Origin: Streptomyces sp. YIM 130001
GTDB lineage: Bacteria > Actinomycetota > Actinomycetes > Streptomycetales > Streptomycetaceae
Assembly: GCF_003574445.1 (NCBI RefSeq)
Contig: NZ_KZ984550.1
Coordinates: 1-64,000 of the forward strand
Length of the DNA stretch: 64,000 nucleotides
Direction: 5' to 3'
The notes under the pieces are model-generated. The model was not told the origin of the DNA and did no database searches. It worked only from the letters and a program-made list of their open reading frames with translations. The position numbers and the translations under genes are program-made. Below, piece after piece: positions 1 through 64,000 of the stretch (position 1 is its first letter; each line of letters opens with the position of its first letter).

Positions 1-44
1 GATCGACCGGGGCCCCTCGCTGTACGTCCTGTCGGGGACGAGCG

Positions 45-1331
45 CTACGCGCTCTTCTCCTGCGGGCCTTCCTTCTTTCCGACGATGCGGGGAACCAGCG
101 TCGGGTTGACGTTGGAGTGCACGACGTCGGGGGTGATGACCACACGGGCGACGTCCTGGCGGGACGGCACCTCGTACATCACCGCCTGGAGGACCTCTTC
201 CATGATGGCGCGCAGTCCGCGGGCGCCGGTCTGGCGCAGGATGGCCTGGTCGGCGATCGCTTCGAGCGCCTCACGCTCGAACTCCAGCTCCACACCGTCG
301 AGTTCGAAGAGACGCTGGTACTGCTTCACCAGTGCGTTGCGCGGCTCGACGAGGATCTGCAGGAGTGCCTCGCGGTCCAGGTTGTGCACCGAGGTGATGA
401 CGGGGAGGCGGCCGATGAACTCGGGGATCATCCCGAACTTCACCAGGTCCTCCGGCATCACGTCCTCGAATTGGTCCTTCTCCGCGAGCTCCTGCTTGGA
501 GTGGATCGTCGCGCCGAAGCCGATGCCCTTGGCACCCGCACGGCCCTCGATGATCTTCTCCAGACCGGCGAACGCACCGCCCACGATGAACAGCACGTTC
601 GTCGTGTCGATCTGGATGAACTCCTGGTGCGGGTGCTTGCGTCCGCCCTGCGGCGGTACGGAGGCGGTGGTGCCCTCCAGGATCTTCAGCAGGGCCTGCT
701 GGACGCCCTCGCCGCTGACGTCACGCGTGATCGACGGGTTCTCGCTCTTGCGGGCGACCTTGTCGATCTCGTCGATGTAGATGATGCCCGTCTCGGCCTT
801 CTTGACGTCGTAGTCCGCGGCCTGGATGAGCTTCAGGAGGATGTTCTCGACGTCCTCGCCGACGTATCCCGCCTCGGTGAGCGCGGTGGCGTCGGCGATC
901 GCGAACGGGACGTTCAGCATCCGGGCCAGGGTCTGGGCCAGGAGCGTCTTGCCCGAGCCCGTGGGGCCGAGCAGAAGGATGTTGGACTTGGCCAGTTCGA
1001 TGGCGTCCTCGCGGCTCGCCGAGCCGCCGTTCTCGCCGGCCTGGACCCGCTTGTAGTGGTTGTACACAGCGACCGAGAGAGCCTTCTTCGCGGACTCCTG
1101 GCCGACGACGTAACCCTCGAGGAACTCGGAGATCTCGCGGGGCTTGGGAAGTTCCTCCCACCGCACCTCGCTGGTCTCGGCGAGCTCCTCCTCGATGATC
1201 TCGTTGCAGAGATCGATGCATTCGTCGCAGATGTACACGCCGGGGCCTGCGATGAGCTTCTTGACCTGCTTCTGGCTCTTTCCGCAGAACGAGCACTTGA
1301 GCAGGTCGCCGCCGTCACCGATGCGTGCCAC
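45..1331 (-). CDS. clpX: ATP-dependent Clp protease ATP-binding subunit ClpX
   Basis: ClpX is the AAA+ unfoldase that recognises, unfolds and feeds substrates to the ClpP peptidase in the cytoplasm. The 428-residue length is normal for the family. The N-terminal zinc-binding domain has Cys13, Cys16, Cys35 and Cys38. Walker A (GPTGSGKT) is at about 122-129, the GYVG pore loop at about 155-158, and Walker B (IIYIDEIDK) at about 183-191. An IGF-type ClpP-docking loop (IGFGA) and a sensor-2 arginine (GARGLR) follow. The gene lies 157 bp downstream of clpP2 on the same strand, a gap large enough for its own promoter, so it may be only partly co-transcribed with clpP1P2. All key residues are present, and the identification is secure. 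Confidence 0.98.
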
Positions 1332-1488
1332 GAGGTGCTTCCCCTTCGCCTGGGAAACGCCCTTGAGAGCGTCTCCTGGTGCCTCAATATCCGACGGTAC
1401 CTTGCCGGGCCCCCCGTTCGGGCCCCCCTTGGCGCGGTTCGCTGAAGGAGCGGACCGCGCCGTGGGGAGACTGATACGGCTGCGCCGG

Positions 1489-2184
1489 TCAGCCGGCTGC
1501 GGCGTTGTTCATCTTCCGGGTGGAGATGATCTGGTCGATCAGGCCGTACTCCAGGGCGTCCTCAGCAGTGAGGATCTTGTCGCGCTCGATGTCGTCGCGG
1601 ATCTTCTCCAGTGGCGTCGTCGAGTGCTTGGCGAGCATCTCCTCGAGCTGGGCGCGCATCCGCAGGATCTCGTTCGCCGCGATCTCGAGGTCGGAGACCT
1701 GGCCGCGGCCGGTCTCGCTGTACGGCTGGTGGATCAGCACCCGGGCGTTCGGCAGCGCCATGCGCTTGCCCGGGGTGCCGGCGGCCAGCAGGACCGCGGC
1801 GGCCGACGCGGCCTGACCCATGCACACCGTCGACACGTCCGGCTTCACGAACTGCAGGGTGTCGTAGATCGCCGTGAGTGCGGTGAAGGAGCCGCCGGGG
1901 CTGTTGATGTAGACCGAGATGTCACGGTCGGGGTCCATCGACTCGAGGCACAGGAGCTGCGCCATCACGTCGTTGGCCGAGGCGTCGTCGATCTGCACGC
2001 CGAGGAAGATCACGCGCTCCTCGAAGAGCTTCGCGTACGGGTCGTACTCGCGCACTCCCTGCGAGGTGCGCTCGACGAAGCGCGGAATCACGTAGCGGGA
2101 CTCGGCACTCGGGCCGGTGTACCGGCCGGAGGCGCCTTCGTCGCGCATCCGGTCGTAGAGGCCGCTGCCGGGGAAGTCGTTCAC
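1489..2184 (-). CDS. clpP2: ATP-dependent Clp protease proteolytic subunit ClpP2
   Basis: This is a serine peptidase subunit of the Clp protease. In actinobacteria it forms a mixed ClpP1P2 tetradecamer capped by ClpX or ClpC. The nucleophile Ser127 lies in MGQAASAAA, His152 in LIHQPYSE, and the catalytic Asp in the RDDIERDK segment. The protein is 231 residues, with an N-terminal extension of about 45 residues that is usual for actinobacterial ClpP2 and is probably processed. The start is the GTG at 2184, which has an AGGAG ribosome site about 7 bases upstream. The gene is 53 bp downstream of clpP1 and is very probably in one operon with it. Confidence 0.97.
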
Positions 2185-2237
2185 TGTGGGTCTCCTGAAA
2201 ATGTCGGCGTCGGAGGCGAGAGCCTGTCGAGAGGGGC

Positions 2238-2855
2238 TCAGGCCCCGGTGCCGCCGCCGCCCGGCATGCCGGCCGCGGTGGGCATGATGTCGTCGATGAG
2301 GCCGTACTCCTTGGCCTCCTCCGGGTCGAACCAGCGGTCGCGGTCCGAGTCCCGGGTGACCTGGTCCACGTCCTGACCCGTGTGGTGCGCGGTCAGCTCC
2401 GCCATGCGCTTCTTGGTCAGCAGCAGCCGCTCCGCGTGGATCTTGATGTCCGATGCGGAGCCGGCGAGGCCGGCCGAGGGCTGGTGGATCAGGATCTCCG
2501 CGTGCGGCAGCGCGAAGCGCTTGCCGGGGGTGCCCGCGCTGAGCAGGAACTGGCCCATCGAGGCGGCCATGCCCATCGCGATCGTCACCACGTCGTTCTT
2601 GATGTACTGCATGGTGTCGTAGATCGCCATGCCGGCCGTGATGGAGCCGCCGGGGCTGTTGATGTAAAGGAAGATGTCCTTTTCCGGGTCAGCGGCAAGA
2701 AGCAGCAGCTGCGCGGTGATCTTGTTGGCGATGTCGTCGTCCACGGGCTGGCCGAGGAAGATGATCCGCTCGTTGAGCAGTCGGTTGTAGACCTGGTCGC
2801 CGAGGCCACCACCGATGGAGGGCTCGCCGGCGGCGGAGGGCATCAGATTCGTCAC
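2238..2855 (-). CDS. clpP1: ATP-dependent Clp protease proteolytic subunit ClpP1
   Basis: This is the first peptidase subunit of the ClpP1P2 pair, about 205 residues. The catalytic Ser is in MGMAASMGQ, the His in LIHQPSAG, and the Asp in RDSDRDRW. The NSPGGS oxyanion strand is intact. The frame stays open far upstream of the gene, but the GTG at 2855 (protein start [12 protein letters not shown]) is preferred because it matches the usual Streptomyces ClpP1 N-terminus. ATG at 2843 is an alternative. The gene heads the clpP1-clpP2 operon. A promoter-like element and a GTTCGC-N5-GCG ClgR-type box lie about 115-175 bp upstream, which suggests activation by ClgR. Confidence 0.96.
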
Positions 2856-2974
2856 GTATCCACCTGCTCGTCTTACGACGGCGCCGGGCCGTCTCACGTC
2901 TTCTGCGGGCTCGGGGCCCGTGCGCTCACCGCTTCCGCGGTGGTTCGGGGACTCCCCTGCCCTCGTAGTTATGG

Positions 2975-3002
2975 ACCCTAACGCGCGGGTCCCTCCGGTG
3001 AA
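2975..3002 (-). promoter_or_regulatory. Candidate promoter of the clpP1P2 operon
   Basis: On the minus strand a TTCACC hexamer (3002-2997) is followed after 16 bases by TAGGGT (2980-2975), a common Streptomyces -10 form. The predicted RNA start is near 2968, giving a leader of about 110 bases to the clpP1 GTG. The ClgR-type box lies just upstream, as expected for an activator site. The -35 element is weak, which fits activator dependence. Confidence 0.5.
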
Positions 3003-3018
3003 TCCCGCAGAGGTAACT

Positions 3019-3032
3019 GTTCGCTGTGAGCG
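3019..3032 (-). promoter_or_regulatory. Candidate ClgR box upstream of clpP1
   Basis: The plus strand reads GTTCGC-TGTGA-GCG. This is an exact match to the GTTCGC-N5-GCG pattern described for ClgR, the activator of clpP1P2, lon and clgR in Streptomyces. It lies about 17 bases upstream of the predicted -35 element. The pattern match is seen in the sequence, and the regulation is inferred from the family. Confidence 0.55.
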
Positions 3033-3104
3033 CAGGGTGGCGGCCAGGGCTTTCCGGGACTTCCCGCGGTCCGTGCCGCGGCCCCGAGGCGCTGAGTGAA
3101 CGAC

Positions 3105-3142
3105 GGACCCCCGCCTCGCGCGAGTGCGCGAAGCGGGGGTCC
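3105..3142 (-). terminator. Terminator after tig
   Basis: An inverted repeat has 10-bp arms (GGACCCCCGC / GCGGGGGTCC), extended by an inner TCGCG/CGCGA pair. It lies 24 bp past the tig stop codon and upstream of the clpP1 promoter, so it probably separates the two units. Confidence 0.8.
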
Positions 3143-3165
3143 GGGACGTGCGGGTCCGGGTCGGG

Positions 3166-4578
3166 TCAGGACTCGGTCTTGGCCTCCGCGGCCTCGGGGG
3201 CGTCGCCCTCGGCAGCGGCGGCGTCGCCCTCGGCGGACTCCGCAGAGACCGTCTCGGCCGTCTCGTCCTCCTCCGAAAGGTCCACGACCTCACCGTTGGT
3301 GTCCTTGACGGTGACCGCTTCGACGACGACCGCGAGCGCCTTGCCGCGGGCGACCTCGCCGACGAGCATCGGCACCTGGCCACCCTCGACGACCGCCTGG
3401 GCGAACTGGTCGGGGCTCATGCCGGAGGAAGAGGCACGCCGCATGAGGTGCTCGGTGAGCTCCTCCTGGCTGACGTTGAGCTTCTCCTTGTTGACGAGCT
3501 CGTCGAGGACGAACTGCGTCTTGATGCCCTTGACCGCCTGCTCCTTGGTCTCGGCGTCGAACTCCTCGACCGTCTTGCCCTGGATCTTCAGGTAGCCCTC
3601 GAGGTCGAGGCCCATCTGACCGAGCTGGTGGTGCTCCAGGTTGTGCTTGCGGGTGTTGACCTCGTCGTCGAGAAGCTTCTCGGGGACGGGGACCTCGACC
3701 AGCTCGAGGAGCTTGTCGAGCACGCGCTCCTGGGCCTGGGTGGCCTGGTCGTACTGCTTCATGTTCTCGAGGCGCTTGCGGCTGTCCGCCTTGACCTCTT
3801 CGAGGGTGTCGAACTCACTGGCCAGCTGCGCGAAGTCGTCGTCCAGCTCGGGCAGTTCACGGGCGGCGACCTGCGTCACCTTGACCGTGACCTCCGACTC
3901 CTTGCCCTCGGCGCTGCCGCCCTTGAGCTCGGAGGTGAAGGTGGCCTCGCCACCGGCCTCGAGACCGGTCACGGCCTCGTCGATGCCGTCGAGCAGCTCG
4001 CCGGAGCCGATGGTGTACGAGACACCGCTGGCGACGCCGTCCTCGAGGACCTCGCCGTCGACCTTGGCCTCCAGGTCGATGGTGACGACGTCACCGTCGG
4101 CGGCGGCGCGCTCGACGGGGCTGGTCGAAGCGAAGCGGTCACGCAGTTCGTCGACCGACTTCTCGACGTCCTCGTCGGTGACCTCGACCGGGTCGACCTC
4201 GACCTCGATGCCGGAGTAGTCCGGGATCTCGATGGCCGGACGGATGTCGACCTCGGCGGTGAAGTTCAGCGTCTCGCCGTCCTTCAGGTCGGTGATGTCG
4301 ACCTCGGGCTGACCGAGGACGTTGAGCTCCGCCTCGTTCACCGCATCGGTGTAGAACTTCGGGAGCGCGTCGTTGACAGCCTCCTCGAGGACCGCACCGC
4401 GGCCGAACCGCTGGTCGATGACGCGAGCCGGGATCTTGCCCTTGCGGAACCCCTTCACCGTGACCTGCTGGTTGATCTTCTTGTACGCCGCGTCGAGGCT
4501 GTCCTTGAGCTCCTCGAAGGGCACCTCGACAGTGAGCCGAACCCGAGTCGGGTTCAGGGTCTCCACGGCGCTCTTCAC
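3166..4578 (-). CDS. tig: Trigger factor, ribosome-associated chaperone and prolyl isomerase
   Basis: Trigger factor binds the ribosome exit tunnel and folds nascent chains. The product is 470 residues. The N-terminal ribosome-binding domain carries the signature loop GFRKGKIP. It is followed by an FKBP-like PPIase domain and the helical C-terminal chaperone arms. The tail is acidic and rich in Ala and Glu. The frame is open further upstream, but the GTG at 4578 (protein [10 protein letters not shown]) is chosen because it has a GGAGACC ribosome site just upstream and matches family starts. The gene is on the same strand as clpP1 but is separated from it by a strong terminator. Confidence 0.97.
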
Positions 4579-4831
4579 GGTTCGGTCTCCTTGATGGCTG
4601 ACTTCTGGGATTCTGCTGAGCCAAAGACTTCGGAAGCCAGACGCTGCAGCGGATTGGGTCGCCCGGGAGAACTTCAGACTTGAGACACACGGGCGCGCAG
4701 CTTGCATAGTAACCGCAGCGGGCACTCGCCCCAAAAGGCGATCATGACCCCGCCGCCACCGGAAAGGGTGGGCGGTCCGCCGAGCGGGACGAGGGCCGGA
4801 GCCGGCCCCGCGCGGGCGCGGAATACGCAGG

Positions 4832-4908
4832 TGGTCGGGGTGGCGGGATTTGAACCCACGGCCTTCCGCTCCCAAAGCGGACGCGCTGCCAAGCTGCGCC
4901 ACACCCCG
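4832..4908 (-). tRNA. tRNA-Pro (anticodon TGG)
   Basis: A full cloverleaf is visible on the minus strand: acceptor CGGGGTG pairing with CACCCCG, anticodon stem TCCGC/GCGGA with loop TTTGGGA (anticodon TGG), and T-arm GTGGG-TTCAAAT-CCCGC. A CCA end is encoded in the DNA. Confidence 0.95.
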
Positions 4909-5084
4909 TCGGTGCGACACGTAGGGTACATGCCCTCTGTCGGTGCGGTGCCCGCATTTGCGGGCCGGCGACGAGCGAGGAATGCGGTGTGCGCCGCGGG
5001 GGTCGGACCCGCTACGATGCTTCCCGTACCGCGGTTCCAGGGCGTGCGCCTTCGGGCCTTGCCTCTGACCTGCGGTGTGCTCGT

Positions 5085-5155
5085 GCGGGCGTAGCTCAAT
5101 GGTAGAGCCTCAGTCTTCCAAACTGATTACGCGGGTTCGATTCCCGTCGCCCGCT
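5085..5155 (+). tRNA. tRNA-Gly (anticodon TCC)
   Basis: A full cloverleaf is visible: acceptor GCGGGCG pairing with CGCCCGC, D-arm GCTC-AATGGTA-GAGC, anticodon stem TCAGT/ACTGA with loop CTTCCAA (anticodon TCC), and T-arm GCGGG-TTCGATT-CCCGT (one G-T pair). CCA is not encoded. No integrated element is visible at the 3' end. Confidence 0.95.
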
Positions 5156-5294
5156 CTCGCATGATTCGGCCCGGCCGGGACCTCGAGGTTCCGGCCGGGC
5201 CGTTCTCGTTCACTGCCGCAAACGCGCACGGACGCAGATCCACGCCTGAAGCGGGCCGGGCCGGCTCGCCGGGAACCGGCCTGCCCCGACCCGC

Positions 5295-5498
5295 TCAGAA
5301 GCTGATCTGGTTGATGGTGTCGGCTATCGAGTTGAGGAAGCGGTTCACCGACGGCGCCATGTCCGTCGACGCGAGGAAGAAGCCGAACAGCACCGCGACT
5401 ACGGCTGGTCCCGCCTTGATGGAGCCACCGCGGATCAGCACCACAAGGATGACAGCCAACAGCAGCACCACAGACAGCGAAATGGCCACACTGATCAC
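5295..5498 (-). CDS. Small membrane protein of unknown function (67 aa)
   Basis: I do not recognise a named family. The 67-residue product has an N-terminal hydrophobic helix (about residues 3-22), a short basic/glycine turn (IRGGSIK), a second hydrophobic helix (about 30-43), and a short polar tail. This suggests a two-helix membrane protein. The start is a GTG at 5498. There is no clear ribosome site, but TAGGGT, a typical -10 hexamer, ends only 3 bases before it. Leaderless or nearly leaderless translation is therefore possible, perhaps from the in-frame GTG at 5489. The gene stands alone after the two tRNA genes. Coding is supported by the coherent hydrophobic pattern. Confidence 0.7.
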   Translation of the reverse strand: MISVAISLSVVLLLAVILVVLIRGGSIKAGPAVVAVLFGFFLASTDMAPSVNRFLNSIADTINQISF

Positions 5499-5507
5499 AC
5501 CCTAGGT

Positions 5508-6206
5508 CGGTCCGCGTTCCGGCCCGGAGGTACACGATCGCGCACACCCCCGCCAGAACCATCGTGCCACCAACGGGCCTGGCGTATGCGGCGGGTGACG
5601 CATCGTCGGCCAAAGCTCGACCGCCTGTGCGACCCGTCCGGGGTGCGATGTCACCACAGAGGGCGGTGCGACAGCTGTGAACCACCGCCCCGCATGCGGT
5701 AATTCGCCTGACTACGGGCCGATCAATTCGGCTTGATCGATTCCCCGGGGGCGCGTTCCGTTCGCAGGGAATTCGAATTGTTGCGGCGCACACATGCGGA
5801 AGACCCGGGGGTACGGGCGAGTTGAGCCCGGGCCGTCCGCAACTGCCTCCGGAGTGGGCCACGATGGAGCGGCCGACGTGCGCCGGCAGGGCGCGGTGTG
5901 GGCAGGGTGGGGCATGTCACGGGCGTTGCGCGCGGGCGTTATGCCCTGATTGCTCGGGACAAATCCCCTTGTAACGTCCGGATAACCACTCGCCATTCAT
6001 TCATGGATTTCTCACAAGATGCCGAGTCGACTTCTCCGGAGCAGGGGTACCCGAGCCCTATGCGCAGTATTCCGATCCATACGATCCGGGGTTTTACGGA
6101 ATCCCTCGACCGGCGCTAGGGTGCCTCGAATGTTCCACGCTGCCATTGAACCCGCGAGCGCAGAGCAGTCACGGACCGGCTTCCCGGGAGCGCGGCGGGA
6201 GGGGCT
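5508..6206. other. Intergenic region of about 700 bp with no convincing gene
   Basis: The open frames here overlap one another and lack ribosome sites or protein-like composition. The stretch from about 5700 to 6120 is noticeably less GC-rich than the genes around it, which fits a long regulatory leader for the acyltransferase gene that follows. The only element I can name is the promoter-like pair at 6093-6122. Confidence 0.5.
6093..6122 (+). promoter_or_regulatory. Candidate promoter for the acyltransferase gene
   Basis: TTTACG (6093-6098) and TAGGGT (6117-6122) are separated by 18 bases, close to the Streptomyces housekeeping pattern. They lie about 85 bp before the GTG at 6207. This is a pattern match only. 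Confidence 0.4.
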
Positions 6207-7457
6207 GTGAGCCACTCACTGAGCCCGCACGGGCACCACCGTGTACCGCTGCCAGAGGCGCAGACGTCCGGCCCGATGCAGGGTCTGCCGGGTTCCCGGC
6301 TGCCGCATACGGGGCCGAATTCCGCCTCCTCCGCCGGTACTTCGGGGCCTGGCGCCGGCGCGTCCGGCTCCGCGAGCCGCGAGCAGGCCGGTGCGGCGAA
6401 GGCGGCCGCGCAGCGTGATCCGTTCTTCGACAACGCCAAGTACCTGGCGATCGTGCTGGTCGCGATGGGGCACGCATGGCAGCCGCTGACGGGCGACAGC
6501 CGGGCGGCCGAGGCGCTGTACATGACCGTGTACACGTTCCACATGCCGGCGTTCATCATGATCTCCGGCTATTTCTCGCGCAGCTTCGACATGCGTGCCG
6601 ACCGGCTCAAGCGGCTGGTCACCGGAGTGCTCGTTCCGTATGTGCTCTTCGAGGTGGCCTACACGCTGTTCAAGCGGTGGGCGGACGACGATCCGACGTA
6701 TCCGATCAGTCTGCTCGACCCCTGGTACCTGACCTGGTTCCTGGCCGCGCTCTTCGTCTGGCGGCTGACAACTCCACTGTGGAAGCTGGTGCGTTGGCCG
6801 GTCGCACTGTCGCTCGCCATCGCCGTGCTGGCATCGGTCTCGCCCGACATCGGCGACGATCTCGACCTGCAGCGGGTGCTGCAGTTCCTGCCGTTCTTCG
6901 TGCTCGGCCTGGTGCTCAAGCCGGAGCACTTCCAGATGGTGCGGCGGCGTGAGGTGCGGCTGCTCGCCGTGCCGGTGTTCGGGGTGGCGCTGCTGCTCGC
7001 GTACTGGGCGGCGCCGCGGATGACGTCGGCGTGGTTCTACCACCGGGACAGCGCGCAGGAGCTCGGGGCGCCGGCCTGGACGGGCGGTGTGATGACGCTC
7101 GCCCTCTTCGGTTGCTCGATCGTCCTGGTGGCATGCTTCTTCGCCTGGGTCCCGCGGCGCCACATGTGGTTCACGGCGCTCGGTGCCGGGACGCTGTACG
7201 GCTACCTGCTGCACGGATTCCTGGTCAAGGGCTCGCGCTTCTGGGGCTGGTACGAGGAGTACGAGTGGCTGCACAGGCCGCTCGGCGAGATCTTCGTGAC
7301 CGTGCTGGCCGCGACGGTCATCACCCTGCTGTGCACCAAGCCGGTGCAGCGGGCCTTCCGGTTCGCGATGGAGCCGAAGATGGAATGGGCCTTCAAGCGC
7401 GACGCGGCGCAGCTCGCCCGGGAACGCTCCAAGGCGGGATCGAAGACGGGGCGCTGA
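6207..7457 (+). CDS. Acyltransferase family 3 integral membrane protein
   Basis: This belongs to the acyltransferase-3 family, multi-pass enzymes that move acyl groups onto surface sugars, lipids or antibiotics. After a low-complexity Pro/Ser/Gly-rich N-terminus of about 65 residues comes the family opening FFDNAKYLAIVLVAMGH, where the membrane-embedded catalytic His lies. About ten hydrophobic segments follow, including FHMPAFIMISGY, another family hallmark. The length is 416 residues. The start is the GTG at 6207 behind GGGAGGGG. The C-terminus is basic and cytoplasmic. The substrate cannot be deduced, and no glycan or lipid genes are adjacent. The gene stands alone, convergent with the SDR/HD fusion gene. 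Confidence 0.85.
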   Translation: MSHSLSPHGHHRVPLPEAQTSGPMQGLPGSRLPHTGPNSASSAGTSGPGAGASGSASREQAGAAKAAAQRDPFFDNAKYLAIVLVAMGHAWQPLTGDSRAAEALYMTVYTFHMPAFIMISGYFSRSFDMRADRLKRLVTGVLVPYVLFEVAYTLFKRWADDDPTYPISLLDPWYLTWFLAALFVWRLTTPLWKLVRWPVALSLAIAVLASVSPDIGDDLDLQRVLQFLPFFVLGLVLKPEHFQMVRRREVRLLAVPVFGVALLLAYWAAPRMTSAWFYHRDSAQELGAPAWTGGVMTLALFGCSIVLVACFFAWVPRRHMWFTALGAGTLYGYLLHGFLVKGSRFWGWYEEYEWLHRPLGEIFVTVLAATVITLLCTKPVQRAFRFAMEPKMEWAFKRDAAQLARERSKAGSKTGR

Positions 7458-7472
7458 CCGGCGACGCGACGG

Positions 7473-8804
7473 TCAGTCGTCCGCGCCGAGGCCCAACCGG
7501 GCGCGCATGTCGGCGTACTTGCGGGTCAGACGCTCGCGGGTCGGGCCGTCCAGGACTGCGAGTCGCTTCCGTCCGGCGTTGTGCGCGAGGTCAGCGGCCT
7601 TCACCAGACGGGCGCCGTCGGTGGCGAGGATGCGGTCGGCGTACGCCTGCGGGTCTTCGCCCGGCTGTTTGGTGAGGGCCCGCACGATGTCCTTGGTCCG
7701 CTCCGAGAGTGCCGCTTCGGCGAGCCACTCGGGGCTGAGCGCGTCGTCCTCGACCGAGTCGTGCAGCCAGGCCGCCGCGATCTGTTCGTCCGAGCCGCCC
7801 CGTGCGCGGGTGCCCTCGGCCACGGCCTGCAGGTGTTCGGCGTACGGGCGGCCCGCCTTGTCGGTCTGTCCGGCGTGTGCGGCGCGCGCGGTCGCCTCCA
7901 CCTCGGCCAGGGTGAGCCGGCGTACGGAGAAGTCGTAGGTGACGCCGGTGGCGACCTCGCTGCGGGTCCACAGGCGGGCGGCGAGGGCCCGGTCGCGGGA
8001 TCTGCGGCTGGTGTCGACCACCGTCGGGTAGCCGGTTCGCTGCGCGAATCCATCGGGCCCGATGCAGGTACCGCCGCGTACGGCCGGTGCGGTGGCCGCG
8101 TGGAGGAGCGGCAGAGCACCCATCTCGGGCGACTGCGCCGTACCGCCGGCCAGGAGTCTGCCCTTCAGTGAGGTGTCGCGGCGCTGCCCTTCGGTGGCGG
8201 CCACGCCCGGGTGGGCGGCCACCGACAGGAGCGGGCGGCCTGCGGTGGTGAGGCGGCGCTGGAGTTCGTACGCGAAGAGCAGGTTGGCGAGCTTGGACTG
8301 TCCGTAGGCGAGCCAACGTCCGTAGCGGCGGCGGTCGGTGTCGAAGGCGGCCGACGGATGGCCGTCGAGGCCCGCGAGCACGTGGAGACCGCTGGAGACG
8401 GTGACGACGCGGTCCCGGATGCGGTCGAGCAGCAGGCCGGTGAGGGCGAACGGGCCCAGGTGGTTGGTACCCAGGTGTCGTTCGAAACCGTCGGCCGTGG
8501 TGCCCTTCGGGACTGCCATGACGCCCGCGTTGTTGATCAACACGTCGGCGTCGGCGTCCAGTTCGTCCGCGAAGGTGCGTACGGAGGTGAGGTCGGCCAG
8601 GTCGAGGCGGCGCACCTCGACGTCACCGTCGATCGTGTCGGCCAGGGCCCGGGCCTTGTCCCGGTCGCGGCAGGCCATCACGACCTTGGCGCCCGCTCCG
8701 GCCAGTGTGTGCGTCAGCCGGGCACCGAGGCCGCTGGTCGCGCCGGTGACGATCACCGTGCGTCCGGTCTGGTCGGGTACGTCCGCCGCCGTCCATCGAG
8801 TCAT
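7473..8804 (-). CDS. Fusion protein: short-chain dehydrogenase + SpoT/MESH1-like HD hydrolase
   Basis: This is one uninterrupted frame of 443 residues with two enzyme domains. Residues 1 to about 290 form a retinol-dehydrogenase-like SDR: nucleotide motif TGATSGLG (20-27), NNAG (91-94), Ser138, and Tyr167-xxx-Lys171. Residues about 297-443 form an HD-superfamily hydrolase of the SpoT/MESH1 type, with His324, the pair His348-Asp349, the downstream Glu352-Asp353, and Asp405 in VKAADLAHN. All metal and catalytic positions of both domains appear intact. The junction (TYDFSVRRLTLAEVE) looks like the normal end of an SDR running straight into the normal start of an HD protein, as if a stop codon had been lost between two adjacent genes. 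ATG at 8804 has a G-rich ribosome site. The joint function is unknown. Confidence 0.88.
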   Translation of the reverse strand: MTRWTAADVPDQTGRTVIVTGATSGLGARLTHTLAGAGAKVVMACRDRDKARALADTIDGDVEVRRLDLADLTSVRTFADELDADADVLINNAGVMAVPKGTTADGFERHLGTNHLGPFALTGLLLDRIRDRVVTVSSGLHVLAGLDGHPSAAFDTDRRRYGRWLAYGQSKLANLLFAYELQRRLTTAGRPLLSVAAHPGVAATEGQRRDTSLKGRLLAGGTAQSPEMGALPLLHAATAPAVRGGTCIGPDGFAQRTGYPTVVDTSRRSRDRALAARLWTRSEVATGVTYDFSVRRLTLAEVEATARAAHAGQTDKAGRPYAEHLQAVAEGTRARGGSDEQIAAAWLHDSVEDDALSPEWLAEAALSERTKDIVRALTKQPGEDPQAYADRILATDGARLVKAADLAHNAGRKRLAVLDGPTRERLTRKYADMRARLGLGADD

Positions 8805-9001
8805 CGGGCCACCCCCCTGAGGTCCTGATTTCAGAGTAGGCCAGCGGCGCGAGGCCCGGGGCGGAAGTCCGGTCACATCCCCTCCGCTGCCGCGCGCTCG
8901 GCCATACGGACCGTGGTCCGGGTAGCCCGCTCACCCGTCGCCGCGGCAGTACCCCGCTGAGCTGCGACGACGGCCGAAGCAGTCGTTTGGTAACCTAAGT
9001 A

Positions 9002-9023
9002 TTGACGCGTCCTTGACGCGTCC
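9002..9023 (+). repeat. Two tandem copies of an 11-bp unit containing TTGACG
   Basis: TTGACGCGTCC occurs twice in direct succession. Each copy offers a TTGAC -35-like hexamer and an ACGCGT palindrome. An AT-rich stretch around 9034-9041 could serve as the -10 for the second copy. The tandem lies between the divergent SDR/HD gene and the antiporter gene, so it could be a promoter or operator duplication. Confidence 0.6.
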
Positions 9024-9074
9024 TTTGCTTTCGAATTATTTCGTTGTCCCCGCCCTTGCCCGTCCCCGCACGAC

Positions 9075-9080
9075 AGGAGG
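9075..9080 (+). promoter_or_regulatory. Ribosome binding site that points to an ATC start for the antiporter
   Basis: A perfect AGGAGG is followed after 6 bases by ATC at 9087. This codon is in frame with the antiporter, 27 bases before its first ATG (9114). No ribosome site precedes the ATG. Confidence 0.6.
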
Positions 9081-9113
9081 AAGCCCATCGGCCACGCAGA
9101 CACCCTCATAGCC

Positions 9114-10421
9114 ATGGGTGGAGCCTTTCTCGCCGCAGCGGTCCTCGCCCGCGTCGGCGGCCGCATCGGTCTCCCCACCATTCCCCTCTTCATCCTGGCC
9201 GGCATCCTGCTCGGCCCTCACACACCCGGCGTGGTCCTCGTCGAGGACCCGCACGAGCTGGAGATGCTCTCCGCGCTCGGTCTGGTGCTGCTGCTCTTCT
9301 ATCTCGGCCTCGAGTTCCACATGGACGACCTCAAAGCCGGTGGCAAGAAGATGGCCGTCGCCGGGAGCAGTTACCTCGTCCTGAACGTCGGCGCCGGCCT
9401 CGGCTTCGGCTTCGCTCTCGGCTGGGGCACCTCCGAGGCGCTGGTGCTCGCCGGTGTGCTCGGCATCTCGTCCTCGGCGATCGTGACGAAAGTCCTGGTC
9501 GACACCGGGCGCCTGGGCAATCCCGAGACCAAACCGATCCTCGGCATCATCGTGGTCGAGGACGTGTTCCTCGCGCTCTACCTGGCGGCACTCCAGCCGA
9601 TCCTCTCCGGTGCCGACAGCCTCTCGGCAGCGCTGATCGACGGCGGAAAGGCCTTCGGTTTCCTGCTGTTGCTCGCCCTTGCCGCACGCTTCGGTACGCG
9701 CCTGGTCAGCAAGCTGATCAACACCCGGGACGACGAACTCCTCGTCATCTCGTTCCTCGGTGCCGCGGTCTTCGTGGCCGGTGTCTCCGAGTGGTTCGGT
9801 GTCGCGGACGCCATCGGGGCGTTCATGGTCGGCCTGATGCTCGGCAGTACGAGCTCCGGCGAGCGGATCATGAAGCTGGTGCACCCTCTGCGGGACGCCT
9901 TCGGCGCGATCTTCTTCTTCGCCTTCGGCCTCTCCATCGACCCCGGCCTCCTGACGGTCGTGCTCTGGCCGGTACTCGCGGCGGTCGCCCTGACCCTCGT
10001 GATGAACGTCCTGTCCGGGCTCGCCGGAGCGCGGATCTACGGCTTCGACGCAGGCCCCGCGGCGAACATCGCCACCACCCTGCTCGCCCGCGGCGAGTTC
10101 GCGCTGATCCTGGCCACCATGGCGGCGACCGCGGGACTCGACAGCCGGCTCTCCCCGTTCATCGCGGGTTACGTCCTGCTGCTCGCCGTACTCGGTCCGC
10201 TGGCCGCCGGCCGGTCGCACTGGCTGGCAAGGATCCTGCCCGGCGGGCGCCCGACCGGGTCGAAGCCGAAACCGGGGCCCGAGCGGGACTCGGCCCCGGG
10301 AGCGGACTGGGGACCGGAGACGGACTCGGATCCGGTGACGGACGCGGATCCGGTGACGGACTCGGATCCGGAGGCGGTCAGCCTTCCCGGCACAGCAGAA
10401 GCAGTGCCCGGTCGTCGTTGA
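9114..10421 (+). CDS. CPA2-family cation:proton antiporter (KefB-like membrane domain)
   Basis: This is a monovalent cation/H+ exchanger of the CPA2 family. The 435-residue frame is almost wholly hydrophobic, with about 12 membrane segments. It has family features such as LPTIPLFILAGILLGP, LLFYLGLEF, ISSSAIVTKVL and FFFAFGL. No cytoplasmic TrkA/RCK domain is attached. The ATG at 9114 truncates the first helix and has no ribosome site. An in-frame ATC at 9087 sits 6 bases after a perfect AGGAGG, so the true protein may start there with nine more residues. The C-terminal tail is acidic and built from an 18-bp DNA unit repeated three times. The last 44 bp overlap the convergent phosphatase gene. 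Confidence 0.9.
   Translation: MGGAFLAAAVLARVGGRIGLPTIPLFILAGILLGPHTPGVVLVEDPHELEMLSALGLVLLLFYLGLEFHMDDLKAGGKKMAVAGSSYLVLNVGAGLGFGFALGWGTSEALVLAGVLGISSSAIVTKVLVDTGRLGNPETKPILGIIVVEDVFLALYLAALQPILSGADSLSAALIDGGKAFGFLLLLALAARFGTRLVSKLINTRDDELLVISFLGAAVFVAGVSEWFGVADAIGAFMVGLMLGSTSSGERIMKLVHPLRDAFGAIFFFAFGLSIDPGLLTVVLWPVLAAVALTLVMNVLSGLAGARIYGFDAGPAANIATTLLARGEFALILATMAATAGLDSRLSPFIAGYVLLLAVLGPLAAGRSHWLARILPGGRPTGSKPKPGPERDSAPGADWGPETDSDPVTDADPVTDSDPEAVSLPGTAEAVPGRR
10323..10376 (+). repeat. 18-bp tandem repeat, three copies, in the antiporter tail
   Basis: Three successive 18-bp units (10323-10340, 10341-10358, 10359 to about 10376) encode DSDPVT, DADPVT and DSDPEA. The array lies next to the 3'-end overlap with the convergent phosphatase and probably arose by slippage. 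Confidence 0.7.
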
Positions 10422-11535
10422 CGTCCTTCGCGACCGCCTCGATGAGGTGCCAGGCAGCTCCGTGAAAGCCGCCCGCGACATAGCGGTCGGCCTCTCCGGT
10501 GAGGCGGTCGATACCTTCCGCTATATCCCGCTCGGCGGTCTCCACCAGGCCGTCGGTGAAGAGCATCAGTACATCGCCGGGGCGCAGGGAACCCTTCACC
10601 GGGTCGAACTGCGCCCCGTCGTACACCCCGAGCAACGGACCCTCGGCCGTCTTCTCCTCCCAGCGGCCGGTGCCGGCGTGCAGTTGCAGCGCCGGGGGAT
10701 GGCCCGCGGACTGCAGTTCGTAGTCCCCGGAATCGAGGTCGAGGGCCAGGTGGATCGAGGTCGCGAAGCCCTCGTCCCAGTCCTGGCGCAGCAGATAGCC
10801 GTTCGCCGCCGGCAGGAAGGCGTGCGGCGGGAGCGATCCGAGCAGGCCGCCGAAGGCGCCGGAGAGCAGCAGGGCACGCGAGGCTGCGTCCATGCCCTTG
10901 CCGGACACGTCGGTGAGGACGACCTCCAGCGTGCGTCCGCCGCCGGTACGGGCGGCCACCACGAAGTCTCCCGAGAACGACTGGCCGCCCGCCGGGCGCA
11001 GCGCCATCTCGCGGTGCCAGCCGACCGGAAGCTTGGGCAACTTGCTCTGTACCCGGATCCGTTCACGCAGGTCGAAGAGCATCGTCCCGCCGCGCCGCCA
11101 CGGCACCCCGACCCGGCTGCGGAACTGGGCGATGAGCAGCCCGAAGAGTCCGCAGGCGCCGACCACGAGCACCACTCCCGGCGTGACGCCCACCGGGACG
11201 CGGTCGTAACTGCCGAGCTGTATCGACTCCACGACCAGGGCGGCCGCGGCTGCGGCGTACAGGCCGAGCAGGCTGGCGGGGCGCAGCAGCAGGCCGCCCG
11301 CGACGATCGGCAGGACCAGGGTGGACGGCGCGCACCACTCGGGGCGGGCGAGGGTGGCGGCGGCGATGGCCGGGATCGTGAGGAGCAGCGCGACGAGCGC
11401 GATCCAGTCGGAGCCGTCACCGCGGAAGTAGTCGACTCCGGATCTGCGCAGCGCGATACGGGCCCGGTGCGCGCGCTTGCGCATCCGGGCCGGAAACGTC
11501 TCGGCCTCGGCTCGGCCCGACTGTCGTGCTGCCAT
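10378..11535 (-). CDS. Membrane-anchored SpoIIE-family PP2C serine phosphatase
   Basis: PP2C-type phosphatases of the SpoIIE/RsbU group remove phosphate from anti-sigma-factor antagonists and are numerous in Streptomyces. The 385-residue protein has a basic N-terminus and then about four hydrophobic segments (about residues 45-135). The catalytic domain follows, with metal-binding motifs SGDFV, VLTDVSGKGMDA, and LFTDGLVE near the C-terminus. There is no GAF, PAS or HATPase domain, so regulation must come from the membrane part. The gene starts at ATG 11535. It converges with, and overlaps by 44 bp, the antiporter gene. No partner anti-sigma gene is adjacent. Confidence 0.9.
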   Translation of the reverse strand: MAARQSGRAEAETFPARMRKRAHRARIALRRSGVDYFRGDGSDWIALVALLLTIPAIAAATLARPEWCAPSTLVLPIVAGGLLLRPASLLGLYAAAAAALVVESIQLGSYDRVPVGVTPGVVLVVGACGLFGLLIAQFRSRVGVPWRRGGTMLFDLRERIRVQSKLPKLPVGWHREMALRPAGGQSFSGDFVVAARTGGGRTLEVVLTDVSGKGMDAASRALLLSGAFGGLLGSLPPHAFLPAANGYLLRQDWDEGFATSIHLALDLDSGDYELQSAGHPPALQLHAGTGRWEEKTAEGPLLGVYDGAQFDPVKGSLRPGDVLMLFTDGLVETAERDIAEGIDRLTGEADRYVAGGFHGAAWHLIEAVAKDVNDDRALLLLCREG

Positions 11536-11619
11536 TGCTCGTGGACCCTATCCATCCGGCGTGCGGCCGCGCACGGGAGGCCCGGCTTGTCCCTCACACG
11601 GGCAGGCTGGGCCCCTCGG

Positions 11620-11653
11620 CGGGTGACGCGGCGCGATGCGCCCGCGTCGGCAC
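11620..11653 (+). repeat. 34-bp hairpin repeat, copy 1
   Basis: This differs from the copy at 11741-11774 by one base. Both contain GGCGC-3 bases-GCGCC, which can form a hairpin, and the one mismatch falls in the three-base loop. This pattern suggests a REP-like structured repeat under selection for its stem. Confidence 0.75.
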
Positions 11654-11740
11654 AAAATTCCTGGCCCAGTATCGGAGGTGCCGGGTAGGGGCGGCGTATG
11701 AGCAACGACCTCCGCGTTCTGGAGCCGGCTCCCGAAACGG

Positions 11741-11774
11741 CGGGTGACGCGGCGCTATGCGCCCGCGTCGGCAC
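11741..11774 (+). repeat. 34-bp hairpin repeat, copy 2
   Basis: This is the second copy of the hairpin repeat, 121 bp after the first. It is flanked by GAGCCGGCTCCCG at 11722-11734 and again at 11775-11787, which looks like a target duplication or a nested repeat. It lies at the broken 5' edge of the acetyltransferase remnant. Confidence 0.7.
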
Positions 11775-12113
11775 GAGCCGGCTCCCGGTCGTACGCGACG
11801 GACGTCGATTCGGTCCTCGACGTGCAGGATGCCTTCTGCCCCTGGAACACGGGGTGTTGGCGGCTCAGGGGTGTGAAGGGCGCGAGTCGCGAGCGGACCA
11901 CGGATCGGGCCGAACTCGCCCTGTCGGTGCGGGAGATCGGGTCCGCGTATCTCGGCGGGATCTCGCAGGCCTCGCCGGCCTCGCCGGCCGTGGCCAGGCG
12001 GGTGCACGAGCTGCGGGAGGGTGCGCTCGAACGTGCCTCGGCGGCGTTCGCCTCGGTGTGCGGGTGCCGTGGCTGCCGCGCAGTTTCTGGTGCCGCGCCA
12101 GGCGGGGTGAACG
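11775..12113 (+). pseudogene. Remnant of an Eis-type GNAT acetyltransferase (C-terminal part only)
   Basis: The translation from about 11780 matches the C-terminal sterol-carrier-like domain of Eis-type GNAT enzymes: a YATDVDSVLDVQDAFCPWNTG stretch, then ASRERTTD, then LALSVREIGSAYLGG. Full-length relatives are about 400 residues, and here only about the last 110 remain. The N-terminal acetyltransferase domains are absent and a hairpin repeat pair sits at the break. Near the end the family-like residues VPWLPRSF are in the next frame, which suggests a frameshift around 12050. No usable start codon with a ribosome site is seen. The upstream in-frame ATG at 11744 is inside the repeat. Confidence 0.65.
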
Positions 12114-12123
12114 GCCGGACGGC

Positions 12124-12930
12124 TCAAGGCCGTTGGCAGCGCGGGCACCAGAAGAGGTTGCGGGCGGCCAGTTCGGCCGTGCGGATCCCGGTGCCGCAGA
12201 TCAGACAGTCCTGGTTCGCCCGCCGGTAGACGTACACCTCGCCGCCGTGGTCGTCGACGCGTGGCGGGCGGCCCATCGCCTCGGGGGTGTGCTCGGGGCG
12301 GACGGTGTCGATGCGGTTGTGGCGTACGCCCTCGCGCATCAGGGCGGCGAGGTCGGCCCAGATCGCGTCCCACTCGTCGCGGGTGAGGTCCTTGCCCGCG
12401 CGGTACGGGTCGATTCGGTGCCGGAAGAGGACCTCGGCGCGGTAGACGTTGCCCACGCCCGCGACGATCTTCTGGTCCATCAGGAGCGCGGCGACGGTAC
12501 TGCGGGAACGGGAGATCCGGTGCCAGGCCTTGCCGGGGTCGTCGCCGGGGCGCAGCGGGTCGGGCCCGAGCCGCTCGTGTATCGCCTGCTTCTCGCCGTC
12601 GGTGATCAGCGCGCAGGTGGTGGGCCCGCGCAGATCGGCGTACGCGTCCTCGGTGCGCAGGCGCAGGCGGACGGTGTCGGTGGGCGGCGGCGCCGGAGCG
12701 GTACCGAAGTTCAGCTTGCCGAACAGGCCGAGGTGGATGTGCACCTGACCGGCGTCGAAGGCGAGGAAGAGGTGCTTGCCGTGTGCCTCGGCGTCCCGCA
12801 TCACCTGCCCGTCGAGCAGCGCCGCGGCGTCGGAGAACTTGCCCTGCGGACTGCCGGCCCGGACCGGACGTCCACGAAAGCGTGCTCGGTGGTCGGCGGC
12901 GAGGCGGTGGATCGTGTGCCCCTCGGGCAC
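12124..12930 (-). CDS. Fpg/Nei-family DNA glycosylase (endonuclease VIII-like)
   Basis: This base-excision repair enzyme removes oxidised bases and cuts the strand through its N-terminal proline. The 268-residue product begins (V)PEGHTIHRLA, so after removal of the first residue Pro and Glu are the catalytic pair. The H2TH DNA-binding region (DQKIVAGVGNVYRAEVLF) and a C-terminal zinc finger (CLICG...CPRC) are intact. The EGHT start resembles the Nei branch more than MutM. The frame is open further upstream, but the GTG at 12930 is fixed by the required Pro2-Glu3 and by a GGAGG ribosome site. The gene lies downstream of rpiB, with a terminator between them. Confidence 0.93.
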   Translation of the reverse strand: MPEGHTIHRLAADHRARFRGRPVRAGSPQGKFSDAAALLDGQVMRDAEAHGKHLFLAFDAGQVHIHLGLFGKLNFGTAPAPPPTDTVRLRLRTEDAYADLRGPTTCALITDGEKQAIHERLGPDPLRPGDDPGKAWHRISRSRSTVAALLMDQKIVAGVGNVYRAEVLFRHRIDPYRAGKDLTRDEWDAIWADLAALMREGVRHNRIDTVRPEHTPEAMGRPPRVDDHGGEVYVYRRANQDCLICGTGIRTAELAARNLFWCPRCQRP

Positions 12931-12957
12931 GGCGCCCTCCTGATCTCGGCTCTGAAA

Positions 12958-13004
12958 GGCCCGCGGGCCCCTTGGGAACACGGAACGTCAAGGGGCCGCG
13001 GGCC
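12958..13004 (-). terminator. Terminator after rpiB
   Basis: A 16-bp inverted repeat with one bulged G and a 14-base loop begins 9 bp past the rpiB stop codon and ends before the fpg/nei start. Confidence 0.75.
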
Positions 13005-13012
13005 GCGGGGAG

Positions 13013-13501
13013 TTACGGCTGCTGCGGGTGGTGGTCCGGGATCGGCGGGAGCTCGCCGGTGGCCTCGTACGCGGAGAGCATCTCGATGCGGCGGGTGTGC
13101 CGGGGCTCGTCCGAATAGGGCGTGCCGAGGAAGATCTCGACGAACTTCGTCGACTCCTCGAGGGTGTGCATGCGGCCGCCGATGGAGACCACGTTCGCGT
13201 CGTTGTGCTCACGGGCGAGTGCGGCGGTCTGCTCGCTCCAGGCGAGGGCGCAGCGCACGCCCTTGACCTTGTTCGCGGCCATCTGCTCGCCGTTGCCCGA
13301 ACCGCCGACCACGATGCCGAGGGCGTCCGGGTCCGCCGCGGTCCGCTCGGCGGCGCGGAGGCAGAACGGCGGGTAGTCGTCCGCCGCGTCGTAGATGTGG
13401 GGACCGCAGTCGACGGGCTCGTGGCCATGGGCTTTCAGCCACTCGACGAGGTGGTTCTTGAGTTCATAACCGGCATGATCGGAGCCGAGGTACACGCGCA
13501 T
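13013..13501 (-). CDS. rpiB: Ribose-5-phosphate isomerase B
   Basis: RpiB interconverts ribose 5-phosphate and ribulose 5-phosphate in the pentose phosphate pathway. The product is 162 residues. It starts MRVYLGSDHAGYELK and contains GGSGNGEQMAANK, the phosphate-binding and active-site segment. As in mycobacterial RpiB, Glu in GNGEQ appears to replace the catalytic Cys of the E. coli type. The start is the ATG at 13501, the first one consistent with the family N-terminus. The 162-residue length is usual for actinobacterial RpiB. Confidence 0.95.
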   Translation of the reverse strand: MRVYLGSDHAGYELKNHLVEWLKAHGHEPVDCGPHIYDAADDYPPFCLRAAERTAADPDALGIVVGGSGNGEQMAANKVKGVRCALAWSEQTAALAREHNDANVVSIGGRMHTLEESTKFVEIFLGTPYSDEPRHTRRIEMLSAYEATGELPPIPDHHPQQP

Positions 13502-13584
13502 GGACCGAGTGTGCCACGGCGCCGCGGAGGCCTCGGCCACGGGCCCTGGCCCCTGCCGGCGGGCCCGGTGACAACTCGCGGAAA

Positions 13585-13607
13585 AACCTGACGGTGGATG
13601 TCAGGTT
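13585..13607. promoter_or_regulatory. Palindromic operator before the flavoenzyme gene
   Basis: AACCTGAC and GTCAGGTT form perfect 8-bp arms around a 7-base spacer. The site lies 20 bp before ATG 13627, and an earlier in-frame ATG (13594) falls inside it, which argues that 13627 is the real start. The size and symmetry suit a MerR, TetR or MarR-type regulator. No regulator gene is adjacent. Confidence 0.65.
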
Positions 13608-13626
13608 GAGGGGTCAGCCTGGAGCC

Positions 13627-14997
13627 ATGAATGCGAAGACACCGATCACTGCGTCCACACTCGGCACCACCGGCGCCGTGCTGCTTCCCGACGACCCGGC
13701 GTACGACGAGGAACGCTCCGGCTTCCAGGCCGGCTACTCCCACCGCCCGGCACTGACCGTCGTCGCGGCCGGCCCCGGGGACGTGCGGGCCGCCGTCGCC
13801 CATGCGGCCGGGAACCGGCTGCCGGTGGCTGTCCAGTCGACCGGGCACGGGCTCTCGGCGCCCGCGGACGGCGGCGTTCTGGTCTCCACCCGGCGGCTGA
13901 CCGATCTGCACGTCGACCCGGCGACACGGACCGCTCGCGCGGGTGCCGGGGTGCGTTGGTCCGAGGTGATCGAGGCCGCCGCGGAGCACGGACTCGCCCC
14001 GTTGAACGGTTCGGCGCCCGGGGTGGGCGTCGTCGGTTACCTCACCGGCGGCGGACTCGGCATCCTGGGGCGGCAGTTCGGGTACGCGGCGGACCATGTG
14101 CGGGCGTTCGACCTGGTGACGGCCGACGGGGCGCTGCGGCGGGTCACTCCTGACAGCGAGCCCGATCTGTTCTGGGCGGTGCGCGGGGGTGGCGGGAACT
14201 TCGGGGTGGTGACCTCGGTGGAGTTCGATCTCGTGCCGCTGCCCACGGTGTACGGCGGGGTGCTCGCCTTCGACGGCGAGCATGCGGACGAGGTGCTGGC
14301 GGCGTATCCGGGGTGGGCCCGGTCGCTGCCCGAGGAGCTGACCTCGTCGCTCGCCCTGATGACGTGGCCGGACGCGCCGTTCGCTCCTGAGCCGTTCCGG
14401 GGACGGCATGTCACGCAGCTGCGGATCGCCTTCACCGGGGACCCGGCGGAGGGTGAGCGTCTGGTGGAGCCGCTGCGGAAGGTGGCGCCGCGGCTGGTCG
14501 ACAGCCTGCGCGAGATGCCGTACGCCGAGAGCCACACCATTCACAGCGATCCGCCGCATCCGCACCCGTACGACGGGGACAACGCCCTGGTCACCGACCT
14601 GTCGCCGGAGGCGCTGCGGACTCTGGCCGGTCCGGAGGCGCGCGAGTCGGCGGTGGTGCAGATCAAGCATCTGAGCGGTGCGTTCGGACGGGAACCCCGG
14701 GTTCCGAACGCGGTCGGGCACCGGGATGCGGAGTTCCTGGTGAGTGTGCTCTCCGCGCTGTTCACGACGGACCGGGAGACGGCGCGTGCGGCGCACGGAC
14801 GGATCCTCGCCCCGCTGGAGCCGCACCGGATCGGCCGCCAACTCAACCATCTCTTCGGGGAGTTCGGCGAGGACCGGGTGCGTGACGCCTATGAGCGGGG
14901 CACCTGGGAGCGGCTGACCCGGGTCAAGGGCGAGCACGATCCGGGCAATCTGTTCCGCCTGAACTACAACATTCCGCCGTCGGGAGACGCCGGCTGA
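13627..14997 (+). CDS. FAD-dependent oxidoreductase of the berberine-bridge (BBE) type
   Basis: This is an FAD-linked oxidase of the VAO/BBE family, which oxidises alcohols, sugars or secondary metabolites using a flavin often bound covalently to His. The product is 456 residues. The FAD-binding N-terminal half has VQSTGHGLSAPADGGV, where the His is the candidate attachment site. GYLTGGGLGILGR and LVTADGALRRV follow, and the C-terminal BBE signature DPGNLFRLNYNIPP is present. ATG 13627 is chosen over 13594 because the latter lies within a palindromic operator. The gene stands alone and ends at a shared terminator with bioY. The substrate is unknown. Confidence 0.88.
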   Translation: MNAKTPITASTLGTTGAVLLPDDPAYDEERSGFQAGYSHRPALTVVAAGPGDVRAAVAHAAGNRLPVAVQSTGHGLSAPADGGVLVSTRRLTDLHVDPATRTARAGAGVRWSEVIEAAAEHGLAPLNGSAPGVGVVGYLTGGGLGILGRQFGYAADHVRAFDLVTADGALRRVTPDSEPDLFWAVRGGGGNFGVVTSVEFDLVPLPTVYGGVLAFDGEHADEVLAAYPGWARSLPEELTSSLALMTWPDAPFAPEPFRGRHVTQLRIAFTGDPAEGERLVEPLRKVAPRLVDSLREMPYAESHTIHSDPPHPHPYDGDNALVTDLSPEALRTLAGPEARESAVVQIKHLSGAFGREPRVPNAVGHRDAEFLVSVLSALFTTDRETARAAHGRILAPLEPHRIGRQLNHLFGEFGEDRVRDAYERGTWERLTRVKGEHDPGNLFRLNYNIPPSGDAG

Positions 14998-15058
14998 CGG
15001 CTCCGGCGTGGGTCCGCGCGGGTTCGCGCGGGTCGCGCGGGGTGTCGCGGAAACGACT

Positions 15059-15085
15059 GCGGGCCCTCCGGTCCGGAGGGCCCGC
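15059..15085. terminator. Bidirectional terminator between the flavoenzyme gene and bioY
   Basis: A 12-bp perfect stem (GCGGGCCCTCCG / CGGAGGGCCCGC) with a 3-base loop sits between two convergent genes. Confidence 0.85.
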
Positions 15086-15114
15086 GAGTAGCCGGTGAGT
15101 TGCGTACCGGAGGA

Positions 15115-15699
15115 TCAGCCGCGGCGGCCGATCAGCTTCCAGGCGGTGGGCAGCGCGCCCATGGCGAGTGCCGCCTTGAGGGCGTCGCCGATCAGGAACG
15201 GCACCAGGCCGGCTGCCACCGCGGCGCCGAGCGACATCCCGGTGGAGACCGCGAGCCACGGCACGCCGACCGCGTAGGTCACCGCGGAGCCGACGGCCAT
15301 GGTGCCGGCCATGCGCGGCATCGAGCGGTCACCGCCGCGCCGGGCGAGCTCACCCACGACCGCCGCGGCGGCCATCATGCCGACCACGTACCCGAACGAG
15401 GCGCCGCCCCAGCCGGCCGTGCCGCCCTGGAACCACGGCACGCCCGCCATACCCACCAGCGCGTACAGGACGAGCGAGAGCAGACCGCGGCGGGCGCCGA
15501 GCGAGGCACCGACCAGGAGCGCGGCGAAGGTCTGACCGGTGACCGGGACCGGGGAGCCGGGCACCGGGACCACGATCTGCGCGGCGATACCGGTGAGAAC
15601 GGCGCCACCGGCGACCAGGGCGATGTCCCGGGTCCTGGAGGCAGGCAGCAGGTCGGCGAGAACCTCGCCCGGACGGGTGGCTACGGCAACGGTGCTCAT
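15115..15699 (-). CDS. bioY: BioY-family biotin transporter substrate-binding membrane protein
   Basis: BioY is the S component of ECF-type biotin importers and can work alone or with an EcfAT module. The 194-residue protein is highly hydrophobic with about six membrane segments. The BioY hallmarks PVPVTGQTFAALLVG and LGARRGLLSLVLYALVGMAGVPWF are present, as is GYVVGMMAAA. The start is ATG 15699. No ATPase or T-component genes are adjacent. It converges with the flavoenzyme gene. Confidence 0.93.
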   Translation of the reverse strand: MSTVAVATRPGEVLADLLPASRTRDIALVAGGAVLTGIAAQIVVPVPGSPVPVTGQTFAALLVGASLGARRGLLSLVLYALVGMAGVPWFQGGTAGWGGASFGYVVGMMAAAAVVGELARRGGDRSMPRMAGTMAVGSAVTYAVGVPWLAVSTGMSLGAAVAAGLVPFLIGDALKAALAMGALPTAWKLIGRRG

Positions 15700-16052
15700 G
15701 CGGACTCCAGGGAACGCGAGGGGACGGGCCAGAACACCGCGACGTTAGCCCACGGCCCCGTCCCCGATCACCATGAGGCGCCGACAAAGGGGGCGTTGAC
15801 CCTGTGGTGGGGTCCTCACAACTTCTCGGTTCATGCACAGCAGCCCGATCGGGGCGAGGTGATGCTTGTCACGGGGGTCACGGGTGGCGGGCCGCCTTTT
15901 GCGCGTCTGCAGTCGAGCGGGAGAGACTGTGGAGTCCCACCAAAGACCCGTCGTCGCCTGCACTCCCCCGACCTGGAGGTGCCGGGCCGCTCGGGTGGAA
16001 GGTGCTCCCCTCCCGCGGGCCGCACCCGCTCCGGCACGAAGGCGCTCCGCAC
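15700..16052. other. Intergenic region between bioY and the first permease gene (353 bp)
   Basis: This divergent region must hold both promoters. From about 15915 to 16040 it contains short self-complementary stretches, such as GTGG-AGTC-CCAC near 15930. I cannot assign these to any known riboswitch, and no gene is visible. Confidence 0.4.
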
Positions 16053-17489
16053 ATGCACGATGCCAAGGCCGGTCCCACCGGACCGCCTCCGCCGTCCGAC
16101 GACGGGCCGGGCCTTCCCGGCGCCGAACCGGAACCGCTCGCCGGCGGCCTGAAGCAACGCCACCTGACCATGCTCGGCCTCGGCGGAGTGATCGGGGCGG
16201 GTCTGTTCGTCGGCTCCGGGGCGGGTATCGAGCTCGCCGGGCCCGGGATCGTGGTGTCGTATCTGGTCGCCGGGGCGCTCGCGTTCCTGGTGATGCGGAT
16301 GCTCGGGGAGATGTCGGCGGCGATGCCCGCGTCCGGGGCGTTCTCGGTGCACGCCGAGCGGGCGATCGGCCGCTGGGCCGGCTTCACGGTGGGCTGGCTC
16401 TACTGGTTCCTGCTCGTGGTGGTGCTCGCGGTGGAGGCCACGGCGGCGGCGCAGATCGCGCACGGCTGGGTGGAGCCGGTGCCGCAATGGGCCTGGGTGC
16501 TGCTGTTCATGGTGGTCTTCACCGTGGCCAACCTGGCGGCGGTGAAGAACTTCGGGGAGTTCGAGTTCTGGTTCGCCACGCTGAAGGTGGGGGCGATCGT
16601 GCTCTTCCTCGGCCTGGGCGTGCTCGCGATCTTCGGCGTACTGCCCGACACCGAACCGGTGGGGCTCACGCATCTCACCGGTGACGGCGGCTTCTTCCCG
16701 AACGGCGCGCAGGGCGTGGTCTCCGGCGTACTCGCGGTGGTCTTCGCCTTCGGCGGGCTCGAGGTGGTCACCATCGCCGCCGCCGAGTCGGACGATCCGG
16801 CGCGCTCGGTCTCCCGGGCGGTGCGCAGCGCGGTCTGGCGGATCCTGCTCTTCTACGTCGGTTCGATGCTGGTGATCGTGACGGTGCTGCCGTGGACCGA
16901 GCAGCGCACCGGCCTGAGCCCCTACGTCACGGTGCTGGATGCGATCGGCATCCCGTCGGCCGGGCAGATCATGAACATCGTGGTGTTCGTGGCGCTGCTC
17001 TCCGCCCTGAACGCCAATCTCTACGGCTCGTCCCGGATGATCTTCTCGCTCGCCGAGCGCGGCGAGGCTCCGCGCGGGCTGCTCGAGGTGTCGCCCGGCG
17101 GGGTGCCGCGGCGCGCGGTGCTCGCCTCGGTGGCGTTCGGTTTCGTGTCGGTGCTGCTCAATCTGGAGTGGCCCGACTCGGTGTTCCTCTACATGCTCAA
17201 CGCGGTCGGTTCCGTGCTGATCTTCGTCTGGGCGCTGATCGCCGTGTCCGAGCTGCGGCTGCGGCGCCGGATCGAGCGCGAGGCGCCCGAGACCCTGGTC
17301 CTGCGGATGTGGGCCTTCCCGTATCTGACCTGGGTGGCGCTCGCGGCGATGGCGGCCGTGGTGGTCCTGATGCTCACGGACGACACCGCGCGGCCGCAGT
17401 TGCTGTGGTCGACAGGCGCGGCCGGAGCCGTACTGGCGGTGGCGGGGCTGCGGGAGTGGCCCCATCGGCGCCGGACGGGACGGGCATGA
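16053..17489 (+). CDS. Amino acid permease, APC superfamily (GABA-permease-like), paralog 1
   Basis: This is a proton-coupled amino-acid uptake permease of the AAT/APC family. The 478-residue protein has a Pro/Gly-rich cytoplasmic N-terminus of about 33 residues. The family signature [25 protein letters not shown] starts helix 1, and about 12 membrane segments follow. The SARS-like loop is recognisable in LYGSSRMIFSLAERG. The ATG at 16053 is the first start that gives a family-like N-terminus. The gene is followed 208 bp later by a close paralog in the same direction. Substrate cannot be read from the sequence, and the GABA or basic/aromatic amino-acid groups are both possible. Confidence 0.9.
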   Translation: MHDAKAGPTGPPPPSDDGPGLPGAEPEPLAGGLKQRHLTMLGLGGVIGAGLFVGSGAGIELAGPGIVVSYLVAGALAFLVMRMLGEMSAAMPASGAFSVHAERAIGRWAGFTVGWLYWFLLVVVLAVEATAAAQIAHGWVEPVPQWAWVLLFMVVFTVANLAAVKNFGEFEFWFATLKVGAIVLFLGLGVLAIFGVLPDTEPVGLTHLTGDGGFFPNGAQGVVSGVLAVVFAFGGLEVVTIAAAESDDPARSVSRAVRSAVWRILLFYVGSMLVIVTVLPWTEQRTGLSPYVTVLDAIGIPSAGQIMNIVVFVALLSALNANLYGSSRMIFSLAERGEAPRGLLEVSPGGVPRRAVLASVAFGFVSVLLNLEWPDSVFLYMLNAVGSVLIFVWALIAVSELRLRRRIEREAPETLVLRMWAFPYLTWVALAAMAAVVVLMLTDDTARPQLLWSTGAAGAVLAVAGLREWPHRRRTGRA

Positions 17490-17696
17490 GCCCGACGCCC
17501 GGCACAGCAGGCTCGAGCCCGGCACCGAAACGCACGAAGCGGCACCGGAAAACCGCAGGTCTCACCGCCCGTGGACCCGCCGTGCGCGGAAAGTGAACAA
17601 GTTGTCCGGATAACGGTCCATGGGTTCAAGCGTGCCAAGCGGGCGCTCAGACTGTGCGGGCCGGACTGTCGTCTCACGTACTGGACCACCAAGCCC

Positions 17697-19187
17697 ATGA
17701 CTCGGACATCTCCCTCTACCGGGACTGTCGAGGCCAAAACGGACTCCTCTGCGGCGGACTCGCCCGTCGGGACCTCCACCCCTGACGCCGCGTCCCCCGA
17801 CGCGTCGCTGTCGAACGGCCTCAAGCAGCGCCATCTGTCCATGATCGCGCTCGGCGGGGTGATCGGCGCCGGGCTCTTCGTCGGCTCCGGTGCCGCGATC
17901 GCCTCCGCGGGGCCGTCCATCATCGTCGCGTACGCCATCTCGGGTGCCCTGGTCATGCTGGTGATGCGCATGCTGGGCGAGATGTCCGCGGCCAGCCCGG
18001 CCTCGGGTTCGTTCTCCGTGCATGCCGAGCGCTCGATCGGGCCGTGGGCCGGATTCACCGCCGGCTGGTCGTTCTGGTTCCTGCTCTGCGTGGCCGTCGG
18101 CCTCGAGGGCATCGGGGCCGCGAAGATCATGCACGGCTGGGTGCCCGGGGTCGCCGAGTGGGTCTGGGTCCTGCTCTTCATGCTGGTCTTCTGCGTCACC
18201 AACCTGGCCGCCGTGCGGAACTTCGGCGAGTTCGAGTTCTGGTTCTCCGCCCTGAAGATCGGCGCGATCGGCCTGTTCCTCGGCATCGGCGTACTTGCCA
18301 TCCTCGGAGTGCTGCCGGGCAACGACGCCCCGGGCATGACGAACCTGACCGGCGAGGGCGGCTTCATGCCGAACGGCAGCGAGGGCCTGATCGTCGGCCT
18401 GCTCGCCTCGGTATTCGCGTACGGCGGCCTGGAGACGGTGACCATCGCGGCCGCCGAGTCCGAGCATCCGGTGCAGGGCGTGGCCAAGGCCGTGCGCACC
18501 GCGATGTGGCGGATCGCGATCTTCTACGTCGGCTCGATGGCCGTCATCGTGACCCTGGTCCCGTGGAACGAGCCGGCGTTGCCGAACCCCGACAAGGGCT
18601 CCTACGTGGTCACCCTGGAGCACCTCGGCCTGCCCGCGGCCGGCCAGATCATGAACGTGGTCATCCTGGTCGCCCTGCTCTCCGCGATGAATGCCAACAT
18701 CTACGGCGCCTCGCGCATGGCCAGCTCCCTGGTCTCCCGCGGCCAGGGCCCGAAGGTGCTCGGCAGGATCAGCGGCGGCGTTCCGCGGAACGCGGTGGGT
18801 GCCTCCTCGCTGTTCGGCTTCTTCGCCGTGCTGCTCAGCTACTGGTACCCGGACACGGTGTTCGCCTGGCTGCTCAACATCGTCGGCGCGATCATCCTGG
18901 TCGTCTGGTTCTTCATCGCCGCGGCCCAGCTGCGGATGCGCCGCCGGCTCGAGCGCGAGGCGCCGGAGAAGCTGGTCGTGAAGATGTGGGCGTACCCGTA
19001 CCTCACCTGGATCGCGCTGGCCGGGATGGTCACGGTCTTCGTCCTGATGGCCCGCGAGCCCGGCACCCGTGAGCAGCTGTACTACACCGGCGGCCTGACC
19101 CTGATCCTCGCCGCGACCGGCTACACGCTGCAGCGGGTCCGCGCCCGCCGGGCGTCCGCCGGGCAGGAGGCGGTCCCGCAGGACTGA
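17697..19187 (+). CDS. Amino acid permease, APC superfamily (GABA-permease-like), paralog 2
   Basis: This is a second permease of 496 residues with the same architecture as its upstream neighbour and long stretches of identity, for example RMLGEMSAA and NFGEFEFWF. The N-terminal 40 residues are Ser/Thr/Pro-rich. The signature [25 protein letters not shown] begins helix 1. The start is ATG 17697. The frame is open upstream to 17571, but that part has no family similarity. The pair probably arose by local duplication. They differ in the loop after helix 7, where [12 protein letters not shown] replaces TEQRTGLS. A very strong terminator follows the gene. Confidence 0.9.
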
Positions 19188-19209
19188 GCGCAGCCGCCCC
19201 CGCACCAAC

Positions 19210-19246
19210 CGAAGTCCCCGCTCGCGGTCCGCGAGCGGGGACTTCG
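19210..19246 (+). terminator. Terminator after permease paralog 2
   Basis: A perfect 17-bp stem (arms at 19210-19226 and 19230-19246) with a 3-base loop lies 22 bp after the stop codon. Confidence 0.9.
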
Positions 19247-19308
19247 GCGTTCCCGGACCAGGTGGGTACGCCGGACGGCGACGCCACGGTGTTGCTGCTA
19301 GCCTGCAC

Positions 19309-19325
19309 TTGCAAGTTATGTGCAA
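19309..19325. promoter_or_regulatory. Candidate nickel-responsive operator of sodF
   Basis: The sequence reads TTGCA, seven bases, TGCAA. This is the inverted repeat I recall as the operator by which nickel-sensing repressors (SrnR/SrnQ in S. griseus, Nur in S. coelicolor) silence sodF. It lies about 23 bp before the sodF start, near where transcription should begin. The match is seen in the sequence; repression by nickel is inferred. Confidence 0.65.
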
Positions 19326-19347
19326 TAAGCAGGTGGAGGGGTTTCCG

Positions 19348-19998
19348 ATGGCCATGTACTCGCTTCCAGAACTTCCCTACGACTACGCGGCGCTGGCTCC
19401 GGTGATCAGCCCCGAGATCATCGAGCTGCACCACGACAAGCACCACGCGGCCTATGTGAAGGGCGCCAACGACACCCTCGAGCAGCTGGCCGAGGCGCGG
19501 GACAAGGAGACGTGGGGCTCGATCAACGGCCTGGAGAAGAACCTCGCCTTCCACCTCTCCGGCCACATCCTGCACTCGATCTACTGGCACAACATGAACA
19601 GCCCGAAGGACGGTGGCGGCGGCGAGCCGACGGCCGCCGACGGTGTGGGCGAGCTCGCGGACGCGATCACCGAGTCGTTCGGCTCGTTCGCCGGATTCAA
19701 GGCCCAGCTCACCAAGGCGGCGGCCACCACGCAGGGTTCGGGCTGGGGCGTCCTCGCCTACGAGCCGGTCAGCGGGCGCCTGATCGTCGAGCAGATCTAC
19801 GACCACCAGGGCAATGTCGGCCAGGGCTCGACGCCGGTCCTGGTCTTCGACGCCTGGGAGCACGCCTTCTATCTGCAGTACAAGAACCAGAAGGTCGACT
19901 TCATCGAGGCCATGTGGGCCGTCGTCAACTGGCAGGACGTGGCGAAGCGTTACGCCGCCGCCAAGGAGCGCGGGGACAACCTGCTCCTGGTGCCCTGA
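19348..19998 (+). CDS. sodF: Superoxide dismutase, iron (Fe/Zn) type
   Basis: This enzyme dismutates superoxide to oxygen and hydrogen peroxide. The 216-residue protein has the Fe/Mn-SOD layout: [15 protein letters not shown] at the start, metal-ligand His in [11 protein letters not shown], and the C-terminal [11 protein letters not shown] motif supplying Asp and His ligands. Streptomyces uses a nickel SOD (SodN) when nickel is present and SodF when it is scarce. The operator upstream fits that switch. ATG 19348 is preceded by GGTGGAGGGG, and the in-frame ATG at 19354 is an alternative. The gene is monocistronic, ending in a strong terminator. Confidence 0.95.
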
Positions 19999-20068
19999 CG
20001 GCACGTCCCCCATGACGCCCTGCTCGTGATCGTCTTCTCAACCTTCACCGGGCAGGCGGTAGGAGGAA

Positions 20069-20099
20069 GGCCCCCGCAAGGACATGACTTGCGGGGGCC
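20069..20099 (+). terminator. Terminator after sodF
   Basis: A perfect 12-bp stem (GGCCCCCGCAAG / CTTGCGGGGGCC) with a 7-base loop is followed by T-rich sequence. Confidence 0.9.
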
Positions 20100-20186
20100 T
20101 TCTGTATCTTGCGGGACCTTCTGTACGCGACTCTCGTCACGGGGCTCGCCCCGGCCGTACGGCAGAGAGCGTCGGAGCTCCCTGCG

Positions 20187-20837
20187 TCAGAGGTTCGAGA
20201 AGTCCGGGCCCGCCGTACGCGTCCGCTTGATCTCGTAGAAGCCCTGGACGCCGGCCACCAGCAGAGTGCCGTCCCACAGGCGGGCGGCCTCCTCGCCCTG
20301 GGGGGCCGGCGTCACGACCGGGCCGAAGAACGCGATCTGCTCGCCGTCCGCGCCGGGCACGGCGATCACCGGGGTGCCGACGTCCTGGCCGACCTTGTCG
20401 ATGCCCTCCTTGTGCGAGGCGCGCAGTTCCTTGTCATAGCGATCGGAGTCGGCGTAGTCCGCGAGGGAGGCGGGCAGGCCGGCGTCCTCGAGTGCGCCGA
20501 GGATCGCCTCACGGGTGGGGCCCTCGCCGTTGTTGTGGAAGCGGGTGCCGAGCGCGGTGTAGAGATCGCCGAGCACCTCGGGGCCGTGCTCCTGCTGCGC
20601 GGCGATCACCACGCGTACCGGGCCCCAGCCCTTGGTGAGGAGCTCGCGGTATTCCTCGGGCAGTTCGTCCAGCTTGGGTTCGTTCAGCACGGACAGGCTC
20701 ATCACGTGCCAGCGCACCTCGACGGGGCGCACCTTCTCGACTTCGAGCATCCAGCGCGAGGTCATCCAGGCCCAGGGGCACAGGGGGTCGAACCAGAAGT
20801 CCGCGACGACCTTGTCCTCGGACGGCGTGGCAGTCAT
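20187..20837 (-). CDS. DsbA-family thiol protein, mycothiol-dependent nitroreductase-like (Mrx2/Rv2466c group)
   Basis: This is a thioredoxin-fold protein of 216 residues without a signal peptide, so it should be cytoplasmic. It starts near KVVADFWFDPLCPWAWMTSRW, matching the actinobacterial group related to mycobacterial Rv2466c, a mycothiol-dependent reductase. The active site here is CPWA rather than CPWC, so the resolving Cys is missing and a monothiol, mycothiol-assisted mechanism is likely. The typical helical insert and the cis-Pro loop (GTPVIAVPG) are present. ATG 20837 has a GGAG site. The gene is divergent from pepN paralog 1 with about 160 bp between them. Confidence 0.87.
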   Translation of the reverse strand: MTATPSEDKVVADFWFDPLCPWAWMTSRWMLEVEKVRPVEVRWHVMSLSVLNEPKLDELPEEYRELLTKGWGPVRVVIAAQQEHGPEVLGDLYTALGTRFHNNGEGPTREAILGALEDAGLPASLADYADSDRYDKELRASHKEGIDKVGQDVGTPVIAVPGADGEQIAFFGPVVTPAPQGEEAARLWDGTLLVAGVQGFYEIKRTRTAGPDFSNL

Positions 20838-20998
20838 GTCTCTCCTCGGGTCGGATGCACAGGTCCACGGCTGCGGCGCCGCGGCATTCGTCGCCAACGC
20901 TGCCCGCGGCGGCCCCATTCCCGGATGCCCGCCCGGGAAGCCACATGGGAGGATCGTAGCCATTCCAACGATTCCGTACGCCTCCCGAAGGAGTGCCC

Positions 20999-23578
20999 GT
21001 GCCCGGTGAGAACCTGACCCGCGACGAGGCCCGTGAGCGGGCCGCCCTGCTGTCCGTCGACGGGTACGAGGTGGCCCTCGACCTTCGGTCCGCCGTAGCT
21101 GAGGGCGACGCCGAGCCGCGCACCTTCAGGTCGGTCACCACGATCAGGTTCCGCTGCGCCGAGCCCGGGGCCGCGAGCTTCGCCGATCTGGTCGCCCCTT
21201 CGGTGACCGCCGTGTCGCTGAACGGCCGGGATCTCGACCCCGGAGAGGTCTTCGACGGCACCCGCGTCGCCCTGGAGGACCTCGCCGAGGACAACCTGCT
21301 GGTGGTGGACGCGCAGTGCGCTTACAGCCGTACCGGCGAGGGGATGCACCGCTTCGTCGATCCGGAGGACGGCGAGGTCTACCTCTACACGCAGTACGAG
21401 CCGGCCGACGCCCGCCGGGTCTTCGCGAACTTCGAGCAGCCTGATCTCAAGGCGCCGTTCCGCTTCGAGGTGCGCGCACCCGAGGGCTGGACGGTGTGGT
21501 CCGGCGGTGCGGGCGAACTGCAGGACGGCGTCTGGCAGTTCGCCGAGACCAAGCCGATCTCCACCTACATCACGGCGGTCGTCGCGGGTCCTTACCACTA
21601 TGTGACGGACACCTACCGACGCGCCTTCGACGACGGCAGCACCCTGGAGATCCCGCTCGGTGCGCTCTGCCGCAAGGGGCTCGCCCGGTACTTCGACGCG
21701 GACGACGTCTTCCTCGTCACCAAGCAGGGGCTCGACTTCTTCCACGACCACTTCGACTACCCGTATCCGTTCGGGAAGTACGACCAGGCCTTCGTGCCCG
21801 AGTACAACATCGGCGCGATGGAGAACCCGGGCTGTGTCACGTTCCGCGAGGAGTTCATCTTCCGCGGCAAGGTGACCCGCGCGTCCTACGAGCGCCGGGC
21901 CAACGTCATCCTGCACGAGATGGCGCACATGTGGTTCGGCGACCTGGTGACGATGCAGTGGTGGGACGACCTGTGGCTCAAGGAGTCCTTCGCCGACTTC
22001 ATGGGCACCTTCTCGATGGTCAACGCCACCCGCTTCACCAACGGCTGGACCACCTTCGCCAACAACCGCAAGGCCTGGGCCTACCGCGCGGACCAACTTC
22101 CCTCCACGCATCCGGTCACCGCCGACATCCGTGACCTGGAGGACGCCAAGCTCAACTTCGACGGCATCACCTACGCCAAGGGCGCCTCGGTGCTCAAGCA
22201 GTTGGTGGCCTATGTCGGCCAGGACGCCTTCCTCGAGGGTGCGCGGCGCTACTTCAAGCGGCACGCGTACGGGAACACCCGGCTCGGTGATCTGCTCGCC
22301 GTGCTCGAGGAGACCTCGGGCCGCGACATGGCCGGCTGGTCGCGCTCCTGGCTGCAGACGGCGGGCGTCAACTCGCTCACTCCGCAGGTCACTTACGACT
22401 CGGAGGGGCGCATCACCGAACTCGCGGTGCTCCAGGAGGCCGCCGAGTCGCACCCCGAACTCCGCCCGCACCGGGTGGCCGTCGGCCTCTACCGGCACAC
22501 CCCGGACGGCGCACTGGCGCGCTACGCCCGTGCCGAGGTGGACGTGGCAGGACCGCGCACGGTGGTCGACGAGCTGGCCGGTTCCGAGCAGCCCGATCTG
22601 GTCCTGGTCAACGACGAGGACCTGACGTACTGCAAGATCCGCTTCGACGAGCGTTCGCTCGACACCCTGCGGACCCGGCTCGGTGACATCACCGATCCCC
22701 TGGCGCGTGCCCTGTGCTGGTCGGCGCTGTGGAGCCTGACGCGTGACGCCCTGATGCCGGCCCGCGACTTCGCCTCGCTCGTCCTCGCCTTCGCGGGCCG
22801 CGAGTCGGACATCGGCGTGCTGCAGATGCTGCACGCCTGGGCCCGTTCCGCACTGACCCTCTACACCGCGGCGGAGCACCGCGAGGCGGCCGCACGGCAG
22901 CTGGCCGAGGGTGCGCTCGGCCAGCTGCGGACCGCGGAGCCCGGCAGTGAACAGCAGCTCGCCTGGGCCAGGTTCTTCGCCTCGGTGGCCTCCGCGGAAG
23001 CCGATCTGCAGCTGCTCGACGGGCTGCTCGACGGCTCCGCCAAGATCGACGGCCTCGACGTGGACCAGGAGCTGCGCTGGGCGTTCCTCGAGCCGCTGGC
23101 CGCGCAGGGCGCCGCCGACGAGCCCCGTCTCTCGGCCGAACTCGCGCGCGACGACACCGCTTCCGGCAAGCGTCACCAGGTCCGCTGCCTGGCGGCCCGG
23201 CCGTCGGCCGCGGTGAAGGCGCAGGCGTGGGCACAGGTGGTGGAGTCGGACGTGTTGTCCAACGCCCTGGTGGAGGCGACCATCTCGGGCTTCCAGCAGT
23301 CGTCGCAGCGGGAGTTGACCGCGCCGTACGCGCCCAAGTACTTCGACGCGATCGAGCGGGTGTGGGCCGAGCGGTCGATCCAGATCGGCATGGATGTGGT
23401 CAGCGGGCTGTTCCCGTCGCTGCAGAGCGACCCGGCCACGCTGGAGGCGGCCGACGCATGGCTGGAAGGGCACGCGGACGCGGCGCCCGCGCTGCGCCGG
23501 CTCGTCCTCGAGGCCCGCGACGATCTGGCCCGTACCTTGCGCGGTCAGGCCTGCGATGCGGCGGCCGGCCCCCGGTAG
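20999..23578 (+). CDS. pepN: Aminopeptidase N (M1 family), paralog 1
   Basis: This is a zinc metallopeptidase that removes N-terminal residues from peptides. The product is 859 residues, typical of actinobacterial PepN. The substrate-binding GAMEN motif is present. The zinc site is HEMAH (His306, Glu307, His310) with Glu329 nineteen residues after the second His. The ERAP1-like C-terminal helical domain is complete. GTG 20999 is preferred over GTG 20993 because GAAGGAG then lies at a proper distance and the start VPGENLTRDEA aligns with the paralog at 34018. Near the zinc Glu it reads LWLKESFADF, where the paralog has LWLNESFATY. No signal peptide is present. Confidence 0.95.
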   Translation: MPGENLTRDEARERAALLSVDGYEVALDLRSAVAEGDAEPRTFRSVTTIRFRCAEPGAASFADLVAPSVTAVSLNGRDLDPGEVFDGTRVALEDLAEDNLLVVDAQCAYSRTGEGMHRFVDPEDGEVYLYTQYEPADARRVFANFEQPDLKAPFRFEVRAPEGWTVWSGGAGELQDGVWQFAETKPISTYITAVVAGPYHYVTDTYRRAFDDGSTLEIPLGALCRKGLARYFDADDVFLVTKQGLDFFHDHFDYPYPFGKYDQAFVPEYNIGAMENPGCVTFREEFIFRGKVTRASYERRANVILHEMAHMWFGDLVTMQWWDDLWLKESFADFMGTFSMVNATRFTNGWTTFANNRKAWAYRADQLPSTHPVTADIRDLEDAKLNFDGITYAKGASVLKQLVAYVGQDAFLEGARRYFKRHAYGNTRLGDLLAVLEETSGRDMAGWSRSWLQTAGVNSLTPQVTYDSEGRITELAVLQEAAESHPELRPHRVAVGLYRHTPDGALARYARAEVDVAGPRTVVDELAGSEQPDLVLVNDEDLTYCKIRFDERSLDTLRTRLGDITDPLARALCWSALWSLTRDALMPARDFASLVLAFAGRESDIGVLQMLHAWARSALTLYTAAEHREAAARQLAEGALGQLRTAEPGSEQQLAWARFFASVASAEADLQLLDGLLDGSAKIDGLDVDQELRWAFLEPLAAQGAADEPRLSAELARDDTASGKRHQVRCLAARPSAAVKAQAWAQVVESDVLSNALVEATISGFQQSSQRELTAPYAPKYFDAIERVWAERSIQIGMDVVSGLFPSLQSDPATLEAADAWLEGHADAAPALRRLVLEARDDLARTLRGQACDAAAGPR

Positions 23579-23603
23579 GGATGGATCCACCGGCAGTTCA
23601 CTG

Positions 23604-23654
23604 ACGCCCGCCGACCGATGGCTCACCTTCAACAGGCCTTCGGTCGGCGGGCGT
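23604..23654 (+). terminator. Terminator after pepN paralog 1
   Basis: A perfect 15-bp stem (23604-23618 pairing with 23640-23654) has a 21-base loop and lies 25 bp after the stop. Confidence 0.75.
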
Positions 23655-23869
23655 TCCTCTGTACGCGCTCCGCCCCGGGCTTGACGTGGTGACGTCAACC
23701 AGCTGCCGTTCCGATCTGTGACGCACGGGTACGGCGCAGACCGTAACCCCCATTCGGACCAGCGCCTTCGGCATTCGAACTCGCGTACTTTAGGGCGGCG
23801 TTGTCCGGATTCTCCGACGAGCGTGTAACAGGCGTTAGGGAGCCGATCCGGCGCGGAACCCTCGGGTGC

Positions 23870-24943
23870 ATGAACCACAACACCCCGCTGTCGTCCGACA
23901 CTTCGCTGCCCCATCGCTCCCCGAACGAGCCGCCGGTCACCGGCTGCCGGGTCCTGACCACAGCCCAGCTGCGCGCCCAGGGCGTACGTCCATCGGACGC
24001 GCTTGCCGCCTGCAGGGCGCCGGGCCCCTGGCAGCAGCTGCTTCCGGGGGTGTTCCTGCTGCGCCCCGGGCCGCCGACCAGTGACGAGCGGCTGCACGCC
24101 GTACTCCTGTACGCCGGCCGGCCTCCGGTGACCCGGGTGCCGCGGCAGGGCGGCACGACGAGCGAGGAGCCTGCTTCCCCGTACGGCGACGCCCTGCTCA
24201 CCGGGCTCGCGGCGCTGGCGCTGCACGGCTTCACCTCCGCTCCCCCACTGCTCGCACTGGACCGGCTCGACGTGCTCGTACCGCGGACGCGTCGGCTGCG
24301 CTCGGCCGCGTTCGCGGGCCTGGTGCGCTCGAACACGCTGCCCGCCCCGCAGTGGATCACCGGGCTGCCGGTCGCGCCGGTGGCCCGCGCGCTCGCCGAC
24401 GCGGTGGCGGATCTGGACGACGCGGAGTCGGTCCGGCGGCTGCTCACCGAGGCGGTACGGAGCGGAAGGTGCGACCCGACGACGCTGGTCGCCGAGCTCA
24501 CCAGGGCCCGGCTCCTGAACCGTCCCCAGGTGAGCGGCGCGGTCGACGCACTGCGCGCCGAGGGGCGGCTGATCGCCGAGGAGCGGCTCTACCGGATGGT
24601 GCGCGAGTACGGCCTGCCGGACCCGCTGTGGAACGTGGATCTGCGACTGCCCGGCGGCCCGCACCTCGGCGGTGTCGACGCGTACTGGCCGGAGCAGGCC
24701 GTCGCCCTGGAACTCGACACCGGCTCCGCGGGACGGTGGCCGGACGGCTTCGACGAGTCCGACGACTGGTGCGAACACGCCCGCAGGCGCGAGCACTTGG
24801 AGCGCCTGGGCATCACCGTGGTGCACATCCCCCAGCGCCGCCTGCGCGAGTCGATGGCGGAACAGGCCACCGTGGTCCGCACCGCCCTGATGGCCTCGGA
24901 CGAGCGTGAGCCGGCGGCCTACGTGATGGTGCTGCCGCGCTAG
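23870..24943 (+). CDS. AbiEi/DUF559-like protein of unknown function
   Basis: The 357-residue product has two recognisable parts. Residues about 25-60 (LTTAQLRAQGV...PGPWQQLLPGVFLL) resemble the winged-helix opening of AbiEi-type antitoxins. The C-terminal about 90 residues (GGVDAYWPEQAVALELD...RREHLERLGITVVHI) resemble the Vsr/DUF559 branch of the PD-(D/E)XK fold, with Asp and Glu-x-Asp at plausible metal positions. No AbiEii nucleotidyltransferase toxin gene follows, so it is not a standard type IV toxin-antitoxin pair. ATG 23870 is chosen as the first start giving the conserved part. Earlier in-frame starts to 23801 cannot be excluded. Function is unknown, and the fold assignments come from motif reading only. 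Confidence 0.7.
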   Translation: MNHNTPLSSDTSLPHRSPNEPPVTGCRVLTTAQLRAQGVRPSDALAACRAPGPWQQLLPGVFLLRPGPPTSDERLHAVLLYAGRPPVTRVPRQGGTTSEEPASPYGDALLTGLAALALHGFTSAPPLLALDRLDVLVPRTRRLRSAAFAGLVRSNTLPAPQWITGLPVAPVARALADAVADLDDAESVRRLLTEAVRSGRCDPTTLVAELTRARLLNRPQVSGAVDALRAEGRLIAEERLYRMVREYGLPDPLWNVDLRLPGGPHLGGVDAYWPEQAVALELDTGSAGRWPDGFDESDDWCEHARRREHLERLGITVVHIPQRRLRESMAEQATVVRTALMASDEREPAAYVMVLPR

Positions 24944-25034
24944 AACGTGAACTGACGGACCTTATTGACAGTTGGGCCTCTCGCATCCAGGAGAGCTGCG
25001 TGCTGACCGAACGTGATCCATCAAGCCGGGCGAC

Positions 25035-25050
25035 GGTCCGCCGGCGGACC
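25035..25050. terminator. Short palindrome between two convergent genes
   Basis: A perfect 16-bp GC palindrome (GGTCCGCC / GGCGGACC) sits in the 126-bp gap between the AbiEi-like gene and the convergent phosphoesterase gene. It could fold as a 6-bp stem with a 4-base loop, so it is a weak terminator candidate. Confidence 0.45.
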
Positions 25051-25069
25051 CCGGTGTCGGACCCGCGGA

Positions 25070-26794
25070 TCAGGGCTTGGGGAGGACGAGTTCGGTGTTG
25101 CGGTCTGCCGGGGTGCCGGAGAGGGTCTGCTTGGCGCCGGGGACGTTGAGGGAGATCTCGCGGTAGAGGGCGGCGAGGCCGGGCTGCGAGAGGTCCTCGA
25201 AGTCGGTTCGGTGCGGGGCCGACGACTCGATCAGGGTGGTGAAGAGGGACAGCGTCCCGTCGCCGTTGTCGGTCAGTTCGATCACGCGGGCGAGCTGCGG
25301 GAAGTCGATGTGCGAGGCGGTGGAGATCTCCCAGAAACCGTCGTGCGCCGTGATTGCGTTCTTGTGGCTGTGGCCGTTGACCCAGGCGACGACGCCCGCA
25401 TGCTTCTCCAGGAGGGCGGTCAGCTCGTCGCCGCCGTGCCGGGCCTCGTCGGGGTGCGCCGGGTCGGGGCGCTCGTTGCGCATGGAGGCGCCGGTGTGGT
25501 GGCTGAAGACTATGGCGTACGCGTCCTTGTTGTTCTTCAACGTACGTTCCAGCCAGCTCAGTTGGGCGGTGCCGAGGGAACCCTCGTAGTGACCGCCGGG
25601 GTCGGTGGTGTCCAGGCTGATGCCGATGACTTCGTCGGAGATGCGGAAGGTGTAGTGGCGGGTGCCGGAATCGACGTTCTCGGCGGTGAAGCCGTGCCCG
25701 GCCGGGCCGGGGCCGGTGTGCGCCGGGTCGAGGTGCGCGGCGACGTACTCGGCCGGGGTGAAGGGGGCGCGGTCGGGGTCGGGGGTGACCGGCCGCAGGC
25801 GGCGTGCCTCGGTCCGCATCAGCTCGCGGAAGTCCGCGCCCTTGGGGTCGAGGCCCTTCTTGACGGTCCGCCAGAACGCCTTGCCGCGCTCCTCGTCGAG
25901 GGACATCAACTTCCGTCCGCCGACGGCGAAGTCGCGGAACCAGCCCTCGTCGCCGGGGGCGTAGCAACCGCCCGGCAGGACGTCGTGGTTGCCGACGGTG
26001 GCGTACCAGGGGACGTTGAGGCCGGGACTGCGGACCGGGCGGCGGGCGGCGTCGAGGAGACCGTCGATGCGGGGAAATCCGAGGCGTTTGTCCGCGTCGC
26101 GAATCGCGTCGCCCGGGTGCCAGTAGAGCGGCAGTCCGGAGTCCTGGACGCCCTCGTAGCGGCGCGGGTCGCCGGTGTCGGGGGTGATGGTGCCGCCGCT
26201 CAGGACGCGCAGGTACCAGTCGAGTTCGCAGCGGGCGTTGTTGTCGGTGGTGTCGCCCGTCGTCATCACGAAACTCAGGGGTGCGCCGGTGGCGGGTGCG
26301 CCCCTGAGTGCGTTGACCCGCTCGACGAGTGAGACCGCGCCGGCGACGGTGAGCGGTTCCTGCGGCCGCCAGGCGCTGGTGGTCTGGGCGCGCAGGAATT
26401 CGTAGCGCAGCGGATGCTGTACGTCGACGATGTGCAGGTCGGTGAGCTGGACGAACGCTGCGAGCGGAGTGCGTCGTTCGTCCCTGCCGCGCTTGGCCGC
26501 GGCGAGTTCGGAGCGGACGACGCGGGGCCAGGCCGGGCCGTCACCGAGCCGCCGGAAGCCGGAGCCGCCCAACGGTGCGGCGACGGTCTGCAGGGTGGTG
26601 CCGCTGGTGTAGGGCGCGAGCGGCGGCGGAGGGGCCGTACGGGAAAGGGCGGGGGTCACCGACTCGGGGCGGGCGGCACTGGCTCGCCCTCCCCCGCCGA
26701 AGGTGAGGGCGATCCCGGTCGAGGCGGTGACGGCGCCCGCGACGGTGAGGAAGGATCGGCGGTCCAGGTCGGTGACGAGGCGTGTGCGCGGCAT
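25070..26794 (-). CDS. Tat-exported metallophosphoesterase (TIGR03767-like)
   Basis: This is a calcineurin-like phosphoesterase of 574 residues. The N-terminus carries a twin-arginine signal (DRRSFLTVAGAVTAS) and an ASAA cleavage region near residue 40, so the folded enzyme is probably exported by Tat. Metal-binding motifs in order are LTDLHI (D-x-H), MTTGDTTDN (G-D), VGNHD (GNHD), SHHTG, and NGHSHKN (GHxH). The large inserts between the motifs match the TIGR03767 group of actinobacterial exported phosphoesterases. The ATG at 26794 has GGGAG upstream and places the RR motif near the N-terminus. It is divergent from the S8 protease gene. The substrate is unknown. Confidence 0.9.
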   Translation of the reverse strand: MPRTRLVTDLDRRSFLTVAGAVTASTGIALTFGGGGRASAARPESVTPALSRTAPPPPLAPYTSGTTLQTVAAPLGGSGFRRLGDGPAWPRVVRSELAAAKRGRDERRTPLAAFVQLTDLHIVDVQHPLRYEFLRAQTTSAWRPQEPLTVAGAVSLVERVNALRGAPATGAPLSFVMTTGDTTDNNARCELDWYLRVLSGGTITPDTGDPRRYEGVQDSGLPLYWHPGDAIRDADKRLGFPRIDGLLDAARRPVRSPGLNVPWYATVGNHDVLPGGCYAPGDEGWFRDFAVGGRKLMSLDEERGKAFWRTVKKGLDPKGADFRELMRTEARRLRPVTPDPDRAPFTPAEYVAAHLDPAHTGPGPAGHGFTAENVDSGTRHYTFRISDEVIGISLDTTDPGGHYEGSLGTAQLSWLERTLKNNKDAYAIVFSHHTGASMRNERPDPAHPDEARHGGDELTALLEKHAGVVAWVNGHSHKNAITAHDGFWEISTASHIDFPQLARVIELTDNGDGTLSLFTTLIESSAPHRTDFEDLSQPGLAALYREISLNVPGAKQTLSGTPADRNTELVLPKP

Positions 26795-27295
26795 GGCGCG
26801 TCTCCCGGTGCGAACGCGTCGGCAGGGGTCGCGGGACCGGGGCGCGCCCCGGGAACTCCCCGCTCGTACTGGATCGTTGGCAGTGGGGATGACCTGCGCG
26901 TTAACGACACCGCAACGCTCCGGGCCGATCGCCGTACGTGGATCATGGACGGCCCGCACCGACACGGAGCCCTTCCCGTGTGGCGGCGAGACGGTCACTT
27001 TGTGTTCATGTCCGGGGGTAGCGGGGCCGTTTCACCGCCGGCTCGCGTAGGCTGACGCGCCGTCGCGCGCACGGACGCCGTCGCGCGCACAGACGCCGTT
27101 CCGGGGCACTTCGCACGATCGGACCCGGCGGCGACGTATGACCGGTTACGGGCGACCTCGTCCCCGATGGCGTATGGCGGGATTCCGCCATGACAGGAAC
27201 CCGTCACAGACAACTCTCCTCAAAGCCCTGTCACTTGCGTAAGGCTGAGCGGTCATCCGGTCCCGAATTGCGGACCCTTTCTTTCACGTACAGGG
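26795..27295. other. Divergent intergenic region (501 bp) between phosphoesterase and protease genes
   Basis: No gene is supported here. It contains an 18-bp tandem repeat at 27059-27100 and presumably the promoters of both flanking exported enzymes. Confidence 0.5.
27059..27100. repeat. 18-bp tandem repeat (2.3 copies)
   Basis: GCCGTCGCGCGCAC recurs at 27059 and 27077 with an 18-bp period, and a third partial copy (GCCGTT) begins at 27095. It lies in the upstream region of the S8 protease gene. Confidence 0.65.
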
Positions 27296-30200
27296 ATGCA
27301 GATGACCCTCGAATCACCGCGTGCACCCAGAGCCGGTGCGAGACGCACGGCCCGTGTCGCTCTGGCCGCAGGCCTGACGGCCGCCCTCGCGGCGTCCGGG
27401 CCGATACCCGCCTTCGCGGCCGACGATCCGGGCCCCGCCGCCCCGTCGGTCAAGTCCGCCGCCAAGAAGCTCGGTCCGGCGGACGCGCAGCTGCTCGCCG
27501 ACGCCAAGGCCGACGGCGACAAGCACGTCACGATGATGATCGCCACCGAGCCCGGCGCCACCGAGCAGGTCGCCGGAAAGCTCGACGCCGTCAAGGGCAC
27601 CACGGTGGGACGCACCTACGACAAGCTCGGCTACGTACGGGCCACCGTGCCGACCGGCAAGGCCGATGCCGCCATCGCGGACGCCACCGAGCTGTCCTCC
27701 GTGCACGGCATCGACCTGCGGCACGAGATCGAGCTCGACGACCCGACGCCGGCCGGCGACCGCGCCAAGGGCGCGAAGGCCGCATCCCGCGGGAACTACC
27801 CCGCGCCCGGCAAGAAGACGCCGGCCAAGAACCCGTACAACCCGTCCTTCGAGACCGGTGCCGTCGATTTCGTCAAGAAGAACCCGAAGGCCGACGGCCG
27901 GGGCGTGACGATCGGCATCCTCGACTCCGGTGTCGACCTCGGCCACCCCGCGCTGCAGAAGACCACCACCGGCGAGCGCAAGATCACCGACTGGGTCACC
28001 GCCACCGACCCCGTCATCGACGGTGACGGCACCTGGCGGATCATGAACGAGCCGGTGTCCGGCGAGTCGTTCACCTACGACGGCCGCACCTGGAAGGCGC
28101 CGAAGGGCGACCACCACATCAACTGGTTCCGCGAGTCCGCCTCCACCGGCGGCGACGCGAACGGCGACCTGAACCGTGACGGCGACACCACCGACAAGTG
28201 GGGCGTCCTCTACGACGAGGCCGAGGGCACCGTCCGCGTCGACCTCGACGACAACGGCGACTTCACCGACGACGAGGTCCTCAAGCCGTACAAGGACGGT
28301 CACCAGGTCGGCTACTTCGGCAAGGACGACCCGAAGACCGACGTCGTCGAGCAGATCCCGTTCGTCGTGGAGATCCGCAAGGACGTCGTGTACGACGAGG
28401 ACGGCGCCACCGCCGACTTCGTGAACATCGGCATCATCGAGTCCGAGCACGGCACCCACGTCGCCGGCATCACGGCGGCCAACTCGCTGTTCGGCGGCAG
28501 GATGAACGGCGCGGCGCCCGGCGCCAAGCTGGTCTCCTCGCGCGCGTGCTCGTGGGGCGGCGGCTGCACCAACGTGGCGCTCACCGAGGGCATGATCGAT
28601 CTCGTCACCTCGCGCGGTGTCGACATCGTCAACATGTCGATCGGTGGCCTGCCGCCGCTCAACGACGGCAACAACGCCCGCGCAGAGCTGTACAACCGGC
28701 TGATCGACACCTACGGCGTCCAGCTGGTCATCTCGGCCGGCAACAGCGGCCCCGGCCTCAACACGATCGGCGACCCCGCGGTCGCCGACAAGGTGATCTC
28801 GGTCGGTGCGTCCATCTCCAAGGAGACCTGGGCGGCCAACTACGGCTCGGCGGTGCAGAAGAAGTACGCCATGATGCCGTTCTCGTCCCGCGGCCCGCGC
28901 GAGGACGGCGGCTTCACGCCGACCCTGACCGCGCCCGGCGCGGCGGTGAACACCACGCAGACCTGGATACCCGGCGGCCCGACCCCCGAGGCGGGCTACG
29001 ACCTGCCCGCGGGCTACTCGATGCTGCAGGGCACCTCGATGGCCTCCCCGCAGGCCGCGGGCGCGTCGGCGCTGATCCTGTCCGCCGCAGCGCAGCAGGG
29101 CCTCGACGACACCGCAGTGACTCCGGCGAAGCTGCGCACCGCGCTGACCTCGACCGCGGACCACATCCGCGGCACGCAGGCGCACGAGGAGGGCTCCGGC
29201 CTCATCGACGTCGTCGCCGCCTGGAAGTCACTGCGCAAGGGCGCGAGCGCCCACACCTACAAGGTCCAGGCCCCGGTCGACACCGCGCTCGACGAGGAAC
29301 TGAAGAAGCCGGGCACGGGTCTCTACGACCGCGAGGGCGGCCTGAAGGCCGGCAAGCGCAAGACGTACGAGATCACCGTCACCCGGACGACCGGGCCGGA
29401 GCGGGTCGTTCCGCACCGGATCGGCCTGGCGAACAACGACGGCACCTTCCGGCTCAAATCCCGCACGGCCGCCCTGCCGCTGGACAAGCCGGTCACGATC
29501 AAGGTCACCGCGGCTCCCCGCAAGGCGGGCGTGCACAGCGCGATCCTCGAGCTGGACGACCGGCGGACCGAGGGCACGGACAAGCAGATCATGACGACCG
29601 TGGTGGTCGCCGAGGACCTGGCGAAGCCCGACTTCACCAGTGCGGCGAAGGGCTCCGTGCAGCGCAACAGCACCGAGTCGCACTTCGTCACCGTCCCCGA
29701 GGGCGCGAAGAGCCTGGAGGTCGCGCTCGGCGGTCTGAAGGACAAGAGCCAGACCCGGTTCATCGCGATCCACCCGTACGGAGTGCCGGTCGACCCGACG
29801 TCGACCGTCAACTGCTACCCGGACTACGAGAACCCGGACAACACCTGCGCCCCCGACAAGCGGTCCTACCAGGATCCGCAGCCGGGCGTCTGGGAGATCG
29901 AGGTCGAGGCGCGCCGTACGTCGCCGCATCTCGACAACCCGTACAAGCTGGACGTCACCGCGCTCGGCGTGGCCTTCGACCCCGAGGTCCGCACCGTCGA
30001 CGAGGCGAAGGCCGGCACTCCGACGCCGGTCGACTGGAAGGTGACCAACGGATACGCGCCGATCGACGGGAAGCTGCGGGGCGGCGCGCTCGGTTCCGCG
30101 AACGCGCAGCGGCCGACGATCGCCCAGGGCGCCTCGCAGGAGACCGAGGTCGCGGTGCCCGAGGGCGCGGAGCGGCTGGATGTGTCGATCGGTGGCACCG

Positions 30201-30592
30201 AGGACCGTGGCGCCGACCTGGACCTGACCGTCCTCAAGGACGGCGCGGAGGTCGCCTCGTCCGCGGACGCCGACTCCGAGGAATCGGTCAGCGTGCCCGA
30301 GCCGGAGGCCGGTACGTACACGGTCGTCGTCGACGCCTACGCGGTACCGGCCGGATCCACCGCCTTCGACTACCTGGACGTGTACTTCGCGCCCTCGCTG
30401 GGTGAGGTGACGGTGGACGGCTCGACCGCGGTGAAGCTGGCCAACGGCGCGTCCACCGAGGTCGCGGCGGAGGTCGTGGCGGCCGGTGCGGCTCCCGAGG
30501 GACGGCAGTTCTTCGGCGAGGTGCAGGTCGTCAACGGCCGTGGCACGGTGGCCGGTTCGGGCAGCGTGCAGATCGAGAAGGTCGTGCCGTAG
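27296..30592 (+). CDS. Large secreted S8 (subtilisin) serine protease
   Basis: This is a 1098-residue exported protease. A signal peptide (basic start, hydrophobic core about 19-38, AFA cleavage near 42) is followed by a propeptide. The catalytic triad is Asp210 (ILDSGVD), His388 (EHGTHVAG) and Ser581 (GTSMASP). Asp and His are about 178 residues apart, far more than in classical subtilisins. The insert holds acidic Asp/Asn/Gly loops that look like calcium sites. A long insert between Asp and His recalls tripeptidyl-peptidase II. The C-terminal about 400 residues contain two beta-rich modules starting VPEGAKSLEV and VPEGAERLDV, like pre-peptidase C-terminal domains. The start may be ATG 27296 or 27302. 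The gene ends at a terminator shared with the convergent sigma-partner gene. Confidence 0.92.
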   Translation: MQMTLESPRAPRAGARRTARVALAAGLTAALAASGPIPAFAADDPGPAAPSVKSAAKKLGPADAQLLADAKADGDKHVTMMIATEPGATEQVAGKLDAVKGTTVGRTYDKLGYVRATVPTGKADAAIADATELSSVHGIDLRHEIELDDPTPAGDRAKGAKAASRGNYPAPGKKTPAKNPYNPSFETGAVDFVKKNPKADGRGVTIGILDSGVDLGHPALQKTTTGERKITDWVTATDPVIDGDGTWRIMNEPVSGESFTYDGRTWKAPKGDHHINWFRESASTGGDANGDLNRDGDTTDKWGVLYDEAEGTVRVDLDDNGDFTDDEVLKPYKDGHQVGYFGKDDPKTDVVEQIPFVVEIRKDVVYDEDGATADFVNIGIIESEHGTHVAGITAANSLFGGRMNGAAPGAKLVSSRACSWGGGCTNVALTEGMIDLVTSRGVDIVNMSIGGLPPLNDGNNARAELYNRLIDTYGVQLVISAGNSGPGLNTIGDPAVADKVISVGASISKETWAANYGSAVQKKYAMMPFSSRGPREDGGFTPTLTAPGAAVNTTQTWIPGGPTPEAGYDLPAGYSMLQGTSMASPQAAGASALILSAAAQQGLDDTAVTPAKLRTALTSTADHIRGTQAHEEGSGLIDVVAAWKSLRKGASAHTYKVQAPVDTALDEELKKPGTGLYDREGGLKAGKRKTYEITVTRTTGPERVVPHRIGLANNDGTFRLKSRTAALPLDKPVTIKVTAAPRKAGVHSAILELDDRRTEGTDKQIMTTVVVAEDLAKPDFTSAAKGSVQRNSTESHFVTVPEGAKSLEVALGGLKDKSQTRFIAIHPYGVPVDPTSTVNCYPDYENPDNTCAPDKRSYQDPQPGVWEIEVEARRTSPHLDNPYKLDVTALGVAFDPEVRTVDEAKAGTPTPVDWKVTNGYAPIDGKLRGGALGSANAQRPTIAQGASQETEVAVPEGAERLDVSIGGTEDRGADLDLTVLKDGAEVASSADADSEESVSVPEPEAGTYTVVVDAYAVPAGSTAFDYLDVYFAPSLGEVTVDGSTAVKLANGASTEVAAEVVAAGAAPEGRQFFGEVQVVNGRGTVAGSGSVQIEKVVP

Positions 30593-30645
30593 GCGCGAGC
30601 CGACCGTGCCGCTACGGGTACGGGGCCGCCGGGCCACCGGCGGCC

Positions 30646-30678
30646 GAGGCGGGCGCTCCCCTCGGGGGCGCCCGCCTC
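30646..30678. terminator. Bidirectional terminator between S8 protease and sigma-partner genes
   Basis: An 11-bp perfect stem (GAGGCGGGCGC / GCGCCCGCCTC), extended by a CCCC/GGGG pair around a 2-base loop, lies between convergent genes. Confidence 0.85.
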
Positions 30679-30693
30679 TGCTCGTCCCGGGCG

Positions 30694-31482
30694 TCAGGTC
30701 CCGCACTTCGTCTTCGCGGCGCCGGGCAACGCCTTGACGACGAGTTTCCTCAGGTCGGCGAGGTCCTTGCCGACGGCCCAGTTCTCCGGGGCCGCGTCGT
30801 CCTGCCCGATGGTGATCAGGGTGCGGTCGCCCTTCTTCAGGCGCGGATCCACGTTCTGGTCCATCGGGAAGACGACACGGGAGCCGCCGTCCGCGGGCTT
30901 GTAGTAGCGCTTCACCTTCACGGTGATCCGGTCCATGCCCGCGCCGGGGAGCTCCTCCACGGTCTCGACGGTGCCTTCCACGATCAGCGAGGAGCAGGCG
31001 ACCATGGCCTGCGGCGACTGCGCGCCGGAGCCGCCGCCGTCTCCGCCGGCCCCCGTGTCGGTCGCGGACTTCGCTGCCTCCTCGCCGCCGCCGTCGGCTC
31101 CGCCCATCGGCCCGAGCCAGAAGACGGTGCCGAAGACCGCGAGACCGCAGACGGCGGTCGCCGCGCGGAGGATGAGGGTGCGCCGGTTGCGGGGGCGCCA
31201 CCAAGGGCGGGCGGGCGGTTCCTGGGCGCCGACGGTTTCCGGCGCCTGTGTCGCGTGCCTCTCCTCCGCCTCCGTCTCCGCCCTCTCCTCCGTCGCTCCG
31301 GCCGTCTCCGCTCCTGTCAGCTCGCGGGCCACGACCTGGAGCTGGTCGCGGAGCAGGCCGAGGTCGCGTACCGCGTCCGCGTGCTCGAGGACGTACGCCT
31401 CGTCCTCGCGCGCCCCGTCCGGCACCGGCTCCCCGGTGATCGCCACGGTCAGCGGGTCCGGGTACGGCTGTTCGTCCGCCAC
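30694..31482 (-). CDS. Single-pass membrane protein paired with ECF sigma factor (possible anti-sigma)
   Basis: The 262-residue product has a cytoplasmic acidic N-terminal half with a helical region (about 30-55), then WWRPRNRRTLILRAAT and one membrane helix (about 105-127). A low-complexity Gly/Asp linker precedes an extracellular domain of about 100 residues with two Cys (VACSSL near its start and TKCGT at the end) that could pair. No ZAS zinc motif (HxxxCxxC) is present. The GTG start at 31482 follows the sigma stop by 1 bp, so translation is probably coupled. The topology and operon suggest a non-zinc anti-sigma factor or a sensor. This is inferred from context, not from sequence similarity. 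Confidence 0.75.
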   Translation of the reverse strand: MADEQPYPDPLTVAITGEPVPDGAREDEAYVLEHADAVRDLGLLRDQLQVVARELTGAETAGATEERAETEAEERHATQAPETVGAQEPPARPWWRPRNRRTLILRAATAVCGLAVFGTVFWLGPMGGADGGGEEAAKSATDTGAGGDGGGSGAQSPQAMVACSSLIVEGTVETVEELPGAGMDRITVKVKRYYKPADGGSRVVFPMDQNVDPRLKKGDRTLITIGQDDAAPENWAVGKDLADLRKLVVKALPGAAKTKCGT

Positions 31483-31483
31483 G

Positions 31484-32065
31484 TCACACCACCTCTTGTT
31501 CGTGCAGCCGGGTCCTGAGCACCCGTACCGCCTTGTGCAGCCGGCTCTTCACGGTCCCTTCCGGGATGCCGAGCTCATCGGCGATCCGGGCGACCGGCAG
31601 GTCCGCGTAGAAGCGCAGGACGACGACCTGGCGCTGGGCGTCGGCCAGCTCGTCGAGGCCCTCGGCGACTGTGAGAGACAGCACACGCGTGTCCTCCGCA
31701 CCGGCCTGATCCTGCCGCAGCGAGGCGAGCCGCTCGCCGAGCCGCTCCTGCCGACTGCGGGAGCGGTGCCAGTCCATGGCGAGGTTCGAGGCGACGACCG
31801 CGGACCAGGCGGACACGTCACGCGGCGGGTCCTGCCCCTTCGCCGCCCGCTCCAGGAGGCGCAGCCGTACCTGCTGCACACCGTCCTGCAGTTCGGCCGG
31901 CGGTACTCCGGCCAGGGCGAGCACGGCCCGCACCCGGTCCTGCTGGTCCGGATCCAACGGATCCGGCCGTTCCTCGGATCCCGCTCCACCGCGCGGCAAA
32001 CTCCACCCCTCCCCGGGCTCCCGCTCCCCCGCGAGAAACCCCTCACGGCATCCCCGACCCGTCAC
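31484..32065 (-). CDS. ECF-type RNA polymerase sigma factor
   Basis: This is an extracytoplasmic-function sigma factor of about 193 residues. Region 2 is recognisable around RLRLLERAAKG...SAWSAVVASNLAMDWHRSRSR, and region 4 is LADAQRQVVVLRFYADLPVARIADELGIPEGTVKSRLHKA, with a clear helix-turn-helix. The first 30 residues are low-complexity, and the GTG at 32065 may not be the real start. The next gene downstream begins 1 bp after its stop and encodes a membrane protein likely to control it. It is divergent from asd with a gap of about 180 bp. Confidence 0.92.
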   Translation of the reverse strand: MTGRGCREGFLAGEREPGEGWSLPRGGAGSEERPDPLDPDQQDRVRAVLALAGVPPAELQDGVQQVRLRLLERAAKGQDPPRDVSAWSAVVASNLAMDWHRSRSRQERLGERLASLRQDQAGAEDTRVLSLTVAEGLDELADAQRQVVVLRFYADLPVARIADELGIPEGTVKSRLHKAVRVLRTRLHEQEVV

Positions 32066-32141
32066 GGGCCGCCCACTGATCCAACCCTGTGACGTGTCCT
32101 ACGACGCACGGCCCAGCCGTAACGTTCGCGCATCCACAGTC

Positions 32142-32160
32142 GGACAATGGATTGGACAAT
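32142..32160 (+). repeat. Direct repeat GGACAAT with 12-bp period
   Basis: GGACAAT occurs at 32142-32148 and 32154-32160, in the sigma/asd divergent region about 90 bp before asd. It could be a regulator half-site pair or part of a promoter. Confidence 0.45.
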
Positions 32161-32237
32161 CACACACCGGTCATACGCATCATGGGGCGGACGTCCCCAG
32201 GTCGAGACAGTGTCGAGACCGTCGTGACATGGAGTAA

Positions 32238-33275
<1,038 letters not shown>

Positions 33276-33298
33276 CGCGAGGGTCCATACGCACGGAA

Positions 33299-33332
33299 AA
33301 GGGGCGGCCACCGATCCAGGTGCCCGCCCCTT
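33299..33332. terminator. Bidirectional terminator between asd and mazF
   Basis: An inverted repeat AAGGGGCGG-C-CACC pairs with GGTG-C-CCGCCCCTT, with one C-C mismatch and a 6-base loop. It lies between convergent genes. Confidence 0.75.
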
Positions 33333-33344
33333 CGCCCTGCCCGC

Positions 33345-33692
33345 TCAGAGCGCCAGATGCGTCCGCAGGGCAGCGTCGATGTCCGCCATCCGCTGCCGCG
33401 GCACGGATCCGAGTCGCCTTCGGAAACGCCCCGGCGCGAGCGCCCTCACCTGCTCACACTGCACCTTGGAATCATTGGCCAGGCCACAGTCGCCCGCATC
33501 GAGCAGCACCTGGAACGGATAGACACGGGACGTGTTGGAGGTGAGCGGAACCAGGGTGATCACACCGCGTCCCGTACGCGCCACCACCGCGTTCGCGCCG
33601 TCGTTCGAGACGATCACCGCAGGACGAGCCTTGTTGGCCTCGCTTCCGCGAACCGGCTCATAGTCGACCAAGTAGATGTCACCGCGCTTCAT
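33345..33692 (-). CDS. mazF: MazF/PemK-family endoribonuclease toxin
   Basis: The 115-residue product starts MKRGDIYLVDYEPVRGSEANKARPAVIVSN, the classical MazF opening with the RGDI strand and the conserved Arg-Pro. The later TLVPLTSN and the QVRAL segment also fit. MazF toxins cleave mRNA at short sequences. The start overlaps the 3' end of the antitoxin gene by 14 bp, the usual antitoxin-first, translationally coupled order. ATG 33692 is the only start consistent with the family. Confidence 0.93.
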   Translation of the reverse strand: MKRGDIYLVDYEPVRGSEANKARPAVIVSNDGANAVVARTGRGVITLVPLTSNTSRVYPFQVLLDAGDCGLANDSKVQCEQVRALAPGRFRRRLGSVPRQRMADIDAALRTHLAL

Positions 33693-33918
33693 CGACCAGC
33701 CCATCACCGGAGAACTGGTCCCAGAACGCCGCGTCCTCGCTTCCTTCCCATTCGTCGAAGGCAGCCTCGTAGTCGGCCTCCAAGCGCGCTGCGCGCAACA
33801 GCTCGATCGCGGCATGTATCACCGCCGACCTGGACTGCGCCGAGTTCTCCGCCGCGTACTGGTCGACGAAGGCGACATCCTCCTCCGGCAGACTCACACT
33901 GATCTTCATACCAAGCAT
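33679..33918 (-). CDS. mazE: MazE-like ribbon-helix-helix antitoxin
   Basis: This is a 79-residue protein. The N-terminus MKISVSLPEEDVAFVDQYA is a ribbon-helix-helix DNA-binding strand and helix. The acidic, Trp/Phe-containing C-terminus (EWEGSEDAAFWDQFSGDG) is the kind of tail that wraps a MazF toxin. It overlaps mazF by 14 bp. The start could be ATG 33918 or ATG 33909, and AGGGG sits just before the first. The pair lies between asd and pepN paralog 2. Confidence 0.88.
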   Translation of the reverse strand: MLGMKISVSLPEEDVAFVDQYAAENSAQSRSAVIHAAIELLRAARLEADYEAAFDEWEGSEDAAFWDQFSGDGLVDEAR

Positions 33919-34017
33919 GCTACCCCTGTTCCTACTCTTATAGCCACCCCGCTTCTCCCCTGAGCGTGGAAGGATGGCCGGAACACCGACGTCAGTCACC
34001 ACCGAGGAGATGACCGC

Positions 34018-36582
34018 GTGCCCGGCACCAATCTGACCCGCGAGGAAGCACAGCAGCGCGCCCAGCTGCTCACCGTTCACTCGTACGAGATCGATCTCGA
34101 TCTGAGCGGGGCGCAGGAGGGAGGCACCTATCCGTCGGTGACGACCGTGCGCTTCGACAGCGCGGAGGCCGGGGCCTCGACCTTCATCGACCTGGTGGCG
34201 CCCACCGCCCGCGAGGTCGTCCTGAACGGCCAACCGCTCGACGCGGCCGCCGTCTTCACCGACTCCCGGATCGCGCTCGACGGACTGCTCGCCGGACCCA
34301 ACGAACTGCGTGTGGTGGCCGACTGCGCGTACACCAACACCGGTGAGGGACTGCACCGGTTCGTCGACCCGGTGGACGGACAGGCGTATCTGTACACGCA
34401 GTTCGAGGTGCCGGACGCGCGGCGGGTGTTCGCCTCGTTCGAGCAGCCCGACCTCAAGGCGACCTTCCAGTTCACCGTGAAGGCTCCCGCGGGCTGGACC
34501 GTGATCTCCAACTCGCCGACGCCCGAACCGGCCGACGGCATCTGGCAGTTCGCCCCGACCCCGCGCATCTCCACGTACATCACGGCCCTGATCGTCGGCC
34601 CGTACCACAGCGTGCACAGCTCCTACGAGAACGGCGGGCAGAGCGTGCCGCTCGGCATCTACTGCCGGCCCTCACTCGCCGAGTACCTGGACGCGGACGC
34701 GATCTTCGAGGTCACCCGGCTCGGGTTCGACTGGTTCCAGGAGAAGTTCGACTACGCGTACCCCTTCGAGAAGTACGACCAGCTCTTCGTGCCGGAGTTC
34801 AACGCGGGCGCGATGGAGAACGCCGGCGCGGTCACCTTCCGCGACCAGTACGTCTTCCGTTCGAAGGTGACGGACGCCGCGTACGAGTCGCGGGCCGAGA
34901 CGATCCTGCACGAGCTGGCGCACATGTGGTTCGGCGACCTGGTCACCATGGAGTGGTGGAACGACCTGTGGCTGAACGAGTCGTTCGCCACCTACACGTC
35001 CATCGCCTGCCTGGCCTACGCCGGCGAATCGCAGTGGCCGCACTCGTGGACGACATTCGCGAACTCCATGAAGACCTGGGCCTACCGGCAGGACCAACTG
35101 CCCTCCACCCACCCGATCATGGCGGACATCCAGGACCTCGACGACGTCCTGGTGAACTTCGACGGCATCACCTACGCCAAGGGCGCCTCGGTCCTCAAGC
35201 AGCTGGTCGCCTACGTCGGCATGGACGAGTTCTTCGCCGGCGTGCAGGCGTACTTCAAGCGGCACGCGTACGGGAACACACAACTCAGCGACCTGCTGGG
35301 CGCGTTGGAGGAGACCAGCGGCCGCGACCTCGGTGCCTGGTCCGAGAAATGGCTGCAGACCGCCGGGATCAACGTCCTGCGGCCGCAGATCGAGACCGAC
35401 GCCAACGGCACGATCACCGCCTTCGCCGTCCGCCAGGAGGCCCCCGCGCTGCCGCCCGGCGCGAAGGGTGAACCGGTGCTCCGCCCGCACCGCATCGCCA
35501 TCGGCCTCTACGACCTGGATGACGACTCCGGCAAGCTGGTCCGCTCGGACCGGATCGAGCTGGACGTGGACGGCGACCTGACCGAGGTCGAGGAGCTGGT
35601 GGGCCGGCACCGCCCGGCGGTGATCCTGCTCAACGACGACGACCTGTCGTACGCGAAGGTCCGGCTCGACGCGCAGTCCCTGCACCATGTCACCCAGCAC
35701 CTGGGCGACTTCGAGGCCTCGCTGCCGCGTGCGCTGTGCTGGGCGTCCGCCTGGGACATGACGCGGGACGGCGAACTGCCCACCCGTGACTACCTGTCGC
35801 TCGTCCTGTCGGGAATCGGCAAGGAGACGGACATCGGCGTCGTGCAGTCGCTGCACCGCCAGGTGAAGCTGGCGCTCGACCTGTACGCGGCACCCGAGCG
35901 GCGCCCCGCGCTGCTCGAGCAGTGGACCGAGGCCGCGCAGCGGCAGCTGCTCGCCGCCGAGCCGGGCAGTGACCACCAACTTGCCTGGGCCCGGGCGTTC
36001 GCGGCCACCGCCCGTACGGACGCGCAGCTCGATCTGCTCGACGCGCTGCTCGACGGCAAGGAGACGGTCGAGGGTCTGACCGTGGACACCGAGCTGCGCT
36101 GGGCGTTCGTACAGCGCCTCGCGTCGACCGGGCGGTACGGGGAGACGGAGATCGCCGCCGAATACGAGCGGGACCGGACCGCGGCGGGCGAGCGGCACGC
36201 GGCGTCCGCGCGGGCGGCCCGGCCGACGGCCGAGGCGAAGGCGGCGGCGTGGGCCTCGGTGGTGGAGTCCGACCAGTTGCCGAACGCGGTGCAGGAGGCG
36301 GTCATCGGCGGCTTCGTCCAGACCGACCAGCGTGAACTGCTCGCGCCGTACACGGAGAAGTTCTTCGCGGCCGTGGGCGACGCGTGGCAGACGCGTTCGC
36401 ACGAGATGGCCCAGCAGATCGCGGTCGGCCTCTACCCGGCGGTGCAGGTCTCGCAGGACACCCTCGACACCACGGACGCCTGGCTCACCTCGGCGAACCC
36501 GAGCGCGTCGCTGCGCCGCCTGATCTCGGAGTCCCGCGCGGGCGTCGAGCGGGCGCTGCGGGCACAGCGGGCGGACGCCTGA
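34018..36582 (+). CDS. pepN: Aminopeptidase N (M1 family), paralog 2
   Basis: This is an M1 zinc aminopeptidase of 854 residues. GAMEN is present. The zinc site is HELAH (His298, Glu299, His302) with Glu321 in LWLNESFATY, the usual form for PepN. The C-terminal ERAP1-like domain is complete. GTG 34018 follows GAGGAG at 8 bases, and the protein opens VPGTNLTREEA, parallel to paralog 1. Its position after asd matches the syntenic Streptomyces pepN, so this is probably the ancestral copy and the one at 21 kb the extra. No signal peptide is present. Confidence 0.96.
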   Translation: MPGTNLTREEAQQRAQLLTVHSYEIDLDLSGAQEGGTYPSVTTVRFDSAEAGASTFIDLVAPTAREVVLNGQPLDAAAVFTDSRIALDGLLAGPNELRVVADCAYTNTGEGLHRFVDPVDGQAYLYTQFEVPDARRVFASFEQPDLKATFQFTVKAPAGWTVISNSPTPEPADGIWQFAPTPRISTYITALIVGPYHSVHSSYENGGQSVPLGIYCRPSLAEYLDADAIFEVTRLGFDWFQEKFDYAYPFEKYDQLFVPEFNAGAMENAGAVTFRDQYVFRSKVTDAAYESRAETILHELAHMWFGDLVTMEWWNDLWLNESFATYTSIACLAYAGESQWPHSWTTFANSMKTWAYRQDQLPSTHPIMADIQDLDDVLVNFDGITYAKGASVLKQLVAYVGMDEFFAGVQAYFKRHAYGNTQLSDLLGALEETSGRDLGAWSEKWLQTAGINVLRPQIETDANGTITAFAVRQEAPALPPGAKGEPVLRPHRIAIGLYDLDDDSGKLVRSDRIELDVDGDLTEVEELVGRHRPAVILLNDDDLSYAKVRLDAQSLHHVTQHLGDFEASLPRALCWASAWDMTRDGELPTRDYLSLVLSGIGKETDIGVVQSLHRQVKLALDLYAAPERRPALLEQWTEAAQRQLLAAEPGSDHQLAWARAFAATARTDAQLDLLDALLDGKETVEGLTVDTELRWAFVQRLASTGRYGETEIAAEYERDRTAAGERHAASARAARPTAEAKAAAWASVVESDQLPNAVQEAVIGGFVQTDQRELLAPYTEKFFAAVGDAWQTRSHEMAQQIAVGLYPAVQVSQDTLDTTDAWLTSANPSASLRRLISESRAGVERALRAQRADA

Positions 36583-36590
36583 CCGCACGT

Positions 36591-36626
36591 CCTGGGGGTG
36601 CCGGCCGGATTCCGGCATCCCCCGGG
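36591..36626 (+). terminator. Terminator after pepN paralog 2
   Basis: An imperfect inverted repeat (CCTGGGGGTGCCGG with CCGGCATCCCCCGGG) has a 7-base loop and lies 8 bp after the stop. Confidence 0.6.
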
Positions 36627-36812
36627 ACGAGCCCGCCCGCCGGCCGGGGAACAGCCTGACGACGGGTCGTTCGGCCGGCCCGCAGGGACCACGGGACCAC
36701 CGGAACCACCGGGCAAGATCTTCGCCGGTATCCGCGACGAACCCGGGGTACTCGTCCGCCGGCGCGAACGTGGCCGGTGGAGATGCCCGCTCGAACGCGC
36801 TCAGCGACAACA

Positions 36813-36849
36813 AGCCCGTCCGGTGTGCGAGAACGACACCGGACGGGCT
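36813..36849 (-). terminator. Terminator after allantoicase gene
   Basis: A perfect 14-bp stem (AGCCCGTCCGGTGT / ACACCGGACGGGCT) with a 9-base loop lies 10 bp past the alc stop on the minus strand. Confidence 0.85.
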
Positions 36850-36859
36850 CGAGACTCTG

Positions 36860-38017
36860 TCAGCCGTTCAACTCGTCGTGACGCTCCTTGAGTTGCGCGG
36901 CGCCGGCCTCCGTCAGTTCACCGTGCAGCCTCATCCGCGCGACACCTCCGTCGGGGAACGCATCGAGGCGTACGTGCGTGGCCACCGCGGCCGTGGGGAG
37001 CTTGAAGCGGTGCAGCGTGTCGGGCTGGAGGCGGGTCTTCGGCAGGATCTCGAACCACTCGCCGCTCTCGCCGTCGCGCCCGCTGAGCGCGATCCAGCCG
37101 GCCGAATTGCCCTTCAGGTACGCCGTGTCGATCTCGATCGCACGGATCTCGCCCTGCGCGACGAGCCGGAACCGCACCCAGTCGTTTGTGCCCCGCACCC
37201 GGCGGCGGCGGTTCTCCCAGCCGTCGTCCATCTTCTGCGAGGTGCCCGGCAGGATGATCTGCGTGGGCGAGGAGTAGAACTTGTCCGAGGCGTCCTCGTA
37301 GGTGCCGCCGTTGACCGCGGCGAGCAGGTCGAAGGTGCCGAGGAGGCCGAGCCACTCGGGGTCGGGGACGACCTCGCCGTGCACGCGGAGGCGGGCTATG
37401 CCCCCGTCGGGGTGCTGGCAGAGGCGGATGTGGGTGTAGCGGCGTCCTGTGGTGACCTCGAAGGCGTTGGCCGCGTGGCCGAGTACCGGGCTCACCGGGA
37501 CGATCTCGTCCCACTTCACGTCGTCGGCGAGCAGGTCCTCGGGGCTCGGGCTGCCCTCGACGGCGGTGGCCTGGACGCTGACGCGCTGCGGGTAGTTGCC
37601 GCGGAAGTGGGCGGTGTCGACGACGATGCCGCGGATCACGCCCGGGGCGCCGAGCCGGACCAGGGCCCAGTCGTGCTCGTCGGGCGCCGGGAAGGGCTCG
37701 TCGGCGCCGGCGCCGCGGCGGCGGCGGGTCTCCCAGCCGTCCATGATCTTGCCCTTGTGGCCGAAGTGCTCGGGGTCGAAGACGGCGTCGTGGCGCAGCA
37801 GCAGGTTCTCGCGCTGGGCGAAGAACTCGTCGTTGGCGGCGACGACTCCGCCGCCGAGGCGGCGGTCGGCCAGGTCGACGAGGTCGGTGAACGCGAACTC
37901 ACCGGTGCGACGGTAGTCGGCGTACGGGTCGCCGCCGCCATACGGCGAGGCGTCGTTGGCGTGCGGGTCGGCGGGGTCGTTGCTGGGGGCCACGGGGGCG
38001 GTTCGCTCGGTCGGCAT
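36860..38017 (-). CDS. alc: Allantoicase
   Basis: Allantoicase hydrolyses allantoate to ureidoglycolate and urea in purine breakdown. The 385-residue protein contains the expected two homologous beta-sandwich halves, each with the motif pattern K-x-MDGWE-x-RRRR (KIMDGWETRRRR and KMDDGWENRRRR) and a matching HIRL or HVRL strand near its end. ATG 38017 is the start. A perfect 20-bp palindrome lies 33 bp upstream, suggesting repression. Other purine-degradation genes such as allantoinase are not in the window. The gene downstream of LysR is on the same strand but probably has its own promoter. Confidence 0.95.
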   Translation of the reverse strand: MPTERTAPVAPSNDPADPHANDASPYGGGDPYADYRRTGEFAFTDLVDLADRRLGGGVVAANDEFFAQRENLLLRHDAVFDPEHFGHKGKIMDGWETRRRRGAGADEPFPAPDEHDWALVRLGAPGVIRGIVVDTAHFRGNYPQRVSVQATAVEGSPSPEDLLADDVKWDEIVPVSPVLGHAANAFEVTTGRRYTHIRLCQHPDGGIARLRVHGEVVPDPEWLGLLGTFDLLAAVNGGTYEDASDKFYSSPTQIILPGTSQKMDDGWENRRRRVRGTNDWVRFRLVAQGEIRAIEIDTAYLKGNSAGWIALSGRDGESGEWFEILPKTRLQPDTLHRFKLPTAAVATHVRLDAFPDGGVARMRLHGELTEAGAAQLKERHDELNG

Positions 38018-38049
38018 ACCACCAGCTTGGACGCGATGACACCTCAGGT

Positions 38050-38069
38050 CCATCGAAACTTTTCGATGG
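38050..38069. promoter_or_regulatory. Palindromic operator upstream of allantoicase
   Basis: CCATCGAAA and TTTCGATGG form perfect 9-bp arms with a 2-base spacer. The site is 33 bp before the alc ATG, a typical repressor position. An AllR-like IclR regulator of allantoin use is a reasonable guess. The neighbouring LysR is the other candidate. Confidence 0.7.
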
Positions 38070-38142
38070 TGACGTTCAGCTCAACTTAAAGATCAAGAGG
38101 AGGTCCCGCGCGCGGGACACAGCCACCCGGCGCCGACCGCGG

Positions 38143-39147
38143 CTACGTGTCGTACGGGCTCCGGTACGCCTCCGCAGCCTCGCGCAGGGTGCGCAGCACT
38201 CGGGCCAGGGCCGGCCCCTCCTCCGCCCCGCGGCGCACGGCCGCCACCACGTGTCGCATGGGCTGATCCGGACTCAGGGTGCGCGTCACGACGCCGGGTG
38301 CCCGCTGCGCGGCCATGCGCGGCACCAGAGCCACGCCCATACCGGCCTCGACCATCGACAGGATCGCGGTCCAGCCGGCCGCACTGTGCGCCTGCTCGGG
38401 TACGAACCCGGCGGCCTCGCAGGCGGCGCGGGTGATCTCCGACCAGGGGCCGCTGCCACCGAAGATCCAGCGCTCACCGGACAGATCGGCGAGCCGCAGC
38501 CCGGCCTCCGCGGCCATCGGGTGCCCGGAGGGCAGGGCCACGTCGAGCGGGTCGGCGAGCAGCGGAACGCGGGTGAACTTCGGGTCGCGGGCCGTCGGCG
38601 CGTGCGCGGCGAGCGACAGGGCGAGGTCCACGTGCCCGCTGGCGAGCAGTTCGTACGCCTCGGCCGCCTCCGCCTCGCGGACTCTCACCTCGAGCCCGGG
38701 AGCAGCCGCCCTGAGGCGTCGTACGGCGGGCACCACGAGCGCGGGCACGGCCGTCGAGAAGGCGCCGACACGGACCTCGCCGGCCTCGCCGCGCGCGTAT
38801 CCGGCGAGATCGGCGTCCGCCCGCTCCAGCTGTGCGAACACGGCCTCGGCATGGCGCAGCACGAGATGCGCGGCGTCCGTCAGGCGCACCCGGCGCCCCT
38901 GCGCCTCGAGCAGCGGGACGCCGACCTGGCGGGCCAGGTTGGTGAGCTGCTGGGACACCGCGGACGGCGTCATCAGGAGGGCCTCGGCGGTCGCGGTGAC
39001 AGTGCCGCACTCGCTGAGCGCCTTGAGGATGCGCAGCTTCCGCAGGTCCCAGTCGGTCGCACGGGACGACTCCGGGGGGCGCTGCGCTCCGGGGGCCTGC
39101 CGCGACTCCGGCGTGTGCGGCGGCTCGGGCGTCCGGGGCTCGGTCAT
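38143..39147 (-). CDS. LysR-family transcriptional regulator
   Basis: The protein is 334 residues. After about 30 low-complexity residues comes the N-terminal helix-turn-helix (LRKLRILKALSECGTVTATAEALLMTPSAVSQQLTNLARQ), followed by a LysR effector-binding domain starting at GEVRVGAFSTA. The spacing LEAQGRRVRLTDAA is typical. The start is ATG 39147, with a TTG at 39156 as an alternative. It lies upstream of alc in the same direction with a 125-bp gap. No divergent partner gene is present on its other side, so its target is unclear. Confidence 0.9.
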   Translation of the reverse strand: MTEPRTPEPPHTPESRQAPGAQRPPESSRATDWDLRKLRILKALSECGTVTATAEALLMTPSAVSQQLTNLARQVGVPLLEAQGRRVRLTDAAHLVLRHAEAVFAQLERADADLAGYARGEAGEVRVGAFSTAVPALVVPAVRRLRAAAPGLEVRVREAEAAEAYELLASGHVDLALSLAAHAPTARDPKFTRVPLLADPLDVALPSGHPMAAEAGLRLADLSGERWIFGGSGPWSEITRAACEAAGFVPEQAHSAAGWTAILSMVEAGMGVALVPRMAAQRAPGVVTRTLSPDQPMRHVVAAVRRGAEEGPALARVLRTLREAAEAYRSPYDT

Positions 39148-39280
39148 GACCGGCAACCTATCCCGCTCGGACCTCTCGCACGGCGCGCGCGTGACTCACT
39201 CCACTCGTCAGCGGTACTGAATGCTCGTACGTGATCCGTGCAGTGCCGGAGAACGATCTCGGCGGAGGTCCGACGCAAAG

Positions 39281-39335
39281 ACGCCGAGGGCGTCCCCGGA
39301 CCGGTCGGTACACGGTCCGGGGACGCCCTCGGCGT
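39281..39335 (-). terminator. Very strong hairpin terminator
   Basis: A perfect 23-bp stem (arms 39281-39303 and 39313-39335) with a 9-base loop lies 20 bp past the stop of the small membrane-protein gene and upstream of the LysR start. It is the longest perfect stem noticed in the window. Confidence 0.9.
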
Positions 39336-39354
39336 AAGGGTGCGGTGCGGCGGC

Positions 39355-39585
39355 TCAGTCCTTCTTCGGCTTCTTGTCGCCGATCATCACCAGTCCCGCG
39401 ATGACCAGGAAGAGCACGATGGGCGCCGCGACATAGAGACCGAGCGTCTCGATGACGTCCAGCCCCGGACCCGGGTCGTCACCGTCGTCGGGCGTCAGCG
39501 CGAGCGCGGGGGACGACATCAGCAGCATCATCAGCGACGTACCGGCTGCTACGGCGCCGGCGCGCAGGGCGTTCTTCTTGTCCAC
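39355..39585 (-). CDS. Small exported or membrane protein (76 aa), unknown
   Basis: I do not recognise a family. The 76-residue product has a signal-like N-terminus (basic start, hydrophobic 8-25, SPALAL cleavage-like region) and then an acidic, Pro/Gly-rich stretch (TPDDGDDPGPG). A second hydrophobic helix (about 46-66) and a basic tail GDKKPKKD follow. It would sit in the membrane with a short outside loop. The GTG start at 39585 has no strong ribosome site. It lies 21 bp after malQ, same strand, so it may be co-transcribed with malQ. Confidence 0.75.
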   Translation of the reverse strand: MDKKNALRAGAVAAGTSLMMLLMSSPALALTPDDGDDPGPGLDVIETLGLYVAAPIVLFLVIAGLVMIGDKKPKKD

Positions 39586-39606
39586 GGAGCCAACGTAGCG
39601 AATGCC

Positions 39607-41886
39607 TCAGCGCACCGCGCGCCCGGGGTCCCCGTACGGGCCCGCCGGCATCTCGTCCTTCGCGCCCGCGCGCGCACCCGTCGGGCCCCGCAGATCACCG
39701 AACAGGGCGTGCAGCCGGGGGGAGGCGGCGAGTGCCTCGAGGGTGACCGGCCGTCCGTCGGGACCGGCCATCGGCAGCCGCCAGTTGGGGTACTCGTCGA
39801 GGGTGCCGGGCAGGTTCTGCGGCCGCCGGTCGCCGATCGCGTCGGGCAGCCACACCCCCACCAGCCGGGACGGGGTCCGCAGCAGGAAGCGGTACACGGC
39901 CCGGATCCCGGCCTCCTCGTCACCGATGTCGCCCATCCCGCCGATCCCTCCGGTGCCGCCGGTGCCGCCGGTGCCACCGACACCACCGGCGTCGTCGAGC
40001 AGCCCGAGCGAGGCGAACAGGGACAGCCACTGCGCGGATTCGGCGGCGTCCGCGTCGCGGGCCTCCCGCAGCGGTTCACCGAGCAGGCCGAGCCGGTGCC
40101 GCAGCGTGACGTGCTCGCCGCTGAGCCGGGCCGCGGTGGGCGGCAGATCGTGAGTGGTGGCGGTGGCCAGACAGCTCCCGCGCCACCGTTCGGGCGGCAG
40201 CGGAAGGCCCGTACCGTCCCAGTCGCGCTCGAACCACAGGACCGAGGTGCCGAGCACGCCCCGCTCGGCGAGACGTTCGCGCACCCCCGGCTCGACCGTG
40301 CCGAGGTCCTCGCCGATCACCACGGCCCCCGCCCGGTGCGCCTCGATGGCGAGGACCGCGAGCATCGCCTCGGCGTCGTAGGAGACGTACGCACCTTCGG
40401 TGGGCGGTCGACCGGACGGCACCCACCAGAGCCGGAACAGGCCCATCACATGGTCGATGCGCACCGCGCCCGCGTGCCGGAGCAGCCCCCGCAGCAGCTC
40501 CCGGAACGGCGCGTACCCCGAGGCGGCCAGCGCGTCCGGCCGCCAGGGCGGCAGACCCCAGTCCTGGCCACGGGAGTTGAAGGCGTCGGGCGGTGCGCCC
40601 ACCGACATCCCGGTGGCGAAGCAGTCCTGCTGCGCCCAGGTGTCGGCGCCGTCCGGGTGCACGCCGACCGCGAGGTCCTGGATCAGGCCGATGCCCATGC
40701 CGGCGTCGCGCGCGGAGCGCTGTGCGGCGGCGAGTTGGGTGTCGGTGAGCCAGGCGAGCCAGCCGTGGAAGCCGACCCGGTCGGCGAGTTCGGTCCGGGC
40801 CCGTGCGGTGCCGGGCGATCCCGGCGTACGCAGGTCGGCGGGCCAGGAACGCCAGTCCGGGCCGTGGCGTTCGGCCAGCGCACACCAGGTCGTGTGCGTG
40901 TCGAGGGCCGTACCGGCCGCATCGAGGAACGCGCGGTGCGCTGCGCCGCGTTCGGGGCTCATCGGCACCCTGCGCAGGATCTCCAGGGCCTGCGACTTGA
41001 GCTCCCACACGGCGTCCCGGTCGATCAGCGCACCGTCGTCGAGCACCGACTCCCGCAGCCGCGCGGCCCGTTCGAGGATCGGCTCGATACGCGTGCGGTC
41101 CTCGGGGGCGAGCCGGTCGTACTCGGGGACGTCCTCGATGCGCAGATGGACCGGATCGGGAAAGCGGCGCGAGGCGGGGCGGTACGGGGACGGGTCGGAC
41201 GGTGCGCCCGGCATGCCGGCGTGCAGCGGGTTGATCTGGACGAACGCGGCACCGAGCGCGCGCCCCGACCAGGCGGCGAGTTCCGCGAGGTCCCCCAGGT
41301 CGCCCATGCCCCAGGAGCGCTGCGAGAGCAGCGAGTAGAGCTGCACGAGCAAGCCGTACGAGCGCCCCTCGGGTCCGGGGGCCCGCTCCGGAGGCACGAC
41401 GAGATGGGCGTCCGCCGTGCGTCCGTCGGGTGTCTCGGCGTGCAGCAGGTGCACACCGAGCGACAGTTGGGGGTCGAGCGGGCCGGCCAGGGTGGCGCCC
41501 TGCTCGGTGTGCACGGTGAGCTGCGTGCCGGGCGGCAGCGCGGCGAGCTCCGGCGCGAGACTGCCCGGCCACTGCACGAGGGTCGGTGGCAGCAGGCGTT
41601 CGCGGAGTTCCCGCATCCGCGCGTCGAGAGCGGCCCGCACGGCCGCTTCCCCGCCGGCGTCCACACCGAGCGCGGCGAGCACCTCGACCACGGCGGCCTG
41701 CCCACCGGACGAGCCGTCGGCGGGGGTCGAGAGCGAGGTGGCGGCCGCGTCCGAGGCGGGGGCCGTGTGTGTGGTGTCGACGCCGTACAGGGCGGCAAGC
41801 CGGGCCAGGCTCATCCTCGTCCCCCAGGAGGGCTCGTCCGCGGGCGGTCTCGGACCGGACGGCCGGGACGGCAGCTCGGTCGGCAT
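39607..41886 (-). CDS. malQ: 4-alpha-glucanotransferase (amylomaltase)
   Basis: MalQ transfers maltosyl and longer alpha-1,4-glucan segments in maltodextrin metabolism. The 759-residue protein has an N-terminal domain typical of actinobacterial GH77 proteins and then the catalytic barrel. GH77 motifs are IQDLAVGV, RIDHVMGLFRLWWVP (nucleophile region), VIGEDLGTVEP (acid/base), and THDLPP. Near the C-terminus an odd Gly-rich insertion (VGGTGGTGGTGGIGGMG) is encoded by a short tandem repeat at 39930-39990. ATG 41886 starts the gene. No other maltose genes adjoin it. Confidence 0.94.
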   Translation of the reverse strand: MPTELPSRPSGPRPPADEPSWGTRMSLARLAALYGVDTTHTAPASDAAATSLSTPADGSSGGQAAVVEVLAALGVDAGGEAAVRAALDARMRELRERLLPPTLVQWPGSLAPELAALPPGTQLTVHTEQGATLAGPLDPQLSLGVHLLHAETPDGRTADAHLVVPPERAPGPEGRSYGLLVQLYSLLSQRSWGMGDLGDLAELAAWSGRALGAAFVQINPLHAGMPGAPSDPSPYRPASRRFPDPVHLRIEDVPEYDRLAPEDRTRIEPILERAARLRESVLDDGALIDRDAVWELKSQALEILRRVPMSPERGAAHRAFLDAAGTALDTHTTWCALAERHGPDWRSWPADLRTPGSPGTARARTELADRVGFHGWLAWLTDTQLAAAQRSARDAGMGIGLIQDLAVGVHPDGADTWAQQDCFATGMSVGAPPDAFNSRGQDWGLPPWRPDALAASGYAPFRELLRGLLRHAGAVRIDHVMGLFRLWWVPSGRPPTEGAYVSYDAEAMLAVLAIEAHRAGAVVIGEDLGTVEPGVRERLAERGVLGTSVLWFERDWDGTGLPLPPERWRGSCLATATTHDLPPTAARLSGEHVTLRHRLGLLGEPLREARDADAAESAQWLSLFASLGLLDDAGGVGGTGGTGGTGGIGGMGDIGDEEAGIRAVYRFLLRTPSRLVGVWLPDAIGDRRPQNLPGTLDEYPNWRLPMAGPDGRPVTLEALAASPRLHALFGDLRGPTGARAGAKDEMPAGPYGDPGRAVR
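39930..39990 (-). repeat. In-frame triplet-type repeat inside malQ
   Basis: A 9-bp unit encoding Gly-Gly-Thr (with Gly-Gly-Ile/Met/Val variants) is repeated about six times. It adds a flexible loop between conserved helices and looks like strand-slippage expansion. Confidence 0.7.
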
Positions 41887-42068
41887 GCCTTAGGGATGGT
41901 ACGGCCGTCGAACGGCGGGACACCGCTCTTTTGCCCGGCCTTGCCCGGTTTCGCCACGGAGGAGTGACCTGCTGCGGTCACGTCGACGCGGCCGGTCCGG
42001 CCGACGCACGGCACGGAAGCGGCCGTACGGGACGGATCCCGTCGACGGGGAGGAGTGCGGGGCGGCGC

Positions 42069-42338
42069 CTAGTGGACGGAGGGGTCCAGGCCCGAGGCGG
42101 TGCCGGTGGCCGTCGGCTCGCTGGTCAGCGGAGCGGCGTCGGCGAGCGGTGGTTCGCTGGTGAGAGGGGCGGCGTCGGCGAGCGGAGGCTCGCTCGTCAG
42201 AGGCGGTTCCGCGCACCCGCAGGAGCAGGAGCCGAGCAACCCGGAGTCGGGTCCGGACACCAGCGACAGGTCCGGCAGGTCGCGCGGCTCCGGGCGTTTG
42301 GAGAGGGCGTCGAGCAGCAACTGAGCGGAAGCGGCCAC
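42069..42338 (-). CDS. Small protein with CSCGC motif and 12-residue repeats, unknown
   Basis: I do not recognise this 89-residue product. The N-terminal half (VAASAQLLLDALSKRPEPRD) is a short amphipathic helix followed by an acidic segment ending LLGSCSCGC. The C-terminal half is two and a half copies of PPLADAAPLTSE, encoded by a 36-bp DNA tandem. The GTG at 42338 has AAGGAGG 6 bases upstream, which strongly supports translation. The layout, leader-like helix then a Cys cluster, loosely resembles ribosomally made peptide precursors. No modifying enzyme is nearby. It is divergent from the GH84 gene, with a palindrome between them. Confidence 0.65.
   Translation of the reverse strand: MAASAQLLLDALSKRPEPRDLPDLSLVSGPDSGLLGSCSCGCAEPPLTSEPPLADAAPLTSEPPLADAAPLTSEPTATGTASGLDPSVH
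42115..42203 (-). repeat. 36-bp tandem repeat in the small Cys-rich gene
   Basis: Units 42115-42150 and 42151-42186 are followed by a partial third copy to about 42203. The reading frame is kept. Differences between copies are few, suggesting recent expansion. Confidence 0.75.
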
Positions 42339-42406
42339 GAGTGGCCTCCTTGTCTGCGAGGGCAGGGCTTTCGCGCCCCTACCCAGTCGGCACGCAGGCA
42401 TTCGGA

Positions 42407-42428
42407 GAATGTGAGGCGCTTCACATTC
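42407..42428. promoter_or_regulatory. 22-bp palindromic operator between the small Cys-rich gene and the GH84 gene
   Basis: GAATGTGA and TCACATTC are perfect 8-bp arms around a 6-base spacer. The site lies about 70 bp from the start of the minus-strand gene and 145 bp from the plus-strand gene, so one regulator could act on both. The regulator is not identified. Confidence 0.65.
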
Positions 42429-42572
42429 AACTCTCACCCCCGGGATTCCGGTGACCCGTTGAGAGTGATCGGCGACGCACCGCAAGCACAGAACTGGCAC
42501 AACAGGCCCGGACATTGACACTCTGGGCGCCGTGGCGGTGGGTTCGGCCCACCCTGGAACGCCGCGCGGGAC

Positions 42573-45572
42573 ATGCGGAGAAGGGCAGGGCGAGCCGTGC
42601 AGCTACGGCGAAGCAAGGGGGCGGCCGCCGTCGTGGCCGCCGTCATCGGCGGCCTGCTCGGTGGTGCGCCGGGAGCGCTCGCCGCCCCACAGGATCCGGC
42701 CGGTTCCGCGCTCGGCTCCGAGGACCGCGAGGACAACGCCGCCCTTCCGTCGGTCTGGCCCCGCCCCCAGAACCTCCAGCCCTCCGGTGCCGCGGTCCCG
42801 ATCGGTTCCGCCGTTGCCCTGCTGACCGACGAGAACACCGACCCGTATGCCGTGCAGGCGCTGCGCACCCTGCTGCGCGAGGCCGGCGCCCGCCAGATCA
42901 CCGAGGTGCCGGCCGGCGCGGCGCCACCGGCGGACGGCCTGCTGGTGCGGGCCGGACAGGCGGCCGGCGGGCGCTCCGGCGCGAGCCGCGCGCTCGGCGC
43001 GATGCGGGCCCCCGAGCGCGGCGATCTGCCGTCCGGCGGCTACCGGCTGGCAGTCGGACGCCACGGGGGCCGCGACACCGTCGCGCTCGAGGGCGCGGGC
43101 CCGGACGGCCTGTTCCACGGCGTACAGACGCTGCGGCAGGTGACCTCCGGCGGCCAGGTCGCGGGCGTGAAGGTCCGCGACTGGCCCGGCACGGCGGTCC
43201 GCGGCATGACGGAGGGCTTCTACGGCACCCCCTGGACCCGCGAACAGCGGCTCGCCCAGCTCGACTTCATGGGCCGCACCAAGCAGAACCGCTATCTGTA
43301 CGCGCCGGGCGACGACCCGTTCCGTACGGCCCGCTGGCGTGAGCCGTATCCGGCCGAGCAGCGCGCGGACTTCCGGGCGCTGACGAAACAGGCGGCGGCG
43401 AACCATGTGACGTTCGCCTGGGCCGTCTCCCCCGGACAGACGATGTGCATGTCCTCCAAGGAGGACATGCAGGCACTGACGCGCAAGGTCGATGCCATGT
43501 GGGCGCTGGGGGTGCGCGCGTTCCAACTGCAGTTCCAGGACGTGTCGTACAGCGAGTGGCACTGCGGGCAGGACGCCGAGACCTTCGGCTCGGGGCCGGA
43601 CGCCGCCGCCCGCGCCCATGCGCAGGTGGCGAACGCGGTGGCCGCGCATCTCGCCGAGCGCCACGCGGGCGCCGAACCGCTGACCCTGATGCCGACCGAG
43701 TACTACCAGGACGGGAAGACCGAGTACCGCACCTCGCTCGCCGAGGATCTCGACGGGCGCGTCCAGGTGGCCTGGACCGGCGTCGGTGTGGTGCCGAAGA
43801 CCATCACCGGCGGTGAACTCGAGGGCGCACGCGAGGCGTTCGGGCACTCGCTGGTCACGATGGACAACTACCCGGTCAACGACTATGCGCAGGACCGGCT
43901 GTTCCTCGGCCCGTACCGCGGCCGCGAACCGGCCGTCGCGGCGGGCTCCGCGGCTCTGCTCGCCAACGCCATGGAGCAGCCGGCCGCCTCCCGGATCCCG
44001 CTCTTCACGGCGGCCGACTACGCCTGGAACCCCAAGGCGTACCGTCCAGGTGAATCCTGGCAGGCGGCCATCGACGACCTCGCGGACGGTGATGCCTCGC
44101 GGCTGCCGGCGGTCCGCGCGCTGGCCGGCAACCACGCCTCGTCGGTGCTCGGCACGAACGAGTCCGCGTATCTGCGCCCGCTCGTCGACGCGTTCTTCGC
44201 GGTGCGGCCCTCCGGCGACCGGCAGCGGACCGCGCAGGCGGCCAGGGCGCTGCGTGCGGCGTTCACCGCGATGCGCGAGGCGCCCCAGCGGCTTGCGGCC
44301 ACGGAACTGGCGGACGAGGCCGGCCCGTGGCTGGCCCAACTGTCCCGCTACGGCCGGGCCGGCGAGCAGGCCGTGGACCTGCTGGAGGCACAGGCAGACG
44401 GCGACGGTGCGAAGGCGTGGTCCGGGGCGCGGTCACTGGACACCCTCCGCGAAGACCTGAAGTCGAGCCGGGTGACGGTCGGCAAGGACGTACTCGATCC
44501 GTTCCTCGACCGGGTACAGAAGACGGCCGCGGCCTGGACCGGTGCGTCCGACGCTCCCGACCGGGTGAACGAGGAGCGCGGCTCCTACACCGTGCGCCTG
44601 CCGCGCCCGCGCCCCCTCGAAGCGGTCACGGTGCTCGCGGATCCGGCCGAGCGCAGCGGCTTCCTTCAGGCGCATGTGCCGGGCCAGGGCTGGCGGAACG
44701 TCGGCCGGCTGTCCGGCGGCGGCTGGACGGAGACGGGGACGGACGGGCTGAGCGCGGACGCCCTGCGGGTCGTCGGCGAGGGCGCCACCGGCCGCTCCGG
44801 ACCGCCCGAAGGCCGTCAACGCGGCAGCAGCGTGCGGCACATCGTGCCCTGGTACGCCGACGCGGAACGCGCCGGACTCTCCCTCGACCGGTCCGAGACG
44901 GATGCGCAGATCGGCGGCCCCGCGGAGCGGGTGACGGCGAGGCTGGCCTCGCGGCGCCCCGCGGAGGTGCGCGGCAAGGTCACCGCGAAGGCCCCGAAGG
45001 GTGTCGAGGCGCGGGTACCGGAGGGCATCCGGGTTCCGCGCGGGGCGACGGTCGAGGTACCCGTGGACGTACGCATCCCCGAGGACACCCCCGCAGGCAG
45101 CTACCGGGTGCCGGTCTCCTTCGGCGACGAGACGCGCACCCTGACGGTGCGCGCCTTTCCACGTACCGGCGGACCCGATCTGGCCCGCGGTGCGCAGGCC
45201 GCTTCGTCCGGCGACGAGACCCCGGACTTCCCGGCCGCGAAGGCCAACGACGGTGATTCCGGGACCCGTTGGTCCTCGCCCGTGGAGGACGGTGCCTGGT
45301 GGCAGATGGAGCTGGCCGAACCGGTCCGACTCGGCCGGGTGGTACTGAACTGGCAGGACGCCCACGCGTCCCGCTACCGCGTGCAGGTCTCCGCGAACGG
45401 GCACAGCTGGCGTGACGCGGCCACGGTCACCGACTCCCGCGGTGGCCGCGAGTCGGTTCGCATGGACCAGCGGGACGTACGGTTCGTCCGTGTCCAGGGC
45501 GACGAGCGGGCGACCCGCTTCGGCTACTCCCTCTGGTCGGTGGAGGCGTACGCGGTGACTGCGGACCGGTAG
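42573..45572 (+). CDS. Secreted GH84 beta-N-acetylglucosaminidase/hyaluronidase-like protein
   Basis: The 999-residue exported protein has a signal peptide (hydrophobic core about 18-32, ALAA near 38) and an N-terminal small alpha/beta domain (about 60-205). A GH84-like catalytic barrel (about 210-500, opening RGMTEGFYGTPW) follows, then a helical domain and an NEW3-type beta domain (about 800-870). A C-terminal F5/8-type discoidin module (about 885-995, WWQMELAEPVRLGRVVLNWQD) would bind sugars. Where GH84 enzymes have the Asp-Asp catalytic pair, this reads Gln322-Asp323 (LQFQDVS), so activity may be altered. The ATG at 42573 has a poor ribosome site, and GTG 42597 is possible. Confidence 0.87.
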   Translation: MRRRAGRAVQLRRSKGAAAVVAAVIGGLLGGAPGALAAPQDPAGSALGSEDREDNAALPSVWPRPQNLQPSGAAVPIGSAVALLTDENTDPYAVQALRTLLREAGARQITEVPAGAAPPADGLLVRAGQAAGGRSGASRALGAMRAPERGDLPSGGYRLAVGRHGGRDTVALEGAGPDGLFHGVQTLRQVTSGGQVAGVKVRDWPGTAVRGMTEGFYGTPWTREQRLAQLDFMGRTKQNRYLYAPGDDPFRTARWREPYPAEQRADFRALTKQAAANHVTFAWAVSPGQTMCMSSKEDMQALTRKVDAMWALGVRAFQLQFQDVSYSEWHCGQDAETFGSGPDAAARAHAQVANAVAAHLAERHAGAEPLTLMPTEYYQDGKTEYRTSLAEDLDGRVQVAWTGVGVVPKTITGGELEGAREAFGHSLVTMDNYPVNDYAQDRLFLGPYRGREPAVAAGSAALLANAMEQPAASRIPLFTAADYAWNPKAYRPGESWQAAIDDLADGDASRLPAVRALAGNHASSVLGTNESAYLRPLVDAFFAVRPSGDRQRTAQAARALRAAFTAMREAPQRLAATELADEAGPWLAQLSRYGRAGEQAVDLLEAQADGDGAKAWSGARSLDTLREDLKSSRVTVGKDVLDPFLDRVQKTAAAWTGASDAPDRVNEERGSYTVRLPRPRPLEAVTVLADPAERSGFLQAHVPGQGWRNVGRLSGGGWTETGTDGLSADALRVVGEGATGRSGPPEGRQRGSSVRHIVPWYADAERAGLSLDRSETDAQIGGPAERVTARLASRRPAEVRGKVTAKAPKGVEARVPEGIRVPRGATVEVPVDVRIPEDTPAGSYRVPVSFGDETRTLTVRAFPRTGGPDLARGAQAASSGDETPDFPAAKANDGDSGTRWSSPVEDGAWWQMELAEPVRLGRVVLNWQDAHASRYRVQVSANGHSWRDAATVTDSRGGRESVRMDQRDVRFVRVQGDERATRFGYSLWSVEAYAVTADR

Positions 45573-45680
45573 AGCTCCCTCGGCGCGGGGCGGCTCGGCC
45601 GTCGAGTCCATCCACCTCGTCGCGTCCGGCCCGCCTCAACCGGAGTGCCAGTTCCCACTTTCAGTCCCCTCCGCTTCACT

Positions 45681-45710
45681 ATGTACTCAGTACATATATC
45701 GAGTACATAC
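45681..45710. promoter_or_regulatory. PadR-type operator before the PadR-ABC operon
   Basis: ATGTACTCAGTACAT (45681-45695) is a perfect 15-bp palindrome. A second GAGTACATAC half-site (45701-45710) repeats AGTACAT at a 13-bp distance. PadR regulators bind ATGTA/TACAT repeats. The site is 8-37 bp before the padR ATG, so autorepression is likely. Confidence 0.8.
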
Positions 45711-45717
45711 TCGTGCC

Positions 45718-46266
45718 ATGACCACCCGCCACGTCCTGCTCGGCCTGCTCGCCGGCGGGCCCAGCCACGGCTACGACCTCAAGCGACGCCACGACGAACG
45801 CTTCCCGGGGGCCCGCCCGTTGGCGTACGGGCAGGTGTACACGACCCTCCAACGCCTGGTCCGCGACGGGCTGGTGGAGGTCGACGGCACGGACGCCGAC
45901 GGCGGTCCCGAGCGCACCCGCTATCGCAGCACCGGTGCGGGCACCCGCGAACTCGCGGACTGGCTGGGCGAGATCGTCCCGCCCGCCCCGCACATCGCGA
46001 ACGAGATCTTCGCCAAGGTCGTCGTCGGCATCCTGGCCGCCGCGGCAGGCGGGAACGCCGACCCGGCGGACCACCTGCGCGCCCAACGCGCCGCCCACAT
46101 GGCCCGGATGCGCGAACTGACCGCCGTGAAGACCGCCCCGGGTGCCGACCTCGCCACCGTCCTGTCCGCGGACTACGCGCTCACCCATCTCGATGCCGAC
46201 CTGCGCTGGATGGCCACGACCGCGACCCGGATCACCACTCTCACCGAGGAGATCACCACCTCATGA
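45718..46266 (+). CDS. PadR-family transcriptional regulator
   Basis: The 182-residue protein has the PadR N-terminal winged helix (TTRHVLLGLLAGGPSHGYDLKRRHDERF, then YGQVYTTLQRLVRDGLVE) and a C-terminal helical dimer domain of the Vir_act_alpha_C kind. It starts at ATG 45718 immediately after a PadR-type palindrome. The gene overlaps the ABC ATPase gene by 4 bp (ATGA), so regulator, ATPase and permease form one translationally coupled operon. PadR proteins of this layout usually repress a linked exporter and are released by its substrate. Confidence 0.92.
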   Translation: MTTRHVLLGLLAGGPSHGYDLKRRHDERFPGARPLAYGQVYTTLQRLVRDGLVEVDGTDADGGPERTRYRSTGAGTRELADWLGEIVPPAPHIANEIFAKVVVGILAAAAGGNADPADHLRAQRAAHMARMRELTAVKTAPGADLATVLSADYALTHLDADLRWMATTATRITTLTEEITTS

Positions 46267-47012
46267 GCACATCCCCGAGCACACCGAGCCCGTCGCCCGC
46301 GCGCGGCACGCCGGTCCTGGCGGCCCATGCCCTGAGCAAGTCCTACGGGCCGACCGAAGCGCTGCGCGGCGCGTCGGTGGAGTTGGCCGCCGGCGAGATC
46401 CTGGCCCTGACGGGCGCCAGCGGAAGCGGCAAGTCCACCCTGCTGCACTGCATGGCCGGGATCGTCGCGCCCGATGCGGGTGCCGTCACCTACGCGGGCC
46501 GGCACCTGGGTTCCCTGTCGGAGAGCCGACGCACGCTGCTGCGGCGCACCGACTTCGGCGTCGTCTTCCAGTTCGGCCAGCTCATTCCGGAGCTCGTCGT
46601 CCGGGACAACGTGGCTCTCCCGCTGCTGCTCGCCGGTGTCCGCAGGGCGGCCGCGGAGCAGCGGGCCGAGGAGTGGCTGGAGCGGTTCGGCGTACGGGGC
46701 CAGGCGACGTCGCGGCCCGGCGAACTCAGCGGTGGTCAGGCTCAACGGGCCGCCATGGCGCGGGCCCTGGTGACCGAACCGAAGGTGATCTTCGCGGACG
46801 AGCCGACCGGCGCACTCGACTCCCTCGCGGGCGAGCAGGTCCTCACCGCCCTGGTGCACGTGGCCCGCGAATCGGGCACAGCGGTCCTCGTCGTCACGCA
46901 CGATGCCCAGGTGGCGGCCTACGCGGACCGCGAGGTGCAGCTCCGGGACGGCGCGGTCGCACCGGACCCGGTCGTCGCCGCGGCCAGGGGGGCGGGCGGC
47001 GATGAGCACTGA
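46263..47012 (+). CDS. ABC transporter ATP-binding protein (MacB/LolD type)
   Basis: This is a 249-residue ABC ATPase. Walker A is GASGSGKST, the Q-loop is in VVFQFGQLIPEL, the ABC signature is LSGGQAQRAAMARAL, Walker B is VIFADEPTGALD, and the switch His is in VVTHDAQ. The DEPTGALD form is characteristic of the LolD/MacB/FtsE group, which pairs with FtsX-like permeases. That is what the next gene encodes. ATG 46263 overlaps the padR stop, and the 3' end overlaps the permease start by 11 bp. The transporter is probably an exporter of a toxic compound, peptide or lipid. Confidence 0.94.
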   Translation: MSTSPSTPSPSPARGTPVLAAHALSKSYGPTEALRGASVELAAGEILALTGASGSGKSTLLHCMAGIVAPDAGAVTYAGRHLGSLSESRRTLLRRTDFGVVFQFGQLIPELVVRDNVALPLLLAGVRRAAAEQRAEEWLERFGVRGQATSRPGELSGGQAQRAAMARALVTEPKVIFADEPTGALDSLAGEQVLTALVHVARESGTAVLVVTHDAQVAAYADREVQLRDGAVAPDPVVAAARGAGGDEH

Positions 47013-48414
47013 ATCCCGTACGCCCGTGCCCGGTTCGGCCGTGCGGGCCCTCGTGGGCGACGCCCGGCTCGCCGTCGATCTGGTGCGCGGATCGGACCGG
47101 CGCGAGTGGTGGCGGCTCGGGCTCACCGCCTTCGGCGCATTCCTCGCCACCTGCTTCGCGCTCGCCGCGGGGACCGTCGCCGCCATCCCCGACGGCCATC
47201 CGGTGCGGTACACCAACGGCCTGCTCAACGGTTCCGGAGTGCGCCCCGGTCTCGTGCTCGCCCTGCTGCTGCTCCTCATCCCCGTCCTGGGCTTCCTCGG
47301 ACAGGCCACCCGGATCGGGGCGGTGCACCGCGACCGGCGCTTCGCCGCGCTGCGCCTCACCGGTGCCACGACGCAGCAGGTGCGTACCGTCGCGGCGTTC
47401 GAGGCGGGAGTGACCTGCCTGGTGGGATCGGTCGCCGGACTCGTCGGCTTCCTGGGCGTGCGTGCTGTGCTCGATGCCGCGCAGAGCGGTCGGTCGGTTC
47501 TCGTCTGGCCGACCGACATCCCGGTGTTCTGGCCGGGGTTCGTCCTGGTGACGCTTGCGATGCCGCTGCTCGCCACGGCCGCGGGCGTTCTCGCGCTGCG
47601 CCGGGTCGCGTCGTCGCCGCTCGGGGTGTTCCGGCGTACCCGTCCGCCGCGCAGTCTGAAGGTGTACGTGCTTGTCGCGGTGCTGCTCGTGGCAGGCGCG
47701 GGAGTCGCCTACGTGGGCAGCCAGGAGGATCTGCTCATGGCCGCCGCCTTCCCGGCGATCGTGGCGGGCGCGGTGGTCCTGATCGGGGCCGGGGCGGTGT
47801 CCGCCGCGGGGGCGGCCAGCCGATTCCTCGGCAACCGGCTGGTCGGGCGGGCGCAGAGTCCCGCACTGCTGATCGCCGCCGGCCGGCTGCAGTCGGATCC
47901 CTGGGCGGCGGCGCGGGTGCATGCCACGGTGATCCTGATCACCGTGGTCGGCGTGGGCTTCACGGGGATCCGCCGGATCGTCCTGGACGCCCTGAAGGGC
48001 CCCAACTACGCGGGGAACGACACCGGCTTCTACGAGAGCGGCTTCGCCGCCGTGGGCCTGACCGTCCTGGTGGCCCTGTCCATCGCCATGCTCGGCCTCG
48101 CGGTCGGCACCGCCGAGTCCCTGCTCACCCGGCGCCGCGCTCTCGCCGCACAGTACGCGGCCGGGGTGCCGCGCTCGGTGCTGCGCCGGGCCCTGCTGGT
48201 GGAGACGGCCCTGCCGCTCGCTCCCGCGGTCCTGCTCGCGGGCCTCGGCGGACTGGTGATCTACGCGGCCTACATGCCGAACGGCAGCTCGTTCCCCCTC
48301 CTGCAGCCCCTGCTCGTACCCGTGGCGGTGTACGCGGCGTGCCTGCTCGCCGCGGCCGCGTCCCTGCCGCTGCTCGGCCGGACGCTGCGGCCGGCCGAGC
48401 TACGGCACGAGTAG
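47002..48414 (+). CDS. FtsX-like ABC transporter permease
   Basis: The 470-residue membrane protein has about eight to nine hydrophobic segments, including FtsX-type blocks of three helices near the middle and C-terminus. The segment RRFAALRLTGATTQQVRTVAAFEAG is the typical coupling-helix region of FtsX permeases, and RRALAAQYAAGVPRSVLRRALLVET repeats the pattern near the end. ATG 47002 overlaps the ATPase gene by 11 bp. A hairpin follows the stop codon. Cargo is unknown. Confidence 0.9.
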   Translation: MSTESRTPVPGSAVRALVGDARLAVDLVRGSDRREWWRLGLTAFGAFLATCFALAAGTVAAIPDGHPVRYTNGLLNGSGVRPGLVLALLLLLIPVLGFLGQATRIGAVHRDRRFAALRLTGATTQQVRTVAAFEAGVTCLVGSVAGLVGFLGVRAVLDAAQSGRSVLVWPTDIPVFWPGFVLVTLAMPLLATAAGVLALRRVASSPLGVFRRTRPPRSLKVYVLVAVLLVAGAGVAYVGSQEDLLMAAAFPAIVAGAVVLIGAGAVSAAGAASRFLGNRLVGRAQSPALLIAAGRLQSDPWAAARVHATVILITVVGVGFTGIRRIVLDALKGPNYAGNDTGFYESGFAAVGLTVLVALSIAMLGLAVGTAESLLTRRRALAAQYAAGVPRSVLRRALLVETALPLAPAVLLAGLGGLVIYAAYMPNGSSFPLLQPLLVPVAVYAACLLAAAASLPLLGRTLRPAELRHE

Positions 48415-48429
48415 GCCCCGCACGCCTAC

Positions 48430-48468
48430 GCCGACCCGGTCGCAGCGCGAGCGTGCGGCAGGGTCGGC
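48430..48468. terminator. Candidate terminator between permease and HNH genes
   Basis: An inverted repeat GCCGACCC / GGGTCGGC (8-bp arms) with a 23-base loop lies between two convergent genes. It is weaker than the other terminators here. Confidence 0.45.
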
Positions 48469-48502
48469 CAGGACGGGCGAGGGCTGACAAAAGCCCGGTC
48501 TC

Positions 48503-49039
48503 TCAGGCGGAGATGCCGTCGATCCGGGCCATGGCGTCGTCGGCGCCGTACGGCTGCAGGTACGGCAGCCAGCGCGGATCCCGGTGCCCCGTGCCGATGA
48601 TGCGCCAGGCGAGTCCGCTCGGCGGTGCCGGTTTGTGGCGCAGCCGCCAGCCCAGTTCAAGCAGGTGGCGGTCGGCCTTCACGTGGTTGCAGCGGCGGCA
48701 GGACGCCACCACGTTCTCCCAGGCGTGCGGGCCGCCCCGGCTCTTGGGGATGACGTGGTCGACGCTGGTTGCGACGCCACCGCAGTACATGCACCGGCCT
48801 CCGTCCCTCGCGAACAGGGCCCGCCGGGTCAGCGGAACGGGCCCCCGGTACGGGACCCGCACGAAGCGCTTGAGCCGGACCACGCTGGGTGCGGGGATGG
48901 TGCAGGTCGCGCTGTGCATGAAAGCGCCGGATTCCTCGAGGCACTGAGCCTTGTTCTCCAGGACGAGGACGAGCGCGCGGCGGAGCGGTACGACGCCGAG
49001 CGGCTCGTACGACGCGTTGAGGACCAGGACATGCGGCAC
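48503..49039 (-). CDS. HNH endonuclease family protein
   Basis: The 178-residue product starts VPHVLVLNASYEPLGVVPLRRAL, an opening shared by a widespread actinobacterial HNH group. The HNH core is RDGGRCMYCGGVATSVDHVIPKSRGGPHAWENVVASCRRCNHVKADR, with two CxxC pairs for zinc and DHV-N-H for the catalytic metal. GTG 49039 has a good AAGGAGG ribosome site. The biological role of this group is not established, and no restriction or phage genes are nearby. Confidence 0.92.
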   Translation of the reverse strand: MPHVLVLNASYEPLGVVPLRRALVLVLENKAQCLEESGAFMHSATCTIPAPSVVRLKRFVRVPYRGPVPLTRRALFARDGGRCMYCGGVATSVDHVIPKSRGGPHAWENVVASCRRCNHVKADRHLLELGWRLRHKPAPPSGLAWRIIGTGHRDPRWLPYLQPYGADDAMARIDGISA

Positions 49040-49355
49040 GGATGCCTCCTTGTACGCCGGCGGCGCGTGGCTCGCGCCGGGACGATCTGCACTCAGTCTC
49101 CCCTCAGGCCTGGTCGCGGCGCCACCATGTGCGGGTAACGGGGTGAGGGAGTTTGCCGCGGAGACGTGCCCCGCGGCCGCGCCGACACGGGATTCCGTGG
49201 CCCGTGTGCCGTCCGACACACTCACGTTCTGCCCACACGTGAGCGCCGTCTCTCCTTGGAACATGACAACGATCCACACACAATGCCCCGTTAGTGTGGT
49301 GAGTCTGCCCGGTCTTCCCTGTGCCCGGGCGGATCCCCATCAGGAGGTATCTGCC
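49040..49355. other. Divergent intergenic region (316 bp) between HNH and MscS genes
   Basis: No gene is seen. It contains an inverted repeat CTCACGT-N9-ACGTGAG at 49221-49243 and, close to the MscS start, an AGGAGG ribosome site (49342-49347). Confidence 0.5.
49221..49243. promoter_or_regulatory. Inverted repeat CTCACGT-N9-ACGTGAG
   Basis: Seven-base perfect arms lie in the HNH/MscS divergent region about 110 bp before the MscS start. This may be a regulator site, but no regulator is assigned. Confidence 0.4.
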
Positions 49356-50414
49356 GTGTTCTTGTCCGTCGCGTCGAGGGTCGTCGCAGCCGACGAGCCC
49401 GTGACTCTCGACGACGCTCACGAGAAGGCGACGAACGCCGCCGGCTGGATCGAGCAGAACTGGGCGACCTGGCTCGGCATCGGTCTGAAGGTCCTGCTGA
49501 TCGTGGTGATCGCCGCGATCCTCAGGCATGTGATCCGCAAGACCATCACGAAGCTGATCGAGCGTATGAACCGCGGCGCCCAGGCGGTGGACGGCACCGC
49601 GCTGGGCGGACTGCTGGTCAACGCCGAGCGGCGCCGCCAGCGCTCGGAGGCCATCGGTTCGGTGCTCCGCTCGGTGGCGTCGTTCCTCATTCTCGGTACC
49701 GCCGCCCTGATGGTCCTTGGGATCTTCGAGATAAATCTGGCGCCGCTGCTCGCCAGCGCCGGTGTAGCGGGTGTCGCGCTCGGTTTCGGTGCGCGCAATC
49801 TGGTGACGGACTTTCTCTCCGGCGTCTTCATGATCCTGGAGGACCAGTACGGGGTGGGCGACAGCATCGACGCGGGCGTCGCCTCGGGCGAGGTCATCGA
49901 GGTCGGTCTGCGGGTGACCAAGCTGCGCGGTGAGAACGGCGCGATCTGGTACGTGCGCAACGGCGAGGTCAAGCGGATCGGCAACCTCAGCCAGGGCTGG
50001 GCCACCGCCCACGTGGATGTGACGGTGCGTCCGGAAGAGGACCTGGACAAGGTCCGCACGACGCTCGAGGAGGTCGGCGAGGCGCTGGCCAAGGACGACC
50101 CGTGGAACGAGGTCCTCTGGGGCCCGGTCGAGGTGCTCGGCCTGGACTCGGTGAACCTGGAACAGATGGTCGTGAGCATGTCCGCGAAGACCATGCCGAA
50201 CAAGTCGGTCGGTGTGGAGCGCGAACTGCGCTGGCGCGTCAAGCAGGCGTTCGACGCGGAGGGCATCCGCATCGTCGGCGGTCCGGCCCTGGACGCCGAG
50301 GAGGCCGCCGCCGACCCGTCGGCCGCCGTGTCCGCTCCTTCGGCGTACGCATCCGCGGTGTCGCCCCAGTCGATGGCGGCGTCCCCGATCCCGCCGCCGA
50401 CCCTGAAGAAGTAG
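49356..50414 (+). CDS. Small-conductance mechanosensitive channel (MscS family)
   Basis: MscS channels open under membrane tension to release solutes during osmotic downshock. The 352-residue protein has a short periplasmic N-terminus, membrane helices at about 38-55 and 105-130, and the pore-lining TM3 plus beta-domain signature LLASAGVAGVALGFGARNLVTDFLSGVFMILEDQYGVGD. The cytoplasmic vestibule domain follows. An Ala/Ser/Pro-rich tail of about 45 residues extends past the family core. GTG 49356 has AGGAGG 8 bases upstream. A strong terminator follows. Confidence 0.94.
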   Translation: MFLSVASRVVAADEPVTLDDAHEKATNAAGWIEQNWATWLGIGLKVLLIVVIAAILRHVIRKTITKLIERMNRGAQAVDGTALGGLLVNAERRRQRSEAIGSVLRSVASFLILGTAALMVLGIFEINLAPLLASAGVAGVALGFGARNLVTDFLSGVFMILEDQYGVGDSIDAGVASGEVIEVGLRVTKLRGENGAIWYVRNGEVKRIGNLSQGWATAHVDVTVRPEEDLDKVRTTLEEVGEALAKDDPWNEVLWGPVEVLGLDSVNLEQMVVSMSAKTMPNKSVGVERELRWRVKQAFDAEGIRIVGGPALDAEEAAADPSAAVSAPSAYASAVSPQSMAASPIPPPTLKK

Positions 50415-50431
50415 CCGCACTGGCCCGCTCC

Positions 50432-50480
50432 ACACCGCACCCCCGCAGGTAACGACTTGGTTGCCGCGGGGGTGCGGTGT
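50432..50480 (+). terminator. Terminator after the MscS gene
   Basis: A 15-bp perfect stem (50432-50446 pairing with 50466-50480) has a loop that itself contains a short inner pair. It lies 17 bp after the stop. Confidence 0.85.
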
Positions 50481-50525
50481 ATTGACGTGCGCCCGGGCGC
50501 CGCTGCTACCTTCCTCGCATCGAAC

Positions 50526-50538
50526 AGGAAACCTTCCT
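50526..50538. promoter_or_regulatory. Candidate operator for the ROK regulator
   Basis: AGGAA-ACC-TTCCT, within a TTAGGAAnnTTTCCT-like context on the minus strand, resembles sites bound by ROK/NagC-type repressors of Streptomyces sugar operons. It lies about 95 bp before the ROK ATG, so autoregulation is likely. Confidence 0.55.
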
Positions 50539-50632
50539 AACAGTGGCATCGGCAAGGATGTCCCTGGTGCGGCCGCCCACTGCGGCAGCACGGGAAACGG
50601 TCGGTCGGGTACGGCGGCGTAAGGGGGCTCTC

Positions 50633-51835
50633 ATGTCGGGTGCGACACCGGGGACACCGAAGGTGCTCCGCGCCATGAACGACCGTGCGGCGCTCGATCT
50701 GCTGCTCACCCACGGACCGCTCAGCCGCACCCGGATCGGCAAGCTCACCGGCCTGTCGAAGCCCACCGCCTCGCAGCTGCTCTCGCGCCTGGAGGCAGCC
50801 GGCCTGGTCGTGCAGACCGGCACCAGCGAGGGCAGGCCGGGCCCCAACGCCCAGCTGTACGCGGTGAACTCGGGCGCCGCGCATGTGGCCGCGCTCGACG
50901 TCACGCCGGACCGGATCCTCGCCGCGGTGGCCGATGTCACCGGCGCCACAGCGGGCGAGTTCGAGCTGCACACCGGACGCGGCGGCGACGGCGCGGTGCG
51001 CCAGGTGCTCACCGCCCTGGACGGCGCGGTGAAGGCCGCCGGGCTCACCCGCTCCGACGTGCACCGTGTGGTGATCGGCACCCCGGGCGCCTTCGACCCG
51101 AACACCGGCCGCCTGCGCTACGCCAGCCACCTGCCCGGCTGGCACTCGGCCGCACTGCTCGACGAGCTGGCCGCCGCGCTCCCGATGCCCGTCGAGTACG
51201 AGAACGACGTCAATCTCGCGGCCATCGCGGAGCAGCGCCTCGGCGCGGCACAGGACCACGAGAACTTCGTCCTGCTGTGGAACCAGGAGGGCATCGGCGC
51301 CGCCCTCGTCATCGGCGGCCGACTGCACCGCGGCTGGACCGGCGGCGCCGGCGAACTCGGCTTCCTGCCGGTGCCCGGAACCCCGCTGGTCCGCGGCGTC
51401 GCGCGCGCGGGCAGCGGCGGGTACCAGGAGCTGGCGGGCGCGCAGGCGGTCCCCCGGATCGCCCGCTCGCTCGGTCTCGACACCCCGGACGAGCCCTACG
51501 CGCGCGCTGCCGCGACACTGCTCGCCAGGGCCGCCGCCGACGAGGACGACGACCCGCTCCTCGCGGAGCTGATCGTGCAGACCGGACGGCGTCTCGCGAC
51601 GGGTCTCGCCTCGGTCGCGGCCGTCCTCGATCCGGAGCTGATCGTGCTGTCCGGTGCGGTGACCGCGGCCGGTGGGGAGCCTCTGCGGGCCGCCATCCAG
51701 GCCGAGTTGGCGGAGCTTGCCGCACCCCGGCCGCGGCTCGTACTCGGCGACGTACCGCACCGTCCCGTGCTGCGCGGCGCGTTGGAGAGCGCGCTCGCGG
51801 ACACCCGCGACGAGGTGTTCGACACCTCCCGCTGA
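50633..51835 (+). CDS. ROK-family transcriptional regulator (NagC/XylR type)
   Basis: The 400-residue protein has an N-terminal winged helix (RAALDLLLTHGPLSRTRIGKLTGLSKPTASQLLSRLEAAGLV) followed by a ROK sugar-kinase-like domain (VAALDVTPDRILAAVADV... and WNQEGIGAALVIGGRLHRG). The usual ROK zinc-binding CxxCGxxGC motif is not present: after the WTGGAGELGFLP motif the segment lacks these cysteines. ATG 50633 has AAGGGGG upstream. A GTG at 50543 would add 30 residues and is less likely. It precedes an ABC sugar-uptake operon in the same direction and is the probable repressor of it. Confidence 0.92.
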   Translation: MSGATPGTPKVLRAMNDRAALDLLLTHGPLSRTRIGKLTGLSKPTASQLLSRLEAAGLVVQTGTSEGRPGPNAQLYAVNSGAAHVAALDVTPDRILAAVADVTGATAGEFELHTGRGGDGAVRQVLTALDGAVKAAGLTRSDVHRVVIGTPGAFDPNTGRLRYASHLPGWHSAALLDELAAALPMPVEYENDVNLAAIAEQRLGAAQDHENFVLLWNQEGIGAALVIGGRLHRGWTGGAGELGFLPVPGTPLVRGVARAGSGGYQELAGAQAVPRIARSLGLDTPDEPYARAAATLLARAAADEDDDPLLAELIVQTGRRLATGLASVAAVLDPELIVLSGAVTAAGGEPLRAAIQAELAELAAPRPRLVLGDVPHRPVLRGALESALADTRDEVFDTSR

Positions 51836-51955
51836 CCATCGCGGGCCGGGCAGCCGTCCGGCACCGCACCGCCCTCGAAACGGCACCGCACCGCCTCACC
51901 GCGCACCTGTCCCTACCGCCCCCTGCCCTTCCCACCCGTCGAGGGAGACACCGCC

Positions 51956-53302
51956 ATGCGCAGAACGGGAACCTCCGCGAGGAGGCGGCTGACCGCAGCC
52001 GCCTCCGTCGCCACCCTCGCCCTGCTCGCCTCCGCCTGCACCGGATCGCCGGACGACGGCGCGGGCGACGATCCGAACGCGAAGACGACCCTGACGTTCT
52101 GGCACGGCTGGAGCGCCCCCGGCGAGGTCGCGGCCATCAAGGCGAACATCACCGAGTTCGAGAAGCAACATCCCCATATCACCGTCAAGTTGGTGAAGGG
52201 CATCACCGACGACAAGATCAACCAGGGGCTGCGCGCGGGTGGTTCGAACGCGCCCGATGTGGTGTCGTCCTTCACCACGGACAACGTCGGCCGGTTCTGC
52301 ACCTCGGGCGCGCTCGCCGACCTGAAGCCGTTCCTCGACAAGTCCGGCATCGACCCGTCAGAGACGTTCCTGCCGCAGATGGCCAAGTACACCGAGCACG
52401 ACGGCAAGCGGTGCACCGTTCCGCTGCTCGGCGACGCCTACGGCCTCTACTACAACAAGGACGCGTTTCGGAAGGCCGGCATCAAGGCCCCGCCGAAGAC
52501 GCTCTCCGAGTTCGACGAGGTCGCCAAGAAGCTGACGAAGACCAAGGGCGACGGCTACGAGCAGCTCGGCTTCATGCCCAACTACCTGGGCTATGAGACG
52601 ACCGTCGAGCACTACGGCGGCCAGTTCGGGATCGGTTACGTCGACAAGGACGGCAAGTCCGACACTGCCGACGATCCCGCCGTCAAGGAGATGTTCACCT
52701 GGCAGAAGAACCTGGTGAACGACCTCGGCGGCTACCGGAAGCTGAACCGCTACCGCACCACGTTCGGTGACGAGTGGGGCGCCAAGCACCCCTTCCACAC
52801 CGGCCAGGTGGCCATGCAGCTCGACGGCGAGTGGCGCGGCAAGATGGCCACCGACGCCGGTCTCGACTTCGAGATAGGCGCCGCGCCGCTGCCCGTCCCG
52901 GACGACCGGGCGGACGAGTACGGCAAGGGTTATCTCTCCGGCACCGTCCTGGGCATCGCCCGCACCAGCGAGAAACAGAACGCGGCCTGGGAACTGGTCA
53001 AGTACCTGTCCACGGACACCGACGCGGTCGTGTCGTTCGCCAACGCGATCCACAACGTCCCGTCGACGGTGAAGGCTCTCGAGTCGCCGAAGCTGAACGA
53101 CGATCCGCTGTACCGCACGTTCGTCGACATCGCCCGGCACCCGAAGAGCTCGCACGCCCCGTCCTCGGTCAACGGCGGCGCCTTCCTGCTGACCCTGCAG
53201 GATCACGCCGTCGCCTACGAGAAGGGCAAGGAGAAGGACCTGGACGCGATGTTGCGGAAGAACGACGCGCAGGTCGACAAGGACAACGAGCAGGCGCAGT
53301 GA
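51956..53302 (+). CDS. ABC transporter sugar-binding lipoprotein (CUT1 family)
   Basis: The 448-residue product has a lipoprotein signal (basic RRTGTSARRR, hydrophobic stretch, lipobox LLASAC with Cys28). The mature part opens TTLTFWHGWSAPGEVAAIKANITEFEKQHP, typical of family-1 extracellular solute-binding proteins for oligosaccharides. It is anchored outside the membrane and delivers sugar to the two permeases encoded next. GGGAG lies before ATG 51956. The stop is 1 bp before the first permease start. The gene is 120 bp downstream of the ROK gene. Confidence 0.95.
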   Translation: MRRTGTSARRRLTAAASVATLALLASACTGSPDDGAGDDPNAKTTLTFWHGWSAPGEVAAIKANITEFEKQHPHITVKLVKGITDDKINQGLRAGGSNAPDVVSSFTTDNVGRFCTSGALADLKPFLDKSGIDPSETFLPQMAKYTEHDGKRCTVPLLGDAYGLYYNKDAFRKAGIKAPPKTLSEFDEVAKKLTKTKGDGYEQLGFMPNYLGYETTVEHYGGQFGIGYVDKDGKSDTADDPAVKEMFTWQKNLVNDLGGYRKLNRYRTTFGDEWGAKHPFHTGQVAMQLDGEWRGKMATDAGLDFEIGAAPLPVPDDRADEYGKGYLSGTVLGIARTSEKQNAAWELVKYLSTDTDAVVSFANAIHNVPSTVKALESPKLNDDPLYRTFVDIARHPKSSHAPSSVNGGAFLLTLQDHAVAYEKGKEKDLDAMLRKNDAQVDKDNEQAQ

Positions 53303-53303
53303 G

Positions 53304-54305
53304 ATGACCCCGACCCGCACCGTCCCGGAGTCCGGGCGCCGCGGTCCGGCTGTGCGCGCCGGACGCCGCGATCCCGCTCTGCGCGCCAAGCAACGGCGGC
53401 AGACCCTGCGCACCCTCGGTTTCCTGTCCCCCTGGCTGATCGGCTTCAGCGTCTTCTTCGCGTACCCGCTGATCGCGACCGTCTACTTCTCCTTCATGAA
53501 GTACGACGGGTTCGGCGCACCCGTGTACGTCGGCCTGAAGAACTGGAGTTACGTCTTCCGGGACAACCCGTTCTTCTGGCCCGCGCTCGCCAACATGCTG
53601 TGGCTGATCGCGGTGATGGTGACGCTCCGGGTGGTCTTCGGGCTCGGTATCGGGCTGCTCGTCACCAGGATCAAGACCGGCGCCGGGATCTTCCGCACGC
53701 TGTTCTATCTGCCGTATCTGGCACCGCCGGTGGCCGCCACGATGGCGTTCGTGTTCCTGCTCAATCCCGGTACCGGGCCGGTGAACACCGTCCTGGACAC
53801 CCTGGGGATCAGCGGTCCGCAGTGGTTCAACGACGCGGCCTGGGCCAAGCCGTCGCTGACCATCCTGGCGCTGTGGGGCATCGGCGACCTGATGGTGATC
53901 TTCATGGCCTCGCTGCTCGACGTACCCAAGGAGCAGTACGAGGCCGCGGACCTGGACGGCGCCAACACCTGGCACCGGTTCCGCTACGTGACGCTGCCGA
54001 ACATCTCGCCGATCGTGCTGTTCGCGGTGATCACCGGCGTGATCGCCACCATGCAGTACTACACGGAACCGCTGGTCGCGGCGAAGGTCGCGAGCGGGGT
54101 GATCGGCGGCTCGGGACAGCACTTCGAGCCGGGCTACCCGGACAAGAGCACACTCACCGTGCCGCAGGTGATCTACAACCTCGGCTTCCAGCGCTTCGAC
54201 ACCGGCGCCGCCTGTGTGGTGGCCCTGGTGCTCTTCGCCCTGGCCATGGTGTTCACCACGTTCTTGATGCGCAGGCGCAGCGGCTTCATGTCGGCGGAGG
54301 ACTGA
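53304..54305 (+). CDS. Sugar ABC transporter permease, MalF type
   Basis: The 333-residue protein has six membrane segments after a basic Arg-rich N-terminus (about 35 residues). The EAA motif, which contacts the ATPase, is in EQYEAADLDGANTWHRFRYVTLPNISP. Its first helix segment (LSPWLIGFSVFFAYPLIATVYFSF) is typical of MalF/UgpA-like permeases. The gene starts 1 bp after the binding-protein stop. No ATPase gene is in this operon. Streptomyces CUT1 systems commonly share the MsiK ATPase encoded elsewhere. Confidence 0.95.
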   Translation: MTPTRTVPESGRRGPAVRAGRRDPALRAKQRRQTLRTLGFLSPWLIGFSVFFAYPLIATVYFSFMKYDGFGAPVYVGLKNWSYVFRDNPFFWPALANMLWLIAVMVTLRVVFGLGIGLLVTRIKTGAGIFRTLFYLPYLAPPVAATMAFVFLLNPGTGPVNTVLDTLGISGPQWFNDAAWAKPSLTILALWGIGDLMVIFMASLLDVPKEQYEAADLDGANTWHRFRYVTLPNISPIVLFAVITGVIATMQYYTEPLVAAKVASGVIGGSGQHFEPGYPDKSTLTVPQVIYNLGFQRFDTGAACVVALVLFALAMVFTTFLMRRRSGFMSAED

Positions 54306-54308
54306 GCG

Positions 54309-55235
54309 ATGACGACCGACACCGGACTGAACCCGCCCCGGGCCGGCCACGCCGGCGAGCGCGACCGCGGGAGCAGGCGACACGACGACGTCGAGCGGAG
54401 AGCGGCGCGGCGCCGGGCGGCCCTGCACTGGGTGGCCGTGCACTCCCTCGCGATCGCCGCGTCCCTGTTCTTCGTGCTGCCCTTCGTCTTCGTCCTGCTC
54501 ACCGCGGTGATGAGCGACGACCAGGCACTGACCCGCGAACTGTGGCCGCACACCTGGGAATGGGGCAACTTCGCCGAGGTGTGGAACACCCCGGGCTTCC
54601 TGACCTGGTGGCGCAACACGCTGCTCTACGCGGGCCTCGGCACCGTCCTCGCAGTCGGCTCCAGCCTGCCCGTGGCGTACGCCCTGGCCAAGTTCCGCTT
54701 CCGCGGGCGGAATCTGATGATGATGGTGGTCATCGCGGCGATGATGCTGCCACCGCAGGTGATCATCGTCCCGATGTATCTGTTCTGGGCGAAGCAGCTG
54801 GATCTGGCCGGCACCCTGTGGCCGTTGATCATCCCCTTCGCCTTCGGCAACGCCTTCTCCATCTTCCTGCTGCGCCAGTTCCTGCTGACGATCCCCCGCG
54901 AGTACACCGAGGCGGCGCGGATCGACGGCTGCGGCGAATTCACCACCCTGCTGCGGGTGGTGCTGCCGATGGCGAAACCGGCGGTCGCGGCAACCGCCCT
55001 GTTCCACTTCTTCTACTGCTGGAACGACTACTTCGGACCGCAGATCTACGCCTCGGAGAACCCGGGTGCCTGGACGCTGAGTTACGGTCTCGAATCGTTC
55101 AAGGGAGCACACCAGACGGACTGGAATCTGACCATGGCGGCCACGGTCCTCGTGATGGCCCCTGTGATCATCCTGTTCTTCTTCGCACAGAAGGCCTTCG
55201 TCGAAGGCGTCACGCTGACCGGAGTGAAGGGCTAG
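54309..55235 (+). CDS. Sugar ABC transporter permease, MalG type
   Basis: The 308-residue partner permease has six membrane segments and the EAA loop EYTEAARIDGCGEFTTLLRVVLPMAKP. The N-terminus is charged (RDRGSRRHDDVERRAARRR). The start ATG is 3 bp after the MalF-type stop codon. The pair should form the channel for the sugar bound by the upstream lipoprotein. Confidence 0.95.
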   Translation: MTTDTGLNPPRAGHAGERDRGSRRHDDVERRAARRRAALHWVAVHSLAIAASLFFVLPFVFVLLTAVMSDDQALTRELWPHTWEWGNFAEVWNTPGFLTWWRNTLLYAGLGTVLAVGSSLPVAYALAKFRFRGRNLMMMVVIAAMMLPPQVIIVPMYLFWAKQLDLAGTLWPLIIPFAFGNAFSIFLLRQFLLTIPREYTEAARIDGCGEFTTLLRVVLPMAKPAVAATALFHFFYCWNDYFGPQIYASENPGAWTLSYGLESFKGAHQTDWNLTMAATVLVMAPVIILFFFAQKAFVEGVTLTGVKG

Positions 55236-55240
55236 ACACG

Positions 55241-56506
55241 ATGAAGCTCGCAGTGGTGGGCGGCGGTTCCACCTACACCCCCGAACTCATCGACGGGTTC
55301 GCACGGTTGCGGCGGACACTGCCCGTCGAGGAACTGGTCCTGGTGGATCCGGCCGCCGACCGGCTCGACCTGGTGGGCCCGCTCGCCCGGCGGATCTTCG
55401 CCAAACAGGGACATCCGGCGACCGTCACCACCACCTCCGACGTGGACGCGGGCGTCGCGGACGCGGACGCGGTGCTGCTGCAGTTGCGTGTCGGCGGGCA
55501 GGCCGCGCGCAACGAGGACGAGACCTGGCCGCTGGAATGCGGCTGCGTCGGCCAGGAGACCACCGGCGCGGGCGGTCTCGCCAAGGCGCTGCGTACGGTG
55601 CCGGTCGTCCTGGACATCGCCGAACGGGTGCGCCGCGCCAATCCGGACGCCTGGATCATCGACTTCACCAACCCGGTGGGCATCGTGACCCGTGCGCTGA
55701 TCGAGGCCGGGCACAAGGCGGTCGGACTGTGCAATGTGGCGATCGGATTCCAGCGCCGGTTCGCCGGGCACCTCGGCGTGGACCCGTCCGAGGTCTTCCT
55801 CGACCATGTGGGCCTCAATCACCTGACCTGGGAGACCGGCGTACGGCTCGGCGGCCCGCACGGCGCCGACGTACTGCCGAAGCTGCTCGCCGAGCACGGC
55901 GACGCCATCGCGGAGAATCTGCGACTGCCGCGCCCGGTCCTCGACCGGCTCGGCGTGGTGCCGTCCTACTACCTGCGCTACTTCTACGCCCACGACGAGG
56001 TGGTCCGTGAACTCGGCAGCAAGCCGTCGCGGGCCGCGGAAGTGGCGGAGATGGAACGGCAGTTGCTCCGGATGTACGCGGATCCGGCGCTGGACGAGAA
56101 GCCGGAGTTGCTCGCCAAGCGGGGCGGCGCCTTCTACTCGGAGGCCGCAGTGGACCTCACGGCCTCCCTGGTCGGCTCCGGCGGCAGCCCGTACCAGGTG
56201 GTCAACACCCTGAACCGCGGCACGCTGCCGTTCCTGCCGGACGAGGCGGTCATCGAGGTGCAGGCGACGGTCGGCCACGCAGGAGCGGCTCCGCTGCCCG
56301 TGGCGCGGCTCGACCCGCTCTTCGGCGGCCTGGTCTCGCATGTGACGGCGTACGAGGAACTCGCCCTCGACGCAGCGCTGCGCGGCGGCCGCGACCGGGT
56401 GTACAAGGCGCTGCTCGCCCATCCGCTGGTCGGCCAGTACGAGCTCGCCGACGGGCTCACCGACCGCCTCCTCGCGCACAACCGGGAGCACCTTCCGTGG
56501 GCCTGA
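55241..56506 (+). CDS. Glycoside hydrolase family 4, 6-phospho-beta-glucosidase-like
   Basis: GH4 enzymes use NAD+ and Mn2+ and cleave glycosides by an oxidation-elimination route. Many act on 6-phosphorylated disaccharides. The 421-residue protein begins MKLAVVGGGSTYTPELIDG, the dinucleotide motif of this family. Metal and catalytic residues are in FTNPVGIVTRAL, LCNVAIGFQRR (Cys) and HVGLNHLTW (Asn-His). DETWPLECGCVGQETTG is typical of the phospho-beta-glucosidase branch. It starts 5 bp after the MalG-type permease and overlaps the kinase gene by 10 bp. With a sugar kinase rather than a PTS next to it, the pathway probably phosphorylates the imported disaccharide in the cytoplasm. Confidence 0.9.
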   Translation: MKLAVVGGGSTYTPELIDGFARLRRTLPVEELVLVDPAADRLDLVGPLARRIFAKQGHPATVTTTSDVDAGVADADAVLLQLRVGGQAARNEDETWPLECGCVGQETTGAGGLAKALRTVPVVLDIAERVRRANPDAWIIDFTNPVGIVTRALIEAGHKAVGLCNVAIGFQRRFAGHLGVDPSEVFLDHVGLNHLTWETGVRLGGPHGADVLPKLLAEHGDAIAENLRLPRPVLDRLGVVPSYYLRYFYAHDEVVRELGSKPSRAAEVAEMERQLLRMYADPALDEKPELLAKRGGAFYSEAAVDLTASLVGSGGSPYQVVNTLNRGTLPFLPDEAVIEVQATVGHAGAAPLPVARLDPLFGGLVSHVTAYEELALDAALRGGRDRVYKALLAHPLVGQYELADGLTDRLLAHNREHLPWA

Positions 56507-57564
56507 TCACCACCGGGCCCGCAGGGGCGGGACCGGACGCCGTGGGCGCCGTACTCGCCGTCGACGCGGGCAACAGCAAGACCGATGTGGCCGTGGTCGC
56601 AGCGGACGGCACCGTGCTCGGTTCGGCGCGCGGCGGCGGGTTCCAGCCGCCGGCGGTGGGCGTGGACGCGGCGGTCGACGCGCTGGCCACGACGGCCGGG
56701 CGCGCCCTCGACGACGCTGCCGCCGCGCACGGCGGCGGGCGACCGGCGGTGGCGGTGGTGTCGGCGTGCCTGGCCAACGCCGATCTCCCGGTCGAGGAGG
56801 ACGAGTTGGCGCGCGCTGTCGAGGAGCGTGCGCTCGGTGCGGACGTCGAGGTGCGCAACGACACCTTCGCGATCCTGCGGGCGGGAGTCGACGAACCGCT
56901 CGGCGTGGCCGTGGTCTGCGGTGCCGGGATCAACTGTGTCGGGCTGACCCCGGACGGGCGGACCGCGCGGTTCCCGGCGGTCGGCCGTATCTCCGGGGAC
57001 TGGGGCGGAGGCGGGGGCCTGGCCGAGGAGGCGCTGTGGTTCGCCGCCCGCGCGGAGGACGGCAGGGGCGAGCCGACCGCGCTCGCCCGCACCCTGCCCG
57101 GGCATTTCGGACTGCCGTCGATGTACGCGCTGATCGAGGCGCTGCACCGGGGCCGGATCGCGCCGGCCCGGCGGCACGAGCTGGCGCCCGTGCTGTTCGA
57201 GACGGCCGCGGGCGGGGACGCGGTGGCCCGGTCCCTGATCGACCGGCTCGCCGACGAGGTGGTGGCGCTGTCCACGGTCGCGCTCGACCGTCTCGGACTG
57301 CTCGCCGCACCGGTGCCGGTCCTGCTCGGCGGGTCAGTACTGGCCGCCGGGCACCGGGACTTGGACTCGCGTATCCGTGAACTCCTCGCGGTCCGGGCGC
57401 CGAAGGCGGTGGCCCATGTGATCACGGCTCGGCCGGTGCTCGGCGCGGCACTGTTCGGACTCGACCGGATCGGAGCGCCCGCCGCAGCCCACGCGCGCGT
57501 GCGGGCGCATTACGGACGGGACGGGGGCGCCGGCGTCCCGACAGCGGCGAGCAGCGGCGAGTAG
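56497..57564 (+). CDS. BadF/BadG-family sugar kinase (N-acetylglucosamine kinase-like)
   Basis: The 355-residue protein is an ASKHA-fold kinase. It opens with the phosphate-binding motif VLAVDAGNSKTDVAVV. The second ATP-binding segment is AVVCGAGINCVG, then GRISGDWGGGGGLAEEAL. The adenosine motif is VLLGGSVLAAG. This group includes N-acetylglucosamine kinase and related sugar kinases. The GTG at 56497 overlaps the GH4 gene by 10 bp, so expression is coupled. It is the last gene of the operon. The substrate, glucose, GlcNAc or a beta-disaccharide, cannot be fixed from sequence. Confidence 0.87.
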   Translation: MGLITTGPAGAGPDAVGAVLAVDAGNSKTDVAVVAADGTVLGSARGGGFQPPAVGVDAAVDALATTAGRALDDAAAAHGGGRPAVAVVSACLANADLPVEEDELARAVEERALGADVEVRNDTFAILRAGVDEPLGVAVVCGAGINCVGLTPDGRTARFPAVGRISGDWGGGGGLAEEALWFAARAEDGRGEPTALARTLPGHFGLPSMYALIEALHRGRIAPARRHELAPVLFETAAGGDAVARSLIDRLADEVVALSTVALDRLGLLAAPVPVLLGGSVLAAGHRDLDSRIRELLAVRAPKAVAHVITARPVLGAALFGLDRIGAPAAAHARVRAHYGRDGGAGVPTAASSGE

Positions 57565-57663
57565 CGGCGGACTTCCGGCGGGGGCACCGCGCGGGCCGGG
57601 TGCAGCCTGCGGTGTCGCGGGGGCTTCGGCGGGAACCGAACTGATCCGGATTTCGTATTGGAA

Positions 57664-57686
57664 GGCAGGTACCACAGGCAGGTACC
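57664..57686 (+). repeat. Direct repeat of GGCAGGTACC upstream of the glnX-like gene
   Basis: Two perfect 10-bp copies (57664-57673 and 57677-57686) are separated by ACA, giving a 13-bp period. They lie about 150 bp before the start of the sensor gene and could be a regulator site. Confidence 0.5.
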
Positions 57687-57834
57687 GGGAGCTGTGGAGA
57701 GGCATCGATCCGAACAAGATCGCGCAAACGCTGGTGTCGATGTCGGTCCCTGCCGCCATACTTGGCGGCCGGGCCGTCCTTCCCCACCGCGCAGGGGACG
57801 GGCAGGACCGTCAGCAGACCGAGGGGGAGGTCGA

Positions 57835-59283
57835 GTGACACACCCGCCGAACGGCAGCACGGCGCCACCGGGCGCGCCCACGGTGCCCGCCGTGCCGCCG
57901 CAGGCGTCGGCGCCGCCGACACCACCGCCGGCGCCCGTCCTGCCCGAACGCCGCAGCGCCTGGAACGAGTCCACGGACCGGCTGCGCGCCGCCGCGACGA
58001 CGGAACCGGGCAGGCTGCGCATCATCGGTGCCGTACTCGCCGTGCTCGTCGTCGTCTTCGGCGCTCTGGCGTCGTGGCAGATGTCCGGGCGCTCGGCCGC
58101 GGCGGACGACGTACTGAACCGCAGTCAGCCGCTGAGCGCGGACGCGGCATCGATCTACCGCTCGCTCGCGGACGCCAACACGGCCGCGGCGAGCGGCTTC
58201 CTCGCAGGCGGCCAGGAGCCGGCCGACGTCCGCAAGCGCTACCAGGACGACCTCGACATGGCCGCGGAGAAGCTGGCCACGGCAGCGTCGAACAGCAAGG
58301 GTTCGCAGACGACCACCGACCAGCTCACACAGCTGGGAAAGCTCCTCCCGGAGTACGCGGAGCGCATCGAGACCGCCAGGACTTACAACCGCCAGGGCCT
58401 CCCCCTCGGCGGCGCCTACCTGCGCGACGCCAACGACCTGATGCAGAAGCAGATGCTCCCCGCGGCCAAGAAGCTCTACGACGCGGAGAAGAAGCAGCTC
58501 GACGCGGACTACGCGGACGCCAGGTCCTACCCGTGGGCGGCCATCGGCCTCGGCGTGGTCGCGCTCGGCGCACTCGGCTGGGCCCAGCGCCGCAACTACC
58601 GCCGTACGAACCGGGTGTTCAACCGCGGCCTGGTCACCGCCACCGCGGCCGGCACGGTGGCGCTCCTGTGGCTGTCGGTCGGCCACACGATCGCCTGGTC
58701 GAACCTGAACGACAGCTATGACAACGGCGTCCGCTCGCTCAACGTCCTCAACGACGCCCGGGTGAGCACCCTGCAGGCCAGGAGCAACGAGAACCTGACC
58801 CTGGTCGCCCGCGGCGCGGTCACCGTCCCGGACGGTCCGAACGAGGGCAAGGACGCCTACGACGTGGACTACCAGAAGCAGATGTCGCAGCTCGGCACGG
58901 GCGGCGAGCGCTCCGGATTCCTCGGCAGCGCCCGGCAGTTGGCCGACGATTCGGCGGGCATGCTGCACGTGGGCCAGGCGGCCGACGCCGTCGCGGAGTG
59001 GCAGAAGCGCCACAAGTCGGCGCGTGACGCGGACACCCAGGGCAACTACGACGCGGCCCTCGCCCGGGTGATCGGCGACGACAACCCGACGGGCGACTCC
59101 TTCGACAAGGCGGACAAGGCACTGGAGAAGGCACTCGCCCACGAGCAGAGCGACTTCAAGGACGCCGCCGAGAGCGGCAGGGGCGCGATGACCGGACTGC
59201 CCGTGGGCGCCGCGGTCCTCGCGGTGCTCGGCGCGGCGGGTGCGGTGCTGGGTATCGGACGCAGGCTTTCGGAGTACCGGTGA
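57835..59283 (+). CDS. glnX: GlnX-like four-helix membrane sensor protein
   Basis: The 482-residue protein has a Pro-rich cytoplasmic N-terminus (about 60 residues) and four membrane helices (about 62-82, 232-251, 265-283, 455-475). Two large outside domains (about 83-230 and 284-453) are all-helical and resemble chemoreceptor sensor modules. Only about eight residues follow the last helix, so it has no signalling domain of its own. The gene order sensor, binding protein, (extra protein), PknG matches the mycobacterial GlnX-GlnH-PknG amino-acid sensing set, and GlnX is proposed to pass the signal to PknG. GTG 57835 has GGGGGAGG just upstream. Assignment rests mostly on context and topology. 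Confidence 0.8.
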   Translation: MTHPPNGSTAPPGAPTVPAVPPQASAPPTPPPAPVLPERRSAWNESTDRLRAAATTEPGRLRIIGAVLAVLVVVFGALASWQMSGRSAAADDVLNRSQPLSADAASIYRSLADANTAAASGFLAGGQEPADVRKRYQDDLDMAAEKLATAASNSKGSQTTTDQLTQLGKLLPEYAERIETARTYNRQGLPLGGAYLRDANDLMQKQMLPAAKKLYDAEKKQLDADYADARSYPWAAIGLGVVALGALGWAQRRNYRRTNRVFNRGLVTATAAGTVALLWLSVGHTIAWSNLNDSYDNGVRSLNVLNDARVSTLQARSNENLTLVARGAVTVPDGPNEGKDAYDVDYQKQMSQLGTGGERSGFLGSARQLADDSAGMLHVGQAADAVAEWQKRHKSARDADTQGNYDAALARVIGDDNPTGDSFDKADKALEKALAHEQSDFKDAAESGRGAMTGLPVGAAVLAVLGAAGAVLGIGRRLSEYR

Positions 59284-59294
59284 CAGGGGGCGAC

Positions 59295-60284
59295 ATGACC
59301 AGGACCGGGACGACCCGAAGGCTCGGGAGGCTGCGCGGCTGGGGCGGTGTGGCGGCGATGGCGGTGGCCTGCGCGCTCACTGCCCTGATCGCGCTGCTGC
59401 CGCTGGGGGGCGGCGACTCGGGTGTCCCCGCGGGCAGTTCGTCCGGGAGCGCGCGGGCGGAGCAGGCGCGGGCCGAGGAGTGCGAGGAGCCGGAGCGCAG
59501 CCTGCCGGCGTCGGGCGCCGACGGCCCCACGATCAAGGACATCAAGACCCGCACCGACAAGCCGAACAAGCTGATCGTCGGCGTCGACCAGAACAGCTAC
59601 CGCTGGGGATACCGCAACCCCGCCACGGGCAAGCTGGAGGGCTTCGACATCGACCTGGTGCGCGCCATCGCCGAGGACATCCTGGGAGACCCGGACGACG
59701 TCATCTTCCGCGCCGTACCGACCAATCAGCGGGTGCCCGCGATCCAGTCCGGCCAGGTCGACATGGTGGTCCGCACCATGACGATCAACTGCGACCGCCT
59801 GAAGGAAGTCGCCTTCTCCACGGCGTACTTCGAGACCGGCCAGCAGCTGCTGGTCCCCGAGGACTCGAAGATCACCGGGCATGACGAGTCGCTGGCCGGC
59901 AAGAAGCTCTGCACGGCGGCGGGTTCCACGGCCCTCTCGGAGCTCGAGAAGGAGGCGTACGGTGCCGATATAGCCACCACGGTGCCGAACCAACTCGACT
60001 GCCTGGTAAGGCTCCAGCTCGGCGACGTGGACGCGGTGGTGACCGACAGTGCGCTCGCCGCGGGCCAGGCCGCGCAGGACCCGACGGTGTCGCTCGCGGG
60101 AGAGCCGTTCACCAAGGAGTACTACGGCGTGGCGATGAACAAGAAGGCCCCGGATTTGGTACGCCGGGTGAACCAGATCCTGGAGGACTTCCGCAAGAGC
60201 GACTGGGACAAGTCCTACGAGAAGTGGCTCGCCGACGACCTGAAGAACGTGGACGGGCCCCCGGCACCCAAGTACCAGGACTGA
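59295..60284 (+). CDS. glnH: GlnH-like extracellular amino-acid-binding protein
   Basis: The 329-residue protein has an N-terminal membrane segment (about 17-37) that may be an uncleaved anchor or a lipoprotein signal (AVAC). After a low-complexity linker comes a family-3 solute-binding domain: LIVGVDQNSYRWGYRNPATGKLEGFDIDLVRAIAEDI, then VPTNQRVPAIQSGQVDMVVRTMT. It has several Cys (ECEEPE, NCDRL, LCTAAG, DCLVR) that may pair. There are no permease or ATPase genes nearby, so it most likely senses rather than transports. In mycobacteria GlnH binds Asp/Glu-type amino acids and works with GlnX and PknG. A GTG at 59280 overlapping the previous stop is an alternative start. Confidence 0.87.
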   Translation: MTRTGTTRRLGRLRGWGGVAAMAVACALTALIALLPLGGGDSGVPAGSSSGSARAEQARAEECEEPERSLPASGADGPTIKDIKTRTDKPNKLIVGVDQNSYRWGYRNPATGKLEGFDIDLVRAIAEDILGDPDDVIFRAVPTNQRVPAIQSGQVDMVVRTMTINCDRLKEVAFSTAYFETGQQLLVPEDSKITGHDESLAGKKLCTAAGSTALSELEKEAYGADIATTVPNQLDCLVRLQLGDVDAVVTDSALAAGQAAQDPTVSLAGEPFTKEYYGVAMNKKAPDLVRRVNQILEDFRKSDWDKSYEKWLADDLKNVDGPPAPKYQD

Positions 60285-60398
60285 CCCGGCCGCCGGGAGC
60301 CGTCGAGGCACAAGGGGCGGAGCACGGACACCAGCGAGGACAGAACAGCCACGTACGGCCCGGCAGCAGGCCCGGTCCGGCACAGCGAGAGGTGATCG

Positions 60399-61745
60399 AT
60401 GGGCGTCGCGGGATCCTTCCCCGGCTCGGCGGGCAGTCCCGAGGGCCCCGTCATGGACCGGGACGAGGTGGACCGTGCGCTGGCGCGCCTGGACGCGGAG
60501 CACGAGGCCGTCGAGACGTCCCTGCTCGCGCTCCAGGACCACGCGGGCCGCAGGCTTCTGGAGGGCGCCGAACTGACCGGCACCACCCGGGACCGCTGGG
60601 CGGTCACCGATCAGGCGGTCTCCCGGCTCTGGTCCTACTTCGACGCCTACACCGCGGCGTTGGCGTCGGCCCGCGAGCTGCGCGCGCGCAGGCGCTGGCC
60701 GAGCCGCGACGATCTGAGTGAGCTGACCGAGCGGCTGCAGGGACGCTGCGTGACGGTGGCAGGCAGTCCCGCGCAGGCGGGCGCACCGGGTTCGATCACC
60801 GGTCCGGCCAAGCTCTCCGAGCAGTACTCGCTGACCGAGCTGGTCGACCGGATGAACGAGCTGTACGCGAGTTCGCTCGACATGGTGGTGGCGGCCGACG
60901 CGGTCTGGTCGGCGCTGCCGGCCCGGATAGACCTGCTCGCGGCCGAACTGGGCCGCACCCGGCAGCTCGCGGCCTCCGTGGGCGTGCGTCCCGGCGAGCA
61001 TCCGGCCGGTGACGACCTGGAGCGGATCACGGCCGAGCTGACCACGCTGCGCTCGCAGGTGGTGTCCGACCCACTGGCGTTCTGGCGTACGGCGACCGGG
61101 AGTTCGGCCCCCGGCGGCGGGCGCCCCGACACCGAGAGGTACGACCGGGCGGCGCAGGACCTGGAAGAGGTGCGGCGTGAGATCGACGCCGTGCTGACGG
61201 TGCGGCAGGACGCGGAGCTGCGCCTCGGCCGGCTGCGCGACCTGCTGTCGCGGGCCGACCGCACCCTTGCGGAGGCCCGTTCGGCGCGCGGCGAGGTGCT
61301 CGCGAAGATCGCCGCCTCCGAGGTGCCGGCGGTCAGCGGACCGCCGACGGCTCTGCAGGAGCAGCTGGCGACGGCCGCCGAGTACCGCAGGACCGCACAG
61401 TGGCACCGGCTCTCGCCGCTGCTGGAGTCCCTCGAACAGCGCGCGGAGGACGAACTGCACCGGGCACGCGAGTCGTTGACCGCGGTCACCGCCCCGCTGG
61501 CGGTCCGTGCCGAGCTGCGCGGCCGCCTGGACGCGTACAAGGCGAAGGTGGCGCGGCACGGTGCGGCGGAGGATCCGCTGCTCATCGAGCGGTACGACGC
61601 GGCCCGCCGGATGCTGTGGAGCGCCCCGTGCGATCTGCGCGTGGCCGAACAGGCGGTGCTGCGCTACCAGCACGCGACCGCCGAAGTGCTGGCCCCCCGG
61701 GTGCCGAACCAGGGCGGGCCGACCGACCGTAGGGGGGAATCTTGA
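60399..61745 (+). CDS. Cytoplasmic coiled-coil protein in the PknG operon, unknown
   Basis: The 448-residue product has no signal peptide or membrane helix. It is rich in Glu, Arg, Ala and Leu with long helical stretches (about 19-60, 230-300 and 315-400) that look like coiled coils. A short Pro/Gly region occurs near 115-130 and 205-225. I recognise no named domain. It lies between glnH and pknG in the same direction, and its stop overlaps the pknG TTG start (TTGA), so its production is tied to the kinase. This member is absent from the mycobacterial set as I know it. It may be a scaffold or substrate for PknG, which is inference only. ATG 60399 has GAGAGGTG upstream. Confidence 0.82.
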   Translation: MGVAGSFPGSAGSPEGPVMDRDEVDRALARLDAEHEAVETSLLALQDHAGRRLLEGAELTGTTRDRWAVTDQAVSRLWSYFDAYTAALASARELRARRRWPSRDDLSELTERLQGRCVTVAGSPAQAGAPGSITGPAKLSEQYSLTELVDRMNELYASSLDMVVAADAVWSALPARIDLLAAELGRTRQLAASVGVRPGEHPAGDDLERITAELTTLRSQVVSDPLAFWRTATGSSAPGGGRPDTERYDRAAQDLEEVRREIDAVLTVRQDAELRLGRLRDLLSRADRTLAEARSARGEVLAKIAASEVPAVSGPPTALQEQLATAAEYRRTAQWHRLSPLLESLEQRAEDELHRARESLTAVTAPLAVRAELRGRLDAYKAKVARHGAAEDPLLIERYDAARRMLWSAPCDLRVAEQAVLRYQHATAEVLAPRVPNQGGPTDRRGES

Positions 61746-64000
61746 GTACGCAATGCCAGCGCCCCAAATGCGAGGGCACCTACGAGGACGTGGGCGGCGG
61801 GGAGATGTACTGCGACACCTGCGGTCTGGCTCCGGTCGTCTCGCCGAGCGGCATGGTGTCGTCGCCACCGACCGGGATCACCGCCGGCGGCGGTGACTCC
61901 AGCAGTTCCTCGCGCGCGAGTGAACGCTCCTCGCGTTCCTCACGGTCGTCGTCCTCGCGCCGTTCGGTGTCCGGCAGGCTCTCCCGGTCGATGTCGGGGA
62001 GTCTGTCGTCACGGCCGTCGGTGTCGGTGCGCTCCACCGGATCGTCCACGGCCGCCTCCGGCCGGGACCGGCTCGGCGCGGGTCTGGTCAGCGTGCCCCA
62101 GGTGCCGCGCCCCGACCCGGGCACGATGGTGCAGGAGAACCCGGAGGTACCCGAGCGCAAGCGGTTCTGCTCGCGTTCCGACTGCGGTGCGCCGGTGGGG
62201 CGTGCGCGCGGCGAGCAGCCCGGCCGCACCGAGGGGTTCTGCACCAAGTGCGGCCACCCGTACTCCTTCGTGCCGAAGCTGAGTCCGGGCGATGTGGTGC
62301 ACGGCCAGTACGAGGTCACGGGCTGTCTGGCGCACGGCGGTCTCGGCTGGGTCTATCTGGCCGTGGACCGCGCGGTCTCGGACCGCTGGGTGGTCCTCAA
62401 GGGCCTGCTCGACACCGGCGACCAGGACGCGATGGCGGCGGCGATCTCGGAGCGGCGCTTCCTCGCCGAGATCGAGCACTCCAACATCGTGCGCATCTAC
62501 AACTTCGTCGAACATCTCGACCAGCGCACCGGCTCCCTGGACGGCTACATCGTCATGGAGTACGTCGGCGGCAAGTCCCTCAAGGAGATCGCCAACGAGC
62601 GGCGTTCACCCGACGGCAAGCGCGACCCGCTCCCGGTCGAGCAGGCCTGCGCGTACGGCATCGAGGCGCTCGAGGCCCTCGGCCACCTGCACAGCCGCAA
62701 CCTGCTGTACTGCGACTTCAAGGTCGACAACGCGATCCAGCAGCACGACCAGCTCAAGCTCATCGACATGGGCGCGGTGCGCCGCATGGACGACGACGAG
62801 TCGGCGATCTACGGCACGGTCGGCTACCAGGCGCCCGAGGTGGCCGAGGTGGGCCCGTCGCTCGCCTCGGACCTGTACACCGTGGCGCGCACGCTCGCGG
62901 TCCTGACCTTCGACTTCCAGGGGTACACGAACGTCTTCGTGGACTCCCTGCCGGATCCGGACAACATCGAGGTGTTCCGGAAGTACGAGTCCTTCTACCG
63001 GCTTCTGGTGCGGGCCACCGACCCGGACCCGGCGCGCCGCTTCTCCTCCGCGCAGGAGATGGCGGACCAGCTCACGGGCGTTCTGCGCGAGGTGGTCGCG
63101 CTGCAGACGGGCCGGCCGCGGCCGGCGCTCTCCACCCTGTTCGGGCCCGAACTGAGGGTCACGGACACGGAGTTGTTCGCCGAGACGACCGGTGAGGTGT
63201 CCCGGCTCGGCGTACGGAAGGTGCCCGCCGGGCGGCGTGGACAGCAGGCAGACCCGGGTCCGGGTGCCGTGCCGCTGCCGACCGGTGCGGCGCCGGGCGC
63301 GCTGCCCGCCCCGCCGACCGCCGCCCCCGACACCGCGGCCGTCGTGCCGTCCGGCGGGGTACCCGCTCCCGAGGGCGCCGGTCTGGTGCGCCGGCTCGAC
63401 GCGCCCGGTGCGGCCCTCGCCCTGCCGGTCCCGCGCGTCGACCCGGGCGACCCGAACGCGGGCTTCCTCGCGGGCCTGATGGCGTCCGCGCCCGCCGAGT
63501 TGATCAGTGCCCTGCAGTCGGCGCCGGCGCCGTCCCTCGAGATCCGCCTGCGGGAGCTGCGGGCCCGGCTGGAGATGGAGGACGTCAGCGCGGCGACGCG
63601 TCTGCTCACCACGCTGGAGACCGGCCATCCGGACGACTGGCGGGTGGTCTGGTACCGCGGCGTGGTGGCCCTGACCACGGGCGACTTCGAGACCTCCGCG
63701 CTGTCCTTCGACGCGGTCTACGACGCCTTTCCCGGTGACGCGGCGCCGAAGCTGGCCCTCGGTGTCTGCGCGGAGGTCCTCGGCCAGCTGGACAACGCGG
63801 CGGAGTACTACCGACTGGTGTGGACGACGGACCCGAGCTATGTGAGCACCGCTTTCGGTCTGGCCCGGGTGCAGCTCGCCGCGGGCGACCGGCGCTCGGC
63901 GGTCCGTACGCTCGAGTCGGTGCCGGAGGCCTCCATCCACTACACCGCGGCCCGGGTCGCGGCGGTGCGCGCGAGACTGCGCGAACAGGCCGTGCACGAG
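61742..64000 (+). CDS. pknG: Serine/threonine protein kinase PknG (3' end beyond window)
   Basis: PknG is a soluble kinase that controls 2-oxoglutarate and glutamate flux, in mycobacteria through the FHA protein GarA. 753 codons are visible and the frame stays open at the window edge. An N-terminal Cys cluster (CQRPKCEG, CDTCG) is followed by a Ser/Arg-rich linker, then a rubredoxin-like motif (CSRSDC and CTKCG, about 140-175). The kinase domain has glycine loop AHGGLGWVYLA, Lys220, Asp325 (YCDFKVDN) and Asp342 in DMG. The TPR region follows (from about 600, DDWRVVWYRGVVALTTGD). The start is a TTG overlapping the upstream stop, behind GGGGGG. About 170-200 residues are missing from view. Confidence 0.93.
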   Translation, partial: MSTQCQRPKCEGTYEDVGGGEMYCDTCGLAPVVSPSGMVSSPPTGITAGGGDSSSSSRASERSSRSSRSSSSRRSVSGRLSRSMSGSLSSRPSVSVRSTGSSTAASGRDRLGAGLVSVPQVPRPDPGTMVQENPEVPERKRFCSRSDCGAPVGRARGEQPGRTEGFCTKCGHPYSFVPKLSPGDVVHGQYEVTGCLAHGGLGWVYLAVDRAVSDRWVVLKGLLDTGDQDAMAAAISERRFLAEIEHSNIVRIYNFVEHLDQRTGSLDGYIVMEYVGGKSLKEIANERRSPDGKRDPLPVEQACAYGIEALEALGHLHSRNLLYCDFKVDNAIQQHDQLKLIDMGAVRRMDDDESAIYGTVGYQAPEVAEVGPSLASDLYTVARTLAVLTFDFQGYTNVFVDSLPDPDNIEVFRKYESFYRLLVRATDPDPARRFSSAQEMADQLTGVLREVVALQTGRPRPALSTLFGPELRVTDTELFAETTGEVSRLGVRKVPAGRRGQQADPGPGAVPLPTGAAPGALPAPPTAAPDTAAVVPSGGVPAPEGAGLVRRLDAPGAALALPVPRVDPGDPNAGFLAGLMASAPAELISALQSAPAPSLEIRLRELRARLEMEDVSAATRLLTTLETGHPDDWRVVWYRGVVALTTGDFETSALSFDAVYDAFPGDAAPKLALGVCAEVLGQLDNAAEYYRLVWTTDPSYVSTAFGLARVQLAAGDRRSAVRTLESVPEASIHYTAARVAAVRARLREQAVHE

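Follow-up and report, generated by a model that had tools for sequence, protein, structure and literature searches.

Does a single gene of Streptomyces sp. YIM 130001 encode both a short-chain dehydrogenase (SDR) and an HD hydrolase, and, if it does, how did the two come together and what would the joined protein do? The gene lies within the window, the 64,000-nucleotide stretch of DNA analyzed here, and the first-pass annotation had described it as one unbroken frame linking a complete SDR to a complete HD hydrolase. Translation of positions 7473-8804 on the minus strand bore this out, with 0 internal stops over 443 residues, and the catalytic residues that had been named in both halves were all found at their positions. 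The Pfam matches in the protein were adh_short (E 2e-17) and HD_4 (28.5 bits, with a cut-off of 27.2). Our best reading, drawn from sequence comparisons, is that a tether of about five residues links an SDR, likely of the NADP(H) type, to an HD domain that we predict to hydrolyse adenine alarmones in a metal-dependent manner. The features of the locus are collected in Table 1.

Table 1. Features of the SDR-HD locus (window coordinates).
Feature	Position	Strand	Basis or remark
Acyltransferase gene (PF01757)	6207..7457	+	Convergent neighbour of the HD gene; present in 77/87 HD loci
Fused SDR-HD gene	7473..8804	-	443 codons plus stop; translation and same architecture in S. triticagri P0002
HD half, residues 293-443	7473..7928	-	H324, H348-D349, E352-D353, D405, N409
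Asp315, at the RelSeq Arg44 position	7860..7862	-	Asp in 119/119 best-scoring homologues and in 7smg
Junction, residues F292-R296 (TGVTYD-FSVRR-LTLAEVE)	7917..7931	-	Alignment to unfused SDR and HD proteins
SDR half, residues 1-292	7929..8804	-	NF004846/PRK06197-type oxidoreductase
Conserved intergenic element between antiporter and fused gene	8985..9030		Alignment with loci L044, L057, L072 and L118; also in S. triticagri
Na+/H+ exchanger (antiporter) gene (PF00999)	9114..10421	+	Divergent neighbour; present in 8/87 HD loci

A fusion carried by two species

The full 443-residue architecture was sought in the databases, and a fused homologue was found in S. triticagri. This protein, P0002, has the same length, aligns without gaps at 86% identity and comes from a separate assembly. 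The whole-protein search scored the 7999 candidates that shared most words with the query, and among the best 120 of 7998 matches only the YIM 130001 protein and P0002 spanned the query from end to end. Genome searches that used all 443 residues as query, at E 1e-140, recovered the fusion in 1 of 394 genomes of the family, which was YIM 130001 itself, and in 2 of 100 genomes of relatives. The family, relatives and genus searches are all samples of larger groups, and S. triticagri was not drawn in the 394-genome sample, since it would have matched. An alarmone hydrolase and a short-chain dehydrogenase were not found together in any paper among the open-licence PMC articles searched.

The presence of the same fusion in another assembly means that it is not an assembly error. 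An artefact of assembly or annotation has practically no chance: some gene call must have differed, as a 142-residue database protein, P0121, starts inside the HD half, but the two gap-free fusions come from assemblies of two species and their dN/dS is below 1 in both halves. The SDR-HD protein is thus a real and rare fusion, a new domain architecture made of two known kinds of enzyme. Among 79 HD domains placed in a tree, those of YIM 130001 and S. triticagri formed one clade (100/97), with a poorly resolved backbone. A single origin of the fusion would place it before the two species diverged.

A structure model of all 443 residues had a mean pLDDT of 84.4, with values below 50 at residues 95-109, 144-158 and 203-205. 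Parts of the SDR were poor because the half-length rows of the alignment were probably aligned badly, and for this reason no domain packing or interface was drawn from the full-length model.

The two halves and their predicted activities

The SDR half scored 326.7 bits against NCBIfam NF004846, above the curated cut-off of 268, and carries the elements of a classical SDR: TGATSGLG at residues 20-27 (the TGxxxGxG motif), NNAG at 91-94, VSS from 136 with Ser138, and YGQSK from 167 with the Tyr167/Lys171 pair of YxxxK. Its best solved relative was 3rd5 (4.7e-71), a structural-genomics entry that, judging from its code, is presumably mycobacterial. Next came protochlorophyllide reductases, which matched over the cofactor half and several of which are named NADPH-dependent. 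A basic residue after beta 2 is the rule for NADP(H) preference, and the stretch VMACRD, located after beta 2 in this half, fits NADP(H). The solved relatives and this stretch make it likely that the SDR half uses NADP(H). Unfused NF004846/PRK06197 short-chain oxidoreductases were at most 76% identical to it among the matches listed; they differ from the fusion in that all 118 other homologues listed align to the SDR part only, that is, over 59-69% of the query. The best SDR paralogue within the YIM 130001 genome was 52% identical, and no unfused copy or donor of the same SDR was found in 392 sampled genomes of the genus, where only the two fused genomes passed E 1e-122.

The HD half has the RSH-type HD fold with its metal and catalytic set of His, His-Asp, Glu-Asp and Asp, and His324, His348-Asp349, Glu352-Asp353, Asp405 and Asn409 were unchanged in all 119 homologues, the best-scoring ones listed. 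The label SpoT/MESH1-like, originally given to this half, holds at the level of the superfamily but not as a statement of closer kinship, because a (p)ppApp hydrolase from Bacteroides caccae (7smg) is nearer by profile and by fold and because Asp315 replaces the arginine found at position 44 of RelSeq. Entry 7smg, which we take to be the enzyme called Aph1, ranked first among PDB entries in four rankings of the HD half: phmmer (5.9e-8), profile search (1.1e-13, with the next entry at 2.1e-7), Foldseek (2e-6) and Z score (19.8, with the next entry at 18.1). The Asp-Lys of its QIDKAG stretch matches Asp315-Lys316 of the fused protein, although it is a single-domain protein with 27-29% identity to the HD half. 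The MESH1 entries (3nr1, 5vxa and 9chy) had lower profile scores than 7smg (26.5 and 24.7 bits), and by profile, Foldseek and Z score the HD half was no closer to MESH1 than to the other solved HD hydrolases. Hydrolysis of (p)ppApp by Aph1 proteins has been described (PMC12226406).

In RelSeq, Arg44 contacts guanine and the substitution R44Q abolishes hydrolysis (PMC13299517). The aligned Rel proteins have Arg at this position, in contrast to the Asp of the fused HD half, and both long RSHs of the YIM 130001 genome have Arg-Lys where the fusion has Asp315-Lys316. Long proteins of the same HD family that lack the SDR also have Asp there (24 of 24). These comparisons lead us to predict that the fused HD half is a metal-dependent (p)ppApp hydrolase. 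The hydrolase SAHMex is described as highly active toward (p)ppApp, with negligible activity toward (p)ppGpp, but the Arg44 position is absent from the example candidate determinants given for it (PMC7644958), and Asp315 therefore need not be the determinant. The low identity to 7smg speaks against the (p)ppApp reading, and so does a genome with no small synthetase, as a source of (p)ppApp, by PF04607: this family matched the two long RSHs only, while PF13328 matched these two, the SDR-HD fusion and nothing more.

The HD half could instead act more broadly, stripping 3'-pyrophosphate or 3'-phosphate groups from adenosine ends such as those of pyrophosphorylated tRNA-CCA, CoA and PAPS, with (p)ppApp as one substrate among others. 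Promiscuous neutralisation of toxSAS products has been ascribed to the antitoxin ATfaRel, itself a small alarmone hydrolase (PMC11782079), MESH1 has been reported as a CoA phosphatase (PMC13221220) and the MESH1 structure 9chy was solved with PAPS. The result of the PF04607 search counts against this broader activity as well, and we consider it improbable. A redox or alarmone switch as suggested in the first-pass annotation, in which the HD half would dephosphorylate NADP(H) or hydrolyse ppGpp and control the SDR or be controlled by it, appears more doubtful still. It would agree with the NADP(H)-type appearance of the SDR half and with the hydrolysis of NADPH by the bacterial small alarmone hydrolase XccSAH, for which kcat/Km is 3.63e2 versus 10.67e5 for pppApp (PMC9765508), but the HD half is nearer to the (p)ppApp hydrolase than to MESH1 and 28 of 30 HD loci have no such SDR beside the HD gene. 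Equally a long shot is a redox-gated adenine-alarmone hydrolase, in which NADP(H) occupancy or an SDR oligomer would set how active the attached HD domain is; were it true, the clade would couple its only small alarmone hydrolase to the redox state of the cell.

Locus, junction and origin of the fusion

The HD gene is an old and common gene found at a conserved locus near tig. A match was present in 332 of 392 sampled genomes of the genus (E 1e-10), about 30 of which had a weaker match only (E > 1e-30), perhaps to a more distant relative. Among 87 HD loci, the neighbours included, besides the acyltransferase and the antiporter (Table 1), a SpoIIE-type phosphatase in 75, the trigger factor gene tig in 68, an fpg-type gene in 59 and an SDR in 2 (L035 and L042, which represent one S. 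triticagri contig). These counts are lower bounds because contig ends truncate many of the loci, and the set includes the duplicate contigs L035/L042, L040/L056 and L041/L059. In the window, the SpoIIE-type phosphatase frame (10378-11535, minus strand) shares 44 bases with the antiporter frame, at the 3' end of the latter. The unfused Streptomyces HD proteins compared (n=20) are 72-81% identical to the fused HD half and differ from it in having their own start codon and no SDR. The gene for such a protein at the same conserved locus is the probable orthologue of the fused HD half. A small alarmone hydrolase of S. diastatochromogenes has been named PbcSpo[H] (PMC9927088; the subgroup name is also used in PMC3153485).

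The first-pass annotation had proposed that two neighbouring genes were merged by the loss of a stop codon. This does not hold as a description of the ancestral state, in which the SDR is better seen as a newcomer at an old HD locus. Across 30 loci, of which one (L023) is incomplete, an SDR lay beside the HD gene only in YIM 130001 and S. triticagri, and genomes with the two genes adjacent but separate, which had been suggested as a check, were not found among the sampled HD loci. A merger of ancestral neighbours was rejected, as this SDR did not turn up beside the HD gene in other sampled species; its absence is weak evidence at loci cut by contig ends. In four relatives (L044, L057, L072 and L118) the intergenic element at 8985-9030 separates the antiporter from the unfused HD gene, which places the SDR between this element and the HD coding sequence. 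In S. triticagri the gap that separates the fused gene from the antiporter also holds a 163-codon open frame (L042, 4579-5070, plus strand), perhaps for a small membrane protein. In YIM 130001, a ten-codon open stub (8873-8905, minus strand) has a similar start, and because only this stub is left there the gene of the S. triticagri type looks lost.

The junction lies near the ends of both unfused proteins. The commonest end of the unfused SDR homologues was 7 residues past TGV, in 32 of the 100 that were measurable (of 118), and the unfused HD gene starts with MERQQRRLSLAEVE at loci L057 and L072 and with MERTHRLSLAEVE at locus L044. In neither fusion was there an in-frame ATG, GTG or TTG at residues 287-301, the first in-frame start codon past the junction being the GTG of Val302. 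This codon occupies 7899-7901 (minus strand) and is the point at which P0121 begins; the site has GTG in both fused species and GTC or GTA in ten unfused relatives. Inspection by eye showed no evident Shine-Dalgarno-like stretch at Val302, and an internal start there looks unlikely for this reason.

One insertion and one fusion event probably account for the data on the locus, the junction and the tree. The reading that we prefer, with a probability of about 0.5, is that an SDR that likely uses NADP(H), and that probably arrived once, was joined through about five residues to a predicted (p)ppApp hydrolase to give a two-domain protein. In this pathway the SDR gene would have inserted, in an ancestor of both species, at the boundary between the HD coding sequence and the intergenic region that separates it from the antiporter. 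After losing its last few codons and its stop, it would have replaced the HD gene's own start, leaving the HD enzyme to be produced solely as a C-terminal extension of the SDR. The HD half would keep its old job as the sole small alarmone hydrolase found in the YIM 130001 genome, using Mn2+ to take the 3'-pyrophosphate off adenine nucleotides; the SDR half would likewise retain its own oxidoreductase reaction. The link would ensure that the two are expressed together and might let them share an oligomer.

Selection on the fused halves and other partners of the HD family

The fusions of YIM 130001 and S. triticagri were separated by a dS of 0.307 with a dN/dS of 0.273 over the whole frame, about 0.296 in the SDR half and 0.220 in the HD half. 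These values indicate that both halves are under purifying selection. Unfused HD genes (800 non-independent pairs from 77 genes, dS 0.2-0.45) had a median dN/dS of 0.221, with 51.5% of the pairs at or above the fused HD half. Since its dN/dS equals the unfused median, the fused HD half is under ordinary constraint, and no relaxed selection on it after fusion was found. Three neighbouring genes compared between the same two species gave dN/dS values of 0.079-0.112, below both fused halves. At 83 columns conserved in at least 95% of 119 homologues, YIM 130001 deviated at 3 (V332T, D411G and P412R), S. triticagri at 4 and the others at 0-3, a comparison that is biased because the 119 others were chosen for their similarity. 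The counts of the two fused species, being on the high side, speak against ordinary constraint on the HD half.

The HD family has also been joined to quite different domains. Of 26 proteins returned by a search with the HD half among those of about 244-775 residues, 2 had an SDR (YIM 130001 and S. triticagri), 18 had DUF6508, 2 had an R2K ATP-grasp domain and 4 had the HD alone by Pfam. The DUF6508 and R2K ATP-grasp proteins differ from the fusion studied here in their partners and, in some, in the N-terminal location of the HD domain; these partners might hint at the role of the family. Such variety would suit a passive fusion, in which the domains are independent, no new function is gained and the join was tolerated because of its position at the natural termini of the two proteins and because expression stayed adequate. 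The ordinary constraint on the HD half, the position of the junction and the occurrence in two species only, among the sampled genomes and the matches listed, point the same way. However, both species have kept the fusion intact despite the divergence given above, and we regard a join of this kind as rather unlikely.

The preferred two-domain reading has consequences beyond the fusion itself. The widespread Streptomyces HD gene looks, from its sequence, as if it encoded a hydrolase of adenine alarmones and not of ppGpp, and it bears on the role of (p)ppApp in bacteria without a toxic synthetase. As the unfused state is preserved in much of the genus, the effect of the tether can be tested cleanly. 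An HD protein 75% identical was also found in Saccharopolyspora dendranthemae (L092), which belongs to a different family of Actinomycetota, and the HD gene may have been transferred beyond the Streptomycetaceae.
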